Assembly (NCBI RefSeq): GCF_012910805.1
Contig: NZ_WTVK01000025.1
Coordinates: 1 to 64,000 of the forward strand
Origin: Aromatoleum evansii
GTDB lineage: Bacteria > Pseudomonadota > Gammaproteobacteria > Burkholderiales > Rhodocyclaceae
Length of the DNA stretch: 64,000 bases
Reading direction: 5' to 3'
The notes below the pieces were generated by a model. It was given only the letters and a program-made list of their open reading frames with translations. It made no database searches and was not told the DNA's origin. Below are positions 1-64,000 of this stretch, one piece after another; positions within the stretch are counted from its first letter, which is position 1; every line of letters begins with the position of its first letter. The position numbers and the translations under genes were made by a program.

Positions 1-77
1 TGCCGCACCGCGGACTCTCGAAACTGCTCGGTGTAGACCCGCTTCGGTATCCTCGTTTTCATCTCACGTTCCTCCAT
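1..77 (-). CDS. IS3-family transposase OrfA, N-terminal fragment (runs off window)
   Basis: Only about 25 codons are visible. From an ATG at 77, or more likely the ATG at 62 preceded by GGAGG-like sequence, the product begins MKTRIPKRVYTEQFRESAVR. This is the start typical of IS3/IS911 OrfA proteins, which carry the helix-turn-helix that binds the element ends. In this family OrfA is normally joined to the DDE catalytic OrfB by a -1 frameshift; OrfB would lie beyond the left edge. Confidence 0.7.
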   Translation of the reverse strand, partial: MEEREMKTRIPKRVYTEQFRESAVR

Positions 78-127
78 GAAGCCTTAGAACCGCACTTCAT
101 GGCGTCCGTTTTATGGGGGCAAGCTCA
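1..127 (-). mobile_element. End of an IS3-family insertion sequence (rest outside window)
   Basis: Read leftward from 127 the sequence begins TGAGCTTGCCCCCATAAAAC, which looks like an IS3-family terminal repeat (starts with TG). It is followed by a ribosome-binding region and the beginning of an OrfA-type transposase. The element sits inside the aldehyde dehydrogenase gene to its right. Only one end is visible, so target duplication and the exact family member cannot be judged. The boundary at 127 is inferred from where the dehydrogenase homology stops and the terminal-repeat-like sequence begins. Confidence 0.65.
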
Positions 128-1289
128 CCTCGACCACGCAGCGCGCATCGTCGGGCGGGTTGTCGACGATGGTGATCGGCACGAAGTAGCCCGCTTGCTG
201 CGGCACGGTTCCGCCGAGCAGGAAGCGGTGGCCCCGGCGGCGGGTGTCGTCGATCAGGTCGCACACCTTCAGGAACTGTGCGCGGTTCTGCACCGGGCCC
301 AGGCCGGTGTCCGGGGCCAGGCCATTGCCGACCTTCACCGTGCGGGCGTAGCTCACCAGCGCGTGGCAGAAGCGGTCGTAGATCGACTCGTGCACGTACA
401 GCCGCTTGGTCGCCACGCAGAACTGCGCGCTGTTCTGAAAGGCCGCCCAGAACAGCGCCGGGGCAGCGGCCTCCACGTCGGCGTCGGGCAGCACGATGGC
501 CGGGTCGTTGCCGCCCAACTCCAGTGCGACGCGCTTGATCCCGCCGGAGGCCGCGCGCATGATCTTCTTGCCCGTCTCGGTGGAACCGGTGAACGCGATC
601 ATCCCGACGTCCGGGTGCTCGGGCAGCAGCGGCGCCAGCGTATCGGGCAGGGCCACCACGTTGAGCACGCCCGGGGGCAACACCTGCTGCGCCAGCAGGC
701 CGAAATGCAGCGTCGCCAGCGGTGTGTAGGGCGAGGGCTTGAGCACCATCGTGTTGCCGGTCAGCAGCGCCGGGGCGATCTTCCAGACGGCCAGCAGGAT
801 CGGGAAGTTCCACGGCACGATGGCCGCCACGACGCCGATGGGTACGTGACGTACCGTGCCGACGACCCCCGGCTCCACCGGCGCTTGTTCGTCCTTCAGT
901 TCCTGCCCGGCGATGCCGGCGAACCAGTGCGCCGCGCTGTCGATTTCCCATTCCGCCGCCAGCCGCGGTTTGCCCTGCTCGCGCACCAACAGTTCGACCA
1001 GCGTCTTGCGGTGCGCCTTGAGCAGGGCGCTCAGCGCCTGGACGGCGGCGCTGCGTTCGGCCCACGGCTTGGCCCGCCAGGCCGGGTAAGCGCGGCTCGC
1101 CGCGGAGACCGCCAGCGACAGCATTTCGGCGTTGGCCATCGGGCAGGAGCCCACCGACTGTTCGGTGGCGGGGTCGATCACGTCGGCCTCGGTTGCGCCG
1201 CGGTGGCCGCGGCCATCGATCGAGAGGAAAAAAGTGTTTGGTAGTTCGGAGCCGCCGACGGCGGGGGAGGTGGAGTGCGGCATGGTCAT
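111..1289 (-). pseudogene. Aldehyde dehydrogenase (NAD(P)-dependent), 3' end removed by IS insertion
   Basis: The protein matches the ALDH superfamily: the VPWNFP segment, the cofactor loop FTGSTETGKKI, and the ELGGNDPAIV segment with the general-base Glu. The catalytic cysteine lies in QNSAQFCVATKR. Start is ATG 1289 or 1283 (MTMPHST); the longer reading frame upstream lacks family similarity. After VVEV, where family members normally continue into EEFGP and about 90-100 more residues, the frame runs into the IS3 terminal repeat. The IS supplies the last codons (SLPP) and a TAA stop. The missing part forms the oligomerisation and active-site roof, so the product is probably inactive. It is transcribed divergently from the TetR gene and may have been its target. 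Confidence 0.85.
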
Positions 1290-1554
1290 CCCTTTGCGTG
1301 TGTTGGTGTCGAACGTGTTTGTGCGGCGGAACGCGGCCACCACCGCGACATACGTGCCGGGTGAGCTGCAGTGGTCCGGCTGCACCCGTTCATCATGGCG
1401 CTGTCTTCGGACGGCATATCCATCCGGAGACCGTAGCACCTGCGACCCGCGAAGATCTTGCATCTACTGGCTGACGTATCCCGCGTTTTCCCCGCGAGAA
1501 TCCGCCGATGCAGCAGAGCGGCCTTTTTTTGCCACTCAGCGTTTTGCAAGAAGC

Positions 1555-1590
1555 TCATCATTGTAAATAGATTACGAGCATCATCTATAA
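1555..1590 (+). promoter_or_regulatory. 36-bp operator/promoter repeat, copy 1
   Basis: This stretch between the divergent aldehyde dehydrogenase and TetR genes is identical at 33 of 36 positions to 6025-6060. It contains the near-palindrome GTAAATAGATTAC and ends in TATAAT (1587-1592), a good -10 hexamer for the TetR gene. A TetR-type operator overlapping the promoter is the simplest reading. Confidence 0.6.
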
Positions 1591-1625
1591 TGCCAATAGG
1601 TCATTTGAGAAGGGAGTCTCGCCAG

Positions 1626-2210
1626 ATGAAGGTCAGCCGAGAACAGGCAGCGGAAAACCGGCAGCGCGTCGTGGAGATCGCCTCCAGGTTCTTCCGCGAA
1701 CGAGGGTTGGACGGGATCGGCGTCGCCGACCTGATGAAGAGCGCCGGCCTCACCCACGGCGGCTTCTACGGCCACTTCGCTTCGAAAGAAGACCTGATGG
1801 CCGAGGCCTGCGCGCGGGCGCTGGAGGACACTTTGGCGAAGTGGCGCGAACGGGTCGAGGCAGCGCCGGAAGATCCGCTTTCCGCGGTCACGGCGCTGTA
1901 TCTGGCCGCCGCGCACCGTGACCAGCCGGCCGAGGGATGCGCCCTGGCTGCAGTGGGTGCGGAGGCCGCGCGGCATGGCGCGCCCGTGCGTCACGCCCTG
2001 ACCGCAGGCCTGCGCGATCTCATTGATCTGCTGAGCGAGTTGGTGCCGGGACGCTCGAAAGCCGCGCGGCGGAAGAAGGCGCTGGCCACCTTCGCCGGCA
2101 TGCTCGGCGCGGTGGTGCTCGCGCGCGCGGTGGACGACTCCGCGCTTTCCGACGACATCCTGCAGTCGGTGTCTGCGTCGATCTCAGGGCCCGCGCCGGG
2201 CAGAAGCTGA
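1626..2210 (+). CDS. TetR/AcrR-family transcriptional regulator
   Basis: About 194 residues. Residues 1-60 form the TetR helix-turn-helix, with the recognition-helix signature THGGFYGHFASKEDL. The remainder is a helical ligand-binding and dimerisation domain typical in length for the family. ATG 1626 (MKVSREQ) is chosen because the upstream in-frame extension overlaps the promoter repeat and lacks similarity. It likely represses itself and the divergent aldehyde dehydrogenase. The near-identical element before the thiolase gene suggests that gene belongs to the same regulon. The effector is unknown; an acyl-CoA or fatty/aromatic acid is an inference from the neighbouring genes. Confidence 0.85.
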   Translation: MKVSREQAAENRQRVVEIASRFFRERGLDGIGVADLMKSAGLTHGGFYGHFASKEDLMAEACARALEDTLAKWRERVEAAPEDPLSAVTALYLAAAHRDQPAEGCALAAVGAEAARHGAPVRHALTAGLRDLIDLLSELVPGRSKAARRKKALATFAGMLGAVVLARAVDDSALSDDILQSVSASISGPAPGRS

Positions 2211-2324
2211 GGGGCGCGATCCGCCGACCGACCGGGCCGACCTACCGCGAGCTGCGCCTCCAACCACCACTCGCAGCGACTCGACCGGCGGTCGCCACGC
2301 GGCCACCTTGATATGGCGATAGAG

Positions 2325-3773
2325 TCAAGAGCAGTTGACCACGGCTTTGGACAACGTATTGACTGGCAGGCACAAGATCGCAGTCACCAATGCCAATACC
2401 ATGTGGCACAGATAGACCGCATTGAAATCTGCACGTTGCAAACCGGCACTGCCCAGCAACAGCACCGTGAGGGCAACCCCCATGACGGAACCGATTTGCC
2501 GTATCGCCTGATTGATGGCACCGCCTACGGCGTAATGGTCTGAGGGCAAGTGGCTGACAGCAGCTCCCGACAGCGAAGGCAGCACCATTCCCACGCCAAT
2601 GCCACTGAACAGCATGCCCGGTAGCCAGTGCGTCAGATACGCGGGCTCAATGCCGGGCACCAGCAAATACCACAATGCGCTGGCCGCGTAGATAAGGCAA
2701 CCCACGACCAGCAGCGGGCGGTGACCATACCGGCTCGCCAATCGGCCCGACAAAGCAGCCACCGGAACCACCAGCAGCGGCCCGGGCGCCATCGCCAGGC
2801 CAGCCAGCGGCAGCGAATAGTGCCAGATTGAATTCATGTAAAAAAAGAAGGCGAAAAACATCATCGAGAACGCGGTGCCGAAGCTCAACGTTGCAAGATT
2901 GACGTAGCGGTATGTGGCGTTGCGAAACAAACCCAAGTCCACCAGTGGCGCGGTGGCAGCCCGGGCCCAGGCGACAAATCCGAAGATGCTCGCCAACCCG
3001 ATGCCCGCAGTACCCAGCAGCTCATGGCGTGACCAGCCAAGCGACTCCGCTTGCACGATGGACAGCGCCAAGGCGCCGATGCCGACGATCAGCAAGCCCA
3101 TCCCCATCAGGTCCAGCGGGTGCCCCCGGGATGCCTGCTTCGCTTCGGTCAGCAGTGTTGCGCCGCGCCATATGGCAAGAATGCCCAGCGGCACATTCAG
3201 GTAGAACGCCCATTGCCACCCGAGCGACGCGATCACGAACGCCCCCAGGCTGGGGCCCACTGCCGCAGCCAGACCACCGACCGCGCCCCATAGACTGACA
3301 GCCACGGCACGTTTGTTTGTCGGGAACGCCGCCAGCACGAGCGAGAGCGATGCGGGCGTCAGCAATGCAGCGCCCATGGCCTGCAGAACTCTTGCCGCGA
3401 CGAGCAACTCCACGCTGGCCACCAAGCCACAGGCAACGGAAGCCGCCAGGAACAGCGCAACGCCAACGAGAAACACCTTCTTGCGCCCATGCCTGTCTGC
3501 CAACCCGCCGGATGGGATCAGCATCGCGGCATAGACCACGGTGTAGGCATTGAGCACCCACGAAAGGTCTGCCGCAGTGGCCTGCGAAAAACCTGCCCGC
3601 AAGGCGCTGAAGGCTGCGAACAGCATGGTGCCGTCCATAGAGACAAGAAATACCGCCACGCTGGCCACCCAGAACACCGGCCATGGTGAGGCGGTGCGGG
3701 GGGGCATGCTTGGCAAAGCCTGTGCCATGGCGGCAGGCGAGGACATGATGGTCTGGCTGTCCGGGTCGGTCAT
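2325..3773 (-). CDS. MFS drug-resistance transporter, DHA2 (EmrB/QacA) type
   Basis: About 482 residues with 13-14 hydrophobic segments. Motif A (GGLADRHGRKK) follows the second helix. A motif-C-like glycine-rich stretch (GAVGGLAAAVGPSLGAF) marks it as a drug:H+ antiporter. ATG 3773 (MTDPDSQ) is preceded by GGAAG at good spacing; an upstream GTG at 3797 is possible. It follows the short-chain dehydrogenase gene on the same strand. No adaptor (EmrA-like) partner is adjacent. Substrate cannot be told from sequence. Confidence 0.85.
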   Translation of the reverse strand: MTDPDSQTIMSSPAAMAQALPSMPPRTASPWPVFWVASVAVFLVSMDGTMLFAAFSALRAGFSQATAADLSWVLNAYTVVYAAMLIPSGGLADRHGRKKVFLVGVALFLAASVACGLVASVELLVAARVLQAMGAALLTPASLSLVLAAFPTNKRAVAVSLWGAVGGLAAAVGPSLGAFVIASLGWQWAFYLNVPLGILAIWRGATLLTEAKQASRGHPLDLMGMGLLIVGIGALALSIVQAESLGWSRHELLGTAGIGLASIFGFVAWARAATAPLVDLGLFRNATYRYVNLATLSFGTAFSMMFFAFFFYMNSIWHYSLPLAGLAMAPGPLLVVPVAALSGRLASRYGHRPLLVVGCLIYAASALWYLLVPGIEPAYLTHWLPGMLFSGIGVGMVLPSLSGAAVSHLPSDHYAVGGAINQAIRQIGSVMGVALTVLLLGSAGLQRADFNAVYLCHMVLALVTAILCLPVNTLSKAVVNCS

Positions 3774-3858
3774 TGGGCTCTTCCGGTCATTTGGCACGCC
3801 TGATCCCTCAGAGCCAAGCTCTTCGAGTTCCTGCGGCGGCTAGAAGGTCGGGATCGAT

Positions 3859-4665
3859 TCAGGCGAGTCCAAACGTTTTGCGCAGGCCTTTCTCGACCGG
3901 GCCGGCGGGCATGAAGCGACGCAACTTGGCCAGAAGAGATGCCTCGCCTTTGGGCGTACGGCGCATCTTCCATGCGCCCAGCGCGGCGTCGACGATCGTG
4001 GCGGCGACGCCATCGGGCGTGGGCGCCTTTTGGACATTGTTTTGGATTGCCCGTGAAACGACGCCGAGCTCCTTGTTGTAGTCGGGAATTTTGGAAGCTG
4101 TTTGGGGCGCGTTGAGATCCAGGTTGGTTTTGGTAAAGGAGGGTTCGACAAGCGCCACGCGGATTCCGAATTGGCGCACCTCGTGATCCAGGGTCTCGGA
4201 CAGTCCTTCAACGGCATGCTTGGATGCCGAATAGAGCGCCATGTACGGCGCAGGCAGAAAGCCCAGCACCGAGCTGACATTGACGATGCGCCCGGAACGC
4301 CGCTCGCGCATGTGCGGCAGCACCGCCTTGGTCGTGCGCAAGAGGCCGAAGAGGTTGGTGTCGAACAGCGTCTGGGCTTCGGCAATCGACGTTTCTTCCG
4401 TCGCGCCGAGCAGGGTCACGCCTGCACTATTGACCAGCACGTCGATGCGCTTGGCCTGATCGATGACGGCCTGGATGCCATTTTGAACGGACGCCTCGTC
4501 GCGGATATCCATCTCGACGAGCTCGACACCCGGTATTGCTTGTGCTTTTGCCGTGTTGCGCACGGTGCCGAATACCCGGCAACCCTGCTCGGCAAATTTC
4601 ATCGCGGTGGTACGCCCGATACCCGATGACACGCCGGTAACGACGACAACTTTGGAATTCGACAT
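3859..4665 (-). CDS. Short-chain dehydrogenase/reductase (SDR)
   Basis: 268 residues, the usual length of a classical SDR. The Rossmann motif TGVSSGIG (residues 10-17), NSAG, catalytic Ser131/132, Tyr145 and Lys149 (YSASK) are all present, so it should be an active NAD(P)H-dependent oxidoreductase. A basic residue after the first strand region (VRN) hints at NADP preference. It lies between the thiolase and MFS genes on the same strand, possibly in one transcript. Substrate unknown. Confidence 0.88.
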   Translation of the reverse strand: MSNSKVVVVTGVSSGIGRTTAMKFAEQGCRVFGTVRNTAKAQAIPGVELVEMDIRDEASVQNGIQAVIDQAKRIDVLVNSAGVTLLGATEETSIAEAQTLFDTNLFGLLRTTKAVLPHMRERRSGRIVNVSSVLGFLPAPYMALYSASKHAVEGLSETLDHEVRQFGIRVALVEPSFTKTNLDLNAPQTASKIPDYNKELGVVSRAIQNNVQKAPTPDGVAATIVDAALGAWKMRRTPKGEASLLAKLRRFMPAGPVEKGLRKTFGLA

Positions 4666-4763
4666 GGCAGTCCTTTATTCTGTGGGTGAATTGGAATGAG
4701 GGGATTGTCGGTCCCACACGGGCGTTGCAGGATTTACGGGGAACGTGGGCGCGGCCGCGCTCT

Positions 4764-5945
4764 TCAGGCACGCTCCAGGCAGATCGCGATGCCCTGGCCG
4801 CCGCCAATGCACAACGAGACCACGGCCTTTGCCTGACCGGTGCGCTGCAGGGCATATGCAGTCTTGGTGATCAGGATGGCGCCGGTCGCGCCGATCGGAT
4901 GGCCGTGGGCGATGGCGCCGCCGTCCGGGTTGAGCCGCGTCGGCTCGATGTCCAGCGCCGACTGCACGGCGAGTGCCACCGCGGCGAAGGCCTCGTTGAC
5001 CTCGAAGCGGTCGATGTCCTGCATCGTCCACCCGGCAAGCCCGAGCGCCTTGCGGACGGCGGGGATCGGCCCGAGCCCGAACAGATCCGGCTCGACGCCG
5101 GCGACGGCCACGTTGCGGATGACGAGCAGCGGGGCGAGGCCGAGCTCGCGCGCGGTGGTTCGGTCGCACACGATCATGGCCGCCGCGCCCGCGTTGACCC
5201 CGGGGGCGTTTCCGGCCGTGATGGTGCCGTCCGGGCGAAAGACGGGCTTCAGGCGGGCCAGCGTCTCGAGCGTCGTTTCGGGCCGGTTGCCTTCGTCAGC
5301 CGAGAACACGACGGGGCCTTTCCTGCCTTCGACGGTGAGCGGCTCGATCTCGGACGAAAAATGGCCGGCCGCCTGTGCCGCGGCGAAGCGCTGTTGACTA
5401 AGCGCGGCGTAGGCGTCCTGATCGGCGCGTGTGAGGCCGAACTTGCGCACGAGGTCCTCGGCATGCCAGCCGGAGTGACGCGTGGAAAAGGCGTCGTGCA
5501 GTCCATCGACGAGCATCGCGTCGAGCGCCTGCGCTTCGCCCATGCGGGCCCCGAAGCGCATCGCCGGCAGCAGGTAGGGCGCGCGGTCCATGTTCTCCAC
5601 GCCACCTGCGATCACGCAGCGCGACAGGCCGGCGCGGACCTCCGCGAAGGCGGTCGCCACCGCCTGGGCGCCGGAACCGCACACGCGATTGACCGTCATT
5701 GCCGGCACCTCGACCGGCAACCCGCCCTTGATCGCGGTCTGGCGCGCGACGTTCATGCCATTGCCGGCCTGGATGACGTTGCCCATGACGACCGAGTCGA
5801 CTGCGCCCGCATCCACGCCCGCACGCCGCAAGACCGCGGCGACGACGTGTGCGCCGAGCGCGCCGGCCGGCACGTCCTTCAGGCTGCCGCCGAAGGCCCC
5901 GATTGCGGTGCGAACCGGGGTGCAGATGACGATTTCCTTGTCCAT
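4764..5945 (-). CDS. Acetyl-CoA C-acyltransferase (thiolase)
   Basis: 393 residues from ATG 5945, preceded by a GGAGAGAGA ribosome-binding site. Nucleophilic Cys89 lies in NRVCGSGAQA. The NEAFA and GHPIGATGA motifs carry the active-site His. The second Cys is in SLCIGGGQG near the C-terminus. It catalyses reversible Claisen condensation/thiolysis of 3-ketoacyl-CoA, either acetoacetyl-CoA formation or the last step of beta-oxidation. With the nearby aldehyde dehydrogenase, SDR and thioesterase it suggests an acyl-CoA degradation module. A copy of the 36-bp TetR-type repeat lies just upstream. Confidence 0.92.
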   Translation of the reverse strand: MDKEIVICTPVRTAIGAFGGSLKDVPAGALGAHVVAAVLRRAGVDAGAVDSVVMGNVIQAGNGMNVARQTAIKGGLPVEVPAMTVNRVCGSGAQAVATAFAEVRAGLSRCVIAGGVENMDRAPYLLPAMRFGARMGEAQALDAMLVDGLHDAFSTRHSGWHAEDLVRKFGLTRADQDAYAALSQQRFAAAQAAGHFSSEIEPLTVEGRKGPVVFSADEGNRPETTLETLARLKPVFRPDGTITAGNAPGVNAGAAAMIVCDRTTARELGLAPLLVIRNVAVAGVEPDLFGLGPIPAVRKALGLAGWTMQDIDRFEVNEAFAAVALAVQSALDIEPTRLNPDGGAIAHGHPIGATGAILITKTAYALQRTGQAKAVVSLCIGGGQGIAICLERA

Positions 5946-6024
5946 TTCTCTCTCTCCATCGAGGGGTGCCCTGGGAAGGACGGGGGTGGCCGATCTCACT
6001 ACGGGCGGTTTTATATGATGTTCA

Positions 6025-6060
6025 TCATCATTGTAATTAGATTACGCACATCATCTATAA
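6025..6060. promoter_or_regulatory. 36-bp operator repeat, copy 2, upstream of thiolase
   Basis: 33 of 36 bases match 1555-1590. Here the core is a perfect 13-bp palindrome, GTAATTAGATTAC (6033-6045), a TetR-like operator. It lies 80-115 bp upstream of the thiolase start, inside the 309-bp gap 5946-6254. The rest of that gap holds no convincing gene; a short frame ending at 6260 may be the decayed tail of a lost gene. Confidence 0.6.
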
Positions 6061-6254
6061 AGTCAAGCGCTCTCAAGCAAGGGACTCGAGGGAGATCGGC
6101 GTGCCACGGTCCCGAAGGCGCCGGGCGAGTGCTCACCTGCCTGCCGTCGGGAGCACGCCCCCGCGCCATCCCTTTTGCCGGATTAGAGGAGCCGTTCGGC
6201 GTACCCCTGCTCCAGCGCATGCCGGCGGAGGAGTTGGCCTTTCGTGCCGATCTT

Positions 6255-6809
6255 CTATGAAGCCTGGTCAAAGACCAGGCAAGTAGCGCTCGCGTGGGCG
6301 TAGAGCTTGCGGTCCGGTCCGACGAGCCGGCCTTCCGCGGTCGCCACCTGGCGACCACCGTGGACCAGCCGGCCTTCCGCCCGGACCAGCGGCACTGCCT
6401 CGGTGAGTGCGCGGACGAGGTTGAGCTTCAGTTCCAGGGTCGTGTAGGCCTTGCCGGCCGGCAGCGTGGAATGCACGGCGCATCCCATGGCGCTGTCGAG
6501 CAGGGTCGCGAACCAGCCGCCGTGCACCGTACCCATCGGGTTGCAGTGGGTGAGGCGCGGCCGTCCCTGGAAGACCGCGAATCCGGGCTCGATGCGAAGC
6601 AGGGTGAAGTCGAGCGTGACCGCCATCGGCGGAGGCGGGATCTCCCCGGCGAGGAGCGCCTGGAATAGCTGCAGTCCGCTGCGCCCGGCGACCTGGGCAG
6701 CGGAGGCCACGCCGGGTGCCGTCCGGAGGCGGGCGCGCACGGCCGCTTCCTCGGCCCGCCAGCTGGCAAGCGTTTCGTCGGGATTCATCGCGTCGGTTGG
6801 TGCTGTCAT
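6255..6809 (-). CDS. PaaI-type hotdog thioesterase
   Basis: 184 residues from ATG 6809 (MTAPTDAMNPDE); upstream extension rejected for lack of similarity. The hotdog fold is recognised from HCNPMGTVHGGWFATLLDSA, the HGG..A.L.D active-site signature of PaaI/YdiI thioesterases, followed by the strand TTLELKLNLVRAL. Predicted to hydrolyse acyl- or aryl-CoA thioesters in the cytoplasm, releasing CoA from dead-end intermediates. It stands behind the thiolase cluster on the same strand. Confidence 0.85.
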   Translation of the reverse strand: MTAPTDAMNPDETLASWRAEEAAVRARLRTAPGVASAAQVAGRSGLQLFQALLAGEIPPPPMAVTLDFTLLRIEPGFAVFQGRPRLTHCNPMGTVHGGWFATLLDSAMGCAVHSTLPAGKAYTTLELKLNLVRALTEAVPLVRAEGRLVHGGRQVATAEGRLVGPDRKLYAHASATCLVFDQAS

Positions 6810-6837
6810 GAGATCGGCATCCTTGATGTGGGTTTTC

Positions 6838-6899
6838 CGGCGAGCGACCGCGGCATGAAAACGCGCTGATCGCGGCTGCGATGGCGCCGTCGCTCGCCG
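6838..6899. repeat. Inverted repeat with 11-bp perfect arms
   Basis: CGGCGAGCGAC at 6838-6848 is exactly complementary to GTCGCTCGCCG at 6889-6899, with a 40-nt loop. It lies between two genes read on the minus strand. There is no T-run, so a simple intrinsic terminator is not supported; an mRNA structural element is possible. Confidence 0.4.
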
Positions 6900-6915
6900 A
6901 ACGATGTGGAACTGC

Positions 6916-7245
6916 TCACAGACTCTCACCCGAGCTTCCGAGGATCGTGCGGCGCGCGCGCTCGTGCGGGTCGATCGCCGGCTGCGACCCCATCGCGAGT
7001 GCGGGCCGGAACGCGCCGCCCGCCACGGGCGAGGCGAGGATTCGCTGGCGCGCGAGCTCATGCGGATCGGTCGGCGCCGGCGCCGCGCTTGCCGCCGTGC
7101 TGTGGATGGCGGCCGAATGCTGCGGTGCGCTCAGTATCAGCTGCCGCGCCTGCTCGTGCGGGTCCAGCGGGCGAGCGGGATCGGCCAGCGCGCTGTGGGC
7201 GGAAAGGACGAGGGCGATGCCGGACAATGCCAGAATCGATTTCAT
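6916..7245 (-). CDS. Small secreted protein with three DPHE-x-AR repeats
   Basis: 109 residues. A Sec signal peptide is visible (basic MKS, hydrophobic ILALSGIALVL, cleavage after SALA). The mature part consists of three spaced copies of one motif: DPHEQARQLIL, DPHELARQRIL and DPHERARRTIL. They are separated by Ala/Pro/Ser-rich linkers. No enzyme motif is seen and I do not recognise a named family. Each repeat looks like a short amphipathic helix. Periplasmic location is inferred. Confidence 0.65.
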   Translation of the reverse strand: MKSILALSGIALVLSAHSALADPARPLDPHEQARQLILSAPQHSAAIHSTAASAAPAPTDPHELARQRILASPVAGGAFRPALAMGSQPAIDPHERARRTILGSSGESL

Positions 7246-7470
7246 GATGCGTCTCCTGTTGGGCTGAAGCAGTCGGCGGACGGTACTGTTGCGCTGGCAC
7301 CGCTCGGCCGGGAAATGCGCGTCATCCGTTCATGGCGCGCGAAAAGAAGGCCTGGTGCAACCGGCGTGGCGTCGCCCAGGTGAGGAGCACGAGGGCTTGT
7401 TCGCCCAGTCCGAGACGACGCTGATGCGCCCGTGATGAGCCTCCGTGAAGTATTCGTCTTGGCCATTTGC

Positions 7471-8961
7471 TTACCTGCGGTTGGTGGTGGAAAGGTCGCT
7501 GTAGAGGCGGTTGCTGCCTGCATCCCGCGCATCCCATCCGCCGCCCAACGCCCGGAAGGAGGCAATGGCGGCGCGCGCAGCCTCCGTTTGCGCCTGTGCC
7601 TTCGCATCGCGCACATGCAGCAGGTTGTCGTCGGCATTCAGAACCTCGATCAGGCTGACGACGCCACCCTGGTAGGCGGCCAGCGAGTTCTCGCGCGCAC
7701 GGGCGAGCGACGACTCACCCCGGGTCAGGATGCCGACCTGGGCCTCGCGTTTGATGAGGGCGGAGAAGGCGTTCTCGACATCCTCGGCCGCCCGCAACAC
7801 GGCTAGCCGGTAAGCCGCCAGGGCTTCGGCCTCCTGCCCGCGCGCGGCCGCGATCTGGGCGTCGACGCGGCCGAAGTCGAAGAGGCGCCAGCGCAGTCCG
7901 AGGACGCCCTGGGCCTGGCTGGCGGCCCCGGTGAAAAGGTTGCCGCTGGCGATCGCGGTGGCGCTGCCCACCAGGCCGGCGAGCGAGAACTTGGGGTAGT
8001 ACTCCGAGATCGCCACGCCGATGCGCGCATTGGCCGCGGCCAGGCGCCGCTCGGCGACGATGAGATCGGGTCTGCGCCGGATCAGCTCGGCCGGGGTGCC
8101 GGTCGCGGACAGGCCCGGCGTGACCGGCACCGGCGCCCCCGGGGCTAGCTCCGCGCGGTTGGTTCCCGGCTGCACCCCGAGCAGAACGTCCAGCGCGTTC
8201 ATCGCCGAATCGAGGCCGGCTTCCAGGACGGGGATCTGCGCCTCGGCCTGGGTGAGCGAACCCTCGGCCTGGTTCACCTGGAGCTCGGCGGCGATCCCCT
8301 TCTCGTACTGGAGCCTGACCATGGCGAGCAACTGGCGGCGGGTCTCCACCTGCTGTCGGGCGATGGCGAGGCGCGCCTGCAAGCCGCGGATCGTGACGTA
8401 CACGTCCGCCGTCTGCGCAGCCACGGCCAGCCGTGTCGCCACGGCGCCGGCTTCGGAGGCCTCGTACGCCGCGCGTGCGGCCTCCCGCCCGCGCCGCAGG
8501 CCGCCGAACACGTCGATCTCCCAGCTCGCGCCGAGGTTGGCCTCGTAGGCGCTGCCGGTGCGATCGAAGCCGGGCGTGGCGTCGAGCACCTGCCCGAGCG
8601 GAGTCTCGACCGACTGGTAGGCCCTCGCAGCGCTTACACTTACGTTGCCCGTCGGCAGCAGCGCCGCATCGGCGTAGCGCAACGCCGCGCGTGACTGGGC
8701 GACCCGTGCCGCCGCTTGCGCGAGGTCCAGGTTCTGTTCCAGGGCGTGGGAGACGAAGCGCGTCAGCAGCGGATCGTCGAAGGCGGCCCACCAGACCTGG
8801 AGGTCTGCCTTGGACTGAACCTGCCGGTGATCGACACCTTCCTGCCCGAGGAAGGTGGACGACAGCGCGATCTCGGGCGGCCGGTAGTCGGGGCCGACGG
8901 CGCAGCCCGTCAAGACGCCGACGCTCAGGAGCAGGGCGAGGGAGCGGGGGTGGGCAAGCAT
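7471..8961 (-). CDS. Outer-membrane efflux lipoprotein, NodT/OprM (TolC) family
   Basis: About 496 residues from ATG 8961. A lipoprotein signal ends in the lipobox LTGC followed by AVGPDYRPP, the standard start of NodT-type factors. Two long alternating helical repeats follow, with RRRPDLIVAERRLAAANARI and FDFGRVDAQIAAARG as family landmarks. It forms the trimeric exit duct for the RND pump encoded divergently. An upstream start (TTG/ATG near 9015) would read through the regulatory repeats and is rejected. Confidence 0.92.
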   Translation of the reverse strand: MLAHPRSLALLLSVGVLTGCAVGPDYRPPEIALSSTFLGQEGVDHRQVQSKADLQVWWAAFDDPLLTRFVSHALEQNLDLAQAAARVAQSRAALRYADAALLPTGNVSVSAARAYQSVETPLGQVLDATPGFDRTGSAYEANLGASWEIDVFGGLRRGREAARAAYEASEAGAVATRLAVAAQTADVYVTIRGLQARLAIARQQVETRRQLLAMVRLQYEKGIAAELQVNQAEGSLTQAEAQIPVLEAGLDSAMNALDVLLGVQPGTNRAELAPGAPVPVTPGLSATGTPAELIRRRPDLIVAERRLAAANARIGVAISEYYPKFSLAGLVGSATAIASGNLFTGAASQAQGVLGLRWRLFDFGRVDAQIAAARGQEAEALAAYRLAVLRAAEDVENAFSALIKREAQVGILTRGESSLARARENSLAAYQGGVVSLIEVLNADDNLLHVRDAKAQAQTEAARAAIASFRALGGGWDARDAGSNRLYSDLSTTNRR

Positions 8962-8991
8962 GAGAGTCCTTCGGGAAGTTGAATTGTTGCG

Positions 8992-9046
8992 GTGACTAAA
9001 AGCGACAATAGTCACCAGTTAAGTGACTGTCAACTAAAATCGTCAC
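8992..9046. promoter_or_regulatory. Paired operator candidates between efflux channel and TetR genes
   Basis: GTGACT (8992-8997) and AGTCAC (9010-9015) form an inverted repeat. A second pair, GTGACT (9023-9028) and CGTCAC (9041-9046), follows. The half-sites resemble GTGACC/GGTCAC at 9742-9771. The same TetR protein probably acts at both promoters flanking its gene. Confidence 0.6.
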
Positions 9047-9084
9047 TGGTTGCCAAGAGGGAGCCTGTGGGGTATCGTTTTCCC

Positions 9085-9702
9085 ATGAACCAAATCGCCT
9101 CTTCCCTCCCCCCATCGCGCGGCCCCGCCGATCACAATGTCCGAGACCAGATCGTGGAGGCGGCCGGTGAGCACTTCAGCCACTACGGCTACGAGAAAAC
9201 CACGGTCTCCGACCTCGCCAAGGCGATCGGCTTTTCCAAGGCTTACATCTACAAGTTCTTCGATTCCAAGCAGGCCATCGGCGAGGCCATCTGCGCCAAG
9301 ACTTTGAGCGCCATCGTCGTGGCGGTCGAAGAGGCGGTGGCTGGCGCAGCCACGCCGACAGAGAAATTCCGCCGAATGTTCAAGACCTTGGTGTCGACCG
9401 GCGTGAGTCTGTTCTTCAACGACCGCAAGCTGTACGACATTGCCGCGCATTCCGCTGGCGAGGGCTGGCCGTCCGCCCGCGCCTACTGCGAGCGCATCCG
9501 GCAGATCCTGACGGAGATCGTCCGCGAAGGGCGGGAGAGCGGCGAGTTCGAGCGCAAGACGCCGCTGGACGAGACGGTGCATGCGATCGATCTCGTCATG
9601 CAGCCCTATGTGAATCCGCTCCTGCTCCAGTACAACCTCGACCTCGTCGAGGAGGCGCCAACGCAGCTGTCGAACCTGGTGCTGCGCAGCCTGGCCCCTT
9701 AG
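9085..9702 (+). CDS. TetR-family repressor of the RND efflux operon
   Basis: 205 residues from ATG 9085. The helix-turn-helix is at about residues 18-64 (YEKTTVSDLAKAIGFSKAYIYKFFDSK), with a C-terminal effector domain of normal size. It lies between the divergent outer-membrane channel gene and the adaptor-pump operon. Paired inverted repeats flank it on both sides, the classic layout for a local efflux repressor. The inducer is presumably a pump substrate. Confidence 0.9.
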   Translation: MNQIASSLPPSRGPADHNVRDQIVEAAGEHFSHYGYEKTTVSDLAKAIGFSKAYIYKFFDSKQAIGEAICAKTLSAIVVAVEEAVAGAATPTEKFRRMFKTLVSTGVSLFFNDRKLYDIAAHSAGEGWPSARAYCERIRQILTEIVREGRESGEFERKTPLDETVHAIDLVMQPYVNPLLLQYNLDLVEEAPTQLSNLVLRSLAP

Positions 9703-9741
9703 TGGCGCCTTAGTGGCCCCTGAGCCAGTTCAACAATTGCG

Positions 9742-9771
9742 CTTGTGACCATTGACACTAATGGTCACAAG
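9742..9771. promoter_or_regulatory. Perfect 12-bp-arm palindrome, operator of the RND adaptor-pump operon
   Basis: CTTGTGACCATT (9742-9753) and AATGGTCACAAG (9760-9771) are exact inverted repeats around GACACT. The site ends 37 bp before the adaptor start codon. It shares GTGAC half-sites with 8992-9046. Confidence 0.75.
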
Positions 9772-9808
9772 TTCTAGGATGAAGGCCTTCGCACTCCCGG
9801 AGGTCGCC

Positions 9809-10945
9809 ATGCTTCAGCGCCGTACTATTCCCTTCCTCGCCGTCGTCGGTCTGCTGCCCTTGGCTCTGGCAGCGTGCAGCGACGCCACTTCTTCAATCGA
9901 TCCGCGGACCCGGATGCCCCTCGTGCGGGTGGGGGCGGTGGAGGCCGCCGTCCACGCCGAGCGTTCCTTCACCGGTATCGTTGCGGCGCGGGTGCAGAGC
10001 GACCTGGGTTTCCGCGTTCCCGGCAAGATCCTGGAGCGCCTGGTCGATACCGGGCAGGCCGTCAGGCGCGGCCAGCCGCTCATGCGCATCGACCCCACCG
10101 ACTTGAGGCTCGCCACGCGCGCCTTTGAGGAGGCCGTTGCCGCCGCCTCGGCGCGCGCGCGCCAGACCGCGGAGGACGAGGCGCGCTACCGCGATCTCGT
10201 CGCGGCGGGGGCGGTGTCGGCCTCGGCCTACGACAAGATCAAGGCCGCCGCCGAGTCGGCACGGGCGGAGGTCAAAGCGGCCCAGGCCCAGGCCGACGTT
10301 GCCCGCAACGAGGCCGGCTACACGGTCCTGCTCGCCGACGCGGACGGCGTGGTGGTGGAGACCCTGGCGGAGCCGGGCCAGGTCGTCGGCGCCGGGCAGG
10401 TCGTCGTCCGTGTGGCCCATGCCGGGCGCCGCGAGGCGCTCATCGAACTCCCCGAAACCCTGCGCCCGGCGGTCGGCTCCGCCGGCCGCGCGACCCTGTA
10501 TGGCAGCGGGCTCACGGGCGCTGCAAAACTGCGCCAGTTGTCGGATGCCGCCAACCCGCAGACGCGCACCTTCGCGGCGCGCTACGTGCTGGAGGGTCGT
10601 CTGGCGGACGCGCCGCTGGGCTCGACGATCGCCATCCACCTCCCCCGCGACCGCGCCGCCCCGGCGCTGCAGGTACCGATCGGTGCGATCTTCGATCCGG
10701 GCAAAGGGCCCGGCGTATGGCTGGTCGAAGGGGAAGGGGTCGAAGGGCAGGGGCCGCGGGTCACCTGGCGCGTCGTGCAGGTGGCCGGCCTCAGTGACGA
10801 AGCCGCCACGGTCGTTGGCGGCCTCGCGGCGGGCGATCGCGTCGTCGTGCTCGGGGCCCAGCTGCTGCACGAAGGCGAGCCGATCCGCCTGGCTGACGGC
10901 GAAGCTGCGCAGGGCGTGGCGGCGGCCGGCGGGGAACGGAAATGA
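9809..10945 (+). CDS. RND efflux periplasmic adaptor (membrane fusion) lipoprotein
   Basis: 378 residues from ATG 9809, preceded by CCCGGAGG; the ATGs further upstream lie within or next to the operator. The lipobox is LALAACSDA. The order is beta-barrel strand, lipoyl half (GFRVPGKILERLVDTGQAVRRGQ), a helical hairpin of about 80 residues rich in Ala/Glu/Arg, the second lipoyl half (ADGVVVETLAEPGQVV), then a membrane-proximal domain. It docks the pump to the outer-membrane channel. The stop overlaps the pump start (ATGA), so the two are translationally coupled. Confidence 0.92.
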   Translation: MLQRRTIPFLAVVGLLPLALAACSDATSSIDPRTRMPLVRVGAVEAAVHAERSFTGIVAARVQSDLGFRVPGKILERLVDTGQAVRRGQPLMRIDPTDLRLATRAFEEAVAAASARARQTAEDEARYRDLVAAGAVSASAYDKIKAAAESARAEVKAAQAQADVARNEAGYTVLLADADGVVVETLAEPGQVVGAGQVVVRVAHAGRREALIELPETLRPAVGSAGRATLYGSGLTGAAKLRQLSDAANPQTRTFAARYVLEGRLADAPLGSTIAIHLPRDRAAPALQVPIGAIFDPGKGPGVWLVEGEGVEGQGPRVTWRVVQVAGLSDEAATVVGGLAAGDRVVVLGAQLLHEGEPIRLADGEAAQGVAAAGGERK

Positions 10946-13900
10946 GTGCCTTCAACCTCTCCGCCCTCGCCGTCCGCGAGCGCCCGGTCACCCTGTTTCT
11001 GATGCTGGCGATCTTCGTCGCCGGCGTCGTGGCCTTCCTGACGCTGGGCCGCGCGGAGGATCCCGCCTTCACCGTCAAGCAGATGACCGTGGTCACTGCC
11101 TGGCCCGGCGCCACGGCCAAGGAGATGGAAGAACTGGTCGCCGAGCCCCTGGAAAAGCGCATGCAGGAACTGCGCTGGTATGACCGAACCGAGACCTTCA
11201 CGCGACCGGGTCTGGCCTTTACCACCGTGGTCCTCCTCGACAGCACGCCGCCCGCCGAGGTCCCCGAGCAGTTCTATCAGGCGCGCAAGAAACTCGGCGA
11301 CGAGGCGCTCAAGCTGCCGCGGGGCGTCATCGGCCCGATGGTGAACGACGAATACGCCGACGTGACCTTTGCGCTCTATGCCTTGAAAGCGAAGGGCGAG
11401 CCGCATCGGCATCTGGTGCGCGATGCGGAGACCATGCGTCAGCGCCTGCTTCACGTGCCGGGCGTCAAGAAGGTGAACATCATCGGCGAGCAGGCCGAAA
11501 GGATCTTCGTCGAGTTCTCCCATGACCGCCTCGCGACCCAGGGCGTCTCCCCGCGCGACCTCTTCGCCGCGCTGAACGGGCGCAACGTCATGACGCCCGC
11601 CGGCTCGATCGAAGCCAAGGGCCCGCAGGTTTTCATCCGGCTGGACGGCGCGATCGACGACCTCGAGGCGATCCGGAACACGCCGGTCGCGGCGCGCGGC
11701 CGGACGCTGAAGCTCGGCGACATCGCCGAGGTGAAGCGGGGCTACGAGGATCCGGCCACCTTCCTCATCCGCAACAACGGCGAACCGGCCTTGCTGCTCG
11801 GGGTGGTCATGCGCGAGGGCTGGAACGGCCTCGATCTCGGCAAGGCGCTGGAGGTGGAAGCGGCGGCGATCAACGCCGAGATGCCCCTCGGCCTGAGCCT
11901 GTCCAAGGTCACGGACCAGTCGGTCAATATCCGCTCGGCCGTCGACGAGTTCATGGTCAAGTTCTTCGTCGCCCTCGGCGTGGTGATGCTGGTCGGCTTC
12001 CTCAGCATGGGCTGGCGCGCCGGCATCGTGGTTTCGGCCGCGGTTCCCCTGACCCTGGCCGCGGTCTTCGTCGTCATGGCGGCCACCGGCAAGAACTTCG
12101 ACCGGATCACGCTGGGCTCGCTGATCCTGGCCCTGGGGCTCCTGGTCGACGACGCGATCATCGCCATCGAGATGATGGTGGTGAAGATGGAGGAAGGCTA
12201 CGACCGTATCCGCGCCGCCGCCTATGCGTGGAGCCATACCGCCGCACCCATGCTTTCCGGGACCCTGGTGACGGCGATCGGCTTCATGCCGAACGGCTTC
12301 GCCAAGTCGACCGCTGGCGAATACGCCGGCAATATCTTCTGGATCGTCGGCATTGCGTTGATCGCATCGTGGATCGTCGCCGTCGTGTTCACGCCCTACC
12401 TGGGGGTGAAGCTGCTCCCGAACTTTAAGAAGCACGAAGGCGGGCACGGGGCCATCTACGCTTCTCCGAACTACGAGCGCTTCCGCCGGCTGCTGGGATC
12501 GGTGATCCGGCGCAAATGGCTGGTCGCGGCGAGCGTGATCGGTGCCTTCGCCGTCGCGGTCCTGGGCATGGGCGTGGTCAACAAGCAGTTCTTTCCGACG
12601 TCCGATCGGCCCGAGGTATTGGTCGAAGTTCAGATGCCGTATGGCACCTCGATCCAGCAGACCAGTGCCGCCACCGCCAAGGTCGAGGCCTGGCTGGCCG
12701 AGCAGCCGGAAGCGCAGATCGTGACCGCCTACGTCGGACAGGGTGCGCCGCGCTTCTACCTGGCCATGGCGCCGGAGCTGCCCGATCCTTCGTTCGCGAA
12801 GATCGTCGTCCTGACGGACGACCAAGCGGCGCGTGAGGCGCTCAAGCTCAGGCTGCGGCAGGCGGCGGCCGACGGCCTGGCGCCGGAGGCGCGCGTGCGG
12901 GTGACCCAGTTGGTGTTCGGCCCGTACTCGCCCTTCCCCGTGGCCTTCCGCGTGATGGGGCCCGACCCCGACAAGCTGCGCGACATCGCGGGAGAGGTGC
13001 GTGCCGTGATGCAGGCCTCGTCCCAGATGCGGACGGTCAATGCTGACTGGGGCGAGCGCGTGCCCACGCTGCGTTTCTCGCTCGATCAGGACCGGCTGCA
13101 GAGCCTCGGCCTGAGCTCCAGCGACGTGGCCCAACAGCTTCAGTTCCTGTTGAGCGGCATCCCCATTACCGAAGTACGCGAGGACATCCGTTCGGTACAG
13201 GTGGCGGCCCGTTCGGCCGGGAACACACGGCTCGATCCGGGCCGGATCGCCGATTTCACCCTGGTCGGGGCAGCCGGCCAACGGATTCCGCTGTCGCAGG
13301 TCGGAACGGTGGACGTCCGCATGGAAGACCCGATCCTGCGCCGCCGCGATCGCACGCCGACGATCACCGTGCGCGGTGACATCGCCGAGGGCTTGCAGCC
13401 GCCGGACGTGTCCACCGCCGTGTGGAAGGATCTTCAGCCCATCATCGCCAAGCTGCCGGCCGGCTACCGGATCGAGCAGGGCGGTTCCATCGAGGAATCC
13501 GGCAAGGCGAATCGCGCCTTGGCGCCGATCTTCCCCATCATGATCGCCCTGACGCTGATCACGATCATCTTCCAGGTCCGGTCGATCTCCGCGATGACGA
13601 TGGTGTTCGCCACCGCGCCGCTGGGCCTCATCGGGGTCGTGCCAACCCTGCTGTTGTTCCACCAGCCATTCGGCATCAACGCGCTCGTCGGCCTAATTGC
13701 GCTGTCCGGAATCCTGATGCGCAACACGCTCATCCTGATCGGTCAGATTCGCGACAACGAGAAGGCGGGATTGGCGCCCTTCGATGCCGTGGTCGAGGCC
13801 ACCGTGCAGCGCGCGCGCCCGGTCATCCTGACCGCGCTCGCCGCCATCCTGGCGTTCATACCCCTCACCCAGTCGGTGTTCTGGGGGACGCTGGCTTATA

Positions 13901-14043
13901 CCCTGATCGGTGGCACCTTCGCCGGGACGGCACTCACCCTGGTGTTCTTGCCGGCCTTGTACGCGATCTGGTTCAAGATCAGGCCGGCGGCGGGGGATGG
14001 GCAAGTTGTTCCTGCGATGCGAACGGAGGCTGTCGCGGCCTAG
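10942..14043 (+). CDS. RND multidrug efflux pump, inner-membrane permease (HAE family)
   Basis: 1033 residues, standard for an AcrB-type proton/drug antiporter. There is one N-terminal helix (RERPVTLFLMLAIFVAG), a large periplasmic loop, six helices, a second large loop and six more helices. The helix-4 proton-relay region reads LGLLVDDAIIAIEMMV with the paired aspartates. GRAEDPAF after the first helix resembles TriC/MexK-like members. With the adaptor and outer-membrane lipoprotein it forms a complete tripartite pump for amphiphilic or solvent-like compounds. Confidence 0.93.
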   Translation: MSAFNLSALAVRERPVTLFLMLAIFVAGVVAFLTLGRAEDPAFTVKQMTVVTAWPGATAKEMEELVAEPLEKRMQELRWYDRTETFTRPGLAFTTVVLLDSTPPAEVPEQFYQARKKLGDEALKLPRGVIGPMVNDEYADVTFALYALKAKGEPHRHLVRDAETMRQRLLHVPGVKKVNIIGEQAERIFVEFSHDRLATQGVSPRDLFAALNGRNVMTPAGSIEAKGPQVFIRLDGAIDDLEAIRNTPVAARGRTLKLGDIAEVKRGYEDPATFLIRNNGEPALLLGVVMREGWNGLDLGKALEVEAAAINAEMPLGLSLSKVTDQSVNIRSAVDEFMVKFFVALGVVMLVGFLSMGWRAGIVVSAAVPLTLAAVFVVMAATGKNFDRITLGSLILALGLLVDDAIIAIEMMVVKMEEGYDRIRAAAYAWSHTAAPMLSGTLVTAIGFMPNGFAKSTAGEYAGNIFWIVGIALIASWIVAVVFTPYLGVKLLPNFKKHEGGHGAIYASPNYERFRRLLGSVIRRKWLVAASVIGAFAVAVLGMGVVNKQFFPTSDRPEVLVEVQMPYGTSIQQTSAATAKVEAWLAEQPEAQIVTAYVGQGAPRFYLAMAPELPDPSFAKIVVLTDDQAAREALKLRLRQAAADGLAPEARVRVTQLVFGPYSPFPVAFRVMGPDPDKLRDIAGEVRAVMQASSQMRTVNADWGERVPTLRFSLDQDRLQSLGLSSSDVAQQLQFLLSGIPITEVREDIRSVQVAARSAGNTRLDPGRIADFTLVGAAGQRIPLSQVGTVDVRMEDPILRRRDRTPTITVRGDIAEGLQPPDVSTAVWKDLQPIIAKLPAGYRIEQGGSIEESGKANRALAPIFPIMIALTLITIIFQVRSISAMTMVFATAPLGLIGVVPTLLLFHQPFGINALVGLIALSGILMRNTLILIGQIRDNEKAGLAPFDAVVEATVQRARPVILTALAAILAFIPLTQSVFWGTLAYTLIGGTFAGTALTLVFLPALYAIWFKIRPAAGDGQVVPAMRTEAVAA

Positions 14044-14318
14044 CAAAAGGAATCGGCGCGCCGGGCCCCGAGCGGATTGCCGGCGTACCGCCACGACGGC
14101 GATGCTGAGGGGGTACCCTACGCTGGCTCAGGCTATGGGCTGCCCTATCATCGCTTCATCTCGCGGAGCTTCTCCAGTCGATGTCTGCTTCGAACCGGGC
14201 CGAATGTCCCGTTAGGATCGATATCACCCGTTCGGTGACCCGGAGACCTGCTGTTCGAACCCGCAGGGCTCCGTGCGGCGGCTTTCCATGACACAGCTGC
14301 TTGCCAATAGCACGAGAT

Positions 14319-15317
14319 CTAATGAAGTGTCGAGGCTACTCCACAGCACTTCTTGAACTTCTTCCCGCTTCCGCAAGGACAGGGGGCGTTACGGCCAACC
14401 TTCGGGTGCTCGCGTGTGACGGTTCTGGCCTGTTGGAGCTCATATATCGCCTGGCGATAAGGCAACCAGAAACGGTAAATGGACGCAACGGATGCTTGTA
14501 TATGCTTGGCGAGATCCTCACGCTGCGCCGGTTTGTCCGCTAGCGCCTGCTCGTTCTCGCTGAGATCGTCACCGCCCAGCAGACGAATCGGGTTGAGCCA
14601 CTCATATCCCCGCGGATCATCAAATAGCGGCTGCCAATCGGCGCGACAGAGCGAGATCCCGTCCATGAAACCGGCGGCCCACATCTCGGCATCGATGAAT
14701 TCCTTGGATTTGCCTTCAGGAATGAAGATGTCGAAGATCGGTTCGTGGGAGTCCGCATCATGCTCAAGACTCCAGATGATGCCGTTGTAGTGGCGCATGA
14801 TCATCTGCATGATTCGCTGCGCCTCGTCCATGGTCTCGAAGTGGGGCGCTTCTTCTTCACGCTTTCCCCATATGCCCGAGTACCACTGACTCATGTTCAA
14901 GCTGGTCGGGCCGACGATGATTGCCGTGAGATAGCCGTCCAGGTGATCCAGCAACATCGTTTCATCCGATGTGGCATCAGACAGCAAGAAGGCATCCAGT
15001 TCTTCCAACTCCTCGTCCGACAAAGGGGTTGCAAGTCGTAGTGGGTTGCTTTCAATGCCTAAGCTGCCTGCCGCTTGGCTAGGTTCGCCAATCAGCGACT
15101 CGATTCCGTCGTCACGAATGGTTCGCATGACTTCATCAAGCGCGGCTTGATCAGTTCTGAACATATCGTCCCAAACGGTAGAGTTGCCATGTTCGTCGAT
15201 GACCTCCAGTGTCCACGCGGTATGCGGCATTCGGTAGATGCAGATCTCGACCGTATGAGTACCGACGGTGTAGTTCTGCTGCAGCGGGGAGTGGATCAGG
15301 TCATGTTCGTCGTACAT
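14319..15317 (-). CDS. UPF0149/YecA-like protein with C-terminal SEC-C zinc motif
   Basis: 332 residues. The N-terminal third is unrecognised. The middle (about 100-300) resembles UPF0149/Yec[27 protein letters not shown], the WAAGFMDG segment. The C-terminus carries the SEC-C metal site [15 protein letters not shown], as in SecA and YecA, which binds zinc and can contact ribosomes or SecA. A role in protein quality control is inference from the family. The 275 bp between it and the RND pump gene hold no recognisable gene. Confidence 0.8.
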
Positions 15318-15619
15318 GGGGCGCGCATCCAGTGTGAGGTCGCCATGGTAGCAGTTGGGATGACGATCACTAGCCGACCAGGCCGGATGGAGGCGCTAAG
15401 TTGATGGATAACCGCGGACCGGCCGTTTGACGGCTTCGGGGTGCATGCGGATTTGCGGATCGACGGCTTCGGTAAGGGGTACCGCTTTCGCACCCTAATG
15501 TCATGTCTTGATTTCCGGCAGTTCGGCACGGAACTGATCCGAGCAGTCGCTTGATCCTGATGCTGGCCTTTCGTGACGTGTTAAGGCGAACAAGGTTGAC
15601 GGCGACAAGTCCTCCCGGG
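15318..15619. other. Intergenic region without recognisable gene
   Basis: 302 bp between the SEC-C gene and mqsA. Short frames occur on both strands but none has a ribosome-binding site with family-like sequence. No clear hairpin terminator or repeat was seen. Confidence 0.5.
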
Positions 15620-16021
15620 TCAGGCGGTTCTGACCTCGTTGAGCAGGTCGGGGTGACGATCCAGCACTTTGAGTAGTTTCACCAGGGCCAGCGGCGGCTT
15701 GGTCTTGCCGTTCTCGTAGCGCGAGAAGGCATTGATACCGCCGCCGAAGATTTCGGCGGCTTCGCGCTGGTCAAGCGCGAGCTTCTTGCGCACGCTGGCG
15801 ATGAAGCTAGGATCGACAATGGCCGCATTTACCTGCTTCGAGAAGGCGCGCATTTCGCGCATGACGCGATCCGATTCGGCCGCATCCAACACCGACTCGG
15901 CGCAGGCCGGGCAGAAGTCGCCCGTCACCGCCGCAATGGTGGTGGTTTCGCCCTTGTACGTGTAGGGCAGGTCGCGGGTGTCGTGGATCAGTTCCGCCGC
16001 GCCGCACACAGGACATTTCAT
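15620..16021 (-). CDS. mqsA: Antitoxin MqsA (zinc- and DNA-binding)
   Basis: 133 residues from ATG 16021. The zinc ligands Cys3, Cys6, Cys37 and Cys40 are at the same positions as in E. coli MqsA. The C-terminal half is an HTH-XRE DNA-binding domain ending in SRYENGKTKPPLALVKLL. The alternative ATG at 16027 overlaps the mqsR stop but is only 2 bp from the AAGGAG site, so the second ATG is preferred. It neutralises MqsR and represses the operon. Confidence 0.93.
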   Translation of the reverse strand: MKCPVCGAAELIHDTRDLPYTYKGETTTIAAVTGDFCPACAESVLDAAESDRVMREMRAFSKQVNAAIVDPSFIASVRKKLALDQREAAEIFGGGINAFSRYENGKTKPPLALVKLLKVLDRHPDLLNEVRTA

Positions 16022-16023
16022 GG

Positions 16024-16320
16024 TCATAGCTCCTTGAAGGACACGATCAGCACGTCATCAATGACCGTCAGCTTCAGGTACACGTCGCCCGCCTGCGTGC
16101 TTGGGCGGTACACGTCCTGCCAGATCGTATGATCGGCGTGGGTGGTCATGCTCTTGTAGAAGTCCGCAGGCGTGAGTGCCGTCACCACGGCCAGCATGTC
16201 GGAAAACTCAAACCCCAACTCGTTCGCGCCAGCTCGCGCCGCGTGGGTCGTGCGCACCTTACCCGCCTCAACCAAGGCTTTGACTGCAGGCAGCTTGCAG
16301 TGCGGGGTTCGTTTCTCCAT
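16024..16320 (-). CDS. mqsR: mRNA interferase toxin MqsR
   Basis: 98 residues, the same length as E. coli MqsR. The residues reported as important there, Lys56, Gln68, Tyr81 and Lys96, are all present at identical positions. Ribosome-independent cleavage of mRNA at GCU is expected from the family. It is the first gene of the operon, toxin before antitoxin as is usual for mqsRA. The end of the gene carries the ribosome-binding site (AAGGAG) for mqsA. Confidence 0.95.
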   Translation of the reverse strand: MEKRTPHCKLPAVKALVEAGKVRTTHAARAGANELGFEFSDMLAVVTALTPADFYKSMTTHADHTIWQDVYRPSTQAGDVYLKLTVIDDVLIVSFKEL

Positions 16321-16330
16321 AGGCGGATAC

Positions 16331-16366
16331 TAACCTAGTTGGTTATATTTGGCAAGTTGGTTAGCA
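16331..16366 (-). promoter_or_regulatory. mqsRA operator/promoter region
   Basis: Read on the minus strand it contains AACCAACTTGCC and AACCAACTAGGTT. The latter is an imperfect AACC...GGTT palindrome, similar to the AACCT/AGGTT sites bound by MqsA in E. coli. It lies 11-46 bp upstream of the mqsR start. Exact -35/-10 assignment is uncertain. Confidence 0.55.
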
Positions 16367-16431
16367 ATACGAGTTTCGGAGTTCCTCGTTCAGGATTTTT
16401 CCTGGCAAGTGAGCGTTGGGGGCGTTTCGCT

Positions 16432-16660
16432 TCAGCTTACCCTTGATCCTCGCCAATTCGCGATACACAGTCCACCGACCCGGCGGAACTCCGCTTCGTT
16501 GGCCGTGACGACTACCAATCCACGCGCCAGACCGCAGCCGGCAATCTGGCTGGCAGTCGTAAGGACCAGAAGTGCGATTTGGCACGAAAGCGGCCATCGA
16601 GTGGCACGACCGCTTATTTGTGCGCCACATAATATGGCGCGATATTGCATTACGCGCCAT
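16432..16660 (-). pseudogene. VapC-type PIN-domain toxin, frameshifted relic
   Basis: The minus strand encodes the tail of a PIN ribonuclease: SQIAGCGLARGLVVVTANEAEFRRVGGLCIANW corresponds to the family's usual ending (IAAHALALGATLVTxNxREFxRVPGLRxENW), here split over two segments of the same frame. Upstream, SGPYD (usual GPYDxxIA) sits in a different frame, implying a frameshift near 16560. The N-terminal half and a vapB antitoxin were not found in the 500 bp examined (16347-16867). Confidence 0.5.
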
Positions 16661-16867
16661 ATAGAGCGATCTCTTGCGTTTGCTGCCCCGTGCGGCCTTG
16701 TTGAGATGGCAAACCGTGGAGTTCGCGACGGCTTTGCCTCCGTGTTTGTCGTCGTCCGGGAGCCCGATTTCTTCGTAAGATCGCGTGGGGGTGTCGCGCC
16801 GATACTGGCCTTCGGAGGCAATGCTCTTACGAAAAATCGAACCTAAACTACTGATTTATTGGAATTG

Positions 16868-16921
16868 TCTGCCGGATTGTGGCTCCAGGTGTCACCGGTT
16901 CGATCCCGGTATGTCGCCCCA
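16868..16921 (+). tRNA. 3' half of tRNA-His(GUG), truncated; probable attachment site
   Basis: The sequence runs from the anticodon loop (TTGTGGC, anticodon GTG) through the 3' anticodon strand TCCAG and T-arm ACCGG-TTCGATC-CCGGT. It ends in acceptor strand ATGTCGC, then the histidine-specific C73 and an encoded CCA. No 5' half (D-arm, 5' acceptor GCGACAT) precedes it. A tRNA 3' half directly next to a tyrosine recombinase relic is the normal signature of a site-specific integration end (attL/attR). Confidence 0.8.
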
Positions 16922-16976
16922 AGTAATCAAGGACTTGGGGAAGAGTGGCTAATCTACAATTCCCCAATCGTTCTAC

Positions 16977-17006
16977 AAAACGGCTCGCCGAAAGGCGGGC
17001 CGTTTT
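16977..17006. terminator. Intrinsic terminator, probably bidirectional
   Basis: AAAACGGC-TCGCC-GAAA-GGCGG-GCCGTTTT is a strong GC hairpin with a GAAA tetraloop, flanked by A-run and T-run, so it can act in both directions. It abuts the stop codon of the recombinase relic. Confidence 0.8.
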
Positions 17007-17262
17007 CACTTTACCGGGCTTACCTTCTCGCCCCGGCGCTTGCGAACGTAGTGCTCAGTCATTTCCCGCTTTGTGTGTCCGAGCAGCTTTTGGGCCTTGT
17101 CGAGCGCTTCCATGTCGTCTCCTTGATTTCGCGTAGGTCCCCAAGGCGCTGGCCGATGAGGTAGGCCAGCTCGATTGCCTCGCGCAGCGGCTCATCGGCG
17201 TACTTGTCGCACAACCCTGCCAGGGAACCTGGAAGCGGTTGCCGGTTCCGGCCGCCACGCAT
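17006..17262 (-). pseudogene. Phage-type tyrosine recombinase (integrase), internally deleted relic
   Basis: One frame (from 17262) carries LREAIELAYLIGQRLGDL, the box-I region with the catalytic Arg (GQR). Another frame ending at 17006 carries AQKLLGHTKREMTEHYVRK, with the box-II LLGH and the nucleophilic Tyr. The roughly 80-100 residues normally between these boxes, including the HxxR motif, are missing, and the two parts are out of frame. The enzyme cannot be active. It probably once drove integration at the adjacent tRNA-His gene. Confidence 0.8.
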
Positions 17263-17621
17263 TCTGCGCGGCTTGCCTCCCTGAGTACTTCCCCAGCATA
17301 TGATGCATCACCCGGTGGCCACCGTTCGCATCCTGCAAATCTTGTAAGATTCGCGGACCGACTAAGCCGTTGTCCTGTGCATCGGTGTGAGCTCGCGACG
17401 CGAACCTGCCGATGGAGGGACGCGACGGCGCCCAAATCACGGCAGGGCAGGGGAGAGATACAGCGCGGTCGCGCCACGATCGCTGCACCGATGCTCATCG
17501 CCAGTACCACGCCCGCGAGGATGTCTTTCACCTTTCCGACGATTGGGTGCAACTCCGGATGGAGGTGTCGATGTCGCGACGCTTTTCACACCCCCTCGTC
17601 ACACGGTGATGTGGCGCTATA
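17263..17621. other. Gap without recognised gene
   Basis: 359 bp between the integrase relic and the desulfurase gene. A minus-strand frame starting at 17552 begins with a hydrophobic segment (ILAGVVLAMSIGAAIV) but then shows no family similarity. It may be the start of a decayed small membrane protein from the former element. Confidence 0.35.
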
Positions 17622-18884
17622 TCACGAGCCGAGCGTTTCGCAGACCTGCCGGATGCCAGCAACGAGCCGATTCACATCGTCGTGCGTGTTGTACAGCGCA
17701 AAGGATGCGCGTGCGGTGCCGGTGATGCCGAGGCGCTGCATCAGCGGCATCGCGCAGTGGTGGCCGGCACGGATGGCGATCCCGCAATCGTCGAGCATTG
17801 TGCCGATGTCGTGGGGATGGATGCCGTCGAGCGTGAAGGAGAGGATGCCTGACTTTTCCGCAGCGGTCCCGATGATGCGCAAACCGGGGATGCCTGCCAG
17901 GCGTTGCGTCGCGTAGTGCAGCAGTTCGCGTTCGTGGGCTGCGATGCGTTCGATGCCGATCGAGGTCACGTAGTCGAGCGCGGTGCCCAGTCCGACGACG
18001 CCCGCGATGTGCGGGGTGCCGGCTTCCAGCCGGTAGGGAAGCTCGTTGTATTCGGTCGCGTCGAAGCTGACCGAACGGATCATGTCGCCGCCGCCCTGGC
18101 ACGGTGTCATCGCCTCGAGGTGCGCGGTCTTGCCGTACAGCACGCCGATACCGGTCGGGCCATACAGCTTGTGCGCGGAGAACGCATAGAAATCGCAGTC
18201 GAGCGCGCGCACGTCGACCGGCAGATGCGAAACTGCCTGCGCACCGTCGAGCAGCACCGGCACCCCGTGGGCGCGGGCGAGGTCGATGATGCGCCGAACC
18301 GGGGTGATCGTGCCCAGCGCGTTGGACAGATGGGTCACGGCCACGAGGCGGGTGTGCCCGTTCAGCAGCGCCGCATACGCGTCGAGGTCGAACTCACCCG
18401 CATCGTCGACGGGAACCACGCGCAGCACGGCGTCAGCGCGCCGGCACGCCATCTGCCACGGCACGATGTTGGAATGGTGTTCCATCGCGCTGACGATGAC
18501 TTCGTCGCCGGCGGCGAGGCGCGGCAGCGCAAAGCCTTGCGCGACGAGGTTGATCGCGTCGGTCGTGCCGCGCACGAAGATGATCTCGGCATCGGCACCC
18601 GCATTGATGAATGACCGGACCTTGTGGCGCGCATCCTCGTAGGCGTCGGTGGCTCGCTGGCTCAGGGCATGTACGCCGCGGTGCACGTTGGCGTTGGCGT
18701 TGCGGTAGAAATCCGCCTCGGCGTCGATGACCGCCGCGGGCTTTTGGGTGGTCGCCGCATTGTCGAGGTAGGCCAACGGCTTGCCATGCACGCGGGTGCG
18801 CAGTATGGGGAAGTCGGCGCGAGCCTGCGCGAGATCGCGTTGGACAAGGTTTGGGTCGCGGGGTGCTTCGGTTCGGCTGGTCAT
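17622..18884 (-). CDS. sufS: SufS-type cysteine desulfurase
   Basis: 420 residues. PLP-binding Lys239 is in FSAHKLYGP. The persulfide-forming Cys377 is in RAGHHCAMP, the group-II (SufS/CsdA) context. DNAATTQKP near the N-terminus and MEHHSNIVPWQ complete the fold-type I signature. It removes sulfur from cysteine for Fe-S cluster assembly. No sufBCDE genes are adjacent, so whether it is the housekeeping or an accessory copy cannot be decided. It could serve the Fe-S-rich molybdoenzymes nearby, but that is inference. Confidence 0.9.
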   Translation of the reverse strand: MTSRTEAPRDPNLVQRDLAQARADFPILRTRVHGKPLAYLDNAATTQKPAAVIDAEADFYRNANANVHRGVHALSQRATDAYEDARHKVRSFINAGADAEIIFVRGTTDAINLVAQGFALPRLAAGDEVIVSAMEHHSNIVPWQMACRRADAVLRVVPVDDAGEFDLDAYAALLNGHTRLVAVTHLSNALGTITPVRRIIDLARAHGVPVLLDGAQAVSHLPVDVRALDCDFYAFSAHKLYGPTGIGVLYGKTAHLEAMTPCQGGGDMIRSVSFDATEYNELPYRLEAGTPHIAGVVGLGTALDYVTSIGIERIAAHERELLHYATQRLAGIPGLRIIGTAAEKSGILSFTLDGIHPHDIGTMLDDCGIAIRAGHHCAMPLMQRLGITGTARASFALYNTHDDVNRLVAGIRQVCETLGS

Positions 18885-18967
18885 GTGATTCCCTACTGTG
18901 ATTCTCGAGGCGTTGCGCCGATTCCCTTCATATCACGCGGATGCCCGGGCCGGTGATCGCTTGCCGC

Positions 18968-20032
18968 TCACCCCGCCGGCGTAAGCACGACCCGGCGCGT
19001 CAGGCGGTGGTCGCGCACCTCGGCGAAAGTCTCGTTGATGGTGTCCAGCGGGCGCCGTTCGATGAAGTCGGCGACCCTGATCTTGCCGGACAGGACCAGA
19101 TCCAGCGCCCCCGGATACAACTCGGGCGGGCAGCCCCAGCTTCCCAGCGCACGCGCGTCGTGGGCCATCAGGTTGGCGAGACGGAAGTGGCCCTTCTCGA
19201 TGTTGTAGCCGACCACGCACAGGGTGGCACCCGGCACCAGCAGATCGAAGGCCAGTTCCTGGCTCGCAGTGTTGCCCGAGCACTCCATGATGATCCATTC
19301 GGTCGGGCGCAGGCCCTTGTCCTGCGCGAACGCGACGATCGCCTGCTTGATCTCGCGCGACGTGCGGTAGTGGTCGAGGTTGAGCGTTGCCGCATCATGC
19401 GCGACCTGCTCGAGCTTGGCCGCCGAATGCGACAGCGCGATCACCTCGGCGCAGAGGGCGTTGGCGATCTGGATGGCAAACGTGCCGATGCCGCCCACGC
19501 CGATCACGACCACGAGGTCGCCGGGGCCGACGTCCGCCCGCACGGCCGCCTGATACGGCGAGGTCACCGCGTCGGCCACGACGGCAAGATCCGCCAGACC
19601 GAGCCCGATAGCGGCCAGTCTGTCCTCGTCCACCGCACACAGCCCCGCGGCCGGCACCCGCACATGCGTCGCGAAGCCGCCATGGATATGGTTGCCGGGC
19701 ATCTTCTGGGCGCGGCAGATGGTGCCCTTGCCGCGCCGGCATAGATCGCACTCGCCGCACGGTACGACCGCCGGCACCAGTACGGCCTTGCCCAGCCATT
19801 CTTCGGCGCCGGGGCCGGCCGCCTCGACGCGGCCGGCGATCTCGTGCCCCAGCGCGAGCGGAAGTGGGTGGCTGGTGCGCACGCCGTTGTAGAAGTAATC
19901 GATGTCGGTATGACAGACACCGCATCCGGATACCGCCACGAGCACTTCGCCGGGGGCGGTTCCGCCGGTGTCCATCGCGACCTTCGTCATCGCCTGTCCG
20001 CTACCGTGCATCACCCAGCGATATGCGCGCAT
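18968..20032 (-). CDS. Zinc-dependent alcohol dehydrogenase, 6-hydroxycyclohex-1-ene-1-carbonyl-CoA dehydrogenase (Had)-like
   Basis: 354 residues, medium-chain dehydrogenase. Catalytic zinc ligands Cys37 and His63-Glu64 (LGHE) and the structural zinc site Cys92/95/98/106 are intact. The NAD fold is at VVVIGVGGIG. MPGNHIHGGFATHVRVPA, LADLAVVADAVTSPYQA and NLMAHDARALGSWGC closely follow the Had enzymes of Thauera-type benzoyl-CoA degradation, recalled from knowledge. Had oxidises the 6-hydroxy group of the alicyclic CoA ester to a ketone before ring cleavage. No other benzoyl-CoA genes (bcr, dch, oah) are in the window, so a related cyclic substrate is possible. It is read with the small gene upstream, divergently from the molybdenum hydroxylase operon. 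Confidence 0.8.
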   Translation of the reverse strand: MRAYRWVMHGSGQAMTKVAMDTGGTAPGEVLVAVSGCGVCHTDIDYFYNGVRTSHPLPLALGHEIAGRVEAAGPGAEEWLGKAVLVPAVVPCGECDLCRRGKGTICRAQKMPGNHIHGGFATHVRVPAAGLCAVDEDRLAAIGLGLADLAVVADAVTSPYQAAVRADVGPGDLVVVIGVGGIGTFAIQIANALCAEVIALSHSAAKLEQVAHDAATLNLDHYRTSREIKQAIVAFAQDKGLRPTEWIIMECSGNTASQELAFDLLVPGATLCVVGYNIEKGHFRLANLMAHDARALGSWGCPPELYPGALDLVLSGKIRVADFIERRPLDTINETFAEVRDHRLTRRVVLTPAG

Positions 20033-20088
20033 GGCTCTGTCTCCCCTGTGTGTGCAGTCATTCGCAAGCCGACGCCGGCCGTGTCGAG

Positions 20089-20301
20089 TCAGGCGCGGCT
20101 GGCGGGGGCACCGCCGGCGGTCCGTTCGGCCGTGCTGCGGATGAACGCCAGCACTTCGCCGAGGAACGAGTCGCCGTCCAGCATGGGCGGGAAGTCCAGG
20201 GGCGTGGCGCCGCGCTGGGCGGGAAACGGAATGCCGGCCACGTCGGTGTCATCACCCTCGGGTTCCAGCACCGGGACCATCGGATCGTATCGGGAAGCCA
20301 T
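20089..20301 (-). CDS. Small hypothetical protein upstream of the Had-like gene
   Basis: 70 residues from ATG 20301 (MASRYDPMVPVLEPEGDD), preceded by GAGGAGA at good spacing; the longer upstream reading is not supported by a ribosome-binding site. Acidic and proline-rich, no membrane segment and no Cys. No family recognised. It is 56 bp from the Had-like gene and very likely co-transcribed with it. Confidence 0.55.
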   Translation of the reverse strand: MASRYDPMVPVLEPEGDDTDVAGIPFPAQRGATPLDFPPMLDGDSFLGEVLAFIRSTAERTAGGAPASRA

Positions 20302-20445
20302 GGCGTTTCTCCTCATGTGAATCGACACATTGTCGATGCGGTGGAACGTGAGGTGAATATAGCCATGCGCTGCCGTCCTGATCCCCCCCACGCGGTATGG
20401 GCGGCCTCACGCCGTGCGCATCGGCCGGCGGACCGAATTTTCCGA

Positions 20446-20480
20446 ACTCCGGGGATAGGCGCCGTACGTGCCGGATAGTC
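20446..20480. promoter_or_regulatory. GGATAG direct-repeat element, copy A
   Basis: GGATAG at 20453-20458 and again at 20473-20478, exactly 20 bp apart, in the context CTCCGGGGATAGGCGCCG / TGCCGGATAGTC. It lies between the divergent Had-like and molybdenum hydroxylase operons. Near-identical arrangements occur at 46892-46917 and 61145-61170. Confidence 0.65.
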
Positions 20481-20572
20481 GGCGCCGTCCCGCTGCCGTT
20501 TCAATACGGGAATTCGGGGCCCACCCGTGCCGTCCGATCCACCCTGCCTGCATCTCGCGAAGGAGTGACTCC

Positions 20573-21454
20573 ATGAGCAGTCGAATATTGCCGGACTTTG
20601 ACCTGTTGCTGCCTCAGAGCATCCCAGACGCGGTCGAGCTGCTGTCGGCGCATCGCGACCGGATCACCGTGATGGCCGGCGGCACCGACGTCATGGTCGC
20701 GATGAAGTTCGCGCAGTCGCCAGCGCAGTTGCCAGACTACGTCATGAGCCTGGAGAACGTTCCGGGCCTCGCCTACGTGCTGTTCGACCCGGAAAGGGGG
20801 CTGCGCATCGGCGCCAAGGCGACGGTCGCCGATCTGCTCGCGCAGTCGGAGGTGAAACGGCATTACCGTGCGCTGTGGCATGCCGCGCAGACCTTCGCGA
20901 CCGGCCAGGTGCGCAACACCGCCACGGTGCTCGGCAACCTGCTGCGCGCTTCGCCGGCCGGCGACTGCAGTTGCGCGATCTACGCGATCGGCGGCGTCGT
21001 CGTGCTGCACGGGACGTCCGGCCGCCGCGAGGTCGACATCGATGACTTCTGGCTGTCGTACGGCGTCACCGCGCGGCGGCCGGACGAGCTCGCCGTCGAA
21101 CTGATCCTGCCGCTGCCCGCGGCCGGCTCCCGCTCCGCGTTCAAGCGCATGACCCGCACGAGCGAGGACCTGGCCAAGCTCAACGTCGCGGTCCGGCTCG
21201 AGATGTCGGGCAACACCTGCGTCGATGCCCGCCTCGCGATGGGCTGCGTCGCCCCCACGCCGCTGCGGCTGACCAGGACCGAGGCGCTGCTGAAGGGCAG
21301 GGAGCTCACCGCCGAGGTGTTGCAACGCGTCGCCGCGTCGGTGCCGTGGGAGATCAGCCCGATCGACGACAAGCGGTCCACCGCGGAATACCGCAAGCAG
21401 GTGTCGGGCGTGCTGCTCAAGCGGGCGATCCAGGAAGCGTGCGGCGCCGCGTGA
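20573..21454 (+). CDS. Molybdenum hydroxylase FAD-binding medium subunit (CoxM/XdhB type)
   Basis: 293 residues from ATG 20573, after AAGGAG. FAD-binding loops AGGTDVMVAMK (residues about 34-44) and the TVLGNLLRASPAGD segment are typical of the xanthine oxidase family medium chain. It lacks the roughly 40-residue insert with extra cysteines that characterises 4-hydroxybenzoyl-CoA reductase HcrB. It passes electrons from the 2Fe-2S subunit to an acceptor via FAD. First gene of a three-gene operon. Confidence 0.88.
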   Translation: MSSRILPDFDLLLPQSIPDAVELLSAHRDRITVMAGGTDVMVAMKFAQSPAQLPDYVMSLENVPGLAYVLFDPERGLRIGAKATVADLLAQSEVKRHYRALWHAAQTFATGQVRNTATVLGNLLRASPAGDCSCAIYAIGGVVVLHGTSGRREVDIDDFWLSYGVTARRPDELAVELILPLPAAGSRSAFKRMTRTSEDLAKLNVAVRLEMSGNTCVDARLAMGCVAPTPLRLTRTEALLKGRELTAEVLQRVAASVPWEISPIDDKRSTAEYRKQVSGVLLKRAIQEACGAA

Positions 21455-21487
21455 GCGCATGCGGCCGACGAAGACGAGGAGACGAGA

Positions 21488-22000
21488 ATGAAGAACCGGG
21501 ATATCACGCTCCATATCAATGGTGAGGAATACAGGCTGAACGTCGCCGTCAATCGCACGCTGCTCGACGTGCTGCGCGACGAGCTCGGCATGACCGAGAC
21601 GAAATACGGCTGCGGCACGGGCGAATGCGGCGCCTGCACCGTGCTCGTCGAGGACAAGGCGGTCAATTCGTGCCTGACGCTCGCCGCGACGATGGACGGC
21701 AAGCGCATCACGACGGTCGCGGGGCTGGCGGACTTCGGCCGGCTCGACCACATCCAGCAGGCGTTCGTCGACGAGGCGGCGATCCAGTGCGGCTACTGCA
21801 CGCCGGGCATGGTGATGAAGACGGCGAGCCTGCTCGCGCAGAACCCCGACCCGAGCGAGGCCGAGATCCGCCACGCGCTGGAGGGCAACATCTGCCGCTG
21901 CACCGGCTACGAGAAGATCGTCAAGGCGGTGAGGAAGGCGGCCGAGACGATGCCGGGGCGCGCGGCGGCGGTCGAACCCTGCAAGGAGGTCGTGCAATGA
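21488..22000 (+). CDS. Molybdenum hydroxylase 2Fe-2S small subunit (CoxS/XdhC-type iron-sulfur chain)
   Basis: 170 residues. The plant-ferredoxin-like cluster is bound by Cys42, Cys47, Cys50 and Cys62 ([12 protein letters not shown]). The second, helical cluster is bound by Cys101, Cys104, Cys136 and Cys138 (QCGYCTPG and ICRCTGYE). All ligands are present. It relays electrons from the Mo centre to FAD. Its stop overlaps the large-subunit start (ATGA). Confidence 0.93.
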
Positions 22001-24378
22001 GCGAGCAAGCGATCGTCGGCACCAACGCGCCGCGCGTGGATGTGCGCGACAAGGTGACCGGGCAGGCGCAGTACGCGGCCGATGTGAGGCTGCCGGGCAT
22101 GCTGTATGGCAAGGTCGTGCGCTGCTGGGAACACGCCCACGCGCGCGTGAAGCGGCTGGATCTCTCGGCGGCGGCCGCTTCGCCGGGCGTCGTGCGCGTG
22201 CTCGGTCCGAAGGACGTCACGCCCAAGCGCTACAACTCGTCGGTGCTCGACCTGATGGTGTCCGAGTCGATGCACGACATGCTCGGGGACATCGACGACC
22301 AGCCGATCTTCACCGAGCACGTGAAATTCCAGGGCGATGCGATCTGCGGAATCATCGCGCGCTCCGAGGAGGCCGCCGAGCGCGCCGCGGCGAAGGTCGT
22401 CGTCGAATACGAGCCGCTGCCGGTGTATCTGACCGCGGAGGCGGCGAAAGCCCCCGGCGCGGTGCAGTTCACGCCGGAAAAGCCCGGCAACCGCGCGTTC
22501 CAGCTGCCCGAGGCGATGTTCCCGAACAACGCGCTCGGCGGCGGCGACGTCGAGGCGGCGATGCGCGAGGCGGACATCGTCGTCGAGGACGCGTTCTACG
22601 TGCCGAAACAGAAGCAATGCCAGATGGAGCCCCACGCGTACGTCGCGAAGGTCGACAGCGGCGGGCGGCTCACCTGCTGGACGTCGTCGCAGATGCCCAA
22701 GCTCGTGCAGCGCAAGCTCGCGAAGCTCTTCGACCTGCCGATGAACCTCGTCAAGATCGTCCCGACGGTGATCGGCGGCGGCTTCGGCACGCGCCTCGGC
22801 ATGATCTCGGAGCCCCAGGCCTGCGCGATGGCGCTGGCGGTGCCCGGGCATCCGGTGAAGCTGCAGACGCTGCGCGAGGAGGACTGGGTGATCTCGCCGA
22901 GCCGCCACCCGGGCAAGTACTGGATGAGGATCGGCTTCAAGCGCGACGGCTCGCCGCTCGCGTGCGACGCGCGCTTCGAGAACTACAAGGGCGGCTACTA
23001 CCTCGATGCCTCGGGCACGGCCTTCACCGCCGGCGCCTGGCTCGGCGGCATGTACCGCTTCCCGGCGCTGCGCTATCGCGGCGAGTCCTACTTCACGAAC
23101 CAGGGCCTGACCGGCGCATACCGCGGCTACGGCAATCCGCAGACGAACTTCGTGCTCGAGCAGCTGATCGACCGCGCGTGCGCCGGGCTCGGCGCGGACC
23201 CGGTCGAATGGCGCAAGAAATGGCACAAGGGCGTCGGCGACGACGGCTGGTGCCCCGGCGTCACCTATCCGTCGTGCGCGCTCGACGAATGCCTCGACCG
23301 CGGCGCGGCGGCGATCGGCTGGACCGAGAAGCGCCGCAAGTACGCGCGTCAGACCGGCACCCTCCGGCGCGGTGTCGGTGTCGCGGTGATGAACCACACC
23401 AGCGGCGCGATGCCGATGCTGCTCGAGCACACCGCCTGCACCGTGAAGCTCAACGAGGACGCGACCGCCGAGATCCTCTTCGCATGCTCGGACATGGGGC
23501 AGGGCTCGCACACGGCGCTGAAGCAGATCGCCGCCGAGACGCTGGGCTTCCCGTTCGAGCACGTGCAGCTGTCGGGCGGCACGTCGGACGTCGCCGGCTT
23601 CGACATCGGCGCGCACGCGAGCCGCACGATCTACGTCGGCGGCGCCGCGGTCAAGAAGGCCTGCGAGGAGGTCAGGCGGCAGCTCTGCGAGCGCGCGTCG
23701 CTGCAGCTCGGGGTGCCCGCCGAGCAGCTCGACATCCGCGACAAGCGCATCTTCGTCCAGGCGGATCCGGCGCGCGGCATCGACGCCGAGGCGATCACGC
23801 GCGCCGGCGTCTACCACTTCGTCGACCCCGCGACCGGCGAGCCCGGTGGCGTGCCGGGCCAGATCCAGGGCTACGTGAGCTTCTTCGCGCCGCACAACTC
23901 GCCGCCCTTCGGTGCGTCGTTCGCCGAGGTCGAGGTCGACACCGAGACCGGCGAAGTCCGCGTGCTCGAACTCGTCAATGCCCACGACATCGGCCGCGCG
24001 ATCAACCCGGCGGCCGTCGAGGGGCAGCTCGAAGGCGGCATCCAGCAGGGACTCGGTTTCGTTCTGAGCGAGGAGATCTGCTACGACGCCGACGGCCGCG
24101 TGCAGAACAACAGCTTCACCGACTACAAGATGTTCGGCCCCGAGGACATGCCGAAGATCACGACCATCCTCGTCGAGGACGCGGACCCGATCGGGCCCTT
24201 CGGGGCGAAGAGCGTCGGCGAGTCGGGGCTCGTGAGCCCGGTCGGCGCGGTCGCCAACGCGATCTTCCACGCCATCGGGATCCAGTTCACCGAGGCGCCG
24301 ATCACGCCGGAGAAGGTGTTGAAGGGTATTCGGGAGACGGGCGTGCGCGATTACGGCAGCATCGGGGGTGGTCGCTGA
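21997..24378 (+). CDS. Molybdenum hydroxylase large subunit (xanthine dehydrogenase family, Mo cofactor)
   Basis: 793 residues from ATG 21997, the expected size. The N-terminal domain has RVDVRDKVTGQAQYAADV. Mo-pyranopterin contacts include IGGGFGTRLG and GAYRGYGNPQ. The near-C-terminal Glu in GAKSVGESGLVS matches the catalytic base of the family. Such enzymes hydroxylate or hydrate ring carbons with water as oxygen donor. Substrate is not determinable. The Had-like neighbour and the shared GGATAG element point to an aromatic, alicyclic or steroid-like compound. A strong terminator follows. Confidence 0.92.
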   Translation: MSEQAIVGTNAPRVDVRDKVTGQAQYAADVRLPGMLYGKVVRCWEHAHARVKRLDLSAAAASPGVVRVLGPKDVTPKRYNSSVLDLMVSESMHDMLGDIDDQPIFTEHVKFQGDAICGIIARSEEAAERAAAKVVVEYEPLPVYLTAEAAKAPGAVQFTPEKPGNRAFQLPEAMFPNNALGGGDVEAAMREADIVVEDAFYVPKQKQCQMEPHAYVAKVDSGGRLTCWTSSQMPKLVQRKLAKLFDLPMNLVKIVPTVIGGGFGTRLGMISEPQACAMALAVPGHPVKLQTLREEDWVISPSRHPGKYWMRIGFKRDGSPLACDARFENYKGGYYLDASGTAFTAGAWLGGMYRFPALRYRGESYFTNQGLTGAYRGYGNPQTNFVLEQLIDRACAGLGADPVEWRKKWHKGVGDDGWCPGVTYPSCALDECLDRGAAAIGWTEKRRKYARQTGTLRRGVGVAVMNHTSGAMPMLLEHTACTVKLNEDATAEILFACSDMGQGSHTALKQIAAETLGFPFEHVQLSGGTSDVAGFDIGAHASRTIYVGGAAVKKACEEVRRQLCERASLQLGVPAEQLDIRDKRIFVQADPARGIDAEAITRAGVYHFVDPATGEPGGVPGQIQGYVSFFAPHNSPPFGASFAEVEVDTETGEVRVLELVNAHDIGRAINPAAVEGQLEGGIQQGLGFVLSEEICYDADGRVQNNSFTDYKMFGPEDMPKITTILVEDADPIGPFGAKSVGESGLVSPVGAVANAIFHAIGIQFTEAPITPEKVLKGIRETGVRDYGSIGGGR

Positions 24379-24407
24379 TCGGCTACAGGGCGGTCTCGGG
24401 CAGCAAT

Positions 24408-24440
24408 GCGGCCGCCGTCAGGCGGCCGCGTTCTTCTTTG
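24408..24440 (+). terminator. Intrinsic terminator of the molybdenum hydroxylase operon
   Basis: GCGGCCGCC (24408-24416), loop GTCA, GGCGGCCGC (24421-24429): a perfect 9-bp stem followed by the T-rich GTTCTTCTTT. It lies 30 bp after the large-subunit stop. The remaining 230 bp to the LysR gene hold no recognisable gene. Confidence 0.8.
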
Positions 24441-24668
24441 GGGGGCTAAGGCGTGGTGCCTTCGCGGGGGGGCCTGCCTGCGAGGGCGTGGGTGACGTTG
24501 GACTGCAGTCGACCCACTGCCGTCACTCGCGCCATCACAGGCTCAGTGGCAGGTTTGGGGTCGGATCAGACTTTCGCAGCGATCCGCCGATATAAGTCCA
24601 GCTGCTCAGTCTTCAGGTGCCATTCGCCATCCGAAGGGAACAAGATAAGGGACGACCGCAATATCTGG

Positions 24669-25556
24669 TCACGCGGTATGGGCCCTCAGCAATTCGAAGA
24701 ACGCGTTAGCCGCGGGCGAGAGTGTGCTGTTCTTGCGACGCAGGAGCGTGATCTTCCTTTTCACGACCGGGCTGACCAAAGGAATCCGGCATACGCCGGG
24801 GCGGGCGCCCTCTTCCAGCGTCGACGCAGGCAGGATTGCCGTACCGACGCCCGCAGCGACGAGACTGATGGCAGTGGCATGGTGTTGCACTTCATAGGCA
24901 CCGCTCAGGCTGATGCCGCGTTTCGCGAGTTGGTAATCCATGAACACGCGCGTCGCGGTCATGCTGCTGACGACTATGAGCTCCGCTTCTCGCATGTCTG
25001 ACCAGGTGACGGAGGTGCGGTCGCTCAGCGGATGTTCCTTGCGGCAGAAGAACATGAGGGGTTCTTCCAGCAGCGGCGTCTCCAGAATCTCGGGGTGGCG
25101 CTCGGTGGGGATGCCGATACCAATTTCGGCCTGTCCGTGCAAAACCGCGTCGCGGACTTCGAAGGCCGAGGTGTCGATCAGGCGCACCCGATTGCCGGGG
25201 TGGGACTGCATGTAGCGTCGAATTACGGCGGGCAGAACGTGCGAGGCCATCGTCGGCACGCAGGCGAGCGTGAAGCTGCCCCGTGCATGTTTCGACATGT
25301 CCTTCAGACGGCCCACCGCGAGCGTCATCTCGCCGACGATCGCCTTCGCCTGCGGCAGGAACTCGCGTCCGACTGCCGTGAGTTCGACGTAGCGCGTCGT
25401 GCGGTCGAGCAGCCGCAGGCCGAGGTAGGACTCGAGCTTCTGCACACGGCGGGTCAGGGCCGTCTGCGTCACATGCAGGTGCTCGGCCGCTTTGCTGAAG
25501 CCGCCCAGTTCGGCGATCACCACGAAGGCCTGTATTCCGTCGAAATCGATTTTCAT
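24669..25556 (-). CDS. LysR-type regulator of the acid-catabolic island (first)
   Basis: 295 residues. The N-terminal winged HTH (AFVVIAELGGFSKAAEHLHVTQTALTRRVQKLE) is followed by a periplasmic-binding-protein-like effector domain. It is divergent from the PrpF-TRAP operon with a 150-bp shared control region carrying an inverted repeat, the standard arrangement for an activator of the adjacent operon. The inducer is probably the transported tri- or dicarboxylate (inference). Confidence 0.9.
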   Translation of the reverse strand: MKIDFDGIQAFVVIAELGGFSKAAEHLHVTQTALTRRVQKLESYLGLRLLDRTTRYVELTAVGREFLPQAKAIVGEMTLAVGRLKDMSKHARGSFTLACVPTMASHVLPAVIRRYMQSHPGNRVRLIDTSAFEVRDAVLHGQAEIGIGIPTERHPEILETPLLEEPLMFFCRKEHPLSDRTSVTWSDMREAELIVVSSMTATRVFMDYQLAKRGISLSGAYEVQHHATAISLVAAGVGTAILPASTLEEGARPGVCRIPLVSPVVKRKITLLRRKNSTLSPAANAFFELLRAHTA

Positions 25557-25611
25557 CTCTGATTCCTTGAGGGCGCGGTGCCGGCGCGTGTTCGTGTCTA
25601 TGCTGAAATCG

Positions 25612-25641
25612 CAACAAAAACGACATTCATTGCATTTCAGT
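25612..25641. promoter_or_regulatory. LysR operator candidate upstream of PrpF-1
   Basis: GAAATCGCAA (starting near 25606) and TTGCATTTC (25630-25638) form an imperfect inverted repeat in the control region between the LysR and PrpF-1 genes. ATTGCATTTC recurs exactly at 40546-40555, and TTGCATTTC at 41812-41820. Confidence 0.5.
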
Positions 25642-25706
25642 AATCATCGGCCGATCACTAACATTGCCTCACAAAACAGCAGAACGTGCAACAAGGAGAC
25701 AGGCAA

Positions 25707-26786
25707 GTGGATCACATTCCGTGCGTGCTGATGCGTGGCGGGTCGTCGAAGGGTTTGTTCTTCCTCGCGGAGCACCTGCCCGATGATCCGGTTGCCCGTG
25801 ATCGTCTGCTGCTCGCGGCGATGGGCTCGCCCGATCTGCGCCAGATCGATGGCATGGGAGGCGGCAACGACCTCAGCAGCAAGGTCGTGATCGTCGCGCC
25901 CTCGCGGCGGCCCGATGCCGATGTCGAATATCTCTTTGCGCAGGTGTCGGTCGCCCGCGACCTGGTCGATGTGCTGCCGAACAGCGGCAACATGCTGGCA
26001 GCGGTCGGCCCCTTCGCACTCGAACGCGGTCTCGTGAAGGCCTCGAGTCCGGCGACCCGCGTGCGCATTCTCAACATCAACAGCGGCAAGCTGGTCGAGG
26101 CGATCGTGCAGACGCCTGGGGGCCAGGTAACTTACAGCGGGACTTTTGCGCTCGACGGCGTACCGGGAACGAGCGCGCCGATCACGCTGAACTTCCTCGA
26201 CCCCGCCGGTACGAAGACCGGACGCTTGTTGCCGACCGGGAACGCACAGGACGTGGTTGCGGGCTTGCCCGTCACGTGCATCGATTTCGCGATTCCGATC
26301 GTGTTCGTGAAAGCCGAGTCTCTTGGCAAGACCGGCCATGAGAGCAAGCAGGAGCTGGACGGCGACGCGCTCTTTCTCGGGCGGCTCGCAGAGATCCGGG
26401 TCGCGGCAGCGCAGCTGATGGGGCTCGACGTGTCGCCCGACCGGGGAGTGCCCAAGATCGCCATGATTGCCGCACCACGCCGTGGGGGCAGCATCGCGTC
26501 GCGCTATTTCGTGCCGTCGAGCTGCCACCCCGTCCATGCTGCCACCGGTGCGCTCGCCCTCGCAGCGGCTTGTCATACGCCCGACACCGTCGCCGAGGAA
26601 CTTGCCGAGTTCGACGAGAACACGCCGCGCCGCATCCTCATCGAGCACCCGAGCGGGCAGATGGCCTGCGAGCTGCATATTGCGGCCGATTCCGGCGACG
26701 GTGTGCCTGTCATCGACGCGGCATCCCTCGTGACCTCGGCGAGACCACTTCTGAGCGGCGACGTGTTCGTGCGCCCGCCGGCGTAA
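25707..26786 (+). CDS. PrpF-family isomerase (aconitate/methylaconitate/oxalomesaconate type), copy 1
   Basis: 359 residues from GTG 25707, 7 bp after AAGGAG; the GTG at 25686 is too far upstream. PrpF-family landmarks are MRGGSSKGLFF at the N-terminus, GMGGGNDLSSKV, NSGNMLAAVGPFA and TGRLLPTG. Family members have two diaminopimelate-epimerase-like halves and shift double bonds or isomerise cis/trans tricarboxylates. The Ustilago aconitate delta-isomerase Adi1 belongs here as well. In this operon conversion of cis-aconitate to trans-aconitate is the proposed job. Confidence 0.85.
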   Translation: MDHIPCVLMRGGSSKGLFFLAEHLPDDPVARDRLLLAAMGSPDLRQIDGMGGGNDLSSKVVIVAPSRRPDADVEYLFAQVSVARDLVDVLPNSGNMLAAVGPFALERGLVKASSPATRVRILNINSGKLVEAIVQTPGGQVTYSGTFALDGVPGTSAPITLNFLDPAGTKTGRLLPTGNAQDVVAGLPVTCIDFAIPIVFVKAESLGKTGHESKQELDGDALFLGRLAEIRVAAAQLMGLDVSPDRGVPKIAMIAAPRRGGSIASRYFVPSSCHPVHAATGALALAAACHTPDTVAEELAEFDENTPRRILIEHPSGQMACELHIAADSGDGVPVIDAASLVTSARPLLSGDVFVRPPA

Positions 26787-26877
26787 CGGCGCCTCGCGTC
26801 CTCATCGCAACGCGTTCTGGTTCGGCAGTCAGACGGACTGCGGCCGAAACGGATTCAACACACCAAGGAGACTCCCA

Positions 26878-27879
26878 ATGAAAACCCTCTACGCACTGAC
26901 CACCGCCGTCGGCATCGCCTTTTCGGGCCTCGCCGCCGCGCAGGATCCGATCGTCATCAAGTTCTCGCACGTCGCGGCCACGGATACACCGAAGGGGCAG
27001 GCAGCCGAATTCTTCAAGAAGCAGGCCGAAGAGCGCACGAAAGGCAGGGTGAAGGTCGAGGTCTATGCCAACAGCACGCTCTACAAGGACAAGGAAGAGC
27101 TCGAGGCGTTGCAGATGGGGTCGGTGCAGATGCTCGCGCCGGTCGCGGGGAAGTTCGGGCCTGCGGGGGTGAAGGAGTTCGAGGTGTTCGACCTGCCCTA
27201 CATGTTCCCGAGCGAGGCGGCGCTGCATCGCGTGACGCAGGGACCGGTCGGAGCGTCGCTGCTCAAGAAGCTGGAGGCGCGCGGCATGGTCGGTTTGTCG
27301 TACTGGGACGCGGGCTTTCGCGTACTGAGTTCCAACAAGCCGATCCGCACGCCGGACCAGGCGAAGGGGCAGAAGATCCGGATCAATTCGTCGAAGGTCA
27401 ATCAGTCGATCATGAAGTCGATCGGCGCGATCCCGCAGACGATGGCGTTCTCCGAGGTGTATCAGGCGCTTCAGACCGGCGTGGTCGATGGCGCGGACGG
27501 GAATTTGTCGAACCTGTACACGCAGAAGCAGCATGAAGTGCAGAAGTACGTGACCCTGACTTATCACACGTACAGCGGCTATGTGGTGGTCGTGAACAAG
27601 GGTTTCTGGGAAAAGCTGCCCGCGGACATCCGCAGCGAACTCGAGGCGGCGATGAAGGACACCACGGCCTACAACGCGAAGGTTGCCGCGGAGGACGACG
27701 CCAAGGCGCTGGCCGCCATCCGGTCCATCGGCAAGAGCGAAGTGCATACGCCGACGCCTGAGGAGCGCGCGGCCTGGATCAAGGCAATGGCTCCGGTGCA
27801 GGACGAGATGGCGAGCCGGATCGGCAAGGACGTCATCGACGCAGTGCGCAAGGAAACCGCAAAGGTCGCGAGCAACTGA
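26878..27879 (+). CDS. dctP: TRAP transporter substrate-binding protein (DctP type)
   Basis: 333 residues with a signal peptide (cleavage after GLAAA). KFSHVAATDTPKGQAAEFFKK is the typical start of mature DctP proteins. The carboxylate-clamping Arg is expected in WDAGFRVLSSNKPI, and the MAFSEVYQALQTGVVDG segment is the family signature. It captures an organic acid in the periplasm for the DctQM permease encoded next. Ligand is inferred to be a tri- or dicarboxylate such as aconitate, tricarballylate or itaconate. Confidence 0.93.
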   Translation: MKTLYALTTAVGIAFSGLAAAQDPIVIKFSHVAATDTPKGQAAEFFKKQAEERTKGRVKVEVYANSTLYKDKEELEALQMGSVQMLAPVAGKFGPAGVKEFEVFDLPYMFPSEAALHRVTQGPVGASLLKKLEARGMVGLSYWDAGFRVLSSNKPIRTPDQAKGQKIRINSSKVNQSIMKSIGAIPQTMAFSEVYQALQTGVVDGADGNLSNLYTQKQHEVQKYVTLTYHTYSGYVVVVNKGFWEKLPADIRSELEAAMKDTTAYNAKVAAEDDAKALAAIRSIGKSEVHTPTPEERAAWIKAMAPVQDEMASRIGKDVIDAVRKETAKVASN

Positions 27880-27895
27880 TCAGACGACACGGATC

Positions 27896-27944
27896 GGGCG
27901 GGCATGCCGATGGGGCGCTGCCCGAGGCCTGCGCTCGCCCGCCC
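27896..27944 (+). repeat. Intercistronic hairpin between dctP and dctQ
   Basis: GGGCGGGC (27896-27903) pairs exactly with GCCCGCCC (27937-27944). There is no T-run, so full termination is unlikely. Such structures in binding-protein transport operons often stabilise the upstream mRNA, giving more DctP than permease (inference). Confidence 0.45.
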
Positions 27945-27965
27945 AAGACCTTTCGGGAGATTTCG

Positions 27966-28673
27966 ATGAAGTTCCTAGATCACTTCGAGGAATGGCTCAT
28001 CACGTTGTTGATCGGCACGGCAACCGTCGTGACGTTCGTGGCCGTGATGCACCGCTACGCCTCGGGCTTTGCCATTCCCGGTCTGCAGGACTGGCTGCTG
28101 TCGATCAACCTGAGCTGGGCGCAGGAGCTGACCATCATCCTGTTCGTGTGGATGGCGAAGTTCGGTGCGGCCTACGGTGTTCGCACCGGCATTCACGTCG
28201 GCGTCGATGTGTTGATCAACCAGCTGCGGCCGCAACTGCGCGCGAAGCTCATCCTCTTCGGTCTGCTCGCCGGAGCGCTCTTCACCGGCATCGTCGCGAC
28301 GCTCGGCGGCGAGTTCGTGTGGGAGAACGGAGCCCATTACGCCTTCTACGAGATGGCCGGCCTGGCGCTCGACGACGTCCTGGAGGGGCCCACGACGCCC
28401 GATCTGGAGTGGCCGACATGGATCGTCTACAGCGCAATTCCGCTGGGCTCGAGCCTGATGTGTTTCCGCTTCCTGCAGGTCGCGCTGAGTTTCTGGCGCA
28501 CCGGCGATCTGCCGCATCACGACCACGGGCACGTCGATGGGTTGGAAGAAGCCGGCCCCGGCGCTGAATTCGACGGGTTTGCGCTCGAGGACAACCTGCA
28601 CCCGCACGATCTGAAGGATGGGGGCGAGGCACAGAAGCGTGCACGTGGCGACGTCGGAGGGAAAACGAAATGA
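27966..28673 (+). CDS. dctQ: TRAP transporter small membrane subunit (DctQ type)
   Basis: 235 residues with four hydrophobic helices; the WAQELTIILFVWMAKFGAAYGVR segment is typical. It is longer than most DctQ proteins because of a hydrophilic C-terminal tail of about 60 residues, rich in His, Asp and Gly (HHDHGHVDG near its start), whose role is unknown. The stop overlaps the dctM start (ATGA). Confidence 0.9.
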   Translation: MKFLDHFEEWLITLLIGTATVVTFVAVMHRYASGFAIPGLQDWLLSINLSWAQELTIILFVWMAKFGAAYGVRTGIHVGVDVLINQLRPQLRAKLILFGLLAGALFTGIVATLGGEFVWENGAHYAFYEMAGLALDDVLEGPTTPDLEWPTWIVYSAIPLGSSLMCFRFLQVALSFWRTGDLPHHDHGHVDGLEEAGPGAEFDGFALEDNLHPHDLKDGGEAQKRARGDVGGKTK

Positions 28674-29953
28674 ATGCGGCGATAATTTTCGGCCTCCTGC
28701 TGGCCCTCATGCTCACCGGCATGCCGATCTCGATCTCGCTCGGCCTGACCGTCCTGAGCTTCCTGTTCACGATGACGCAGGTGCCGCTGGAGTCGGTGGC
28801 GCTGAAGCTTTTTACCGGCATCGAGAAGTTCGAGATCATGGCCATCCCGTTCTTCATTGTGGCGGGCAACTTCCTCACGCACGGGGGGGTTGCGCGGCGC
28901 ATGATCAACTTCGCGACGGCGATGGTCGGGCACTGGCACGGCGGCCTCGGACTCGCAGGGGTGGTGGCGTGCGCCTTGTTCGCCGCGGTGTCGGGATCCT
29001 CCCCGGCCACGGTCGTTGCAATCGGCGCGATCCTGTTGCCGGCGATGGTGAAGGCGGGTTTTCCGAACAAGTTCGGTGCCGGTGTCATCACCACGTCGGG
29101 GGCGCTGGGCATCCTGATCCCGCCGTCGATCTGCATGGTGATGTACTCGGTTGCGACAAATACGTCGGTCGGCGCGCTTTTCATGGCGGGCGTGATTCCG
29201 GGAATCGCACTCGCGGGCGTGCTCGGCGGGGTCACCTGGTGGCGTGCGAAATCGAACAACTACCCGCGCCAGCCCAAGGCGAGTCTCGGTGAGCGCGTGC
29301 GCGCATTCCGCGAGTCGGTGTGGGGCCTGTTCCTGATCGTGCTGATCATGGGCGGGATCTACACGGGCATCTTTACCCCCACCGAGGCGGCGGCGATGAG
29401 CGCGGTCTACGCGTTCGTCGTTGCGATCTTCGTCTATAAGGACATGTCGCTGAAGGATGTGCCGAAGGTGCTGCTCAACTCGGCCAACATGTCCGCGATG
29501 CTGCTGTACATCATCACGAACGCCGTCTTGTTCTCCTTCATCATGACGAGCGAGAACATTCCGCAGGCGCTCTCGGAATGGATGCTGAGCCACGGTCTCG
29601 GCATGGTCGCCTTCCTGCTCGCGGTCAACGTGATCCTGCTGCTGGCCGGCAACTTCATGGAACCGTCGTCGATCGTGCTGATCTTTGCTCCGATCCTGTT
29701 TCCGGTGGCGGTCAAGCTGGGGATCGACCCGGTGCACTTCGGCATCATCATGGTGGTGAACATGGAAGTCGGCATGTGCCACCCGCCGGTGGGCCTGAAT
29801 CTCTACGTCGCCTCCGGCATTACCAAGATGGGCATCACCGAGCTGACCGTGGCCGTCTGGCCGTGGCTGCTGTCGATGCTCGGCTTCCTGGTAGTCGTGA
29901 CCTATTGGCCGGGCCTCTCGATCTGGCTGCCGAAGACCCTCGGAATGATGTGA
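28670..29953 (+). CDS. dctM: TRAP transporter large permease (DctM type)
   Basis: 427 residues, 12 or so hydrophobic segments, family start LLLALMLTGMPISISLGL. The conserved SGSSPATVVAIG and LGILIPPSICMVMY stretches are present, as is the C-terminal GMCHPPVGLNLYV. It forms the sodium-coupled translocation unit of the TRAP system with DctQ. Confidence 0.94.
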   Translation: MNAAIIFGLLLALMLTGMPISISLGLTVLSFLFTMTQVPLESVALKLFTGIEKFEIMAIPFFIVAGNFLTHGGVARRMINFATAMVGHWHGGLGLAGVVACALFAAVSGSSPATVVAIGAILLPAMVKAGFPNKFGAGVITTSGALGILIPPSICMVMYSVATNTSVGALFMAGVIPGIALAGVLGGVTWWRAKSNNYPRQPKASLGERVRAFRESVWGLFLIVLIMGGIYTGIFTPTEAAAMSAVYAFVVAIFVYKDMSLKDVPKVLLNSANMSAMLLYIITNAVLFSFIMTSENIPQALSEWMLSHGLGMVAFLLAVNVILLLAGNFMEPSSIVLIFAPILFPVAVKLGIDPVHFGIIMVVNMEVGMCHPPVGLNLYVASGITKMGITELTVAVWPWLLSMLGFLVVVTYWPGLSIWLPKTLGMM

Positions 29954-30025
29954 CGCCGCGCCCGGCCCCCGGGAAGGGAGGCCGGGTTGCGTCGCGGATT
30001 CCTCGTACCCCACGGAGAACCAAAC

Positions 30026-30871
30026 ATGAATCTCAAAGACTGGATCGGCCGCGCGGAGGAAGTCTCCGACGTCGCGACGGCAACCCCGTATGCCGCGCTG
30101 TCGGCCACCTTCGACCGCGAGGCGGTTCGTCCCCCGGTGGGCACCGCGCTGCCCGCACTGTGGCACTGGCTGTACTTTTTGCCGCTGCACAAGCAATCGG
30201 AAATCGGCCCCGACGGCCATGCCAAGCGCGGCGGTTTCTTGCCGCCGGTGCCTCTGCCGCGTCGCATGTGGGCCGGCAGCCAGTTCGAGTTCCACAAGCC
30301 CCTGCGCATCGGTGATGCAATGACGCGCACCTCGACGATCCACGACGTCACCGAGAAATCCGGCCGCACCGGCCCGCTGGTGTTCGTGAAGGTGCGCCAT
30401 GAGATCCGCAGAGGGGGCGAATCGGACGTCGCCCTCACCGAATTCCACGACATCGTCTATCGCGAAGCTGCAAAGCCTGACGACGTCGCCCCGCCGCCGA
30501 AGGCCGCTCCCGCGAGTTCGACCTGGGAAAATAAATGGGTGCCGGACGACGTACTGCTGTTCCGCTACTCGGCGCTGACTTTCAACGGCCACCGCATCCA
30601 TTACGACCGCAAGTACGTGACCGAGGTCGAGGGCTATCCGGGGCTGATCGTCCATGGTCCGATGATCGCGACGCTGCTGCTCGACCTGCTGCGCCACCAG
30701 ATGCCCGACGCGGAGGTCGTGCGCTACGAATTCCGAGCGATCCGCCCGGTGTTCGACATCAACCATTTCTTCGTCTGCGGCGAGCCGCAAGCGGACGGCA
30801 AGACGATCCGCCTGTGGGCGAAGGACCACGAAGGCTGGCTGACGATGGAAGCCACCGCGGTGATCAAGTGA
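30026..30871 (+). CDS. MaoC/FAS1-like hydratase; candidate itaconyl-CoA hydratase
   Basis: 281 residues from ATG 30026. The N-terminal half is a FAS1-like hotdog and the C-terminal half a second hotdog containing FNGHRIHYDRKYV, the hydratase-type Asn/His motif of mesaconyl-C4-CoA hydratase and HTD2 relatives. HGPMIATLLLDL follows. Pseudomonas itaconyl-CoA hydratase (Ich) belongs to this family and is encoded with a CoA-transferase, a CitE-like lyase and a TRAP system, exactly as here. It would hydrate itaconyl-CoA to citramalyl-CoA. Confidence 0.8.
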   Translation: MNLKDWIGRAEEVSDVATATPYAALSATFDREAVRPPVGTALPALWHWLYFLPLHKQSEIGPDGHAKRGGFLPPVPLPRRMWAGSQFEFHKPLRIGDAMTRTSTIHDVTEKSGRTGPLVFVKVRHEIRRGGESDVALTEFHDIVYREAAKPDDVAPPPKAAPASSTWENKWVPDDVLLFRYSALTFNGHRIHYDRKYVTEVEGYPGLIVHGPMIATLLLDLLRHQMPDAEVVRYEFRAIRPVFDINHFFVCGEPQADGKTIRLWAKDHEGWLTMEATAVIK

Positions 30872-30881
30872 GGAGCGCACG

Positions 30882-32063
30882 ATGAGACCCCTGGAAGGCA
30901 TTACCGTCATCACGCTCGAACACGCGATTGCCGCGCCGTTTGCGACGCGCCAGCTGGCCGATCTCGGCGCGCGCGTGATCAAGGTCGAGCGCCCCGGCGT
31001 AGGCGACTTCGCCCGCGGTTACGACGAGCGCGTGCGCGGCCTGGCATCGCATTTCGTATGGACCAACCGCTCGAAGGAGAGCCTGACGCTCGACGTCAAG
31101 CATCCCGAGGCGCAGGCGATCCTCAAGCGCCTGATCGTCGAGGAGGCCGACATCGTCGTGCAGAACCTGGCGCCCGGTGCCGCCGCGCGCCTGGGCTTGT
31201 CGTACCGCGAGCTCTCCGCGCTCAAGCCGGAGATCATCGTCTGCGACATCTCCGGTTACGGCTGCGACGGCCCGTATCGCGACAAGAAGGCCTACGACCT
31301 CCTGATCCAGAGCGAATCGGGTTTTCTCTCGGTGACCGGGACGGAAGCGGAGCCGTCGAAGGCGGGCCCGTCGATCGCCGACATCTCGGCCGGCATGTAC
31401 GCCTACAGCAACATCCTCGCGGCACTGCTGCAGCGGCAAAAGACCGGCCGAGGTCAGCACCTCGACATTTCGATGCTGGAGAGCCTCGTCGAGTGGATGA
31501 ACTATCCGCTCTACTACGCGTTCGACGGCGCCTCGCCGCCGCGCCGCACCGGAGCCTCGCACGCGACGATCTATCCCTATGGCCCATTTCCGGCCGGCGA
31601 TGGCAAGGTCGTCATGCTCGGTCTGCAGAACGAGCGCGAATGGGGGGCCTTCTGCGAGAAGGTGCTGCTGCAGCCCGGGCTCGCACGCGAAGAGCGCTTT
31701 TCGAGCAACTCCCGACGCAGCGCTGCCCGCGAGGAGTTGCGCGCGATCATCCTCGACGCGTTTGCAGCGCTGACCGCCGAGCAGGTCATTGCCCGCCTGG
31801 AAGAAGCCCAGATCGCCAATGCCCACGTGAATGACATGCACGCGGTGTGGGACCACCCGCAGCTCAAGGCGCGCGGGCGCTGGCGCGAGGTTGGCACCGC
31901 CGCTGGCGTCGTGCCCGCCTTGCTGCCACCGGGCTCCTGGGAAGAGGGCGAGCCGCGCATGGACCCCGTGCCCGCTCTCGGCGAGCACAGCGAGGCGATC
32001 CTCGCGGGACTCGGGTACGACACCGATCGCATCGCGGCCCTGCGCCGTGACGGCGTGATCTGA
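30882..32063 (+). CDS. CaiB/BaiF family III CoA-transferase; candidate itaconate CoA-transferase
   Basis: 393 residues. PLEGITVITLEHAIAAPFA and RVIKVERPGVGDFAR are the standard N-terminal family motifs. The catalytic Asp is expected at 139 in KKAYDLLIQSESG. These intertwined dimers move CoA between acids, often from succinyl-CoA. With the hydratase before it and the CitE-like lyase after it, itaconate activation (Ict role) is the best supported guess. Confidence 0.85.
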   Translation: MRPLEGITVITLEHAIAAPFATRQLADLGARVIKVERPGVGDFARGYDERVRGLASHFVWTNRSKESLTLDVKHPEAQAILKRLIVEEADIVVQNLAPGAAARLGLSYRELSALKPEIIVCDISGYGCDGPYRDKKAYDLLIQSESGFLSVTGTEAEPSKAGPSIADISAGMYAYSNILAALLQRQKTGRGQHLDISMLESLVEWMNYPLYYAFDGASPPRRTGASHATIYPYGPFPAGDGKVVMLGLQNEREWGAFCEKVLLQPGLAREERFSSNSRRSAAREELRAIILDAFAALTAEQVIARLEEAQIANAHVNDMHAVWDHPQLKARGRWREVGTAAGVVPALLPPGSWEEGEPRMDPVPALGEHSEAILAGLGYDTDRIAALRRDGVI

Positions 32064-32081
32064 GCGGCGGGAGTTCCGACC

Positions 32082-32903
32082 ATGCAGATGCCGATCACCT
32101 ATCTCTTCGTGCCGGGCAACCGACCGGAGCGTTTCGACAAGGCGCTGGCGGCCGGAGCCGGGGCAATCGTCCTGGATCTGGAGGATGCCGTCGCCACCGC
32201 GGATAAGTCCCTCGCACGGGATGCGATCGCGGACTGGTTCGCGGGCCGCGCGGGCGATGCCTCACGCATCGTCGTGCGCATCAACGACGCGCAGTCACCC
32301 TGCTTCGCGGACGATCTTGCGCTGCTCAAAGCCATCGGCGTCCGACAGGTCATGCTGCCGAAGACAGAATGGCGGGAGCAGGTTCGCCAGGTCATCGACG
32401 CCGTGTCGCCGGCGGTCGCGGTGTTGCCGCTGATCGAGACGGCGCGCGGCGTGCGCAACGTGGACGATATCGCCGCGACCGAGGGCGTGCTGCGGCTCGC
32501 GTTCGGCACGCTGGACTATGCGGTCGACCTCGATCTGTCGGGCGAGGAGGCCGGCCTCGCCTACGCTTCGGCCCGGATCGCGATCGCGTCGCGCTGCGCC
32601 GAGCTCGCCTCCCCGGTCGCAGGCGTGACGCCCGCAATCGACGACGAGGCGCGCATCCGTGCGGACTTCGCCTCCGCTCGCGCCTTCGGTTTCGGAGCGA
32701 AGCTGTGCATTCACCCCAGGCAGGTCGCTGTCATCCACGAAGCATGCCGCCCGTCCGCCGAGGAGCTGGCGTGGGCCGAGCGCGTGCTCGTGGCGGCGCA
32801 AACCTCCGAGGGCGCCGTGCAGCTCGACGGGCGGATGATCGACCGCCCGGTAGTGCTCAAGGCCCAGGCGATCGTATCCCGCAGCCGCTCCAGCCACGCC
32901 TAG
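32082..32903 (+). CDS. HpcH/HpaI (CitE-like) lyase; candidate citramalyl-CoA lyase
   Basis: 273 residues, TIM-barrel lyase of the CitE family. YLFVPGNRPERF (residues 6-17) binds the CoA part. VLDLEDAV (30-37) and LRLAFGTLDYAVDL carry acidic Mg2+-binding residues. KLCIHPRQV near residue 210 is the usual C-terminal signature. In the proposed pathway it splits citramalyl-CoA into acetyl-CoA and pyruvate (Ccl role). It sits 18 bp after the CoA-transferase gene. Confidence 0.85.
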   Translation: MQMPITYLFVPGNRPERFDKALAAGAGAIVLDLEDAVATADKSLARDAIADWFAGRAGDASRIVVRINDAQSPCFADDLALLKAIGVRQVMLPKTEWREQVRQVIDAVSPAVAVLPLIETARGVRNVDDIAATEGVLRLAFGTLDYAVDLDLSGEEAGLAYASARIAIASRCAELASPVAGVTPAIDDEARIRADFASARAFGFGAKLCIHPRQVAVIHEACRPSAEELAWAERVLVAAQTSEGAVQLDGRMIDRPVVLKAQAIVSRSRSSHA

Positions 32904-32955
32904 CGGACGAGCGACCCCAGCATTCCCACATTTCAAGCATTCAGGAGAACGTCCC

Positions 32956-34314
32956 ATGGGCGCGACCATCATCGATTCAAGCATCTTCGGCAACATCTTC
33001 AGCACCGACGCGATGCGTCAGGTCTGGTCCGACCGCAACCGGACCGCCAAATACCTGGAGATCGAGCGCGCACTCGCCGTTGTGCAGGGCCGGCTCGGCA
33101 TCATCCCGCGGGAAGCCGCCGACGAGATCGTCAAGAACTGCGACATCGACAAGATCGACATGGACAAGCTGCGCGCACAGACCGAGCGCATCGGCTATCC
33201 GGTGCTCGGCGTCGTCTCTCAGCTCAACGCGCTGTGCCGCGACAAGCTGGGCGAGTACTGCCACTGGGGCGCGACGACGCAGGACATCACGGACACGGCG
33301 ACCGTGCTGCAGATTCGCGAGGCCCTGGAACTTGTCGACGCAGACTTGCAGGGCATCTCCGCGGCCCTCGTGGAAATCTCTCGCCGCCATCGCGACACGC
33401 CGGTGATCGGCCGCAGTAACCTGCAGCAGGCGATTCCCGTGACGTTCGGCTTCAAGACCGCCGCGATCCTCGCAGGCATCGAGCGTCACCGCGAGCGCCT
33501 CGCGCAACTCCGGCCGCGCGTGCTGATGGGCGAGTTCGGTGGCGCCTGCGGCACGCTCGCGTCGATCGAGCAGGGCGCGATGGAGACCCAAGCGGGATTG
33601 ATGGCCGAGCTGGGCCTCGCGCAGCCGGACATCGCGTGGCACACGGTGCGAGACACGATCGCCGAGGTGGGCGCCTTCCTAGGCCTTGTCGGCGGTTCGC
33701 TCGGCAAGATCGCGATGGACGTCAAGCTGATGATGCAGCACGAGGTCGCCGAGGTATTCGAACCCTTCCACCCCGGCCGCGGTTCGAGCAGCACGATGCC
33801 GCAGAAGCGCAACCCGATCTCGAGCTGCTATATCCACGCGGCGGTGTCCGTCGTGCGCCAGCACGCTGCGGCCTTGATGGACGCGATGATCGCCGACCAC
33901 GAGCGCTCGACCGGGCCGTGGGAGATCGAGTGGATCGCGCTGCCCGAAGCCTTCTGCCTGCTCGCCGGTGCGCTGAAGCAGACGCGCTTCGTGCTGGAAG
34001 GCCTCGAAGTCGACGCAGCCAAGATGCGCGCGAACATCGACATCACCAACGGGCTCGTCATGTCCGAGGCGGTGATGATGGGCCTCGGCCCCTACATCGG
34101 CCGCGAGTATGCGCACGACCTGGTCTATGACCTGTGCCGCGAAGCGATCCGCACAAACCGGCCCCTGCTCGACATCCTTGCCGAGCATCCCGAGATCAAC
34201 GTACACCTCGACCGTGCCGCGCTCGCGCGCCTGTGCGATCCGGCGAACTACCTCGGACAGGCCGGCGTGATGGTCGACAAGGTGCTGCAGCGGGCGGCGG
34301 GAGCGATGCGATGA
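32956..34314 (+). CDS. Aspartase/fumarase-superfamily lyase, CMLE/adenylosuccinate-lyase like; candidate trans-aconitate decarboxylase
   Basis: 452 residues. The superfamily signature GSSSTMPQKRNP is at 276-287, with the catalytic loop serines. HWGATTQDITDT is at 103-114. The layout matches 3-carboxy-cis,cis-muconate cycloisomerases. Neither purine nor protocatechuate genes are nearby; it closes the TRAP-Ich-Ict-Ccl operon. The Ustilago enzyme Tad1, which decarboxylates trans-aconitate to itaconate, belongs to this superfamily, so that activity would link aconitate to the itaconate genes. This is inference; a hydrating or cycloisomerising lyase is equally allowed by sequence. Confidence 0.8.
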   Translation: MGATIIDSSIFGNIFSTDAMRQVWSDRNRTAKYLEIERALAVVQGRLGIIPREAADEIVKNCDIDKIDMDKLRAQTERIGYPVLGVVSQLNALCRDKLGEYCHWGATTQDITDTATVLQIREALELVDADLQGISAALVEISRRHRDTPVIGRSNLQQAIPVTFGFKTAAILAGIERHRERLAQLRPRVLMGEFGGACGTLASIEQGAMETQAGLMAELGLAQPDIAWHTVRDTIAEVGAFLGLVGGSLGKIAMDVKLMMQHEVAEVFEPFHPGRGSSSTMPQKRNPISSCYIHAAVSVVRQHAAALMDAMIADHERSTGPWEIEWIALPEAFCLLAGALKQTRFVLEGLEVDAAKMRANIDITNGLVMSEAVMMGLGPYIGREYAHDLVYDLCREAIRTNRPLLDILAEHPEINVHLDRAALARLCDPANYLGQAGVMVDKVLQRAAGAMR

Positions 34315-34475
34315 GCGACGCGATGCGGGCGACTCCCTTGCCGGAACGTAAGACTGAGCCTTTCCGCGCGTGGGAGCTTCCCGCCCGCGAGCCGGGTCCG
34401 GCAGGCAAACGCACGCCGGACGGATGCGAGGAGGCCGATGGGCTGGCAGCCGTCGCGGTGCTGAGCACGAACTAG
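34311..34475 (+). CDS. Possible small protein coupled to the lyase gene
   Basis: 54 codons starting MSDAMRATPLPERK, whose ATG overlaps the lyase stop (ATGA). Arg-, Pro- and Ala-rich with no motif. The overlap favours translation, but composition is close to random GC-rich sequence. Doubtful gene. Confidence 0.25.
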   Translation: MSDAMRATPLPERKTEPFRAWELPAREPGPAGKRTPDGCEEADGLAAVAVLSTN

Positions 34476-34526
34476 CGCTGCGGTGACCCGCGTTGCGCAG
34501 AGACGTCGCGAAAGGAGGGCTAAGGC

Positions 34527-35483
34527 ATGGAACTCAGACAGCTGCGCTATCTGGTGCGCACGATCGAGCTCGGCAGCATCAGCCAGGCCGCACTCGACCT
34601 CGGGATCGCTCAATCCGCGGTGAGCCTGCAGATCCAGCGCCTTGAAGGCGAACTCGCGACGCGGCTGCTGCAGCGTACGGCGACCGGGGTGATGCCGACT
34701 GATGCCGGCATCGCCTTCCTCGCCCATGCGCAGCTTGCCCTGCGCCATGCCAGGGAGGCGGCGACGGCCGCACAGCAATCACGTCTGTCGGGCATCGTCA
34801 GCGTCGGCCTGGCACCATCGACGTCCGGGGTGCTCGGCTTTCCTCTGATCGAGGCAATGCGGGAGCACTACCCGGACATCCGCATCCACCTCGTCGAAGG
34901 GATGTCCGGTCACCTTGGCCAGATGTTGAACGGCCGCGAACTCGATCTCGCCGTCCTGTTCGATACCGGGCCCACCAGCCGGTGCAGCGTTCAGCCCCTG
35001 CTGGAGGAGCGCCTGTTCTTCATATGCGGCGCCGACGTGCGCCCCACTACCCTGCCGACTCGCCTTGCCCACATGGCCGAAGTACCGCTCGTACTGCCGA
35101 CCCCGCGTCACGGTCTGCGCCGGGTCATCGACGCCGCGTTTCACGCACTGGGCATGCGTCCCGCAGTCATCGCCGAAGTCGATTCGCTCTACGTGCTCAT
35201 GGACATGGTGGCACGGGGCATGGCGGCGACCTTGCAGCCGTGGGCGGCACTCGCGCGCCAGTCGGATGCGGAGTCACGCTTGAGCTGGGCCGAGATCGTG
35301 GATGACGGGACTTCCCGCCGGAATCTCTTGTGCAGTCTCTCCGACGACGAGCTGTCACCGGCCGCGCTGGCGACGCGCGGCATGGTGATTCGCGTCGTGC
35401 GCCGGCTCGTCACCGAGGGCTGTTGGCGCGGCGTCGCGACCGGCCATCTCGATCCGAGATGGGGCGATATCGGCGCGGCTTAG
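34527..35483 (+). CDS. LysR-type regulator of the acid-catabolic island (second)
   Basis: 318 residues from ATG 34527, after AAAGGAGGG. The HTH segment is LGSISQAALDLGIAQSAVSLQIQRLE and a normal effector domain follows. It resembles nitrogen-assimilation-control/Cbl-like and TcuR-like LysR proteins only in general outline. It lies just upstream of, and on the same strand as, the tcuAB genes, so regulation of the tricarballylate part is likely. Confidence 0.88.
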   Translation: MELRQLRYLVRTIELGSISQAALDLGIAQSAVSLQIQRLEGELATRLLQRTATGVMPTDAGIAFLAHAQLALRHAREAATAAQQSRLSGIVSVGLAPSTSGVLGFPLIEAMREHYPDIRIHLVEGMSGHLGQMLNGRELDLAVLFDTGPTSRCSVQPLLEERLFFICGADVRPTTLPTRLAHMAEVPLVLPTPRHGLRRVIDAAFHALGMRPAVIAEVDSLYVLMDMVARGMAATLQPWAALARQSDAESRLSWAEIVDDGTSRRNLLCSLSDDELSPAALATRGMVIRVVRRLVTEGCWRGVATGHLDPRWGDIGAA

Positions 35484-35588
35484 GGCAAGGGGTGCGCCAG
35501 ACGCAATAGTGGAGCCGTCGACGTGCAGGGGGACCGCGGATTGCGGTGACCGCACGGCGAGGAACCAGCCCCGAATGGAGTTCAGGAC

Positions 35589-37016
35589 ATGAAACAAGAT
35601 ACCTCGAGCACCCCCGACGTGCTCGTCATCGGCGGCGGCAATGCGGCGCTGTGCGCAGCGCTTACCGCCCGCGAGGCGGGCGCTTCCGTGCTGCTGCTGG
35701 AAGCCGCGCCGCGCGAATGGCGTGGCGGCAACTCGAGCCACACGCGCAACCTGCGTTGCATGCACGATGCCCCCCAGGACGTGCTCACCGAGGCCTACCC
35801 TGAAGAAGAGTTCTGGCAGGATCTCAAGAAGGTGACCGGTGGCCGCACCAACGAGCAACTCGCGCGGCTGGCGATCCGCGAGTCCTCCCGCTGTCGCGAC
35901 TGGATGCGCCGGCATGGCGTGCATTTCCAGCCCTCGCTGTCGGGCACGCTGCATCTGTCGCGCACCAACGCCTTCTTCATGGGGGGCGGAAAGGCGCTTG
36001 TGAATGCCTATTACCGCAGCGCGGAAGCGCTCGGCGTGCGCATCCGCTACGAGGCGCCGGTGGATCGACTGGAAGTGGTCGACGGCGAGTTCCGCGCCGC
36101 GTGGATCGGACAGGAACGCATCGTGGCCCGCTCCTGCGTGCTCGCCTCCGGCGGCTTCGAATCCAACCGGGAATGGCTGCGCGAAGCCTGGGGCCAGAAC
36201 GCCGACGGCGAGTGGCCGGCGGACAACTTCGCGATCCGCGGCACGCGCTTCAATCGCGGGGTGCTGCTGAAAGCGATGATGGAGTCGGGCGCCGACACGA
36301 TCGGCGATCCCTCGCAATCGCACTGCGTCGCCGTCGATGCGCGCGCGCCGCTCTACGACGGCGGGATCTGCACGCGCATCGACTGCGTGTCGCTCGGCAT
36401 CGTCGTCAACCGGCACGCGCAGCGCTTCTACGACGAGGGCGAAGACTTCTGGCCCAAGCGTTATGCGATCTGGGGACGTCTCGTCGCCCAGCAGCCCGGG
36501 CAGGTCGGATTTTCGGTCATCGATTCGAAGGCCGTCGGCCGCTTCATGCCCCCCGTGTTCCCCGGCGCGAAGGCCGACACCCTCGAAGGCCTCGCTCGCC
36601 AGCTCGGTCTCGAAGAGCAGGCCTTCGTGCGCACGGTGCGCGACTACAACGCCGCGTGCCGCGTCGGCACCTTCGACCACACGGTGCTCGACGACTGCCA
36701 TACGGACGGTGTAACGCCGGCGAAGACCCACTGGGCCTTGCCGCTCGATACCCCTCCCTTCTATGGCTACGCGCTCAAGCCCGGCATCACCTTCACCTAC
36801 CTCGGCCTGAAGGTCGACGAACGGGCGGCCGCGCATTTCAAGGGCAAACCCAGCCGCAATCTTTTCGTCGCCGGCGAGATGATGGCCGGCAATGTGCTCG
36901 GACAGGGCTACACCGCAGGGGTCGGCATGACGATCGGCACGGTATTCGGTCGTATCGCGGGCGCGTCTGCAGCCGTGGCGGCCAGGAATGAAGGAGTCGA
37001 ACATGCAGCAGCTTGA
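35589..37016 (+). CDS. tcuA: FAD-dependent tricarballylate dehydrogenase
   Basis: 475 residues. The Rossmann FAD motif is [19 protein letters not shown] near the N-terminus, followed by [12 protein letters not shown], and a closing motif [19 protein letters not shown]. This is the fumarate-reductase-like flavoprotein layout of TcuA, which oxidises tricarballylate to cis-aconitate. The gene overlaps tcuB by 14 bp, as expected for a TcuAB pair. Confidence 0.9.
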
Positions 37017-38163
37017 AGCCCTGCTCCGCGAAGCAAGCGATCTGGCCGAGGGCGTCGTCGTGCCCAGCGCGGCGGAAGCCGAAGTCGAACGCGTGATGAA
37101 GATCTGCAACGCCTGCCGCTACTGCGAAGGCTTTTGTGCGGTCTTCCCGGCGATGACACGGAGACTCGAATTCGCCCAGGCCGACGTTCATTACCTCGCG
37201 AACCTTTGCCACAATTGCGGCGCGTGCCTGCATGCCTGCCAATACGCGCCGCCGCACGAGTTCGCGGTCAATATTCCGCAGGCGATGGCCAAGGTGCGCG
37301 GGCAAACCTACTCGGACTTTGCGTGGCCGAGCAGTCTCGGCACGCTCTACCGCAACAACGGGCTCACCGTCGCGCTGGCGCTTGCGACCGGGCTCGCGCT
37401 CTTCCTGGTGATGGCCCTGGCAAGAAACGGCACGCTGTTCCACGCCCCGCTAGCCGGCGATTTCTACGCGATCTTTCCGCACAACCTGCTGGTGTCGATG
37501 TTCGGGCCGGTGTTCCTGTTCGTCGCGGTGGCTCTGGGCCTGGGTGTGGCGAAGTTCTGGCGCGGGATCTCGGCGGGAGACCCCAATGCGGCGGCAATCG
37601 CCGAGACCGCGCATGACGTGCTCAAGCTCAAGTACCTCGACGGCGGACACGGTCAAGGCTGCCCGAACGAGGACGATGCCAATACGCTCGCCCGCCGCCG
37701 CTTCCACCACCTGACCTTCTACGGCTTCATGCTGTGCTTTGCGGCAACGAGTGTGGCGACGATCTACCATTACGTCTTCGGCTGGGCGGCGCCTTACGCG
37801 CTGACCAGCCTGCCCGTCGTGCTCGGCACCCTGGGTGGAATCGGGCTGCTGATCGGCCCCGCAGGGCTGCTCTGGCTGAACCTGCAGCGCCACGCGCAGC
37901 ACGGGGACGCCGCGCAGAAACCGATGGACCGCGGTTTCATCGCGCTGCTGCTGCTCACCGGCGCCACGGGGCTCGCGCTCCTCGCGGGACGCGACACTGC
38001 AGCGATGGCGCTCCTCCTTGCCCTGCATCTCGGCGCGGTGATGGCGCTGTTCCTGACCATGCCCTATGGCAAGTTCGCACACGGCATTTTTCGCACTGCC
38101 GCGCTGCTGAAATGGTCGATCGAGAAGCGCACCCCCAATCCGGTCGGCGTCGGCAGCGAGTGA
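37003..38163 (+). CDS. tcuB: Tricarballylate utilisation Fe-S/membrane protein
   Basis: 386 residues from ATG 37003, 6 bp after AAGGAG; an ATG at 36988 has no such site. The N-terminal half has two cysteine clusters, [16 protein letters not shown] and [17 protein letters not shown], for 4Fe-4S centres. The C-terminal part has about six membrane helices. TcuB reoxidises the FADH2 of TcuA and hands electrons to the quinone pool. Its TGA overlaps a GTG start of the next gene. Confidence 0.9.
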
Positions 38164-39512
38164 GGCCGGTGCGCCCGGACCGGTTCGGCGAAGCCGCCGC
38201 GACCGCGAGCCCGCGGAAGCCCGGCCGGTCCTGGCGCGCGTTGCGTCATCGGAACTATCGGCTCTACTTCTGCGGGCAGTCGGTATCGCTGCTGGGCAGC
38301 TGGACGCAGCAGGTGGCACTCGGCTGGCTCGTCTATCGACTCACGGACTCGGCCGCACTGCTCGGCATCGTCGCGTTCCTCGCCCAGGCCCCGCAACTCG
38401 TCGTCGCGCCAGTCGCCGGCATCGTCATCGACCGGGTGGAGCGCAAACGCCTGATGCTGCTCGTGCAACTCATGATGCTGATCCAGGCAGGCTTCCTCGC
38501 GATTTCGACCTTTTGGGGCTGGATCACTCCGCTGCAGATCCTGGTCGCATCGGCATCGCTGGGCATCCTCAACAGCTTCGATGCGCCGCTTCGGCATGCG
38601 CTCGCTGCGCCACTGATCGCCGATCCGGAGGATCTGCCGAACGCGATCGCGCTGAACTCGCTGATCTTCAACACTGCGCGCTTCGTCGGACCGCCTGTTG
38701 CGGGTGCGGTGCTCGCGACGACTTCGGAGGCGGCATGCTTCGCGTTGAACGCGCTGTCGTTCGTCGCCGTGATTGCGGCACTGCTGTGCATCCGCATCCC
38801 GCACAATCAGACCGTCGCGCTCCCGTTCGGCACTGCGATGCGGGAAGGCGTGGAGTTCGTGCGGAACAGCCTGCCGGTCTCCAAGCTGCTGATTCAGGTC
38901 GCGTTGCTCAACTTCCTCGCCGCGAGCTATGTGCCCCTGATGCCGGTTTTCGCCCGCGACGTCTTCCACGGCGGGCCGAATACCCTCGGAATGCTCCTCG
39001 GCAGCGCGGGCGCCGGCGCCTTGTGCGCGTCCCTGAATCTCGTGATGCGCCGGTCCGTGAGGGGACTCACCGGCGAGATCGCCGGGGGAAACCTGCTCGC
39101 GGCGCTGGCGCTCATCGGATTTACATTGTCGGACACGCTCTGGCTCGGGGCGGGGCTGCTGTTCCTGGTCGGCTTCGGTGTCATCACCGGCAACGCGTCG
39201 AGCAATACGGTGCTGCAGACGATCCTGCCCGAGGGGCTCAGAGGCCGCGTGCTTGCGTTGTACACCGCGGCCAACCTCGGCGCAGCGGCTATCGGGAGCC
39301 TGCTTGCAGGAATCCTCTCCGATCACGTCGGTGCCAAAACGACGGAACTCGCTGCGGGCGCGGCGCTGCTGCTCGCAAGCCTTCATTTCCGGCTGGGGCT
39401 GGAATTCCTGCGCATGCATTTGCGCCCCATCTATGCGGCGCTCGGAATCCGCCACCCGGTCGTGCCCGAAGGGGAGGCCGGCGCGGCAACCCGAAAACCT
39501 TGGATCAGCTAG
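38160..39512 (+). CDS. MFS transporter, EntS/DHA3-like
   Basis: About 450 residues from GTG 38160 (GTGA overlap with tcuB) or GTG 38169; no ATG is available near the start. The first helix pair contains [20 protein letters not shown], followed by [16 protein letters not shown] (motif A) and about 12 helices. This is the DHA3/EntS type, generally exporters, rather than the TcuC citrate/H+ symporter type. In the operon it may export an acid or handle overflow; the direction of transport is uncertain. Confidence 0.8.
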
Positions 39513-39524
39513 GGAAGAAAAACG

Positions 39525-40514
39525 ATGAGAGTGACGGTCCTCGACGACTATCAGGGCGTGGTGCCGCGCCTCGCCGCTACGAAGGAGCTTGAGGACATCC
39601 CGGTAAGCCTCCACACGCTCACGGAACGCCTCGTCGACGAGGACGGGTTGATCGCCGCGCTGCAGGACACGGATTGCCTGGTGCTGATTCGCGAGCGCAC
39701 GCAGATCACCGCTCGCGTCGTCGAAGCGCTGCCGCGGCTGAAACTGATCGTACAGACCGGGCGGCTTTCCGGCTGCATCGACCTCGAAGCCTGCAGGCGA
39801 CGGGGCATCCAGGTCCGCGACGGCAGCGGCAATCCGATCGCACCCACTGAGCTGACCTGGGCGCTGATCCTCGCTGCGTCGCGCCGCTTGCTGCCCTACG
39901 CCCACCATCTGTCGCAGGGGCGGTGGCAGCGCAGCTGCGAACAGATCGGGGACGAAGGGCTCGGACGCGCCGTGCACGGCCGCACGCTCGGCGTCTGGTC
40001 CCTGGGCAAGATCGGAAGCCGCGTCGCGGCCATCGGGCAAGCCTTCGGGATGCGCGTCGTCGTGCACGGTCGCGAGCAGTCCCGCGAGGCCGCGGCGCGC
40101 GCCAGCTACGAGTTCATCGCCAACCGCAGCGAGTTCCTGGCGCAACTCGACGTCCTGACGCTGCACCTGCGGCTCGGCCCCGACACGCGCCACATGATCG
40201 ATGCCGACGATCTTGCATTGATGCGCCCGGACGCCTTGCTGGTGAACACCAGCCGCGCCGAACTCCTCGCGCCGGGCGCCCTGCTCGACGCGCTCGCCCG
40301 TGGCCGACCCGGTGCCGCAGCGCTGGACGTTTTCGAGGACGAGCCGGACGGCGTCGCGCCTTACCTGAATCACCCGGCAATCCTGTGTACCCCCCACCTG
40401 GGCTTCGTCGATCAGGACACCTACGAGGCTTACTTTCGTGAGGCGTTCGCGCAAGTGCGGCGATTCGTCGCCGGGGAAAAACCGGCAATCGGTGAGGGAA
40501 ACAGGCCGTCATAG
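39525..40514 (+). CDS. D-2-hydroxyacid dehydrogenase family protein
   Basis: 329 residues. The NAD-binding region is LGVWSLGKIGSRVAAIGQAFGM. The substrate domain includes LIVQTGRLSGCIDLEACRRRGI, and the ending VFEDEPDGVAPYLNHPAILCTPHLG carries the catalytic His. It would interconvert a 2-hydroxy and a 2-keto acid with NAD(H). In this island a hydroxy-dicarboxylate such as a malate or citramalate derivative is plausible but unproven. Confidence 0.85.
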   Translation: MRVTVLDDYQGVVPRLAATKELEDIPVSLHTLTERLVDEDGLIAALQDTDCLVLIRERTQITARVVEALPRLKLIVQTGRLSGCIDLEACRRRGIQVRDGSGNPIAPTELTWALILAASRRLLPYAHHLSQGRWQRSCEQIGDEGLGRAVHGRTLGVWSLGKIGSRVAAIGQAFGMRVVVHGREQSREAAARASYEFIANRSEFLAQLDVLTLHLRLGPDTRHMIDADDLALMRPDALLVNTSRAELLAPGALLDALARGRPGAAALDVFEDEPDGVAPYLNHPAILCTPHLGFVDQDTYEAYFREAFAQVRRFVAGEKPAIGEGNRPS

Positions 40515-40555
40515 AAATGCGTACCTCGCAACAATCGTAGCGATTATTGCATTTC
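40514..40555. promoter_or_regulatory. LysR operator candidate upstream of PrpF-2
   Basis: GAAATGC (40514-40520) and GCATTTC (40549-40555) are inverted repeats. Inside them GCAACAATCG-TAG-CGATTATTGC (40528-40550) is a near-perfect palindrome. It shares ATTGCATTTC with the control region of PrpF-1. Confidence 0.55.
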
Positions 40556-40612
40556 ATGTTTTTCCGTCGGGCGCCCAGAATCGCGCCATCGTTGAGACGG
40601 AGGAACACCAGC

Positions 40613-41710
40613 ATGATCCTGACCATTCCTTGCACGCTGATGCGCGGAGGCACGTCGAAGGGGCCGTATTTCCACGCCGCAGATCTCCCCGCCGATCCCG
40701 CGGAGCGCGACCGCGTACTGCTCGCGGCGATGGGGTCGCCCCATGCGCGGCAGATCGACGGCATCGGCGGCGGCGACACGCTGACGAGCAAGGTCGTCAT
40801 CGTGAGCCCCTCGACCCGCGCCGACATCGACGTCGAGTATCTCTTTGCGCAGGTGTCGGTCGAGACGGCCACCGTCGACACGACGCCGAACTGCGGCAAC
40901 ATGCTCGCCGGCGTCGGCCCCTTCGCGATCGAGAACGGGCTGGTCCCCGCGACCGACCCCGTCACGACCCTGCGCATCCTCAACGTGAACACCGGCAAGG
41001 TCGTCGAGGCCGTGATCCAGACGCCTGGCGGCAAGGTGAGCTACGACGGGCTTGCACGCATCGATGGCGTCCCCGGCAGCGGAGCGCCGATCCAGCTGAA
41101 TTTCCGCGACGCGGCCGGTGCCAAGACCGGACGCCTGCTGCCGACCGGGCGTCCGCTCGATGTCGTCGATGGCGTCGAAGTGTCCTGCATCGACTTCTCG
41201 ACGCCGCTGGTTTTCGTCCCAGCGCAAGCGATGGGAAAGACCGGCCACGAGACGAAGGCCGAACTCGATGCCGACCGGAAGCTGAAGGTCCGGCTCGAGT
41301 CGATCCGCTTGCAGGTTGCGCTGCTCGCAGGACTGGGTGATGTGCGCGACAAGGTCTTGCCGAAGATCGCCCTGGTTGCGTCGCCTCAGGGGAGAGGCGT
41401 TATCGCCTCTCGCTACTTCACCCCGTGGAACTGCCATTCTGCCTATGCCGTGACGGGCGCGTTGTGCCTCGCGGCCGCGAGCATCCTTCCCGGCTCGGTC
41501 GTGCAAGGTCTCGCCCGGCCGAAGTCGGACGACCCGTACCTCGTGACGATCGAGCAGCCAGCCGGAACGCTGGACATCCGCCTCGACGTCGCGGCAAAGG
41601 CGGTCGACGACCTTCCCGTCATCCATTCCGCGGGCTTGATCCGGACCGCCCGCCCGCTCTTCCGCGGAGCCGTACACGTTCCTCTGTGCGAGCCCGGTCG
41701 AGCCGCATAG
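40613..41710 (+). CDS. PrpF-family isomerase, copy 2
   Basis: 365 residues from ATG 40613, preceded by GGAGGAAC. It shows the same landmarks as copy 1: LMRGGTSKGPYF, GIGGGDTLTSKV, NCGNMLAGVGPFA, TGRLLPTG. The position occupied by Ser in NSGNM of copy 1 is Cys in NCGNM here, a notable difference at a site that in related folds is catalytic. It has its own control region. Two PrpF paralogues in one island suggest separate isomerisation steps or substrates. Confidence 0.87.
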   Translation: MILTIPCTLMRGGTSKGPYFHAADLPADPAERDRVLLAAMGSPHARQIDGIGGGDTLTSKVVIVSPSTRADIDVEYLFAQVSVETATVDTTPNCGNMLAGVGPFAIENGLVPATDPVTTLRILNVNTGKVVEAVIQTPGGKVSYDGLARIDGVPGSGAPIQLNFRDAAGAKTGRLLPTGRPLDVVDGVEVSCIDFSTPLVFVPAQAMGKTGHETKAELDADRKLKVRLESIRLQVALLAGLGDVRDKVLPKIALVASPQGRGVIASRYFTPWNCHSAYAVTGALCLAAASILPGSVVQGLARPKSDDPYLVTIEQPAGTLDIRLDVAAKAVDDLPVIHSAGLIRTARPLFRGAVHVPLCEPGRAA

Positions 41711-41810
41711 GCGCCACTCTCGCGAAATAGCAAAGCGCGCGGCAAGCCTTGATGCCGCGCCGGCCGGGCGCTGACTTTCTCATGCGCATTCAGCATCAAT
41801 GCACCGTAAT

Positions 41811-41820
41811 TTTGCATTTC
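41811..41820. promoter_or_regulatory. TTTGCATTTC motif upstream of the porin gene
   Basis: Matches ATTGCATTTC of the two PrpF control regions at 9 of 10 bases. It is followed by CCGCAATTACG, 140 bp before the porin start. Consistent with a shared LysR site. Confidence 0.4.
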
Positions 41821-41960
41821 CCGCAATTACGCACGGTCCCCATACTCCGCCTGCGCTCCGCGATCACCGAAGAAATCCGCGCCGGCTGTGAGCGCTCGTG
41901 ACGACCCCGGCCGAAGTCCGGGGCGAGGGCGAGAAGACGAATCCAACCAAGGAGGAAAGC

Positions 41961-43274
41961 ATGAAGAAGATGAAAGCGGGGATACTGCCCCTGCTCGTAG
42001 CCGGACTGTTTGTGCCCGCGATTTGCGCGGCGGCGGAAGAGGACGGGCACAAACTCGAACTGAAAGTGCGCGGCGTGCATTTTGACCGCGAATTCGAGAC
42101 ATCCTCGAGGGATCGCACGCAGACCGCGCTCGGCTTGCAGCTCAATTACGAGTCGCCGTACTTCGGCGACATCGCCGGATTCGGCGTGTCGGGCTACAGC
42201 GTCACCAAGCTCGATGCGACCGGCTTTGTCACCACGGACGTGCTCTCCGCTGACAACAATGGCGAGTTGCACGATTCTTTCGGCAAGATCGCCCAGGCAT
42301 TCGTAAAGCTGAAGTACCACGACAAGGCCCAGCTCAAGATCGGTCGGCAACTGTATGACAGCCTGCTCATGATCAGTTCCACGAGCCGTGCCGTGCCCAA
42401 CACCTACTCCGGTGCAAGCGGCCAGCTGACGCTCGTCCCCGGGCTCACGCTCTACGGTGCGATGTTCGACGAGTGGTCGCGGCGCGGCGAAGCGCATTTC
42501 GAGAAATTCGCGACCGACCGATCCGACGAGGGCGACATCGACTATGTCGGCGTGGCCGGCGCGCGCTATGCGAAGGGGCCCTACGAAATCAACGTCGAGT
42601 ACCTGAACTCGAAGGAGTTCCTGACCAAGGTCGGTGTCGTCGGTGCTTACACCTTCAATCTCGCGGACAAGAACAAGCTGAAGCTCAGCGCCGGTCTGCA
42701 CAGCTCGCGTGATGCGGGCAAGCTCTTCGTCACGGCTGCCGAAGGGGCGGAACTGGACGACGAGGACGTCCCGGGCTCGCGTGCCGGGGTAACCCGCAGC
42801 GACAACGATGGGCGCGGCGCCTATCTCGACGCGGAGTGGACGGCCGGTAACGTCATGCTCGGCGCGGCGGTGGCGAAGTTCGATGGCGCATGGATCGAGG
42901 ACAATTTCACCGGCGACCACGGCATGAACCCCTTCCCTACGGGCGGCGTGCTGGCGGACATGACGAACAACGACGAGACCGTCTGGATGGTCCGCGCAGG
43001 CTACGACTGGAAAGACTACATCAAGGGACTGAAGACGACGGTCAAGTACAAGCAGGGTACGGGCGCCAGGAACAGTCACGTCTCGTCGCGCGGCGAGGCG
43101 GACGAAAGTGAGCTGGAAGTCGATGTCCGCTACCAGATCCCGCTGCTCAAGGGGCTGAACCTTCGTTACCGGTACCTGGAATACAACTCCGACAAGACCG
43201 GTCGCGTGGACGGCGTTCTGCAGGACAACACCGACCATCGCGTATACCTCGACTACACGTATCGTTTCTTCTGA
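41961..43274 (+). CDS. OprD-family outer-membrane porin
   Basis: 437 residues from ATG 41961, after AAGGAGGAAAGC. Signal peptide with cleavage after AICAAA. The mature part alternates short amphipathic strands and ends in YRFF with a terminal aromatic, the outer-membrane barrel signature. TALGLQLNYESPYFGDIAGFGVSGY near the N-terminus is the OprD-family region. It likely admits the organic acid substrate and is the last gene of the island. Confidence 0.88.
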   Translation: MKKMKAGILPLLVAGLFVPAICAAAEEDGHKLELKVRGVHFDREFETSSRDRTQTALGLQLNYESPYFGDIAGFGVSGYSVTKLDATGFVTTDVLSADNNGELHDSFGKIAQAFVKLKYHDKAQLKIGRQLYDSLLMISSTSRAVPNTYSGASGQLTLVPGLTLYGAMFDEWSRRGEAHFEKFATDRSDEGDIDYVGVAGARYAKGPYEINVEYLNSKEFLTKVGVVGAYTFNLADKNKLKLSAGLHSSRDAGKLFVTAAEGAELDDEDVPGSRAGVTRSDNDGRGAYLDAEWTAGNVMLGAAVAKFDGAWIEDNFTGDHGMNPFPTGGVLADMTNNDETVWMVRAGYDWKDYIKGLKTTVKYKQGTGARNSHVSSRGEADESELEVDVRYQIPLLKGLNLRYRYLEYNSDKTGRVDGVLQDNTDHRVYLDYTYRFF

Positions 43275-43515
43275 TAACAAGGGCGGACTACAACGAACGT
43301 TTGCGAGCGGCATCCGAACGCCGCTCGCAGTTGCTGCCGTGCGCCCTCGCACGCGACGAACGTGAGCAAGAAAAGGTTTGTTGGATCCGACTGTCCGTTC
43401 CGGGCGAGTTGCACGCGTCGGCTTTCCGGCAGATTTCCGAGCAAAGCAATCTCTCCAATGACGGCTCTGCCGAAACAACGAGCGGCAGCAATGGCCGTGA
43501 CCCGCCCGCCCCATT

Positions 43516-45975
43516 TCAAGCCTGGCCAGAGCCATTGCGGCCGGATCGATTATCGCTTTTCCCGCTTCTTGTGATCGTCGAAACGGCTCCACCCCCGTGG
43601 TTGGGGAACGCCATTGCTGCGAGCCCATATAGCGCCGCGGCCAGCACGATGACGCCGCTGAAGCCCAGGTGGATGGCGAGCAGCGTCGCCAGCACGGCGC
43701 CGATCACCGACGTGCAGGCGTTGATGCCATAGGCCCAGGGCACGGCGGACGGGCTGTGCGAAGCGAGTGCTGCCAGGCCGCGCGGGAAGGGCATGCCCAT
43801 GCAGAAGGCCAGCGGCGCGATCAAGACAACGGCCAGCGGGATCTTCAAGGCGTCGGGCAGGGCGACGGCGAACCGCAGCAACCAGGGTAGCAGCAGCAGG
43901 TAGGACGCCGCGAGCGGAAGTATGGCCAGCACCGGCCGCCACACCCCGCCTTGCAGCCTTTCGGAATAGCGGCTGCCCAGGCCGGCGAAGAGCAGGAAGG
44001 CGCAGAGCACCACGGCCACGGCATACAGCGGATGGGGAAGCAGCAGCGTGAATTTCTGGATGAAGGCGATCTCGATGAACATGAAGCCGAAACCCAGCGC
44101 GGCGAAGTAGGCGAACACCCGGGTCCGCGGCACGGCCGGGGGCTGCGCCCGCCCCAGCCTCAGGGGCAGCAGGATCAGCAGTGTGCTGGCGAGCAGCGCC
44201 TGCCCCAGTGTGGCCACCAGCACCGGGTAGCCCAGTTCCAGCAGCGGCAGGCCGCCGCGGCCCTTGAGGGCGAGGATTTCAGGGAAGGTCCGCCAGCGGA
44301 AGAAGTTGAAGAAGTAGGGGCGGTCGTCGGTGGCCGGGGCGATGTTGAACTTGTAGCGCTCGATGAATTGCGCGCGGCCCTCGCCCAGCAGTGCGGTGGC
44401 GCCCTCGTGGAACCAAGGCTGGTCGAGCCGGTTGAAGCGATTGGTCTCCCAGGCGGCAATGCCGGGTGCCCACTCGATATCGAATGAGCGCGCGTCGCTG
44501 AAGGCTCGGATCCTTGCGACGTCCTCCGCGCCGAATTCACCGTTCCGGACGAGCAGCGTGACGGTCTGCCAGCCCCGCACCAAGGCCAGGCGATTGCCGG
44601 GTTGCGCCACCCCTTCGTGCTCCAGTGCGACCACCGCGGTGCCGAACAACTTGAGGGCGTCGCGCGGTGGCAGGCTGACCCAACGCGTGATGGAGAGGAG
44701 CCCGCCGGGGCGCAAGTGGCGCAGATAGTCTTGCAGCGCCTCCACCGTGTAGAGATAGCTTTCGCTGAGCCCGTAGAGTCCGGCGGAGGAGGCGCCGAAG
44801 GCATCGAGCAGCGCCACCTGGATGAGGTCGTAGCGCTCCTGGCTCGCGGCGACGAAGCCGCGCGCCTCCGCAACATGGACCTGCACCCCCGGGCGCCGGT
44901 ACACATCACCGGCAAAGCCGGCATGCCGGTCGCGGACGAGGTCGACCATCTGGGCGTTGAGCTCGATCGCCTCGACGCGCCGCGCCTCGTGGCTGAGCGC
45001 CTGGAGGACGTCCGCGCCACTGCCCGCCCCGAGCACCAGCACATGGGGCGCTTTCAGCAGGTGGTAGGGCAAGGCGGAAGTCATCATGTCGAGGTAGGCG
45101 AGCTTGCCGAAATCACCGTCGAAGCGGGTGAGCGCGGCGAAACCCTCCCCGTCCGTGAAGACCCCCAATTGAGCGGGCGGCTCCCCCGCCGCGTTGAGGC
45201 TGAGTCCCGGCGCATGGCGGAAGGGTACGCGCGGGCTTTCCACCACCGTCAGGAGTCCCAGCGGGCTGGAGCGCTCCTCGAGCACGCGCGCGCCACCGAT
45301 TTGCAGCGTCCGCGAGAGGCTCTTGTATTCGTTCGGGACGGGGGTGCCGACCGGTGCCGGCAGCGCGAAGGGCAGCGCCAGCGCCAAGGCCAGAAGGACT
45401 GCGGCGAGCCGCGGCCCGAGCCGGAGTCGCCAAGCGCCCACCGCGGCGGCGAGCAGGCCCAGTGCGGCGATGACCCGCAAGGCGGAAAGCGGTGGCAGCA
45501 GGAAGAGCAGCGCCATCACCAGCAGGCAACCGCCCGCCGCGCCGAGAAGGTCGGCGCCATAGAGGCGATGGGTGGCCGCATTGCAGCAGACGAAACTGAG
45601 GCAGATGCAGTTGCCGGCAAAGAAGAAGGGCACGAACAGCAGCCCGTAGAGCAGCAGCAGGAAGAGGGGCTGGCGAGCGTCCCAGAGGATTTCCAGGGCA
45701 TTGAAGGGCACGCGCTGCGCCACCTGGAAGGCCGCGACCTGCGCCAGGCCGAACAGCGCGGCATTGATGACGAAAGCGACGGGGAAATGCCGCGACAGGC
45801 GTTCGCGCCACAAGGCGACGACGGTGCCGGAGACCCCGTAGCCCAGCAGCGCCAGGCTGATCATCATGTAGGCGAAGTGGTGCCAGTACACGATGGAGAA
45901 GAGCCGCATCAGCAGGAGCTGGTAGCCCAGCACCGCCGCCGAGATCAGCCCGACGGAGACGAGCGGCGCCGGCAT
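43516..45975 (-). CDS. Membrane protein with internal spermidine-synthase-like methyltransferase-fold domain
   Basis: 819 residues from ATG 45975 (or 822 from TTG 45984, which overlaps the upstream TGA). About 6 helices, then a soluble domain with HVLVLGAGSGADVLQAL and RVEAIELNAQMV (nucleotide-binding loop and acidic strand end), QVALLDAFGASSAGLYGLSESYLYT, then 6-7 more helices. Such MFS/spermidine-synthase-like fusions are widespread but uncharacterised; aminopropyl or methyl transfer is not proven. Coupled to the isoaspartate methyltransferase gene upstream. Confidence 0.8.
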   Translation of the reverse strand: MPAPLVSVGLISAAVLGYQLLLMRLFSIVYWHHFAYMMISLALLGYGVSGTVVALWRERLSRHFPVAFVINAALFGLAQVAAFQVAQRVPFNALEILWDARQPLFLLLLYGLLFVPFFFAGNCICLSFVCCNAATHRLYGADLLGAAGGCLLVMALLFLLPPLSALRVIAALGLLAAAVGAWRLRLGPRLAAVLLALALALPFALPAPVGTPVPNEYKSLSRTLQIGGARVLEERSSPLGLLTVVESPRVPFRHAPGLSLNAAGEPPAQLGVFTDGEGFAALTRFDGDFGKLAYLDMMTSALPYHLLKAPHVLVLGAGSGADVLQALSHEARRVEAIELNAQMVDLVRDRHAGFAGDVYRRPGVQVHVAEARGFVAASQERYDLIQVALLDAFGASSAGLYGLSESYLYTVEALQDYLRHLRPGGLLSITRWVSLPPRDALKLFGTAVVALEHEGVAQPGNRLALVRGWQTVTLLVRNGEFGAEDVARIRAFSDARSFDIEWAPGIAAWETNRFNRLDQPWFHEGATALLGEGRAQFIERYKFNIAPATDDRPYFFNFFRWRTFPEILALKGRGGLPLLELGYPVLVATLGQALLASTLLILLPLRLGRAQPPAVPRTRVFAYFAALGFGFMFIEIAFIQKFTLLLPHPLYAVAVVLCAFLLFAGLGSRYSERLQGGVWRPVLAILPLAASYLLLLPWLLRFAVALPDALKIPLAVVLIAPLAFCMGMPFPRGLAALASHSPSAVPWAYGINACTSVIGAVLATLLAIHLGFSGVIVLAAALYGLAAMAFPNHGGGAVSTITRSGKSDNRSGRNGSGQA

Positions 45976-45980
45976 GCGCT

Positions 45981-46724
45981 TCAATGCTTGCCGGTGAGCG
46001 GCACGAAGGACACCGGCAGGATTTCGCGTGTCAGTACGCGGCCCTGCCCGTCCTTCTCCACCAGCATCAACTGTTGCGTCATGAAGGCGCTGCCGAGCGG
46101 GATGACCATCCGGCCGCCCGGCTTGAGCTGTTGAATCAGGGGCGGCGGAACGTGGCTCGCCGCCGCCGTGACAACGATGGCATCGAAGGGGGCATGCTCG
46201 GGCCAGCCGTAGTAGCCGTCGGCTACCTTGACCTGGACCTTGCCGTAGCCCTGGTTCTTCAGCATGGCTTCGGCGCGCCGGGCCAGGGGCTCGATGATCT
46301 CGATCGTGAACACCGCTTCGGTCAGCTCGGCCAGCATGGCGGCCTGATAGCCCGAGCCGGTGCCGATCTCCAGGACCCTGTCGCCGGGCTTCAGCTGGAG
46401 CAGATCGGTCATCAGCGCCACCACGTAGGGTTGGGAAATGGTCTGGCCGTAGCCGATGGGCAGGGGCCGGTTCTCGTAGGCACGTTGTTCATGTTCCACC
46501 GGCACGAACTTGTGGCGCGGCACCCGGGCCAGCGCCTCCATGACACGCGGCGAGATGGACGGCTTACCCGTTTCGGCCTGGTCCTGAGCCGCCATCGCGG
46601 CGATCTCGCGCACCAGCCGCGCGCGCGGTACTGCATGCCTGTCCGCGGCGTCGGCACAGGAGGAGCCAGGTGCACCGAGTAGCATCGCGCCCGCCAGCAG
46701 AATGAATCCGGCAAAGTACGTCAT
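45981..46724 (-). CDS. pcm: Protein-L-isoaspartate O-methyltransferase, exported form
   Basis: 247 residues from ATG 46724. Unusually, it starts with a signal-like hydrophobic segment (FAGFILLAGAMLLGAPGSSC), suggesting export or lipid anchoring. SAM motif I is VLEIGTGSGYQAAML and the family landmark RPLPIGYGQTISQPYVVA precedes it. It methylates isoaspartyl residues so they can revert to aspartate, here possibly in periplasmic proteins. It leads a two-gene unit with the membrane spermidine-synthase-like gene. Confidence 0.9.
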   Translation of the reverse strand: MTYFAGFILLAGAMLLGAPGSSCADAADRHAVPRARLVREIAAMAAQDQAETGKPSISPRVMEALARVPRHKFVPVEHEQRAYENRPLPIGYGQTISQPYVVALMTDLLQLKPGDRVLEIGTGSGYQAAMLAELTEAVFTIEIIEPLARRAEAMLKNQGYGKVQVKVADGYYGWPEHAPFDAIVVTAAASHVPPPLIQQLKPGGRMVIPLGSAFMTQQLMLVEKDGQGRVLTREILPVSFVPLTGKH

Positions 46725-46888
46725 CGCAGCGCGCTCCTGCGGGAGAGGTCGGAAGAGCCTAGGGCGGCGAACGACCAGCGTCAACGCTCAGAACTGGCAA
46801 AGGTCCGGGGGCCGGCCCCAGCCCGTCACGTCCGCCTGTTCGGCCCCCGCGCCGGGCGATATTCCCCAAAAGAAATAGTTCGGAACTC

Positions 46889-46920
46889 CGCGGATAAGCG
46901 CCGCATTCCCCGGATAGCGG
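46889..46920. promoter_or_regulatory. GGATA(A/G) direct-repeat element, copy B
   Basis: GGATAA (46892-46897) and GGATAG (46912-46917), 20 bp apart, in GAACTCCGCGGATAAGCGCCGCATTCCCCGGATAG (split here for description). It lies about 210 bp upstream of the YCF48-like lipoprotein gene. The 404-bp region 46725-47128 contains no recognisable gene. Confidence 0.65.
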
Positions 46921-47128
46921 CAGCCCCCTCGAAATCCTTACCTTTCTGACGTCGCGCGGCGTCGGGAATCCTGACCCCGATCACAGAGCCGGAACCGCAA
47001 TCGGCCCAGTCGCACGACGCGCCGCCGTGCGGGGCCGCCCCGCGCGTCCGGACATCCAACCCCAGCCGAAGAATTCGCCTTCCCCGAGACGGGGAAGCCA
47101 TTGCAGATCGAGATCGCAAGGGGACTTC

Positions 47129-48094
47129 ATGACTGGGATTGACCGAATCCGTACCTGGATCCTGCCGTTGGCGCTCGCGCAGTCCGGTCTGCTCGGCTGC
47201 AGCGCGTCGGCCAACCTCCAGGAGCTTGCCGCGCTGCAGTCCGCGCCGGTGCTGCGCTCCGACCAGTTCCAGGCCGCCGTCGCGAATTCGAGCGTGCTCG
47301 TCGCGGTCGGAGCGAACGGCGTCGTGGTGTCGTCGGACGACGCCGGCAAGAGCTGGAGGCGCCAGGTCGTCGATGCCGGCGCGTCGCTGATCGGCGCCGC
47401 GGTGTGCCCGGACGGCGGTTTCGTCGCACTCGATTTCGGCCGCCGCGTGTGGATCGCCGACGCCGCGGCGAGCGGCTGGACGGCACGCCCGATCACGAGC
47501 GAGGCGACGCCGCTCGCGGTCGTGTGCGACGCGAGCGGGCGGGTGTGGGTCGTCGGCAGCGAGAGCGCGATCCTGTCGAGCGCCGACCGCGGAGCGACGT
47601 GGCGCGACGCGTCGCTCGGCGAGGACCAGATGTTCACGACGGTGCAGTTCATCGATGAGCGGCACGGCGTCATCACCGGCGAGTTCGGCAGCTTCCTGAC
47701 GACGCAGGACGGTGGTGCGAGCTGGCAGGCGGGCGCGCCGATCCCGAACGACTTCTATCCGTACGGCGCGCTCTTCACCGATCCGCGGACCGGCTGGGTC
47801 AGCGGGCTCGCCGGCACGATCCTGCACACGACCGACGGCGGCACGAGCTGGGTCAAGCAGTCGAACCCCACCGGTGCGCCGATGTACGGGCTCGCCCGCC
47901 ACGAGGATCGCGTCTATGCGCTCGGCGCGAACGGGCTGGTGCTCGCGCTCGCAGACGGGCAGTGGCGGCCGGTCGAGGGCCGCCCGGCGCCCTACCTCAG
48001 GAGCGGCTTCTCGCTCCCCGGGCGCGGCCTGCTCGTCGCGGGCGGCGCGGGCACGCTCGACATCGTTTCCCCGACCCCTGCAACGCCGAAGTAA
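47129..48094 (+). CDS. YCF48-like beta-propeller lipoprotein
   Basis: 321 residues from ATG 47129, after AAGGGGA. The lipobox is SGLLGCSAS. The mature part contains repeated BNR/Asp-box-like blades: DDAGKSWRR, DRGATWRDA, DGGASWQAG, DGGTSWVKQ. Such YCF48/stress-protection-like propellers commonly accompany RND exporters and DUF1302/DUF1329 proteins in clusters for hydrophobic compounds. A role as periplasmic partner of the exporter encoded next is inferred. Confidence 0.8.
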   Translation: MTGIDRIRTWILPLALAQSGLLGCSASANLQELAALQSAPVLRSDQFQAAVANSSVLVAVGANGVVVSSDDAGKSWRRQVVDAGASLIGAAVCPDGGFVALDFGRRVWIADAAASGWTARPITSEATPLAVVCDASGRVWVVGSESAILSSADRGATWRDASLGEDQMFTTVQFIDERHGVITGEFGSFLTTQDGGASWQAGAPIPNDFYPYGALFTDPRTGWVSGLAGTILHTTDGGTSWVKQSNPTGAPMYGLARHEDRVYALGANGLVLALADGQWRPVEGRPAPYLRSGFSLPGRGLLVAGGAGTLDIVSPTPATPK

Positions 48095-48103
48095 GGAGAG
48101 GCC

Positions 48104-50479
48104 GTGCGACACCAATTCACCCACGCGCTGCACGAACTCGAACTGAGGATCTTCGAGTTCCCGCGCCTCGTGCTCGTCGCGATCCTCGCGATCACGGCGT
48201 ATTTCGCGCTGCAGATTCCGGCGCTGAAGATGCACACCGAGTTCGGCGACCTGCTGCCCCAGGGCCACGCGTTCATCCGCCTGCACAATGAGATCCGCGA
48301 CACCTTCGGCGGCGCGAACCAGGTCGTCGTCGCGATCGAGGTCGAGGATGGCACGATCTTCACGAACGACACGCTCGCGCTGATCCACCGCGTCACGCAG
48401 GCCGTCGACAGCCTGTCGGGCGTCAATCACAACCTCGTCTCCAGCCTGACGCACCGCACGTCGCGGAAGATCTGGCTCACCGAGGACGGCGAGATGCGCT
48501 CCCAGCCGTACCACGATCCGCAGCGTCCCGCGCTATCGGTCGACGAGCTCGACGCGCTTGGCAAGGAGGTCCGCGCGAACCCGCGCATCTACGGCCTGCT
48601 CGTGTCGCCCGACGCGAAGGCCGCGCTCGTCAAGGCGCAGATGAACGAAGCCGGCGCGATCGACTACGAGAAGATCTTCGCCGAGCTGCAGGCGGCGCGC
48701 GCGAAGGAGCAGACGGCCGGCACGAGGATCCACGCGACCGGCCAGCCGGTGCTGATCGGCTGGGTGTACACCTATCTGCCGCAGATCCTGCAGATCTTCC
48801 TCTTCACGCTGCTGCTGATGGTGGGATTGCTGGTCGCGTATTTCCGCCGCTTCTACGGCGTCGCGCTGCCCCTCGTCGGCATCGCGCTGTCGTCGATCTG
48901 GGGCCTCGGCTTCGTCTCGAAGATGGGCTGGAACCTCGATCCGCTGTCGCTCGTGATCCCGTTCCTGATCGCCGCGCGCGCGATGTCGCACAGCATCCAG
49001 CTCGTCGAGCGCTACTACGCCGAGCTTGCGACGAGTCGCGACGGCCGCGTCGCGGCGCGCGCGGCGTTCGAGGACCTGTTCCGGCCAGGGGCGTTGGCGA
49101 TCACGGTGGATGCGATCGGCATCGCCGTGCTCGCGCTCGGCGCCGCGCCGATCAACACGAAGCTCGGCTACTACGCCGGTTTCTGGGCGTTCTCGGTGTT
49201 CTTCACGGTGCTGCTGGTGGTGCCGCTGTTGCTGTGGCTGCTGCCCGCGCCGCGCAATACCGAGAACCGCCGCGGCTGGGCGCATGCGGCGGTCGAGCGG
49301 GTGTTCGGCGCAGTGGCCGGCCGGCGCGCGGCGGCATCGGTGTTGGCGGTCGCCGCGGTGCTGCTCGTCGTCGGCGGCATGCTCGCCGCGCGCGTAAAGA
49401 TCGGCGAGGCCGAGGCCGGTTCGCCGCTGCTGTATCCGGACCACGACTACAACGTGTCGTCGCGCGCGATCAACGCGCGCTTTCCCGGCTCCGAGGAGCT
49501 CTACATCGTCGCGCGCACCGCAGAGAAGGGCGGGCTGAAGCGGCCCGAGGTGTTGCGCGCGATCGAGCGTTTCCAGCATCACATGCTGCTCGATCCGGCG
49601 CTCGGCGGCACCAAGGCGCTGCCGGGCCTCGTGCGCGCGGTCAACGGCCTGATCCACAACACCGACCCGCGCTGGAACCAGATCCCCGAGTCGGCGTCGG
49701 CGATCGGTGGCCTGCTCTTCGCCTACATGGCGGCGAGCCCCATCCCCGGCGCGCTCGCGGAGTTCCTCGACGCCGACGAGCGCGATGCGAACCTCGTCTT
49801 CTACTACAAGGACAAGCAGGCCGACACGATCCGGCGCGCGGTGCATGTGGCCGAGCAGGGCATCGCCAAAGTCGGCGCGGTGGATGGCTTCGAGCTGCGC
49901 CTGGGCGGCGGCGCCATCGGCGTCAATGCCGCGATCAACGACGCCGTCGACGACGACAACCGCCTCATCGTGCCGCTCGTGCTCGCGCTGGCGTTCGTCT
50001 TCGTCACGCTGTCCTACGGCTCGCTCCATGCCGGCTGGCTGATGGTGCTGCCGATGCTGTTCGCCACGGTGATGACCTACGCGTACATGGGCGCCAAGGG
50101 CATCGGCATCAACGTCAACACCGTGCCCGTCATCGCGGTCGGCATCGGCGTCGGCATCGACTACGCCATCTACATCATGAACCGCATCCGCGAGGAGATG
50201 GCCGCGAGCGGCGACCTCGGCCGGGCGGTGCGCACCGCGGCCGGGACGACCGGCTTCGCGGTGGTGTTCACCGCGGTGACCCTGATTGCGGGCGTGATCA
50301 TGTGGGTCCTCCTGTCCGATCTGCGTTTCCAGGCCGATTCCGCGCTGCTGCTGACGCTGATGCTGGTGCTCAACGCGCTCGCCGCGATGCTGCTGATGCC
50401 GGCGTGGGTCGTGATGTTCAAGCCGGCCTTCATCACGAAGGCGCGGCTCGACGAAGACGGCGTGCTGCAGGTTGCGTGA
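48104..50479 (+). CDS. RND-superfamily exporter (MMPL/HpnN-like)
   Basis: 791 residues from GTG 48104, after AAGGAGAGG. One N-terminal helix (LVLVAILAITAYFAL), a periplasmic domain, five or six helices (LLLMVGLLVAYFRRFYG), a second periplasmic domain and six helices with IAVGIGVGIDYAIYIMNR, including the membrane Asp typical of the proton pathway. It is shorter than drug-type RND pumps and resembles lipid or hydrophobic-molecule exporters. No dedicated adaptor gene is present; the lipoprotein before and DUF1302/1329 proteins after may be its partners. Confidence 0.88.
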   Translation: MRHQFTHALHELELRIFEFPRLVLVAILAITAYFALQIPALKMHTEFGDLLPQGHAFIRLHNEIRDTFGGANQVVVAIEVEDGTIFTNDTLALIHRVTQAVDSLSGVNHNLVSSLTHRTSRKIWLTEDGEMRSQPYHDPQRPALSVDELDALGKEVRANPRIYGLLVSPDAKAALVKAQMNEAGAIDYEKIFAELQAARAKEQTAGTRIHATGQPVLIGWVYTYLPQILQIFLFTLLLMVGLLVAYFRRFYGVALPLVGIALSSIWGLGFVSKMGWNLDPLSLVIPFLIAARAMSHSIQLVERYYAELATSRDGRVAARAAFEDLFRPGALAITVDAIGIAVLALGAAPINTKLGYYAGFWAFSVFFTVLLVVPLLLWLLPAPRNTENRRGWAHAAVERVFGAVAGRRAAASVLAVAAVLLVVGGMLAARVKIGEAEAGSPLLYPDHDYNVSSRAINARFPGSEELYIVARTAEKGGLKRPEVLRAIERFQHHMLLDPALGGTKALPGLVRAVNGLIHNTDPRWNQIPESASAIGGLLFAYMAASPIPGALAEFLDADERDANLVFYYKDKQADTIRRAVHVAEQGIAKVGAVDGFELRLGGGAIGVNAAINDAVDDDNRLIVPLVLALAFVFVTLSYGSLHAGWLMVLPMLFATVMTYAYMGAKGIGINVNTVPVIAVGIGVGIDYAIYIMNRIREEMAASGDLGRAVRTAAGTTGFAVVFTAVTLIAGVIMWVLLSDLRFQADSALLLTLMLVLNALAAMLLMPAWVVMFKPAFITKARLDEDGVLQVA

Positions 50480-50514
50480 GCGCAGCGGCCGACAACAACG
50501 AGGGGAGGACGAAG

Positions 50515-52506
50515 GTGAGGACATCCGCAAAGAAGGATCGCCGCAACGTGCCGCTTGCGGCCGGCATGCTGACGCTCGCGGTCGGCGCCGCGCAGGCCGG
50601 CGACATCCCGAACGAGGAGGCGCGCGTCGATGTGGTGTATGAGAACGCGACGTTTGCGCGCCGCGACGTCGGCTTGTCGAAGTTCCGCAACACGCTGAAG
50701 GTCGACATCGACCGCCAGCTCGGCCGGCGCGGCGCATTCGACGACGTCGGCGTGAACCTGAAGCTGCGCGGCACGTTCGACGGCGTCTATCGCCTCAACG
50801 ACGACACCTACGGCAACAAGGCCGGCGGCGCGGTGCAGCTCGAGAACACCGTCGGCATCCCGGGGTCCTCCGTACCGCACGGCGGCGGCCTCGGCAGCCC
50901 GACCAACCCGCTCACCGCCGGACTCGCCGGGCTACCCGGCGGCGGCGCCTTCGGCTTCAACTCGACCGACCCGTCGGCGCCGCGCTACAACCCCAACGAG
51001 GGGATGGTCGTGCTCGGCGAGCATCTGCACCGCACCGACGGCGGCGTCGCGTTCGCGGTGCCGGTGCGCCCGTGCGACAAGGACTCGCGCGGCTGCATCA
51101 AGGATTACCTCGACGCGACCCGCCAGGAGCTCGAATCGCCCGAGTTCAACGACCGCTGGGACTTCATCCGCGAGGCTTACGTGACCGGCTCCGTGCCGTT
51201 CGACGACGGCTCGAGCCTGTTCATGAAGGTCGGCAAGCAGCAGGTCGTGTGGGGCCGCACCGACCTCTTCCGCGTGCTCGACGTCATCAACCCGGTCGAC
51301 TACTCGCGCAACAACATCTACGACGAACTCCAGGACATCCGCATCCCGATGTGGATCATGCAGGCCGAGTACCGCGCCGGGGCGACCGAGACCTTCGACG
51401 ATCTGAATTTCGCCGTCGTGTGGAACTTCGACAAGTTCCGGCCGCACAACATCGGCCAGTGCGGCAGCCCCAACGTGATCCTCGACGCGGGTTGCTTCAT
51501 GCGCGGGATGAAGAACCTGTGGGACAACGGCGGCACCGTCGCGAACTTCGCGAACCTGGGCCTGCCGGGGCTCGCGGCGACCGACTTCGGGCCGAACCAG
51601 ATCGGCATCCGCAAGGCGCATCTGCCGAGCTGGTCGCTGGCGAACACGCAGCTCGGCATCAAGCTCGAAGGCCAGAAGAGCGGCGTGGGCTTCTCGCTCA
51701 ACGCGCTGACCTACCGCTCGCAGCTGCCGTCGCTGCGGGGCGGCATCCCGGCGAACAACCCCTTCGACCCGGTCGGCGCCGTCGACACGCAGCCGCAGCC
51801 GCATCCCTACCCGTTCCTGATCGCGTTCGACGTGCATTTCCCGCGCGTGAACCTGATCGGCGGCTCGATGGACCTGCAGGTGGACGCGATCAAGTCGGTG
51901 TTCCGCCTCGAGGCCGCGCTGACCGAGGGCGAAGAGTTCCCGAACGGCCTGCGCAAGCGCCTGTTCTCCGAGTCGCGCGTGTTCCGCTACGTGGTCGGCT
52001 GGGATCGCCCGACCTTCATCCCCTTCCTCAACAAGACCCGCGCCTTCCTGATCTCGGCGCAGCTGTTCGGCCAGCACCTGCTCGACCACGAGCTGGAGGA
52101 CCGTCCGCTCGGCAAGGTCGGCATGCCCGACTGGAAGGACAACAACATCTTCACGCTGCTCCTGAAGGGCTTCTACATGAACGACCGGCTGAGCCCGCAG
52201 GTGATCATGGCGCACGACTTCCGCGCCGAGGCGACCACGGTCGCGCCCTCGATCGACTGGCTCGTCAGCGACAACCTGAAGCTCACGATCGGCGCCAACG
52301 TGAAGGTCGGCCGCGGCGCGCGCAAGTTCGACGACTGCCGCACCTGCAACCCCTTCCATCCCTTCTCCGCCTCGCCGGGGCAGGGGCCGAACGACGGCTC
52401 GCTCGGCCTGGGCGGATTCGAACCGCTCGGCCGCTTCCGCGCCGGCCCGATCGGCATGGCGCAGGAGGAAGACGAGTTGCAATTCACGCTGCAGTACAAG
52501 TTCTGA
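50515..52506 (+). CDS. DUF1302 outer-membrane protein
   Basis: 663 residues from GTG 50515, preceded by GGGAGGACG. Signal peptide ends at VGAAQAG. Strand-rich sequence closing in ELQFTLQYKF indicates an outer-membrane beta-barrel. GKQQVVWGRTDLFRVLDVINP is the strongest DUF1302 landmark. Function is not established; members are linked by context to uptake or trafficking of hydrophobic substrates. The next gene follows after 19 bp. Confidence 0.85.
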   Translation: MRTSAKKDRRNVPLAAGMLTLAVGAAQAGDIPNEEARVDVVYENATFARRDVGLSKFRNTLKVDIDRQLGRRGAFDDVGVNLKLRGTFDGVYRLNDDTYGNKAGGAVQLENTVGIPGSSVPHGGGLGSPTNPLTAGLAGLPGGGAFGFNSTDPSAPRYNPNEGMVVLGEHLHRTDGGVAFAVPVRPCDKDSRGCIKDYLDATRQELESPEFNDRWDFIREAYVTGSVPFDDGSSLFMKVGKQQVVWGRTDLFRVLDVINPVDYSRNNIYDELQDIRIPMWIMQAEYRAGATETFDDLNFAVVWNFDKFRPHNIGQCGSPNVILDAGCFMRGMKNLWDNGGTVANFANLGLPGLAATDFGPNQIGIRKAHLPSWSLANTQLGIKLEGQKSGVGFSLNALTYRSQLPSLRGGIPANNPFDPVGAVDTQPQPHPYPFLIAFDVHFPRVNLIGGSMDLQVDAIKSVFRLEAALTEGEEFPNGLRKRLFSESRVFRYVVGWDRPTFIPFLNKTRAFLISAQLFGQHLLDHELEDRPLGKVGMPDWKDNNIFTLLLKGFYMNDRLSPQVIMAHDFRAEATTVAPSIDWLVSDNLKLTIGANVKVGRGARKFDDCRTCNPFHPFSASPGQGPNDGSLGLGGFEPLGRFRAGPIGMAQEEDELQFTLQYKF

Positions 52507-52525
52507 ACCCCGGAGGAGGACGACG

Positions 52526-53824
52526 ATGAAGATGAAGACAATGACATCGATGCTGTTGGCGGCCGGCGCGATCGGCACGGCGCAGGCCGCGACCGAGGCC
52601 GACATCGACAAGAGCTTCGGCCCGTACAAAGGCGGCGTGCCGACAGTCGCCGGCGTCAAGCCGGGCATGGTCATCGACAAGAACAACGTCGAGGCCGCGA
52701 AGGCCGCGCTGATCCCGAGCATGGCGCAGTTCATCAAGAGCGGGCAGACGACGCTGACGGTCGGCGAGACCTACTCGTTCGGGATCAGCAGGAACTACGT
52801 CGACGCGACGCGCAAGAATCTCAACAAGGTGTCGTTGGGCGCGAACGTCGGCGATCTGGTCGGCTTCGTCGCCGGCCGGCCGTTCCCGCAGGAGCCCGAC
52901 GCGAAGGACCCGCGCGCCGGCGAGAAGGTGTTCTGGAACTTCCAGCACAACAACCGCATCGGCGACAGCTACACGATCTGGCCCTGGCACATGGAATACA
53001 AGAACATGGCGAGCGGCAAGGTCGAGCGCACACTGAAGCAGGAATACCACATCATCCAGTGGAAGCACCGCGTCGACCAGGATCCGCGCCCGGAGGTCGA
53101 GCCCAACCCCTCGCAGCTGCTGCGCTCGGGCTACCTGAAGGTGCACGAGCCGCAGGACCTGAAGGACACGCAGCTCCTGATCAGCCGCTTCTCGGACGAC
53201 GCGAAGCTCGACGAGGTGTACCTATACCTCGGCTTCCAGCGCCGCGTGCGCCGGCTCGCGTCGAACCAGGTGACCGACCCCTTCCTCGGCTCGGACCTGA
53301 TGGTCGAGGACTTCGAAGGTTATAACGGCCGCATGCGCGACATGAAGTGGGAATACAAGGGCACGCGCGACCTCCTCGTGCCGTTCTACGCCCACAACAA
53401 GCAGAAGCTCGCCGACGAACCGAAGGAGCCCGACTTCAAGTTCATCGACTTCGGCGGCGAAGGCGCGTGCTTCCCGAACGTCACGTGGCAGCTTCGCAAG
53501 ACCTACGTCATCGAGTCGGTGCCGGTCAATCCCGACCACGTCATCAGCAAGCGCGTGCATTACGTCGATGCCGAGACCTACGCGCTGAGCCTGAACGAGA
53601 TCTACGACCGCAAGGGCGAGCTGTGGAAGACCTTCATCGTCGCCTACACGGACTCTGACAACCACATGGCAAAGAACGCCGGCCGCGGCGTAGCGATCAA
53701 CGACGGCTTCGCCATCATCGACGTTCAGGCTAAGCACTGCACGACGGGCAAGTTCAAGGTCCATCTCGACCAGGAGATGAGCCCGACGAAGCTGTTCTCG
53801 GTGCAGTACATGCGGGGGAGTTGA
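52526..53824 (+). CDS. DUF1329 periplasmic/outer-membrane-associated protein
   Basis: 432 residues from ATG 52526, after GGAGGAGGACG. Signal peptide with cleavage after GTAQA. DUF1329 landmarks are GRPFPQEPDAKDP, FWNFQHNNRIGD and RVRRLASNQVTDPFLGSD, the last resembling LolA/LolB-like lipid-binding folds. It nearly always pairs with DUF1302 proteins. A carrier between exporter and outer membrane is plausible, not shown. A terminator follows directly. Confidence 0.87.
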   Translation: MKMKTMTSMLLAAGAIGTAQAATEADIDKSFGPYKGGVPTVAGVKPGMVIDKNNVEAAKAALIPSMAQFIKSGQTTLTVGETYSFGISRNYVDATRKNLNKVSLGANVGDLVGFVAGRPFPQEPDAKDPRAGEKVFWNFQHNNRIGDSYTIWPWHMEYKNMASGKVERTLKQEYHIIQWKHRVDQDPRPEVEPNPSQLLRSGYLKVHEPQDLKDTQLLISRFSDDAKLDEVYLYLGFQRRVRRLASNQVTDPFLGSDLMVEDFEGYNGRMRDMKWEYKGTRDLLVPFYAHNKQKLADEPKEPDFKFIDFGGEGACFPNVTWQLRKTYVIESVPVNPDHVISKRVHYVDAETYALSLNEIYDRKGELWKTFIVAYTDSDNHMAKNAGRGVAINDGFAIIDVQAKHCTTGKFKVHLDQEMSPTKLFSVQYMRGS

Positions 53825-53847
53825 GGGCGGCGGGGTAGGTCGAGGAA

Positions 53848-53876
53848 AGAAAGGGGGCGCGGAAGCGCCCCTTTTT
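53848..53876 (+). terminator. Intrinsic terminator of the RND/DUF1302/DUF1329 operon
   Basis: AAAGGGGGCGC-GGAA-GCGCCCCTTTTT: strong GC stem, GGAA loop and a run of five T, 24 bp after the DUF1329 stop. Confidence 0.88.
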
Positions 53877-53884
53877 CATATTGG

Positions 53885-54065
53885 GCAGGACGCACTCCGC
53901 CGGGAACGATGTCACGAACGCCTCCATCTGGCACTTTCCCATGTCACGGCGATGGTGCAGGCTCCAAAACATCTTGTATCGTCTGATCTTAACGTGGTAC
54001 GCCATTCCGGTATGCATGCTGTGATGCTTCAACCGAAGCGTTCATGCTCGAGTGCGAGCAGCATC
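53885..54065 (-). pseudogene. Integron integrase (IntI) relic, N-terminal part
   Basis: The minus strand reads TLRLKHHSMHTGMAYHVK, IRRYKMFWSLHHRRDMGK and QMEAFVTSF in one frame. These align with the IntI N-terminus (consensus-like TIRLKHYSIRTEQAYVHW, IRRFILFHGKRHPRDMGK, EVEAFLTHL). A stop (TGA) precedes the segment and the catalytic C-terminal domain is gone, replaced by the neighbouring operon's terminator. It lies left of and divergent from the cassette array, the normal intI position. The integrase cannot be functional. Confidence 0.75.
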
Positions 54066-54194
54066 GGGGCCCGGGGGCGACGGACATGGGAGAGGAGGAG
54101 TTTCACACGATCTCTGACACTATGACATATACGAGTTGAAATGCCCCTTGCAAAACATTGGCTTGTCAGTGGGCGACAGGATATTCGCGCTGTC

Positions 54195-54241
54195 CGATAA
54201 CACTTCTATCTCGACGCTTGGTGTCGATCAAAACGTTAGCG
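54195..54241 (+). other. attI-like or first cassette junction
   Basis: CGATAAC ... CGTTAGC flanks a small hairpin (TCGAC/GTCGA at 54211-54227). GTTAGC (54235-54240) fits the GTTRRRY core where cassettes join, immediately before the first cassette gene. Position next to the intI relic supports attI; a short attC is the alternative. Confidence 0.5.
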
Positions 54242-54254
54242 CAAGAGGGTCATC

Positions 54255-54644
54255 ATGGACGTAATTGCATCTTTGCAGTCCGCAATCGATATTGTTTCAA
54301 AGCTCCGCGATCTCTCGAAGAAACTTGAAAATGCGGATTTCAAGATGCTGCTCGCTGATCTCTCTATGGAACTATCCGATGCAAAGCTTGAAATGGCGAA
54401 CTTAAAGGTAATGTTGGCTACGACGATCGAAGAAAATGAAAAGCTGAAGAGCTCATTGAATCAAAGAAGTTCGGCCAAGCCTAAGCTCGTTGATGGTGCC
54501 TATTCATTTGAGGGTGAGGATGGAGCATTTTGCACGGCATGTTGGGATACAAAGCAACAACAGGTTCGCGTCACTGAGCAGTCCGGAGCGTTTCGTCGCT
54601 TCGGGAAGTGGCGATGTCCATCGTGCCAAGCCGCATTTGGTTGA
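54255..54644 (+). CDS. Cassette gene: coiled-coil protein with C-terminal zinc ribbon
   Basis: 129 residues. Residues 1-70 are heptad-like and predicted coiled coil (IVSKLRDLSKKLENADFK and following). Cys93, Cys96, Cys121 and Cys124 (FCTACW and CPSCQ) form a likely zinc ribbon. No named family recognised. First gene after the intI relic, clearly lower in GC than the flanking operons. Its 3' side begins like an attC (GGCGTAACAACCGCTTGC from 54648) but no matching right core was found in the 157 bp before the next gene. Confidence 0.7.
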   Translation: MDVIASLQSAIDIVSKLRDLSKKLENADFKMLLADLSMELSDAKLEMANLKVMLATTIEENEKLKSSLNQRSSAKPKLVDGAYSFEGEDGAFCTACWDTKQQQVRVTEQSGAFRRFGKWRCPSCQAAFG

Positions 54645-54801
54645 AAGGGCGTAACAACCGCTTGCAGCCGACCGGCCGAGTATCGAAGGCATCCTGGACG
54701 TCCGCCGGACCAAATCTCGACAGTGAGTTCTATGTGACATGCCTCTGCTGCGGAGGGCGTCAGCACGACAACTACAATTGGATTCGCATTTGAGGTAAGC
54801 C

Positions 54802-55440
54802 ATGACAGATAAAACGCATTTGTGCATTAGCCTCTCGCCTGGGGCAGTCCAGTTCATGAATACGCAGTTGCTGACCATACCTTCCGGAACGGTTGATTTC
54901 CCATTTCCGGACTACGTCATCACCTTGCGCCTCGATCGCGCCATTATGGGCGACCAGAATTGTAGACTCGATCATCTTGGGTCGCGGGATGAAACGCGTA
55001 CCAAGATGGCCTTTACGTTTCCCTCCGACCTTCTACATGAAGATGTCACTCGGATCGTGAACCTTGCATACGAGGAGGCACTGAGGTGCTTTGAACGGAA
55101 TTGCTCGATGGCTGCAATCGGTATGTGTGGGCGCACAATCGAAACGGTCCTCGCGGCGTTCTACGCGAAACAGTTTGGGAAGCACCCGTCTGAAGAACAA
55201 AATCCTCCCGGTGTCAACGCAATGATCAACAGGCTTCGGAAGGAAGGGTATCGATTTCCCGCAGGCCTTAAGGAACGAATGGAAGTGATCGCGCTACATC
55301 GCAATATGGCCATTCACGGCAATATCGTACTCCCGAGCCAAGACGAAGCGCGAAGCACCATTTATTTGACCAAGGACGTACTGCAACTGGTTTCTCAAGG
55401 CGACACTAACGAGGCCGCTGGAAACGAATCTGTACGCTAA
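54802..55440 (+). CDS. Cassette gene: DUF4145-like protein
   Basis: 212 residues. The central segment LAYEEALRCFERNCSMAAIGMCGRTIETVL and the later VIALHRNMAIHGN resemble DUF4145 and related helical domains, which occur alone or in defence-associated proteins. The N-terminal 70 residues are unrecognised. The stop codon lies inside an attC left core (GCTAAC), as is usual for cassette genes. An IS1111-type element follows 7 bp later. Confidence 0.7.
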   Translation: MTDKTHLCISLSPGAVQFMNTQLLTIPSGTVDFPFPDYVITLRLDRAIMGDQNCRLDHLGSRDETRTKMAFTFPSDLLHEDVTRIVNLAYEEALRCFERNCSMAAIGMCGRTIETVLAAFYAKQFGKHPSEEQNPPGVNAMINRLRKEGYRFPAGLKERMEVIALHRNMAIHGNIVLPSQDEARSTIYLTKDVLQLVSQGDTNEAAGNESVR

Positions 55441-55447
55441 CCCATCA

Positions 55448-56425
55448 TATATGGACTCCCCCGGAAGGCAAGGAAACTGAGCGATTTTTCTGGCCGTAGG
55501 GAAACGCATGCAGTCGTATATCCGGCATCTGGTGTGGACTCTGAGTGGTCCGTGCCGACATGGAATCTGCCCACGGTGCGCCAATCGATGCAAGCGGCAC
55601 GCGTGAAGCTGCCGGCAGAGTTATCGGCGTCAATCCGTGTGGGTGCGACCCGGTTTGCCATGATGGGCGATCAGTCTCGGTGCAAGCGTGGGACGGGAAC
55701 AGCGGAAACAACAACGGCAGCAGACTTATCCACGGCGGCGCGCGCGTGGCGCCTCTCACGCAGGCGCGCGTGCCGCGGTGGATAAGTCGTGTTCATGGCG
55801 CGGTCCTCAGGCCGCCACGGCGAACGCGGTGCGTTCGAGTTTCTTCATCGGGCGCGGTTGCGGCTCGCCGAATGGCGTGCCGTCGCGCAGGCAGGCGTAG
55901 CAGATGCGCGCGAGCTTGTTGGCGAGCGCACAGGCGTATATGGACTCCCCCGGAAGGCAAGGAAACTGAGCGATTTTTCTGGCCGTAGGGAAACGCATGC
56001 AGTCGTATATCCGGCATCTGGTGTGGACTCTGAGTGGTCCGTGCCGACATGGAATCTGCCCACGGTGCGCCAATCGATGCAAGCGGCACGCGTGAAGCTG
56101 CCGGCAGAGTTATCGGCGTCAATCCGTGTGGGTGCGACCCGGTTTGCCATGATGGGCGATCAGTCTCGGTGCAAGCGTGGGACGGGAACAGCGGAAACAA
56201 CAACGGCAGCAGACTTATCCACGGCGGCGCGCGCGTGGCGCCTCTCACGCAGGCGCGCGTGCCGCGGTGGATAAGTCGTGTTCATGGCGCGGTCCTCAGG
56301 CCGCCACGGCGAACGCGGTGCGTTCGAGTTTCTTCATCGGGCGCGGTTGCGGCTCGCCGAATGGCGTGCCGTCGCGCAGGCAGGCGTAGCAGATGCGCGC
56401 GAGCTTGTTGGCGAGCGCACAGGCG
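55448..56425. repeat. 489-bp tandem direct duplication of the IS left end
   Basis: 55448-55936 is repeated at 55937-56425 with no difference noticed. Each unit holds the left terminal repeat, a non-coding stretch with the inverted repeat GGCGCGCGCGTGGCGCC-like palindromic region, and the last 40 or so codons of the transposase. The first unit is therefore a truncated transposase tail; the second joins the complete gene. Confidence 0.9.
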
Positions 56426-57381
56426 GCCTTGTTGTGATTGCTCCGCGCTTCGACGTTCGTGATCCAGGCACGCAGGCCGTCGAGTTGGCGGCCGGCCTGG
56501 CGCGCCAGTGTCGCGCTTCGGAGTACTGCCCGTGCCCCGTGCGTGAGCAGCATCCGCAGATAGCGGTCGCCGCGCTTCGAGATGCGCCCAAGCCGGCGCG
56601 TGCTGCCCGACGAGTATTCCTTCGGCGTCAGCCCGAACCAGCTCGCGAAATGCCGTGCGTCCTTGAAGTGCGTGACCTTGCCGCTGGTGGCAGCGACCAT
56701 CGCCGTCGCGGTCAAGAGGCCAATCCCCGGGATCGACAGCAACAGCTTGCAGGCGGCGCTTTCGCGCGCGAGCGCGGCAAGTTCCTTCTCCAGATCCGCA
56801 ATGCGTTGCTCGAGCAGGCGGATCTCTTCAACGAGCAAGTGCATCGAGCCGCGCACCAACAACGGCACCGGCGAGTGAGGGTCGGCGAGCACGCGGCTGA
56901 TCGCCTCGATGCCCGTGCGCGCGCCCTGCGGAATCATCAGCCCGAACTCGCGGCAGAAGCCGCGCAGCGCGTTGATACGCGAGGTGCGCGTGGTCATCCA
57001 CAACGAGCGGATGCGATGAAGGCTCTGCAGCGCCTGTTGCTCGACGGATTTGATGCGCACCGGTTCGATGTCGGCGCAGCGCGCCGCTTCGAGCAACGCG
57101 CAGGCGTCGGCGGCATCGGTCTTGTTGCGCTTCACATAGGCCCGGATGTAGCCCGCCGGCAACAGGCGCGCCTCGATGCCGAGCCCCGCCAGCCAGCGTG
57201 CCCAGTGGTGCGCCGAGCCGCAAGCTTCCATGATCACCAGATCCACCTGGCGGTTCTGGAACCAGCGTTCAAACTGCAATCGGGTCAGCCGATGCTGCTC
57301 GACGACTTTCCACTTGTCATCGGCAACGGCAATCTGGAATACACTCTTGGCAAGATCAACGGCAACGGTAGTAGCATGCAT
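56296..57381 (-). CDS. IS110-family (IS1111 group) DEDD transposase
   Basis: 361 residues from ATG 57381 (MHATTVAVDLAKS). Acidic catalytic residues lie in AVDLAKS, IMEACGSAHHW and KTDAADACAL. The C-terminal Tnp20 part has LLSIPGIGLLTATAMVA, ASWFGLTPKEYSSGS and GRISKRGDRYLR, with the serine needed for catalysis. It appears intact, so the element may still be mobile. It runs opposite to the cassette genes. Confidence 0.93.
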   Translation of the reverse strand: MHATTVAVDLAKSVFQIAVADDKWKVVEQHRLTRLQFERWFQNRQVDLVIMEACGSAHHWARWLAGLGIEARLLPAGYIRAYVKRNKTDAADACALLEAARCADIEPVRIKSVEQQALQSLHRIRSLWMTTRTSRINALRGFCREFGLMIPQGARTGIEAISRVLADPHSPVPLLVRGSMHLLVEEIRLLEQRIADLEKELAALARESAACKLLLSIPGIGLLTATAMVAATSGKVTHFKDARHFASWFGLTPKEYSSGSTRRLGRISKRGDRYLRMLLTHGARAVLRSATLARQAGRQLDGLRAWITNVEARSNHNKAACALANKLARICYACLRDGTPFGEPQPRPMKKLERTAFAVAA

Positions 57382-57474
57382 TTCGGACTCCTCTCGTCGA
57401 TGACCGATCCCCATCCCCATGAGCACCGGTGGCGCCTATTCGGCGCCGAAAAGACGGGGGAGTCCATCCCATCA

Positions 57475-57530
57475 ATGCACCGGACAGTCAAAAGCTGCGC
57501 TTTTGCCGCCCGGAGATTTCCACGTTAGAT
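57475..57530 (+). other. attC right part (interrupted by the IS)
   Basis: ATGCACCGGACAGT-CAAAAGC-TGC-GCTTTTG-CCGCCCGGAGATTTCCACGTTAGAT, described in parts. The CAAAAGC/GCTTTTG hairpin is the variable terminal structure and GTTAGAT (57524-57530) the right core. The left core GCTAAC is at 55436-55441, on the other side of the IS. Confidence 0.75.
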
Positions 57531-57564
57531 TTTTCTGAACCTCATTTCGGGAGACATCAACGTC

Positions 57565-58233
57565 ATGGATCAGCGAGAATTGCAGGAAATGGAGGAGAAT
57601 CGCCAACGCTGGCTGCGCGTCGATGAAATAATTGAATCCCACGTACCCGTCCTCGCTAGGAAGTACAAGCAATGTGTATATATCAATGCCTACGGCATCG
57701 AAGTCTGCGACGCATGGGACAAGGAGGCTGCTACCTTCATCCGCACAGTAGTCGCTCAAGATATCCCTGCCTCATGGCTCGACGCCAATCGAAACCGAAT
57801 CATCAAGGAAATAACAGCCAGAACCAAGTTCTGCACCGCATTTGAGGCCGCCGAGCCACTATTGGGCGAGGCTGACGTTACCACTCTCTCCCCCACAGAG
57901 TTCGAACTAATGGTTGTCGATCTTCTCAACCAATTTGGGTGGTATGCACATCCGACATCGACGACAGGTGATCAAGGCATTGACATAATTGCGTCGCTGA
58001 ATGGAAAGAGAGCGGTCTTTCAGTGCAAACTCTATAGCCAAGCAGTCGGGAATACAGCAGTACAAGAAATCATCGCTGGACGCGATTTTGAGAAAGCCGA
58101 TATGGTATCTAACGCCAACTACACACCCTCAGCTCGACAGCTTGCCTCCGCCGCCGGCGTTTACCTGTTGCACCATACGGAGGTTTCTTCATTTGCCGAA
58201 AAGGTACGGCTCGCCACTAATGCAAAGAAGTAA
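57565..58233 (+). CDS. Cassette gene: Mrr-like restriction endonuclease
   Basis: 222 residues. The C-terminal half (about 105-200) is an Mrr-type PD-(D/E)xK nuclease: SPTEFELMVVDLLNQFGW, then TGDQGIDII with Asp140, then FQCKLYSQ giving Gln153 and Lys155, the QxK variant of the Mrr family. The N-terminal 100 residues are unrecognised. Mrr nucleases cut modified DNA; in a cassette it may be a solitary defence gene. ATG 57565 follows the attC by 35 bp. Confidence 0.8.
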   Translation: MDQRELQEMEENRQRWLRVDEIIESHVPVLARKYKQCVYINAYGIEVCDAWDKEAATFIRTVVAQDIPASWLDANRNRIIKEITARTKFCTAFEAAEPLLGEADVTTLSPTEFELMVVDLLNQFGWYAHPTSTTGDQGIDIIASLNGKRAVFQCKLYSQAVGNTAVQEIIAGRDFEKADMVSNANYTPSARQLASAAGVYLLHHTEVSSFAEKVRLATNAKK

Positions 58234-58290
58234 CATGATGGTCATCCGACCTGTGCGAAAACCCGCAGGTCGGTCATCTACACCTTTGAA
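58230..58290 (+). other. attC-like site after the Mrr-like cassette (degenerate)
   Basis: Starts GTAACATGATGG inside the gene's stop region, has the strong stem CCGACCTG (58247-58254) / CAGGTCGG (58265-58272) and ends CACCTTTGAA, a poor match to GTTRRRY. Its centre GACCTGTGCGAAAA is shared with the site at 60262-60322. Confidence 0.5.
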
Positions 58291-58311
58291 TGAAAAGCAA
58301 AGGAGAAGCAA

Positions 58312-58902
58312 GTGCTCGACGATCTTCTCTGGCAAGAACTCGAAATCATCAAGTCGTTTTATGCTCGTGCTCTGTCTTGGGCCGCGACAGAGACAGCCTC
58401 TCAGAGCGCTGGGCTAGCGGGAGCCGATGAGGAAACTATCGAGCAAGTCGTCGTTCATCCGCACAGCCCGTACAACTTTGAACAGATTGTGATTCGTTCT
58501 GTCATCAATGAATTGAACGCGCTTTGTGAGTTTTCTCTGCAAAACGTTTGGCGAGCGATAGAGGGGGAGGTTCTTCCTTCGGGGGAACTCGTCTTCACGG
58601 CCTCCAGAGGTTCAATTGAGCAGGCGCTTCTCGACCGGCAGATTGTCGTGAAAGATTGGCCGCGCTGGCTGGACGTTTTGAAGCTCAAAGAACTCTCAGA
58701 AGGATTCAAGCATCGGCAGCGAATGCAACCATTTCCTATTGAACTTCAAAAACGTGGACTTGAATGGCGTGCTGAACGGCTCGTTGAGCCCCAGAATACC
58801 GCCTGGCTTGCACCTTACGAATTGAAAACCGCGCATGCGACTGAGGGTATCTCAGCAGTGGAGGAACTACTTCATTGGTTGCGTATGCAATATGCAATCT
58901 AA
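58312..58902 (+). CDS. Cassette gene: hypothetical protein
   Basis: 196 residues from GTG 58312, preceded by AAAGGAGAAGC. Mostly helical, acidic, no membrane segment, no Cys-rich or catalytic motif that I recognise. Its stop region overlaps an attC left core (TCTAACC), as for true cassettes. Confidence 0.65.
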   Translation: MLDDLLWQELEIIKSFYARALSWAATETASQSAGLAGADEETIEQVVVHPHSPYNFEQIVIRSVINELNALCEFSLQNVWRAIEGEVLPSGELVFTASRGSIEQALLDRQIVVKDWPRWLDVLKLKELSEGFKHRQRMQPFPIELQKRGLEWRAERLVEPQNTAWLAPYELKTAHATEGISAVEELLHWLRMQYAI

Positions 58903-58989
58903 CCAATTAGTCGAGGGGACAGCAAGAAGCGATGCTTTTGGTTCTCTCCGCGCTTCGCGCTCCGGCTGCCCCTGACTTCTACGTTGGGC
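58898..58989 (+). other. attC site (59-be-like, about 92 bp)
   Basis: Left core TCTAACC, followed by GTCGAGGGGAC. The centre includes GCGCTTCGCGC. The right side GCCCCTGACTTCTACGTTGGGC ends in the core GTTGGGC (58983-58989). The GGGG/CCCC arms pair. The next gene starts 8 bp later. Confidence 0.8.
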
Positions 58990-58996
58990 TTTTATC

Positions 58997-59725
58997 ATGG
59001 TTCCCGATGACTTTCGCTTCGTAGCCCACATTGACATCCTCGGGATGTCCTCAATCGTGGAGCGGGATGCAGACGCTGCATGGGGAATGCTTTCCGAGCT
59101 GGCCGCCGTCCGTGACCACGCACAAGACTTCGAGTTGGAATTTCTCGATACTAAGGAGCGCTTGCACATCCGAGAAGCGGTGTACGCCGTCACGTTCTCC
59201 GACACGATCGTTCTATTTACCAAGGTGGGCTCGGACACAGAGCTACGCTGCATGATCGTTTTGGTGGCGGAAATACTTCACAAGGCAATGTGTCGTTGCG
59301 TTCCGGTACGAGCTGGCCTGGCGTTCGGAAAGTTCTATTTCAACCTGGATCGGTCCATGTATGCGGGTCCAGCGCTGATCGAAGCATATCGCGTTGGAGA
59401 GTCCGCTCAATGGATTGGAATTACGCTTGCCGATTCAGTTCGAGAAAAGGCCGCAAATCTTCAAATGACGAGTGGCAGTCGTGACGTTATTGTTGATTGG
59501 GATGTGCCCATAAAGTGCGGGATAATACGCCGCAGCGTGGTCAACTGGCCGGCCGTATTCGCTCATGACCTTGCCGTCGCGCCACCTATTTGCATACAGC
59601 AGTTCTATCAAGGATTCGAAAACACCTTTGGCGCCTACTCAAAATTACCGCCGGAGGCGCAGGAAAAATACGTCAATACGGTGGAGTTCATAAATGCGCA
59701 ACGCATACGTCATCATCAAGCCTAA
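58997..59725 (+). CDS. Cassette gene: nucleotidyl-cyclase-like domain protein
   Basis: 242 residues. The pattern resembles class III cyclase homology domains: HIDILGMSSIVERD with Asp13, FSDTIVLFT with Asp69 (the two metal-binding aspartates), then VPVRAGLAFG, and GPALIEAYRVGESAQWIGITLADSV, which matches the G..VN.AARL helix. No receptor or transmembrane part is fused. Similar small cyclase-like proteins act in anti-phage signalling (Pycsar), but the substrate residues cannot be assigned here. Catalytic activity is uncertain. Confidence 0.6.
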   Translation: MVPDDFRFVAHIDILGMSSIVERDADAAWGMLSELAAVRDHAQDFELEFLDTKERLHIREAVYAVTFSDTIVLFTKVGSDTELRCMIVLVAEILHKAMCRCVPVRAGLAFGKFYFNLDRSMYAGPALIEAYRVGESAQWIGITLADSVREKAANLQMTSGSRDVIVDWDVPIKCGIIRRSVVNWPAVFAHDLAVAPPICIQQFYQGFENTFGAYSKLPPEAQEKYVNTVEFINAQRIRHHQA

Positions 59726-59786
59726 CCATAAAACAACCGGACTGCGAAAAGGTGCGCTTTGCGCGTCCGGTTATTTCACGTTCGGC
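59720..59786 (+). other. attC site (about 67 bp)
   Basis: Left core GCCTAAC overlaps the preceding stop codon. ACAACCGGAC and GTCCGGTTATT form the inner arms around GGTGCGCTTTGCGC. The right core GTTCGGC is at 59780-59786. Good overall symmetry. Confidence 0.85.
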
Positions 59787-59800
59787 ATCATTACTGACCT

Positions 59801-60268
59801 ATGAGCGTCACTGAAATCGAATCGCTTCTTGCCAGAACCAACGCCCTCGAAGAGTTCGATTTCGCGACGGCTGATACTGTTCTTCGCAATGCAATGGCGC
59901 TTTCTCGTAATCTTTTCGGAACGGAAAGTTCTCACGTTGCAGAGCTTGGGTACGTTGTGTTTAGGCCAAGTCACATCACCTACAACACGGGGCACTATAT
60001 GAATCGAGTGCACTGGAACGAAGGGACCGAAAGGCTTCGTCGGGTGCTCAATGCAATGGCTTACGAATTGAAAATTTCCAAGGCGAAGGGTGAGTTGCAG
60101 TCGCCCGAGAAAGTTACGCTGAAGTGGCTGTTTCATCATGTGTCCGTTGGTGGCTGGCTGATCGCTGGTGGCTTGTTATCCGCAGCCTTCGGCTTCGGGG
60201 TCTTCGCCGCGAAGAATGATCTTCTTGCCAAGATCATCGCCCTTTTCAATAGCACTCCAAAGCCATAA
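59801..60268 (+). CDS. Cassette gene: small protein with one C-terminal membrane helix
   Basis: 155 residues. The first 115 are soluble, with no recognised fold. Then LFHHVSVGGWLIAGGLLSAAFGFGVFAA forms one clear hydrophobic helix, followed by a short tail. It could be a membrane effector or anchor; no signal peptide. It directly follows the cyclase-like cassette, but each has its own attC, so they are separable units. Confidence 0.65.
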   Translation: MSVTEIESLLARTNALEEFDFATADTVLRNAMALSRNLFGTESSHVAELGYVVFRPSHITYNTGHYMNRVHWNEGTERLRRVLNAMAYELKISKAKGELQSPEKVTLKWLFHHVSVGGWLIAGGLLSAAFGFGVFAAKNDLLAKIIALFNSTPKP

Positions 60269-60322
60269 TCGAAGCCACGGACCTGTGCGAAAATCCGCGC
60301 AGGCCGGTCACTTTCATTGGGC
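60262..60322 (+). other. attC-like site (degenerate)
   Basis: GCCATAATCGAAG at the left, GGACCTGTGCG/CGCGCAGGCC stem arms in the centre, CATTGGGC at the right (core ATTGGGC, one change from GTTGGGC). Shares its centre with 58230-58290. Confidence 0.6.
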
Positions 60323-60325
60323 GCC

Positions 60326-60868
60326 ATGCGACTCATCTCACTAACCTTATTGCTAACAGCCGGAGTTACGCTGTCGGCGCGGGCGGCAGAGTTCATTGGC
60401 GTACGGATTGACGAAGAAGGCGGCAAACTAACGCTTATTGAACGTGGCGGTTCTACATTACTGGCGCCGAGGTTTGGTGACCAGGACGGCTTCGATAAGC
60501 CTGGCATTTCCGAAAATCACCGCTATGCGGGGTGGCTGGCCCTATTCCCGAATCGAGGGGCCTCATACTCTCAGCCGATCGAACTCGTCGTGATGGATAC
60601 TTCAAAGCACACTCGGCGGTTTTCTGGAAATTTCGGTATGGTCTTCGGTTGGTGCTTCGCGGAGAACAGCGATGCCGTCATATATCGATACCAGTTTCCA
60701 CACGGAGCGACGCCGATTGGGTTCGACATGCGGCGCCTGAAGGATGGCAAGTTACTGCGCCGCGCTCTGGTTGAACCGGTCAACTCCGACGAGGATGAAT
60801 CTGAAGTCATCAGGACCAAGGCTCCGGTATGGACGAGATGCGCCCAAGAGAGCGCGACCGGAGGTTGA
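60326..60868 (+). CDS. Cassette gene: secreted hypothetical protein
   Basis: 180 residues from ATG 60326. Signal peptide MRLISLTLLLTAGVTLSARA. The mature part is rich in beta structure (FIGVRIDEEGGKLTLIERGG) with two cysteines near residues 106 and 175. No family recognised. Probably the last cassette gene; GC content rises again after it. Confidence 0.65.
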   Translation: MRLISLTLLLTAGVTLSARAAEFIGVRIDEEGGKLTLIERGGSTLLAPRFGDQDGFDKPGISENHRYAGWLALFPNRGASYSQPIELVVMDTSKHTRRFSGNFGMVFGWCFAENSDAVIYRYQFPHGATPIGFDMRRLKDGKLLRRALVEPVNSDEDESEVIRTKAPVWTRCAQESATGG

Positions 60869-61238
60869 CACCTTACCCATCCCCAAGGGACTTCCCGTCA
60901 ACCTCTTCCTTGCGGATGGGATATTGGGGCTCATCGAGCTGCTGCCAGCTGGCAGTCATCGTCGTCGATTTTGGCGTGACGGCCCTTGCTTGGCGACCAT
61001 TCTTAGCCGAGAACAATCTGTAGGTCCGAAGAGGTCTCGCCTTGCCAAATGCACAGCGCCTCCCGGTGCGGACGTGACCATTCGGCGGAAGGCGCCTTCG
61101 GCTTTTCCGCCCTACGAAACGCTCTGGAAACATCCGCAGTCCCCGGATAGGCGCCGCAGTTGCCGGATAGTCCCGCCGGGGGCGCTCCAATAGTGTAGAG
61201 CCTTGATAAGCGACGCGACTTTCCACCGAGGAGCGGCA
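60869..61238. other. Junction between cassette array and PadB-like operon
   Basis: 370 bp with short frames only. The first half may hold the end of the last cassette. The second half carries the GGATAG element (copy C) and the promoter region of the molybdoenzyme operon. Confidence 0.4.
61143..61172. promoter_or_regulatory. GGATAG direct-repeat element, copy C
   Basis: GGATAG at 61145-61150 and 61165-61170, exactly 20 bp apart, in CCCCGGATAGGCGCCG / TTGCCGGATAGTC. It lies 70-95 bp upstream of the PadB-like gene. Matches copy A in most of the interval. Confidence 0.7.
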
Positions 61239-63866
61239 ATGGAGACTCTCACGCAGCCGGTGCAGAACTCGATGAAGCCGGGCAAGTGGCTCAATTCGAG
61301 CTGCAAGATGTGCATCCACTCGTGTACGACGCGGATCCACGTCAGCGAGGACGGCGTCATCAACAAGATCGAGGGCAATCCGACGAGCCCGAGCAACAAC
61401 GGGCGGCTGTGCCCGAAGGGCAATGCGGCGATCCTGCGGCACTATGATCCGGCGCGCTTCAGGACGCCGTTGCGGCGCACGAACCCGGAGAAGGGGCCCG
61501 GCGTCGATCCGAAGTGGGTGCCGATTGGCTGGGACGAGGCGCTCGACCTGGTCGGCCGCGAGCTGAAGAAGACGCTGGACGAGGATCCGCGCAAGCTGAT
61601 GCCGGCGATCAACGACTTCCAGAAGCTCTTCCTGTGGGCGTGGCCGGCGGCGCTGGGCAACGCGAACTACCTGTCGTCGGTCGGCAACTTCTGCGGCGGC
61701 GGCTACCACCCGATGAACGGGTTCATCCACGCCGCCTTTGCCGCGGCGAACGACGTCAATTACTGCAACTACTGGATCAACAACGGCGGCGGCGATGGTT
61801 TTTCATCGCACCTGCACACCGCCGCGCAGGCGAACCACGTCGCGAAGGCGCGCGTCGAGCGCAACATGCGCGTCGTCGTCGTCGAGCCGCGGCTGTCGAT
61901 CGGTGCCGCGAAGGCGAACGAGTGGGTGCCGATCCGGCCGGCGACCGACCGCCAGTTCGCGCTCGGCCTCGCGCACGTGCTCGTCGCGGAGAAGCTCTAC
62001 GACGCGAAGTTCCTGAAGAAGGACACCAACGCGCCTTACCTGGTCGGCCCCGACGGGTATTTCGTGCGCAACGGCGAAGGCAAGATCTACGTGTGGGACG
62101 CGGTCGACAAGCGCGCACGGCTGTGGGACGACCCCGAGATCAAGGACTTCGCGCTCGAAGGCACCTACACCGTTGACGGCAAGCCGTGCCGGCCGGCCTT
62201 CCAGAAGTTCAAGGACATCCTCGCCGACTGTGCGCCGGAGCAGATGGAGAAGCTGACGACTGTGCCGGCGGCGACCACGCGGCGCATCGCGCGCGAGTTC
62301 GCGAAGGCCGCGCAGATCGGCTCGTTCATCGAGATCGACGGCCGCGTGCTGCCGCTGCGCCCCGCCGCGTACAACTACTATCGCGGTGCGCAGGGGCACA
62401 AGTACAGCGCGATGGCGAACCACGCGTTCAAGCTGGTGAACTTCCTCGTCGGCGCGATCGACACGCCGGGAGGGCATGTCGGCGTCACGCTCGACGACCA
62501 GATGCAGGACATCCGCGGCGGCTTCGGCACGATCCAGGCCGGCGAAAACGGCATGCTGCAGACGATGCCGCACCAGCTGCATCCGGAAGTGCCGTTCTCG
62601 TGGCCGCCGAACGAGACGCACCTGATGGGCTTCTTCCCGATCGGCGTCGATCCCGGGCATCTGACGCAGCACACGCTCGCGAACGCCGACAAGTTCGGGC
62701 TCGACTACCGGCCCGACACGCTCTTGATGTGCCACTCGAACCCGCTGTGGAACCTGCCCGGCGACCGCGAGCAGTGGTACGCGATGCTGCGCGACATGCG
62801 CTTCATCGTCGCGATCGACATCCTGCCGAACGAATCGAACGAGTGGGCCGACGTGATCCTGCCGTCGCACGATCTCCTCGAGTCGTGGAACATGACGATG
62901 ATCGAGCCGCCGCACCACGAGGGCATGTGCCTGCGCCAGCCCGCGACGCCGCCGCTGTACGACACGAAGAGCGAGGAGGAGATCTTCTACGAGATCTCCG
63001 AGCGCCTCGGCCTGCTCGAGACCTGGAACGGCATCCTCAACTTCGTCAATGGCTTCCACCAGAAGCCCGAGCTGCTGCTCGAACCGACGCGCAAGTACAG
63101 CGACCGCGAAATCGCCGAGCGCAAGGGCAAGCTGTGGAACGGCCAGGATCTCGACTGGTACGTCGAGCACGGCCATGCGGTGACGCCGCGCCGTCCGGAG
63201 AAGTGGTACCGGCCGTGGGAAGGGCTGCGACTCCATTTCTACCTCGAGGACATCGTGCGGGCGCGCGACACCTTGCGGCAGAAGATGGAGGTGGCCGACG
63301 TGCCGTTCCGCCACGAGTGGGAGTGGGGCGACTATCAGCCGCTGCCGACGGCAGTGCCCGACCCGGTGCATCACGAACGGGCCGACTTCGACCTCTACGC
63401 GATCACGTTCAAGGACATCCAGATCAACTTCGGCGAGAGCATCGGCAACCCGTGGATCAACGACATCGTGTTCAAGGACCCGGTGCACACGGCGGTGCTG
63501 CTGAACCCGAAGGCCGCGCGTGAAAGGCGGCTGGACGAGGGCGACATCGTGCGCATCGAGTCGCCGTACGGCTCGATCGTCGCGAAGCTCGCGCTGTCCG
63601 AAGGCGTCCATCCCGATGCGGTGTGCGTGTCGAACGCGCTGTCGCGGGTGGCGACGCAGAACACCGGCGTGCGCCACGGCGGCGGCAACTTCAACCAGCT
63701 GCTGCCGGCGAACCTGCGGCACACCGACGCGTGCAGCGGACAGCCGGAGACGGTCGCGAAGGTGAAGCTGACGAAAATCGCCTCGGTGCCGGAGGCGGTC
63801 GCGGCCGGCAATTCGGTATTTGGGCAGCGGAGCGGGAGGATTGGCGGAAAGGGGAGGGCGCACTGA
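61239..63866 (+). CDS. Molybdopterin oxidoreductase, DMSO-reductase family, PadB-like catalytic subunit
   Basis: 875 residues from ATG 61239, after CCGAGGAGC; the upstream TTG frame is not supported. The N-terminal 4Fe-4S site is Cys22, Cys25, Cys29 and Cys58 (SCKMCIHSC and GRLCPKGN). Molybdopterin domains follow, and the C-terminal MoCo dinucleotide-binding domain contains LDEGDIVRIESPYGS. There is no twin-arginine signal, so a cytoplasmic-side enzyme is expected, like phenylacetyl-CoA:acceptor oxidoreductase PadBCD. Its Fe-S subunit is encoded next. Identity of the substrate is uncertain. Confidence 0.82.
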   Translation: METLTQPVQNSMKPGKWLNSSCKMCIHSCTTRIHVSEDGVINKIEGNPTSPSNNGRLCPKGNAAILRHYDPARFRTPLRRTNPEKGPGVDPKWVPIGWDEALDLVGRELKKTLDEDPRKLMPAINDFQKLFLWAWPAALGNANYLSSVGNFCGGGYHPMNGFIHAAFAAANDVNYCNYWINNGGGDGFSSHLHTAAQANHVAKARVERNMRVVVVEPRLSIGAAKANEWVPIRPATDRQFALGLAHVLVAEKLYDAKFLKKDTNAPYLVGPDGYFVRNGEGKIYVWDAVDKRARLWDDPEIKDFALEGTYTVDGKPCRPAFQKFKDILADCAPEQMEKLTTVPAATTRRIAREFAKAAQIGSFIEIDGRVLPLRPAAYNYYRGAQGHKYSAMANHAFKLVNFLVGAIDTPGGHVGVTLDDQMQDIRGGFGTIQAGENGMLQTMPHQLHPEVPFSWPPNETHLMGFFPIGVDPGHLTQHTLANADKFGLDYRPDTLLMCHSNPLWNLPGDREQWYAMLRDMRFIVAIDILPNESNEWADVILPSHDLLESWNMTMIEPPHHEGMCLRQPATPPLYDTKSEEEIFYEISERLGLLETWNGILNFVNGFHQKPELLLEPTRKYSDREIAERKGKLWNGQDLDWYVEHGHAVTPRRPEKWYRPWEGLRLHFYLEDIVRARDTLRQKMEVADVPFRHEWEWGDYQPLPTAVPDPVHHERADFDLYAITFKDIQINFGESIGNPWINDIVFKDPVHTAVLLNPKAARERRLDEGDIVRIESPYGSIVAKLALSEGVHPDAVCVSNALSRVATQNTGVRHGGGNFNQLLPANLRHTDACSGQPETVAKVKLTKIASVPEAVAAGNSVFGQRSGRIGGKGRAH

Positions 63867-64000
63867 TGGCCAAGTGGGGGATGGTTTTCGATCTGCGCCG
63901 CTGCATCGGCTGCAACGCGTGCGCGGTCGCGTGCAAGCAGGAGAACAGCCTGCCCGACGGCGTGTTCTTCACCAAGACGCTGTCGGAGGAGGTCGGCGAG
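63866..64000 (+). CDS. 4Fe-4S ferredoxin-type subunit, PadC-like (partial, runs off window)
   Basis: 45 residues visible, starting MAKWGMVFDLRRCIGCNACA. Cys13, Cys16, Cys19 and Cys23 are the first CxxCxxCxxxC cluster of the four-cluster electron-transfer subunits of DMSO-reductase family enzymes. Its ATG overlaps the stop of the catalytic-subunit gene (TGATG). A membrane anchor gene would be expected beyond the edge. Confidence 0.85.
   Translation, partial: MAKWGMVFDLRRCIGCNACAVACKQENSLPDGVFFTKTLSEEVGE

What the first reader, a model, noticed from the sequence alone, without database searches (positions are those of the whole stretch)
55436..57530. IS1111-type element inserted in an attC and carrying a 489-bp tandem duplication
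The attC is split between GCTAACCCATCA and ATGCACCGG, with CCCATCA on both sides. This fits the known IS1111-attC preference. The left IS end, including the transposase 3' end, is duplicated head to tail, which could be an intermediate of circle formation or one-ended transposition, or a replication error.
Basis: partly seen in the sequence, partly recalled or inferred. Interest (0 to 1): 0.6.

Follow-up and report, generated by a model that had tools for sequence, protein, structure and literature searches.

The report
Insertion sequence with a doubled tail
A small jumping gene that lands in integron attachment sites carries an exact second copy of its tail, which by comparison holds its guide-RNA gene; similar tail copies in a few other bacteria suggest its own enzyme, not chance, makes them.

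Summary
A perfect 489-bp head-to-tail duplication (55448-55936 / 55937-56425) lies in an IS1111-type element inserted in an integron attC. In the element's own orientation (minus strand) the doubled part is its RIGHT end: the last 130 bp of the transposase gene, the downstream non-coding region and the tip. In IS1111 elements that region encodes the target-finding seekRNA (PMC11187229). The two CCCATCA are not a target duplication: one is the element's 7-bp extension (TGATGGG in 80 of 91 left ends), the other is attC sequence. A 96.9% identical element in Azoarcus sp. Aa7 has one right end.

It is not unique. Of 205 distinct right-end junctions, 4 run straight from the tip into IS sequence: the window, Uliginosibacterium, Methyloversatilis, and a remnant whose second piece resembles a different relative. 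All 4 continue with CG (1.5e-4 by chance; 1.1e-3 without the window), the commonest start at ordinary insertions (109 of 201). In a self-comparison control 3 of 5 tandem duplications broke exactly at the tip. I read this as transposase-made joining of the right tip to an internal CG, not a circle junction. Raw reads were not available.

The parts
55436..55447 (+). left fragment of the interrupted attC (GCTAACCCATCA)
   Evidence: sequence; flanks joined
57475..57530 (+). rest of the attC, up to GTTAGAT
   Evidence: sequence
55448..55936 (-). distal copy of the duplicated right end (next to the attC): tnp tail 55807-55936, non-coding region, sTIR 55451-55462, 3-bp tip 55448-55450
55937..56425 (-). 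proximal copy of the same 489 bp, 100% identical, continuous with the complete transposase gene; its tip is joined to the internal CG that opens the distal copy
56296..57426 (-). IS110/IS1111-type DEDD transposase, 376 aa as the mechanical ORF; likely true start ATG near 57381
   Evidence: start choice inferred from the ISPa25 protein
57456..57467 (-). left-end subterminal inverted repeat
   Evidence: sequence
57468..57474 (-). 7-bp left-end extension TGATGGG (CCCATCA on +), part of the IS
   Evidence: same 7 bases in 80 of 91 left ends
55937..56186 (-). conserved non-coding region, putative seekRNA gene, proximal copy
   Evidence: alignment of 30 relatives and consensus fold; function by comparison with PMC11187229
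55448..55697 (-). putative seekRNA gene, distal copy
   Evidence: identical to the proximal copy
55723..55788 (.). palindrome (24-nt arms, 92% complementary) between tnp stop and the conserved region; second copy at 56212-56277

Best explanation
This is a member of the IS1111 elements that insert in attC sites, and its transposase has made a rearrangement at its own right tip. Shown: the right tip is joined without loss or gain to an internal position of the element that begins with CG, so that a complete 1538-bp element is followed head to tail by its last 489 bp. Inferred: the transposase, carrying its guide RNA, cut at the right tip and joined it to an internal CG of a second copy (the sister copy, or a newly copied element), using CG as the core dinucleotide that it also meets at most attC targets. 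This needs either one step between sister copies, or insertion into a resident copy followed by RecA deletion between the long 5' repeats; the end product is the same. Inferred: the product has two right tips and two guide-RNA genes. Only the outer tip is still flanked by attC sequence, which the seekRNA work found necessary on both sides for ISEc11, so the movable form is predicted to be the 2027-bp double-tail version.
For: Tip-exact breakpoints: of 207 right-end-anchored regions (-1600 to +600) compared with themselves, 5 held an adjacent, at least 99% identical tandem duplication inside the element, and 3 of these (window 489 bp, L029 440 bp, L047 280 bp) break exactly at the tip. A simple binomial with +-2 bp tolerance gives 3.4e-7, or 6.3e-5 with the window, which prompted the search, left out (2 of 4). 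A fourth junction (L154) joins a right tip to a 36-bp right-end piece that differs from it at 7 of 36 bases; the first piece is 35/36 like L304 and L233, the second 34/36 like L043 and L235, so two different elements most likely met. All 4 junctions continue with CG, against internal CG frequencies of 8.3-13.5%: product 1.5e-4, 1.1e-3 without the window. 109 of 201 ordinary right flanks start CG and 193 of 201 have G second. In the window the CG cannot come from its own attC, which starts TG. In 30 aligned relatives the consensus fold leaves GATAAC (26 of 30, first G paired) and CTTGnAnCGAT unpaired; CG is at the same place of the second in 28 of 30. The L029 case has a matching exit contig that starts with the right end followed by attC. 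Circle formation by IS4321/IS5075 is abundant, with indels at 1.7% of junctions (PMC5001619, section read).
Against: Only 4 cases, one of them heterologous; the statistics are simple and were chosen after seeing the pattern. The internal sites do not resemble the attC target beyond CG: rank p 0.12-0.42 for the right half, 0.53-0.69 for the left half; nor the left end (0.20-0.83) (for L154 a proxy element, L043, was used). In L029 and L047 the attC flank itself starts CGAA or CG, so 2-4 bp of microhomology exist there and CG is not independent evidence in those two. L029 is one of the 2 of 30 whose putative guide loop reads TG, not CG, yet its junction is CG. Two other tandem duplications (L055, 99 bp in tnp; L236, 87 bp in the non-coding region) are not at the tip. 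No uncollapsed IS-in-IS insertion was seen: 0 of 88 left-end flanks adjoin IS-internal sequence (two chance 16-bp matches, not adjacent).
Confidence: 0.62

Rival explanations
1. Same product by two distinct steps: an IS circle inserted whole into a resident copy at an internal CG, then RecA deleted the roughly 1-kb direct repeat of the 5' part, leaving the doubled right end. (A sub-case of the best explanation; listed because it predicts nested intermediates.)
For: L154 shows the tip of one element inside the right end of what looks like another. The 5' repeats (1049 bp here) are longer than the 3' repeats (489 bp), so collapse towards a doubled right end is expected.
Against: No intact nested element and no left end preceded by IS-internal sequence in 88 flanks; 4 of 205 against 0 of 88 is too few to show an asymmetry. 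Internal sites lack the target sequence that guided insertion should need.
Confidence: 0.25
2. Ordinary tandem duplication by replication slippage or end joining, unrelated to transposition.
For: Two non-tip tandem duplications exist in relatives (L055, L236); L029 and L047 have 4 and 2 bp of possible microhomology.
Against: No microhomology in the window; 3 of 5 breakpoints exactly at the tip; L154 most likely joins two different elements.
Confidence: 0.1
3. Assembly artefact: the genome has one right end, or an unplaced minicircle supplied the junction.
For: Draft assembly of 330 contigs; raw reads not available.
Against: Assemblers tend to collapse, not expand, perfect repeats (general knowledge); no other copy was found in the assembly to be mis-joined (40 of 141 candidates scored); the junction partners share no overlap; independent cases in other assemblies, one with 2 differences in 280 bp between copies.
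Confidence: 0.1

Closest known systems
ISPa25 (IS1111-attC)
   Same: Same right tip, a 7-bp left extension differing at one base (TGATGGA), same place in attC (cgacttgttag after the tip), downstream non-coding region with blocks in common by eye.
   Different: Transposase only 47.8% identical; the one copy looked at shows a single right end.
ISKpn4, ISPa21 and an unnamed Stutzerimonas element (L283)
   Same: IS1111 type. [quoted passage not shown]
   Different: Transposases 43.6-44.9% identical to the window's; other left extensions; one right end in the copies looked at. The ISPa21 copy looked at (L280) does not have an attC-like right flank. ISPst6 itself was not compared.
One-ended transposition of IS801/IS91
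   Same: One true end used with an internal short motif in place of the other end (PMC3189936, passages).
   Different: IS801 is an IS91-family rolling-circle element (HUH type recalled) that gives separate fragments; here the product is a head-to-tail doubling in place.
IS110-family bridge RNA recombination (IS621)
   Same: DEDD recombinase with a guide RNA and a core dinucleotide included in target and donor pairing (PMC11208160, passages).
   Different: In the IS110 group the RNA is mostly in the left end and the IS621 core is CT; here the RNA region is in the right end and the core is inferred to be CG.

Membership tests
IS1111 family | DEDD transposase with PF01548 and PF02371 | tested here: met
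   both above the curated cut-offs
IS1111 family | subterminal inverted repeats with 7-bp and 3-bp outer extensions | tested here: met
   ATGGACTCCCCC / GGGGGAGTCCAT, extensions TGATGGG and ATA, shared by relatives
IS1111 family | long non-coding region downstream of tnp that encodes a seekRNA | tested here: inconclusive
   region present and conserved (64% mean column identity over 30), 39 consensus pairs of which 9 show a two-sided change, but the covariation term is small (-1.07) and no shuffled control was run; no RNA data; no Rfam match up to E = 1
IS1111-attC group | insertion at a fixed place in attC | tested here: met
   window; relatives: GTT at +7 in 162 of 201 flanks, strict core motif in 178 of 201 (control 47 of 1021), widened motif in 191 of 201 (control 124 of 1021)
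IS1111-attC group | no target-site duplication | tested here: met
   the window alone matches TGATGGG 7 of 7; the 201 flanks match it at a median of 4 of 7
circle intermediate | right tip joined to left end | tested here: not met
   junction is right tip to internal tnp sequence
known double-right-end IS1111 elements | previously described example | tested here: inconclusive
   none recognised in the listings of full-text searches, which cover open-licence papers only; one key subscription paper is not held

The most novel reading that the evidence does not exclude
RNA-guided IS1111 transposases repeatedly turn on their own element, joining the right tip to an internal CG core. This makes double-tail elements that carry two copies of the guide-RNA gene and move as a larger unit. 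The spare guide copy could then diverge, giving a natural route by which such elements acquire new targets.
Probability: 0.3. Interest if true: 0.65.

Novelty: new variant of a known kind. Interest (0 to 1): 0.42.

Why it matters
How guide RNAs of IS110/IS1111 elements change target is open, and the seekRNA and bridge-RNA papers propose these enzymes as programmable recombinases. A recurrent tip-to-internal-CG product points to an off-target reaction that leans on the core dinucleotide, and to a duplication route for the guide gene. Both are directly testable.

Tried and rejected
Target-site duplication as the meaning of CCCATCA: rejected. Guided insertion at an attC-like internal site: not supported by position-weight ranks. 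Internal site as a pseudo left end: not supported. L112 (two right ends 2264 bp apart): two separate elements. L223 and L224 (right ends about 1.9-2.0 kb apart): taken as separate elements, not examined further. L016, L098 and L198: extra right ends, not tip-to-internal. Repeats not counted as tandem duplications: L098, L104, L198, L205, L223 (two rows), L281. L055 and L236 were counted as tandem but not at the tip. Rfam search of 54000-59000: no match. Plasmid search with the whole element: 46 records match, none over 80% of it. E. coli search with a stretch beside ISKpn4 hit the qacL cassette in the query, not the IS, and was dropped. The scan for an integrase on the 80-kb contig used two short motifs only and found none; the attC scan in the same script returned nothing and was replaced by a core-site listing. 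One search was meant to draw other genomes by a completeness limit, but 33 of its 44 genomes with a match had already matched. G708 and G832 appear to be one genome under two handles; L154 and L216 share the junction and were counted once. The attC-like motif was widened between (134 of 155; 191 of 201); both versions and a control are. Right ends with 2-3 mismatches were kept only if the conserved upstream block was present; 2 of 207 right ends had under 20 bp of flank and were left out, giving 205. The large searches scored only 2 candidates per genome and drew genomes from larger groups, searches scored at most 20 and 17, and not every place they listed was fetched, so 4 of 205 is not a rate for all such elements. 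Structure prediction was not used.

Full report
What is there. The window holds an IS1111-type element at 55448-57474, transposase on the minus strand. Read in its own direction it starts with TGATGGG and the subterminal repeat ATGGACTCCCCC, then the transposase gene, a non-coding region, the repeat GGGGGAGTCCAT and the tip ATA. The last 489 bp are present twice, head to tail and identical. The doubled block begins exactly at the tip and reaches 130 bp into the transposase gene. One complete element is therefore followed by a second right end.

The site. The element splits an attC between two cassettes; one encodes a 212-aa protein with a sub-threshold DUF4145 match (54802-55440; 22.4 bits, cut-off 23.1), the other an Mrr-type nuclease (57565-58233, 62.4 bits). 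Joining the flanks gives a 71-nt attC-like site. Relatives insert at the same place: of 201 right flanks not followed by IS sequence, GTT starts at +7 in 162, a strict attC core motif is in 178 and a widened one in 191, against 12, 47 and 124 of 1021 control positions 60-300 bp further on. The first two bases are CG in 109, TG in 46, GG in 32, AG in 6 and others in 8 of 201. The 7-bp left extension is TGATGGG in 80 of 91 left ends whatever the target, so the second CCCATCA belongs to the IS. The window is the only one of 201 in which the attC flank matches it 7 of 7; 7 flanks match at 6.

Single-tail relative. Azoarcus sp. Aa7 (L003) carries a 96.9% identical element with one right end, also beside an attC core. 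No second full copy was found in the window's assembly (40 of 141 candidates scored). Of four named or plasmid-borne comparison transposases, ISPa25 is nearest, 47.8% identical.

Recurrence. The transposase search found 100 relatives and kept 79 loci from named genomes. Searches of whole genomes with the right end and fetched stretches brought the set to 323 overlapping loci, which gave 205 distinct right-end junctions with at least 20 bp of flank. Four run directly into IS sequence: the window; Uliginosibacterium sp. 31-16 (L029, 440-bp spacing, contig ends 77 bp into the second copy, and another contig starts with the right end plus attC); Methyloversatilis universalis EHg5 (L047, 280-bp unit, 278 of 280 identical); and L154, where a right tip abuts a 36-bp right-end piece. 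In L154 the two pieces agree at 29 of 36 bases, and each is closer to other elements (35/36 and 34/36) than to the other, so they most likely come from two different elements. Left ends: 0 of 88 flanks adjoin IS-internal sequence. The sampling is uneven and capped, so 4 of 205 is not a population rate.

Control. I compared 207 right-end-anchored regions with themselves. Five hold an adjacent, near-perfect tandem duplication inside the element; in three a breakpoint is exactly at the tip; two (L055, L236) are elsewhere. With breakpoints placed at random this has a probability near 3e-7, or 6e-5 without the window. The test is a simple binomial, set up after the pattern was seen, on few cases. 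Other repeats in the output were separate elements, distant or diverged repeats, and were not counted.

The junction. All four continue with CG, product of background frequencies 1.5e-4, or 1.1e-3 without the window. For L029 and L047 the attC flank also begins with CG, so this is weaker there; in the window it begins with TG, so the CG is internal. Beyond CG the internal sites look neither like attC nor like the left end. In the aligned non-coding region of 30 relatives, two conserved and mostly unpaired stretches, GATAAC and CTTGnAnCGAT, resemble the two guide matches expected in the IS1111 order (PMC11187229 passages). CG sits in the second in 28 of 30; L029 is one of the 2 with TG, which counts against a strict guide-core rule. 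The guide assignment is by eye and untested.

Mechanism. The tip-exact breakpoint, the CG, the absence of microhomology in the window and the L154 case point to the transposase. It appears to have joined the right tip to an internal CG of another copy. One-step joining between sisters and whole insertion followed by collapse give the same product and are not resolved here. It is not a circle junction, which would join right tip to left end.

Consequence (inferred). The element carries two putative guide-RNA genes and two right tips. [quoted passage not shown] the inner tip lacks it, so the 2027-bp form should be the mobile one. I saw no genome with this form at two places.

Literature seen: PMC11187229 (abstract, passages, two sections), PMC11208160 (passages), PMC5001619 (passages, one section), PMC3189936 (passages). 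Tetu and Holmes 2008 and Post and Hall 2009 are known to me only through reference lists; the former is not held and the latter was not looked up. No description of doubled right ends was recognised in the listings, which cover open-licence papers only; most of the listed papers were not opened.

Noticed in passing
window 55723-55788 and 56212-56277: A palindrome (arms beginning GACTTATCCAC) sits between tnp stop and the conserved region in the window and, by eye, in L003. 51 of 69 full relatives are 1438-1481 bp long against 1538 here, so it may be missing from most; this was not tested directly. One 82% copy lies elsewhere in the genome (C298:22714-22784).
   Followed up: partly
L154 1620-1691 (same junction as L216): Right tip of one IS abutting a 36-bp right-end remnant that resembles a different relative, itself in an attC.
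   Followed up: yes
L027 3600-4700 (Parasulfuritortus cantonensis): About 1.1 kb, by eye another transposase gene, separates the IS1111 transposase gene from its non-coding region and right end.
   Followed up: no
L236 and L055: Perfect 87-bp tandem repeat in the non-coding region (L236) and a 99-bp repeat inside tnp (L055), neither at the tip.
   Followed up: partly
L112 1370-5090: Two near-identical copies of a related IS in neighbouring attC sites of one array, in a genome of the window's genus.
   Followed up: no
window 57565-58233: Cassette gene for an Mrr-type restriction endonuclease directly after the interrupted attC.
   Followed up: no
window contig C177, 1-80440: Cassette array with no integrase found on the contig by a two-motif scan; possibly a cassette cluster without its integrase.
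   Followed up: partly
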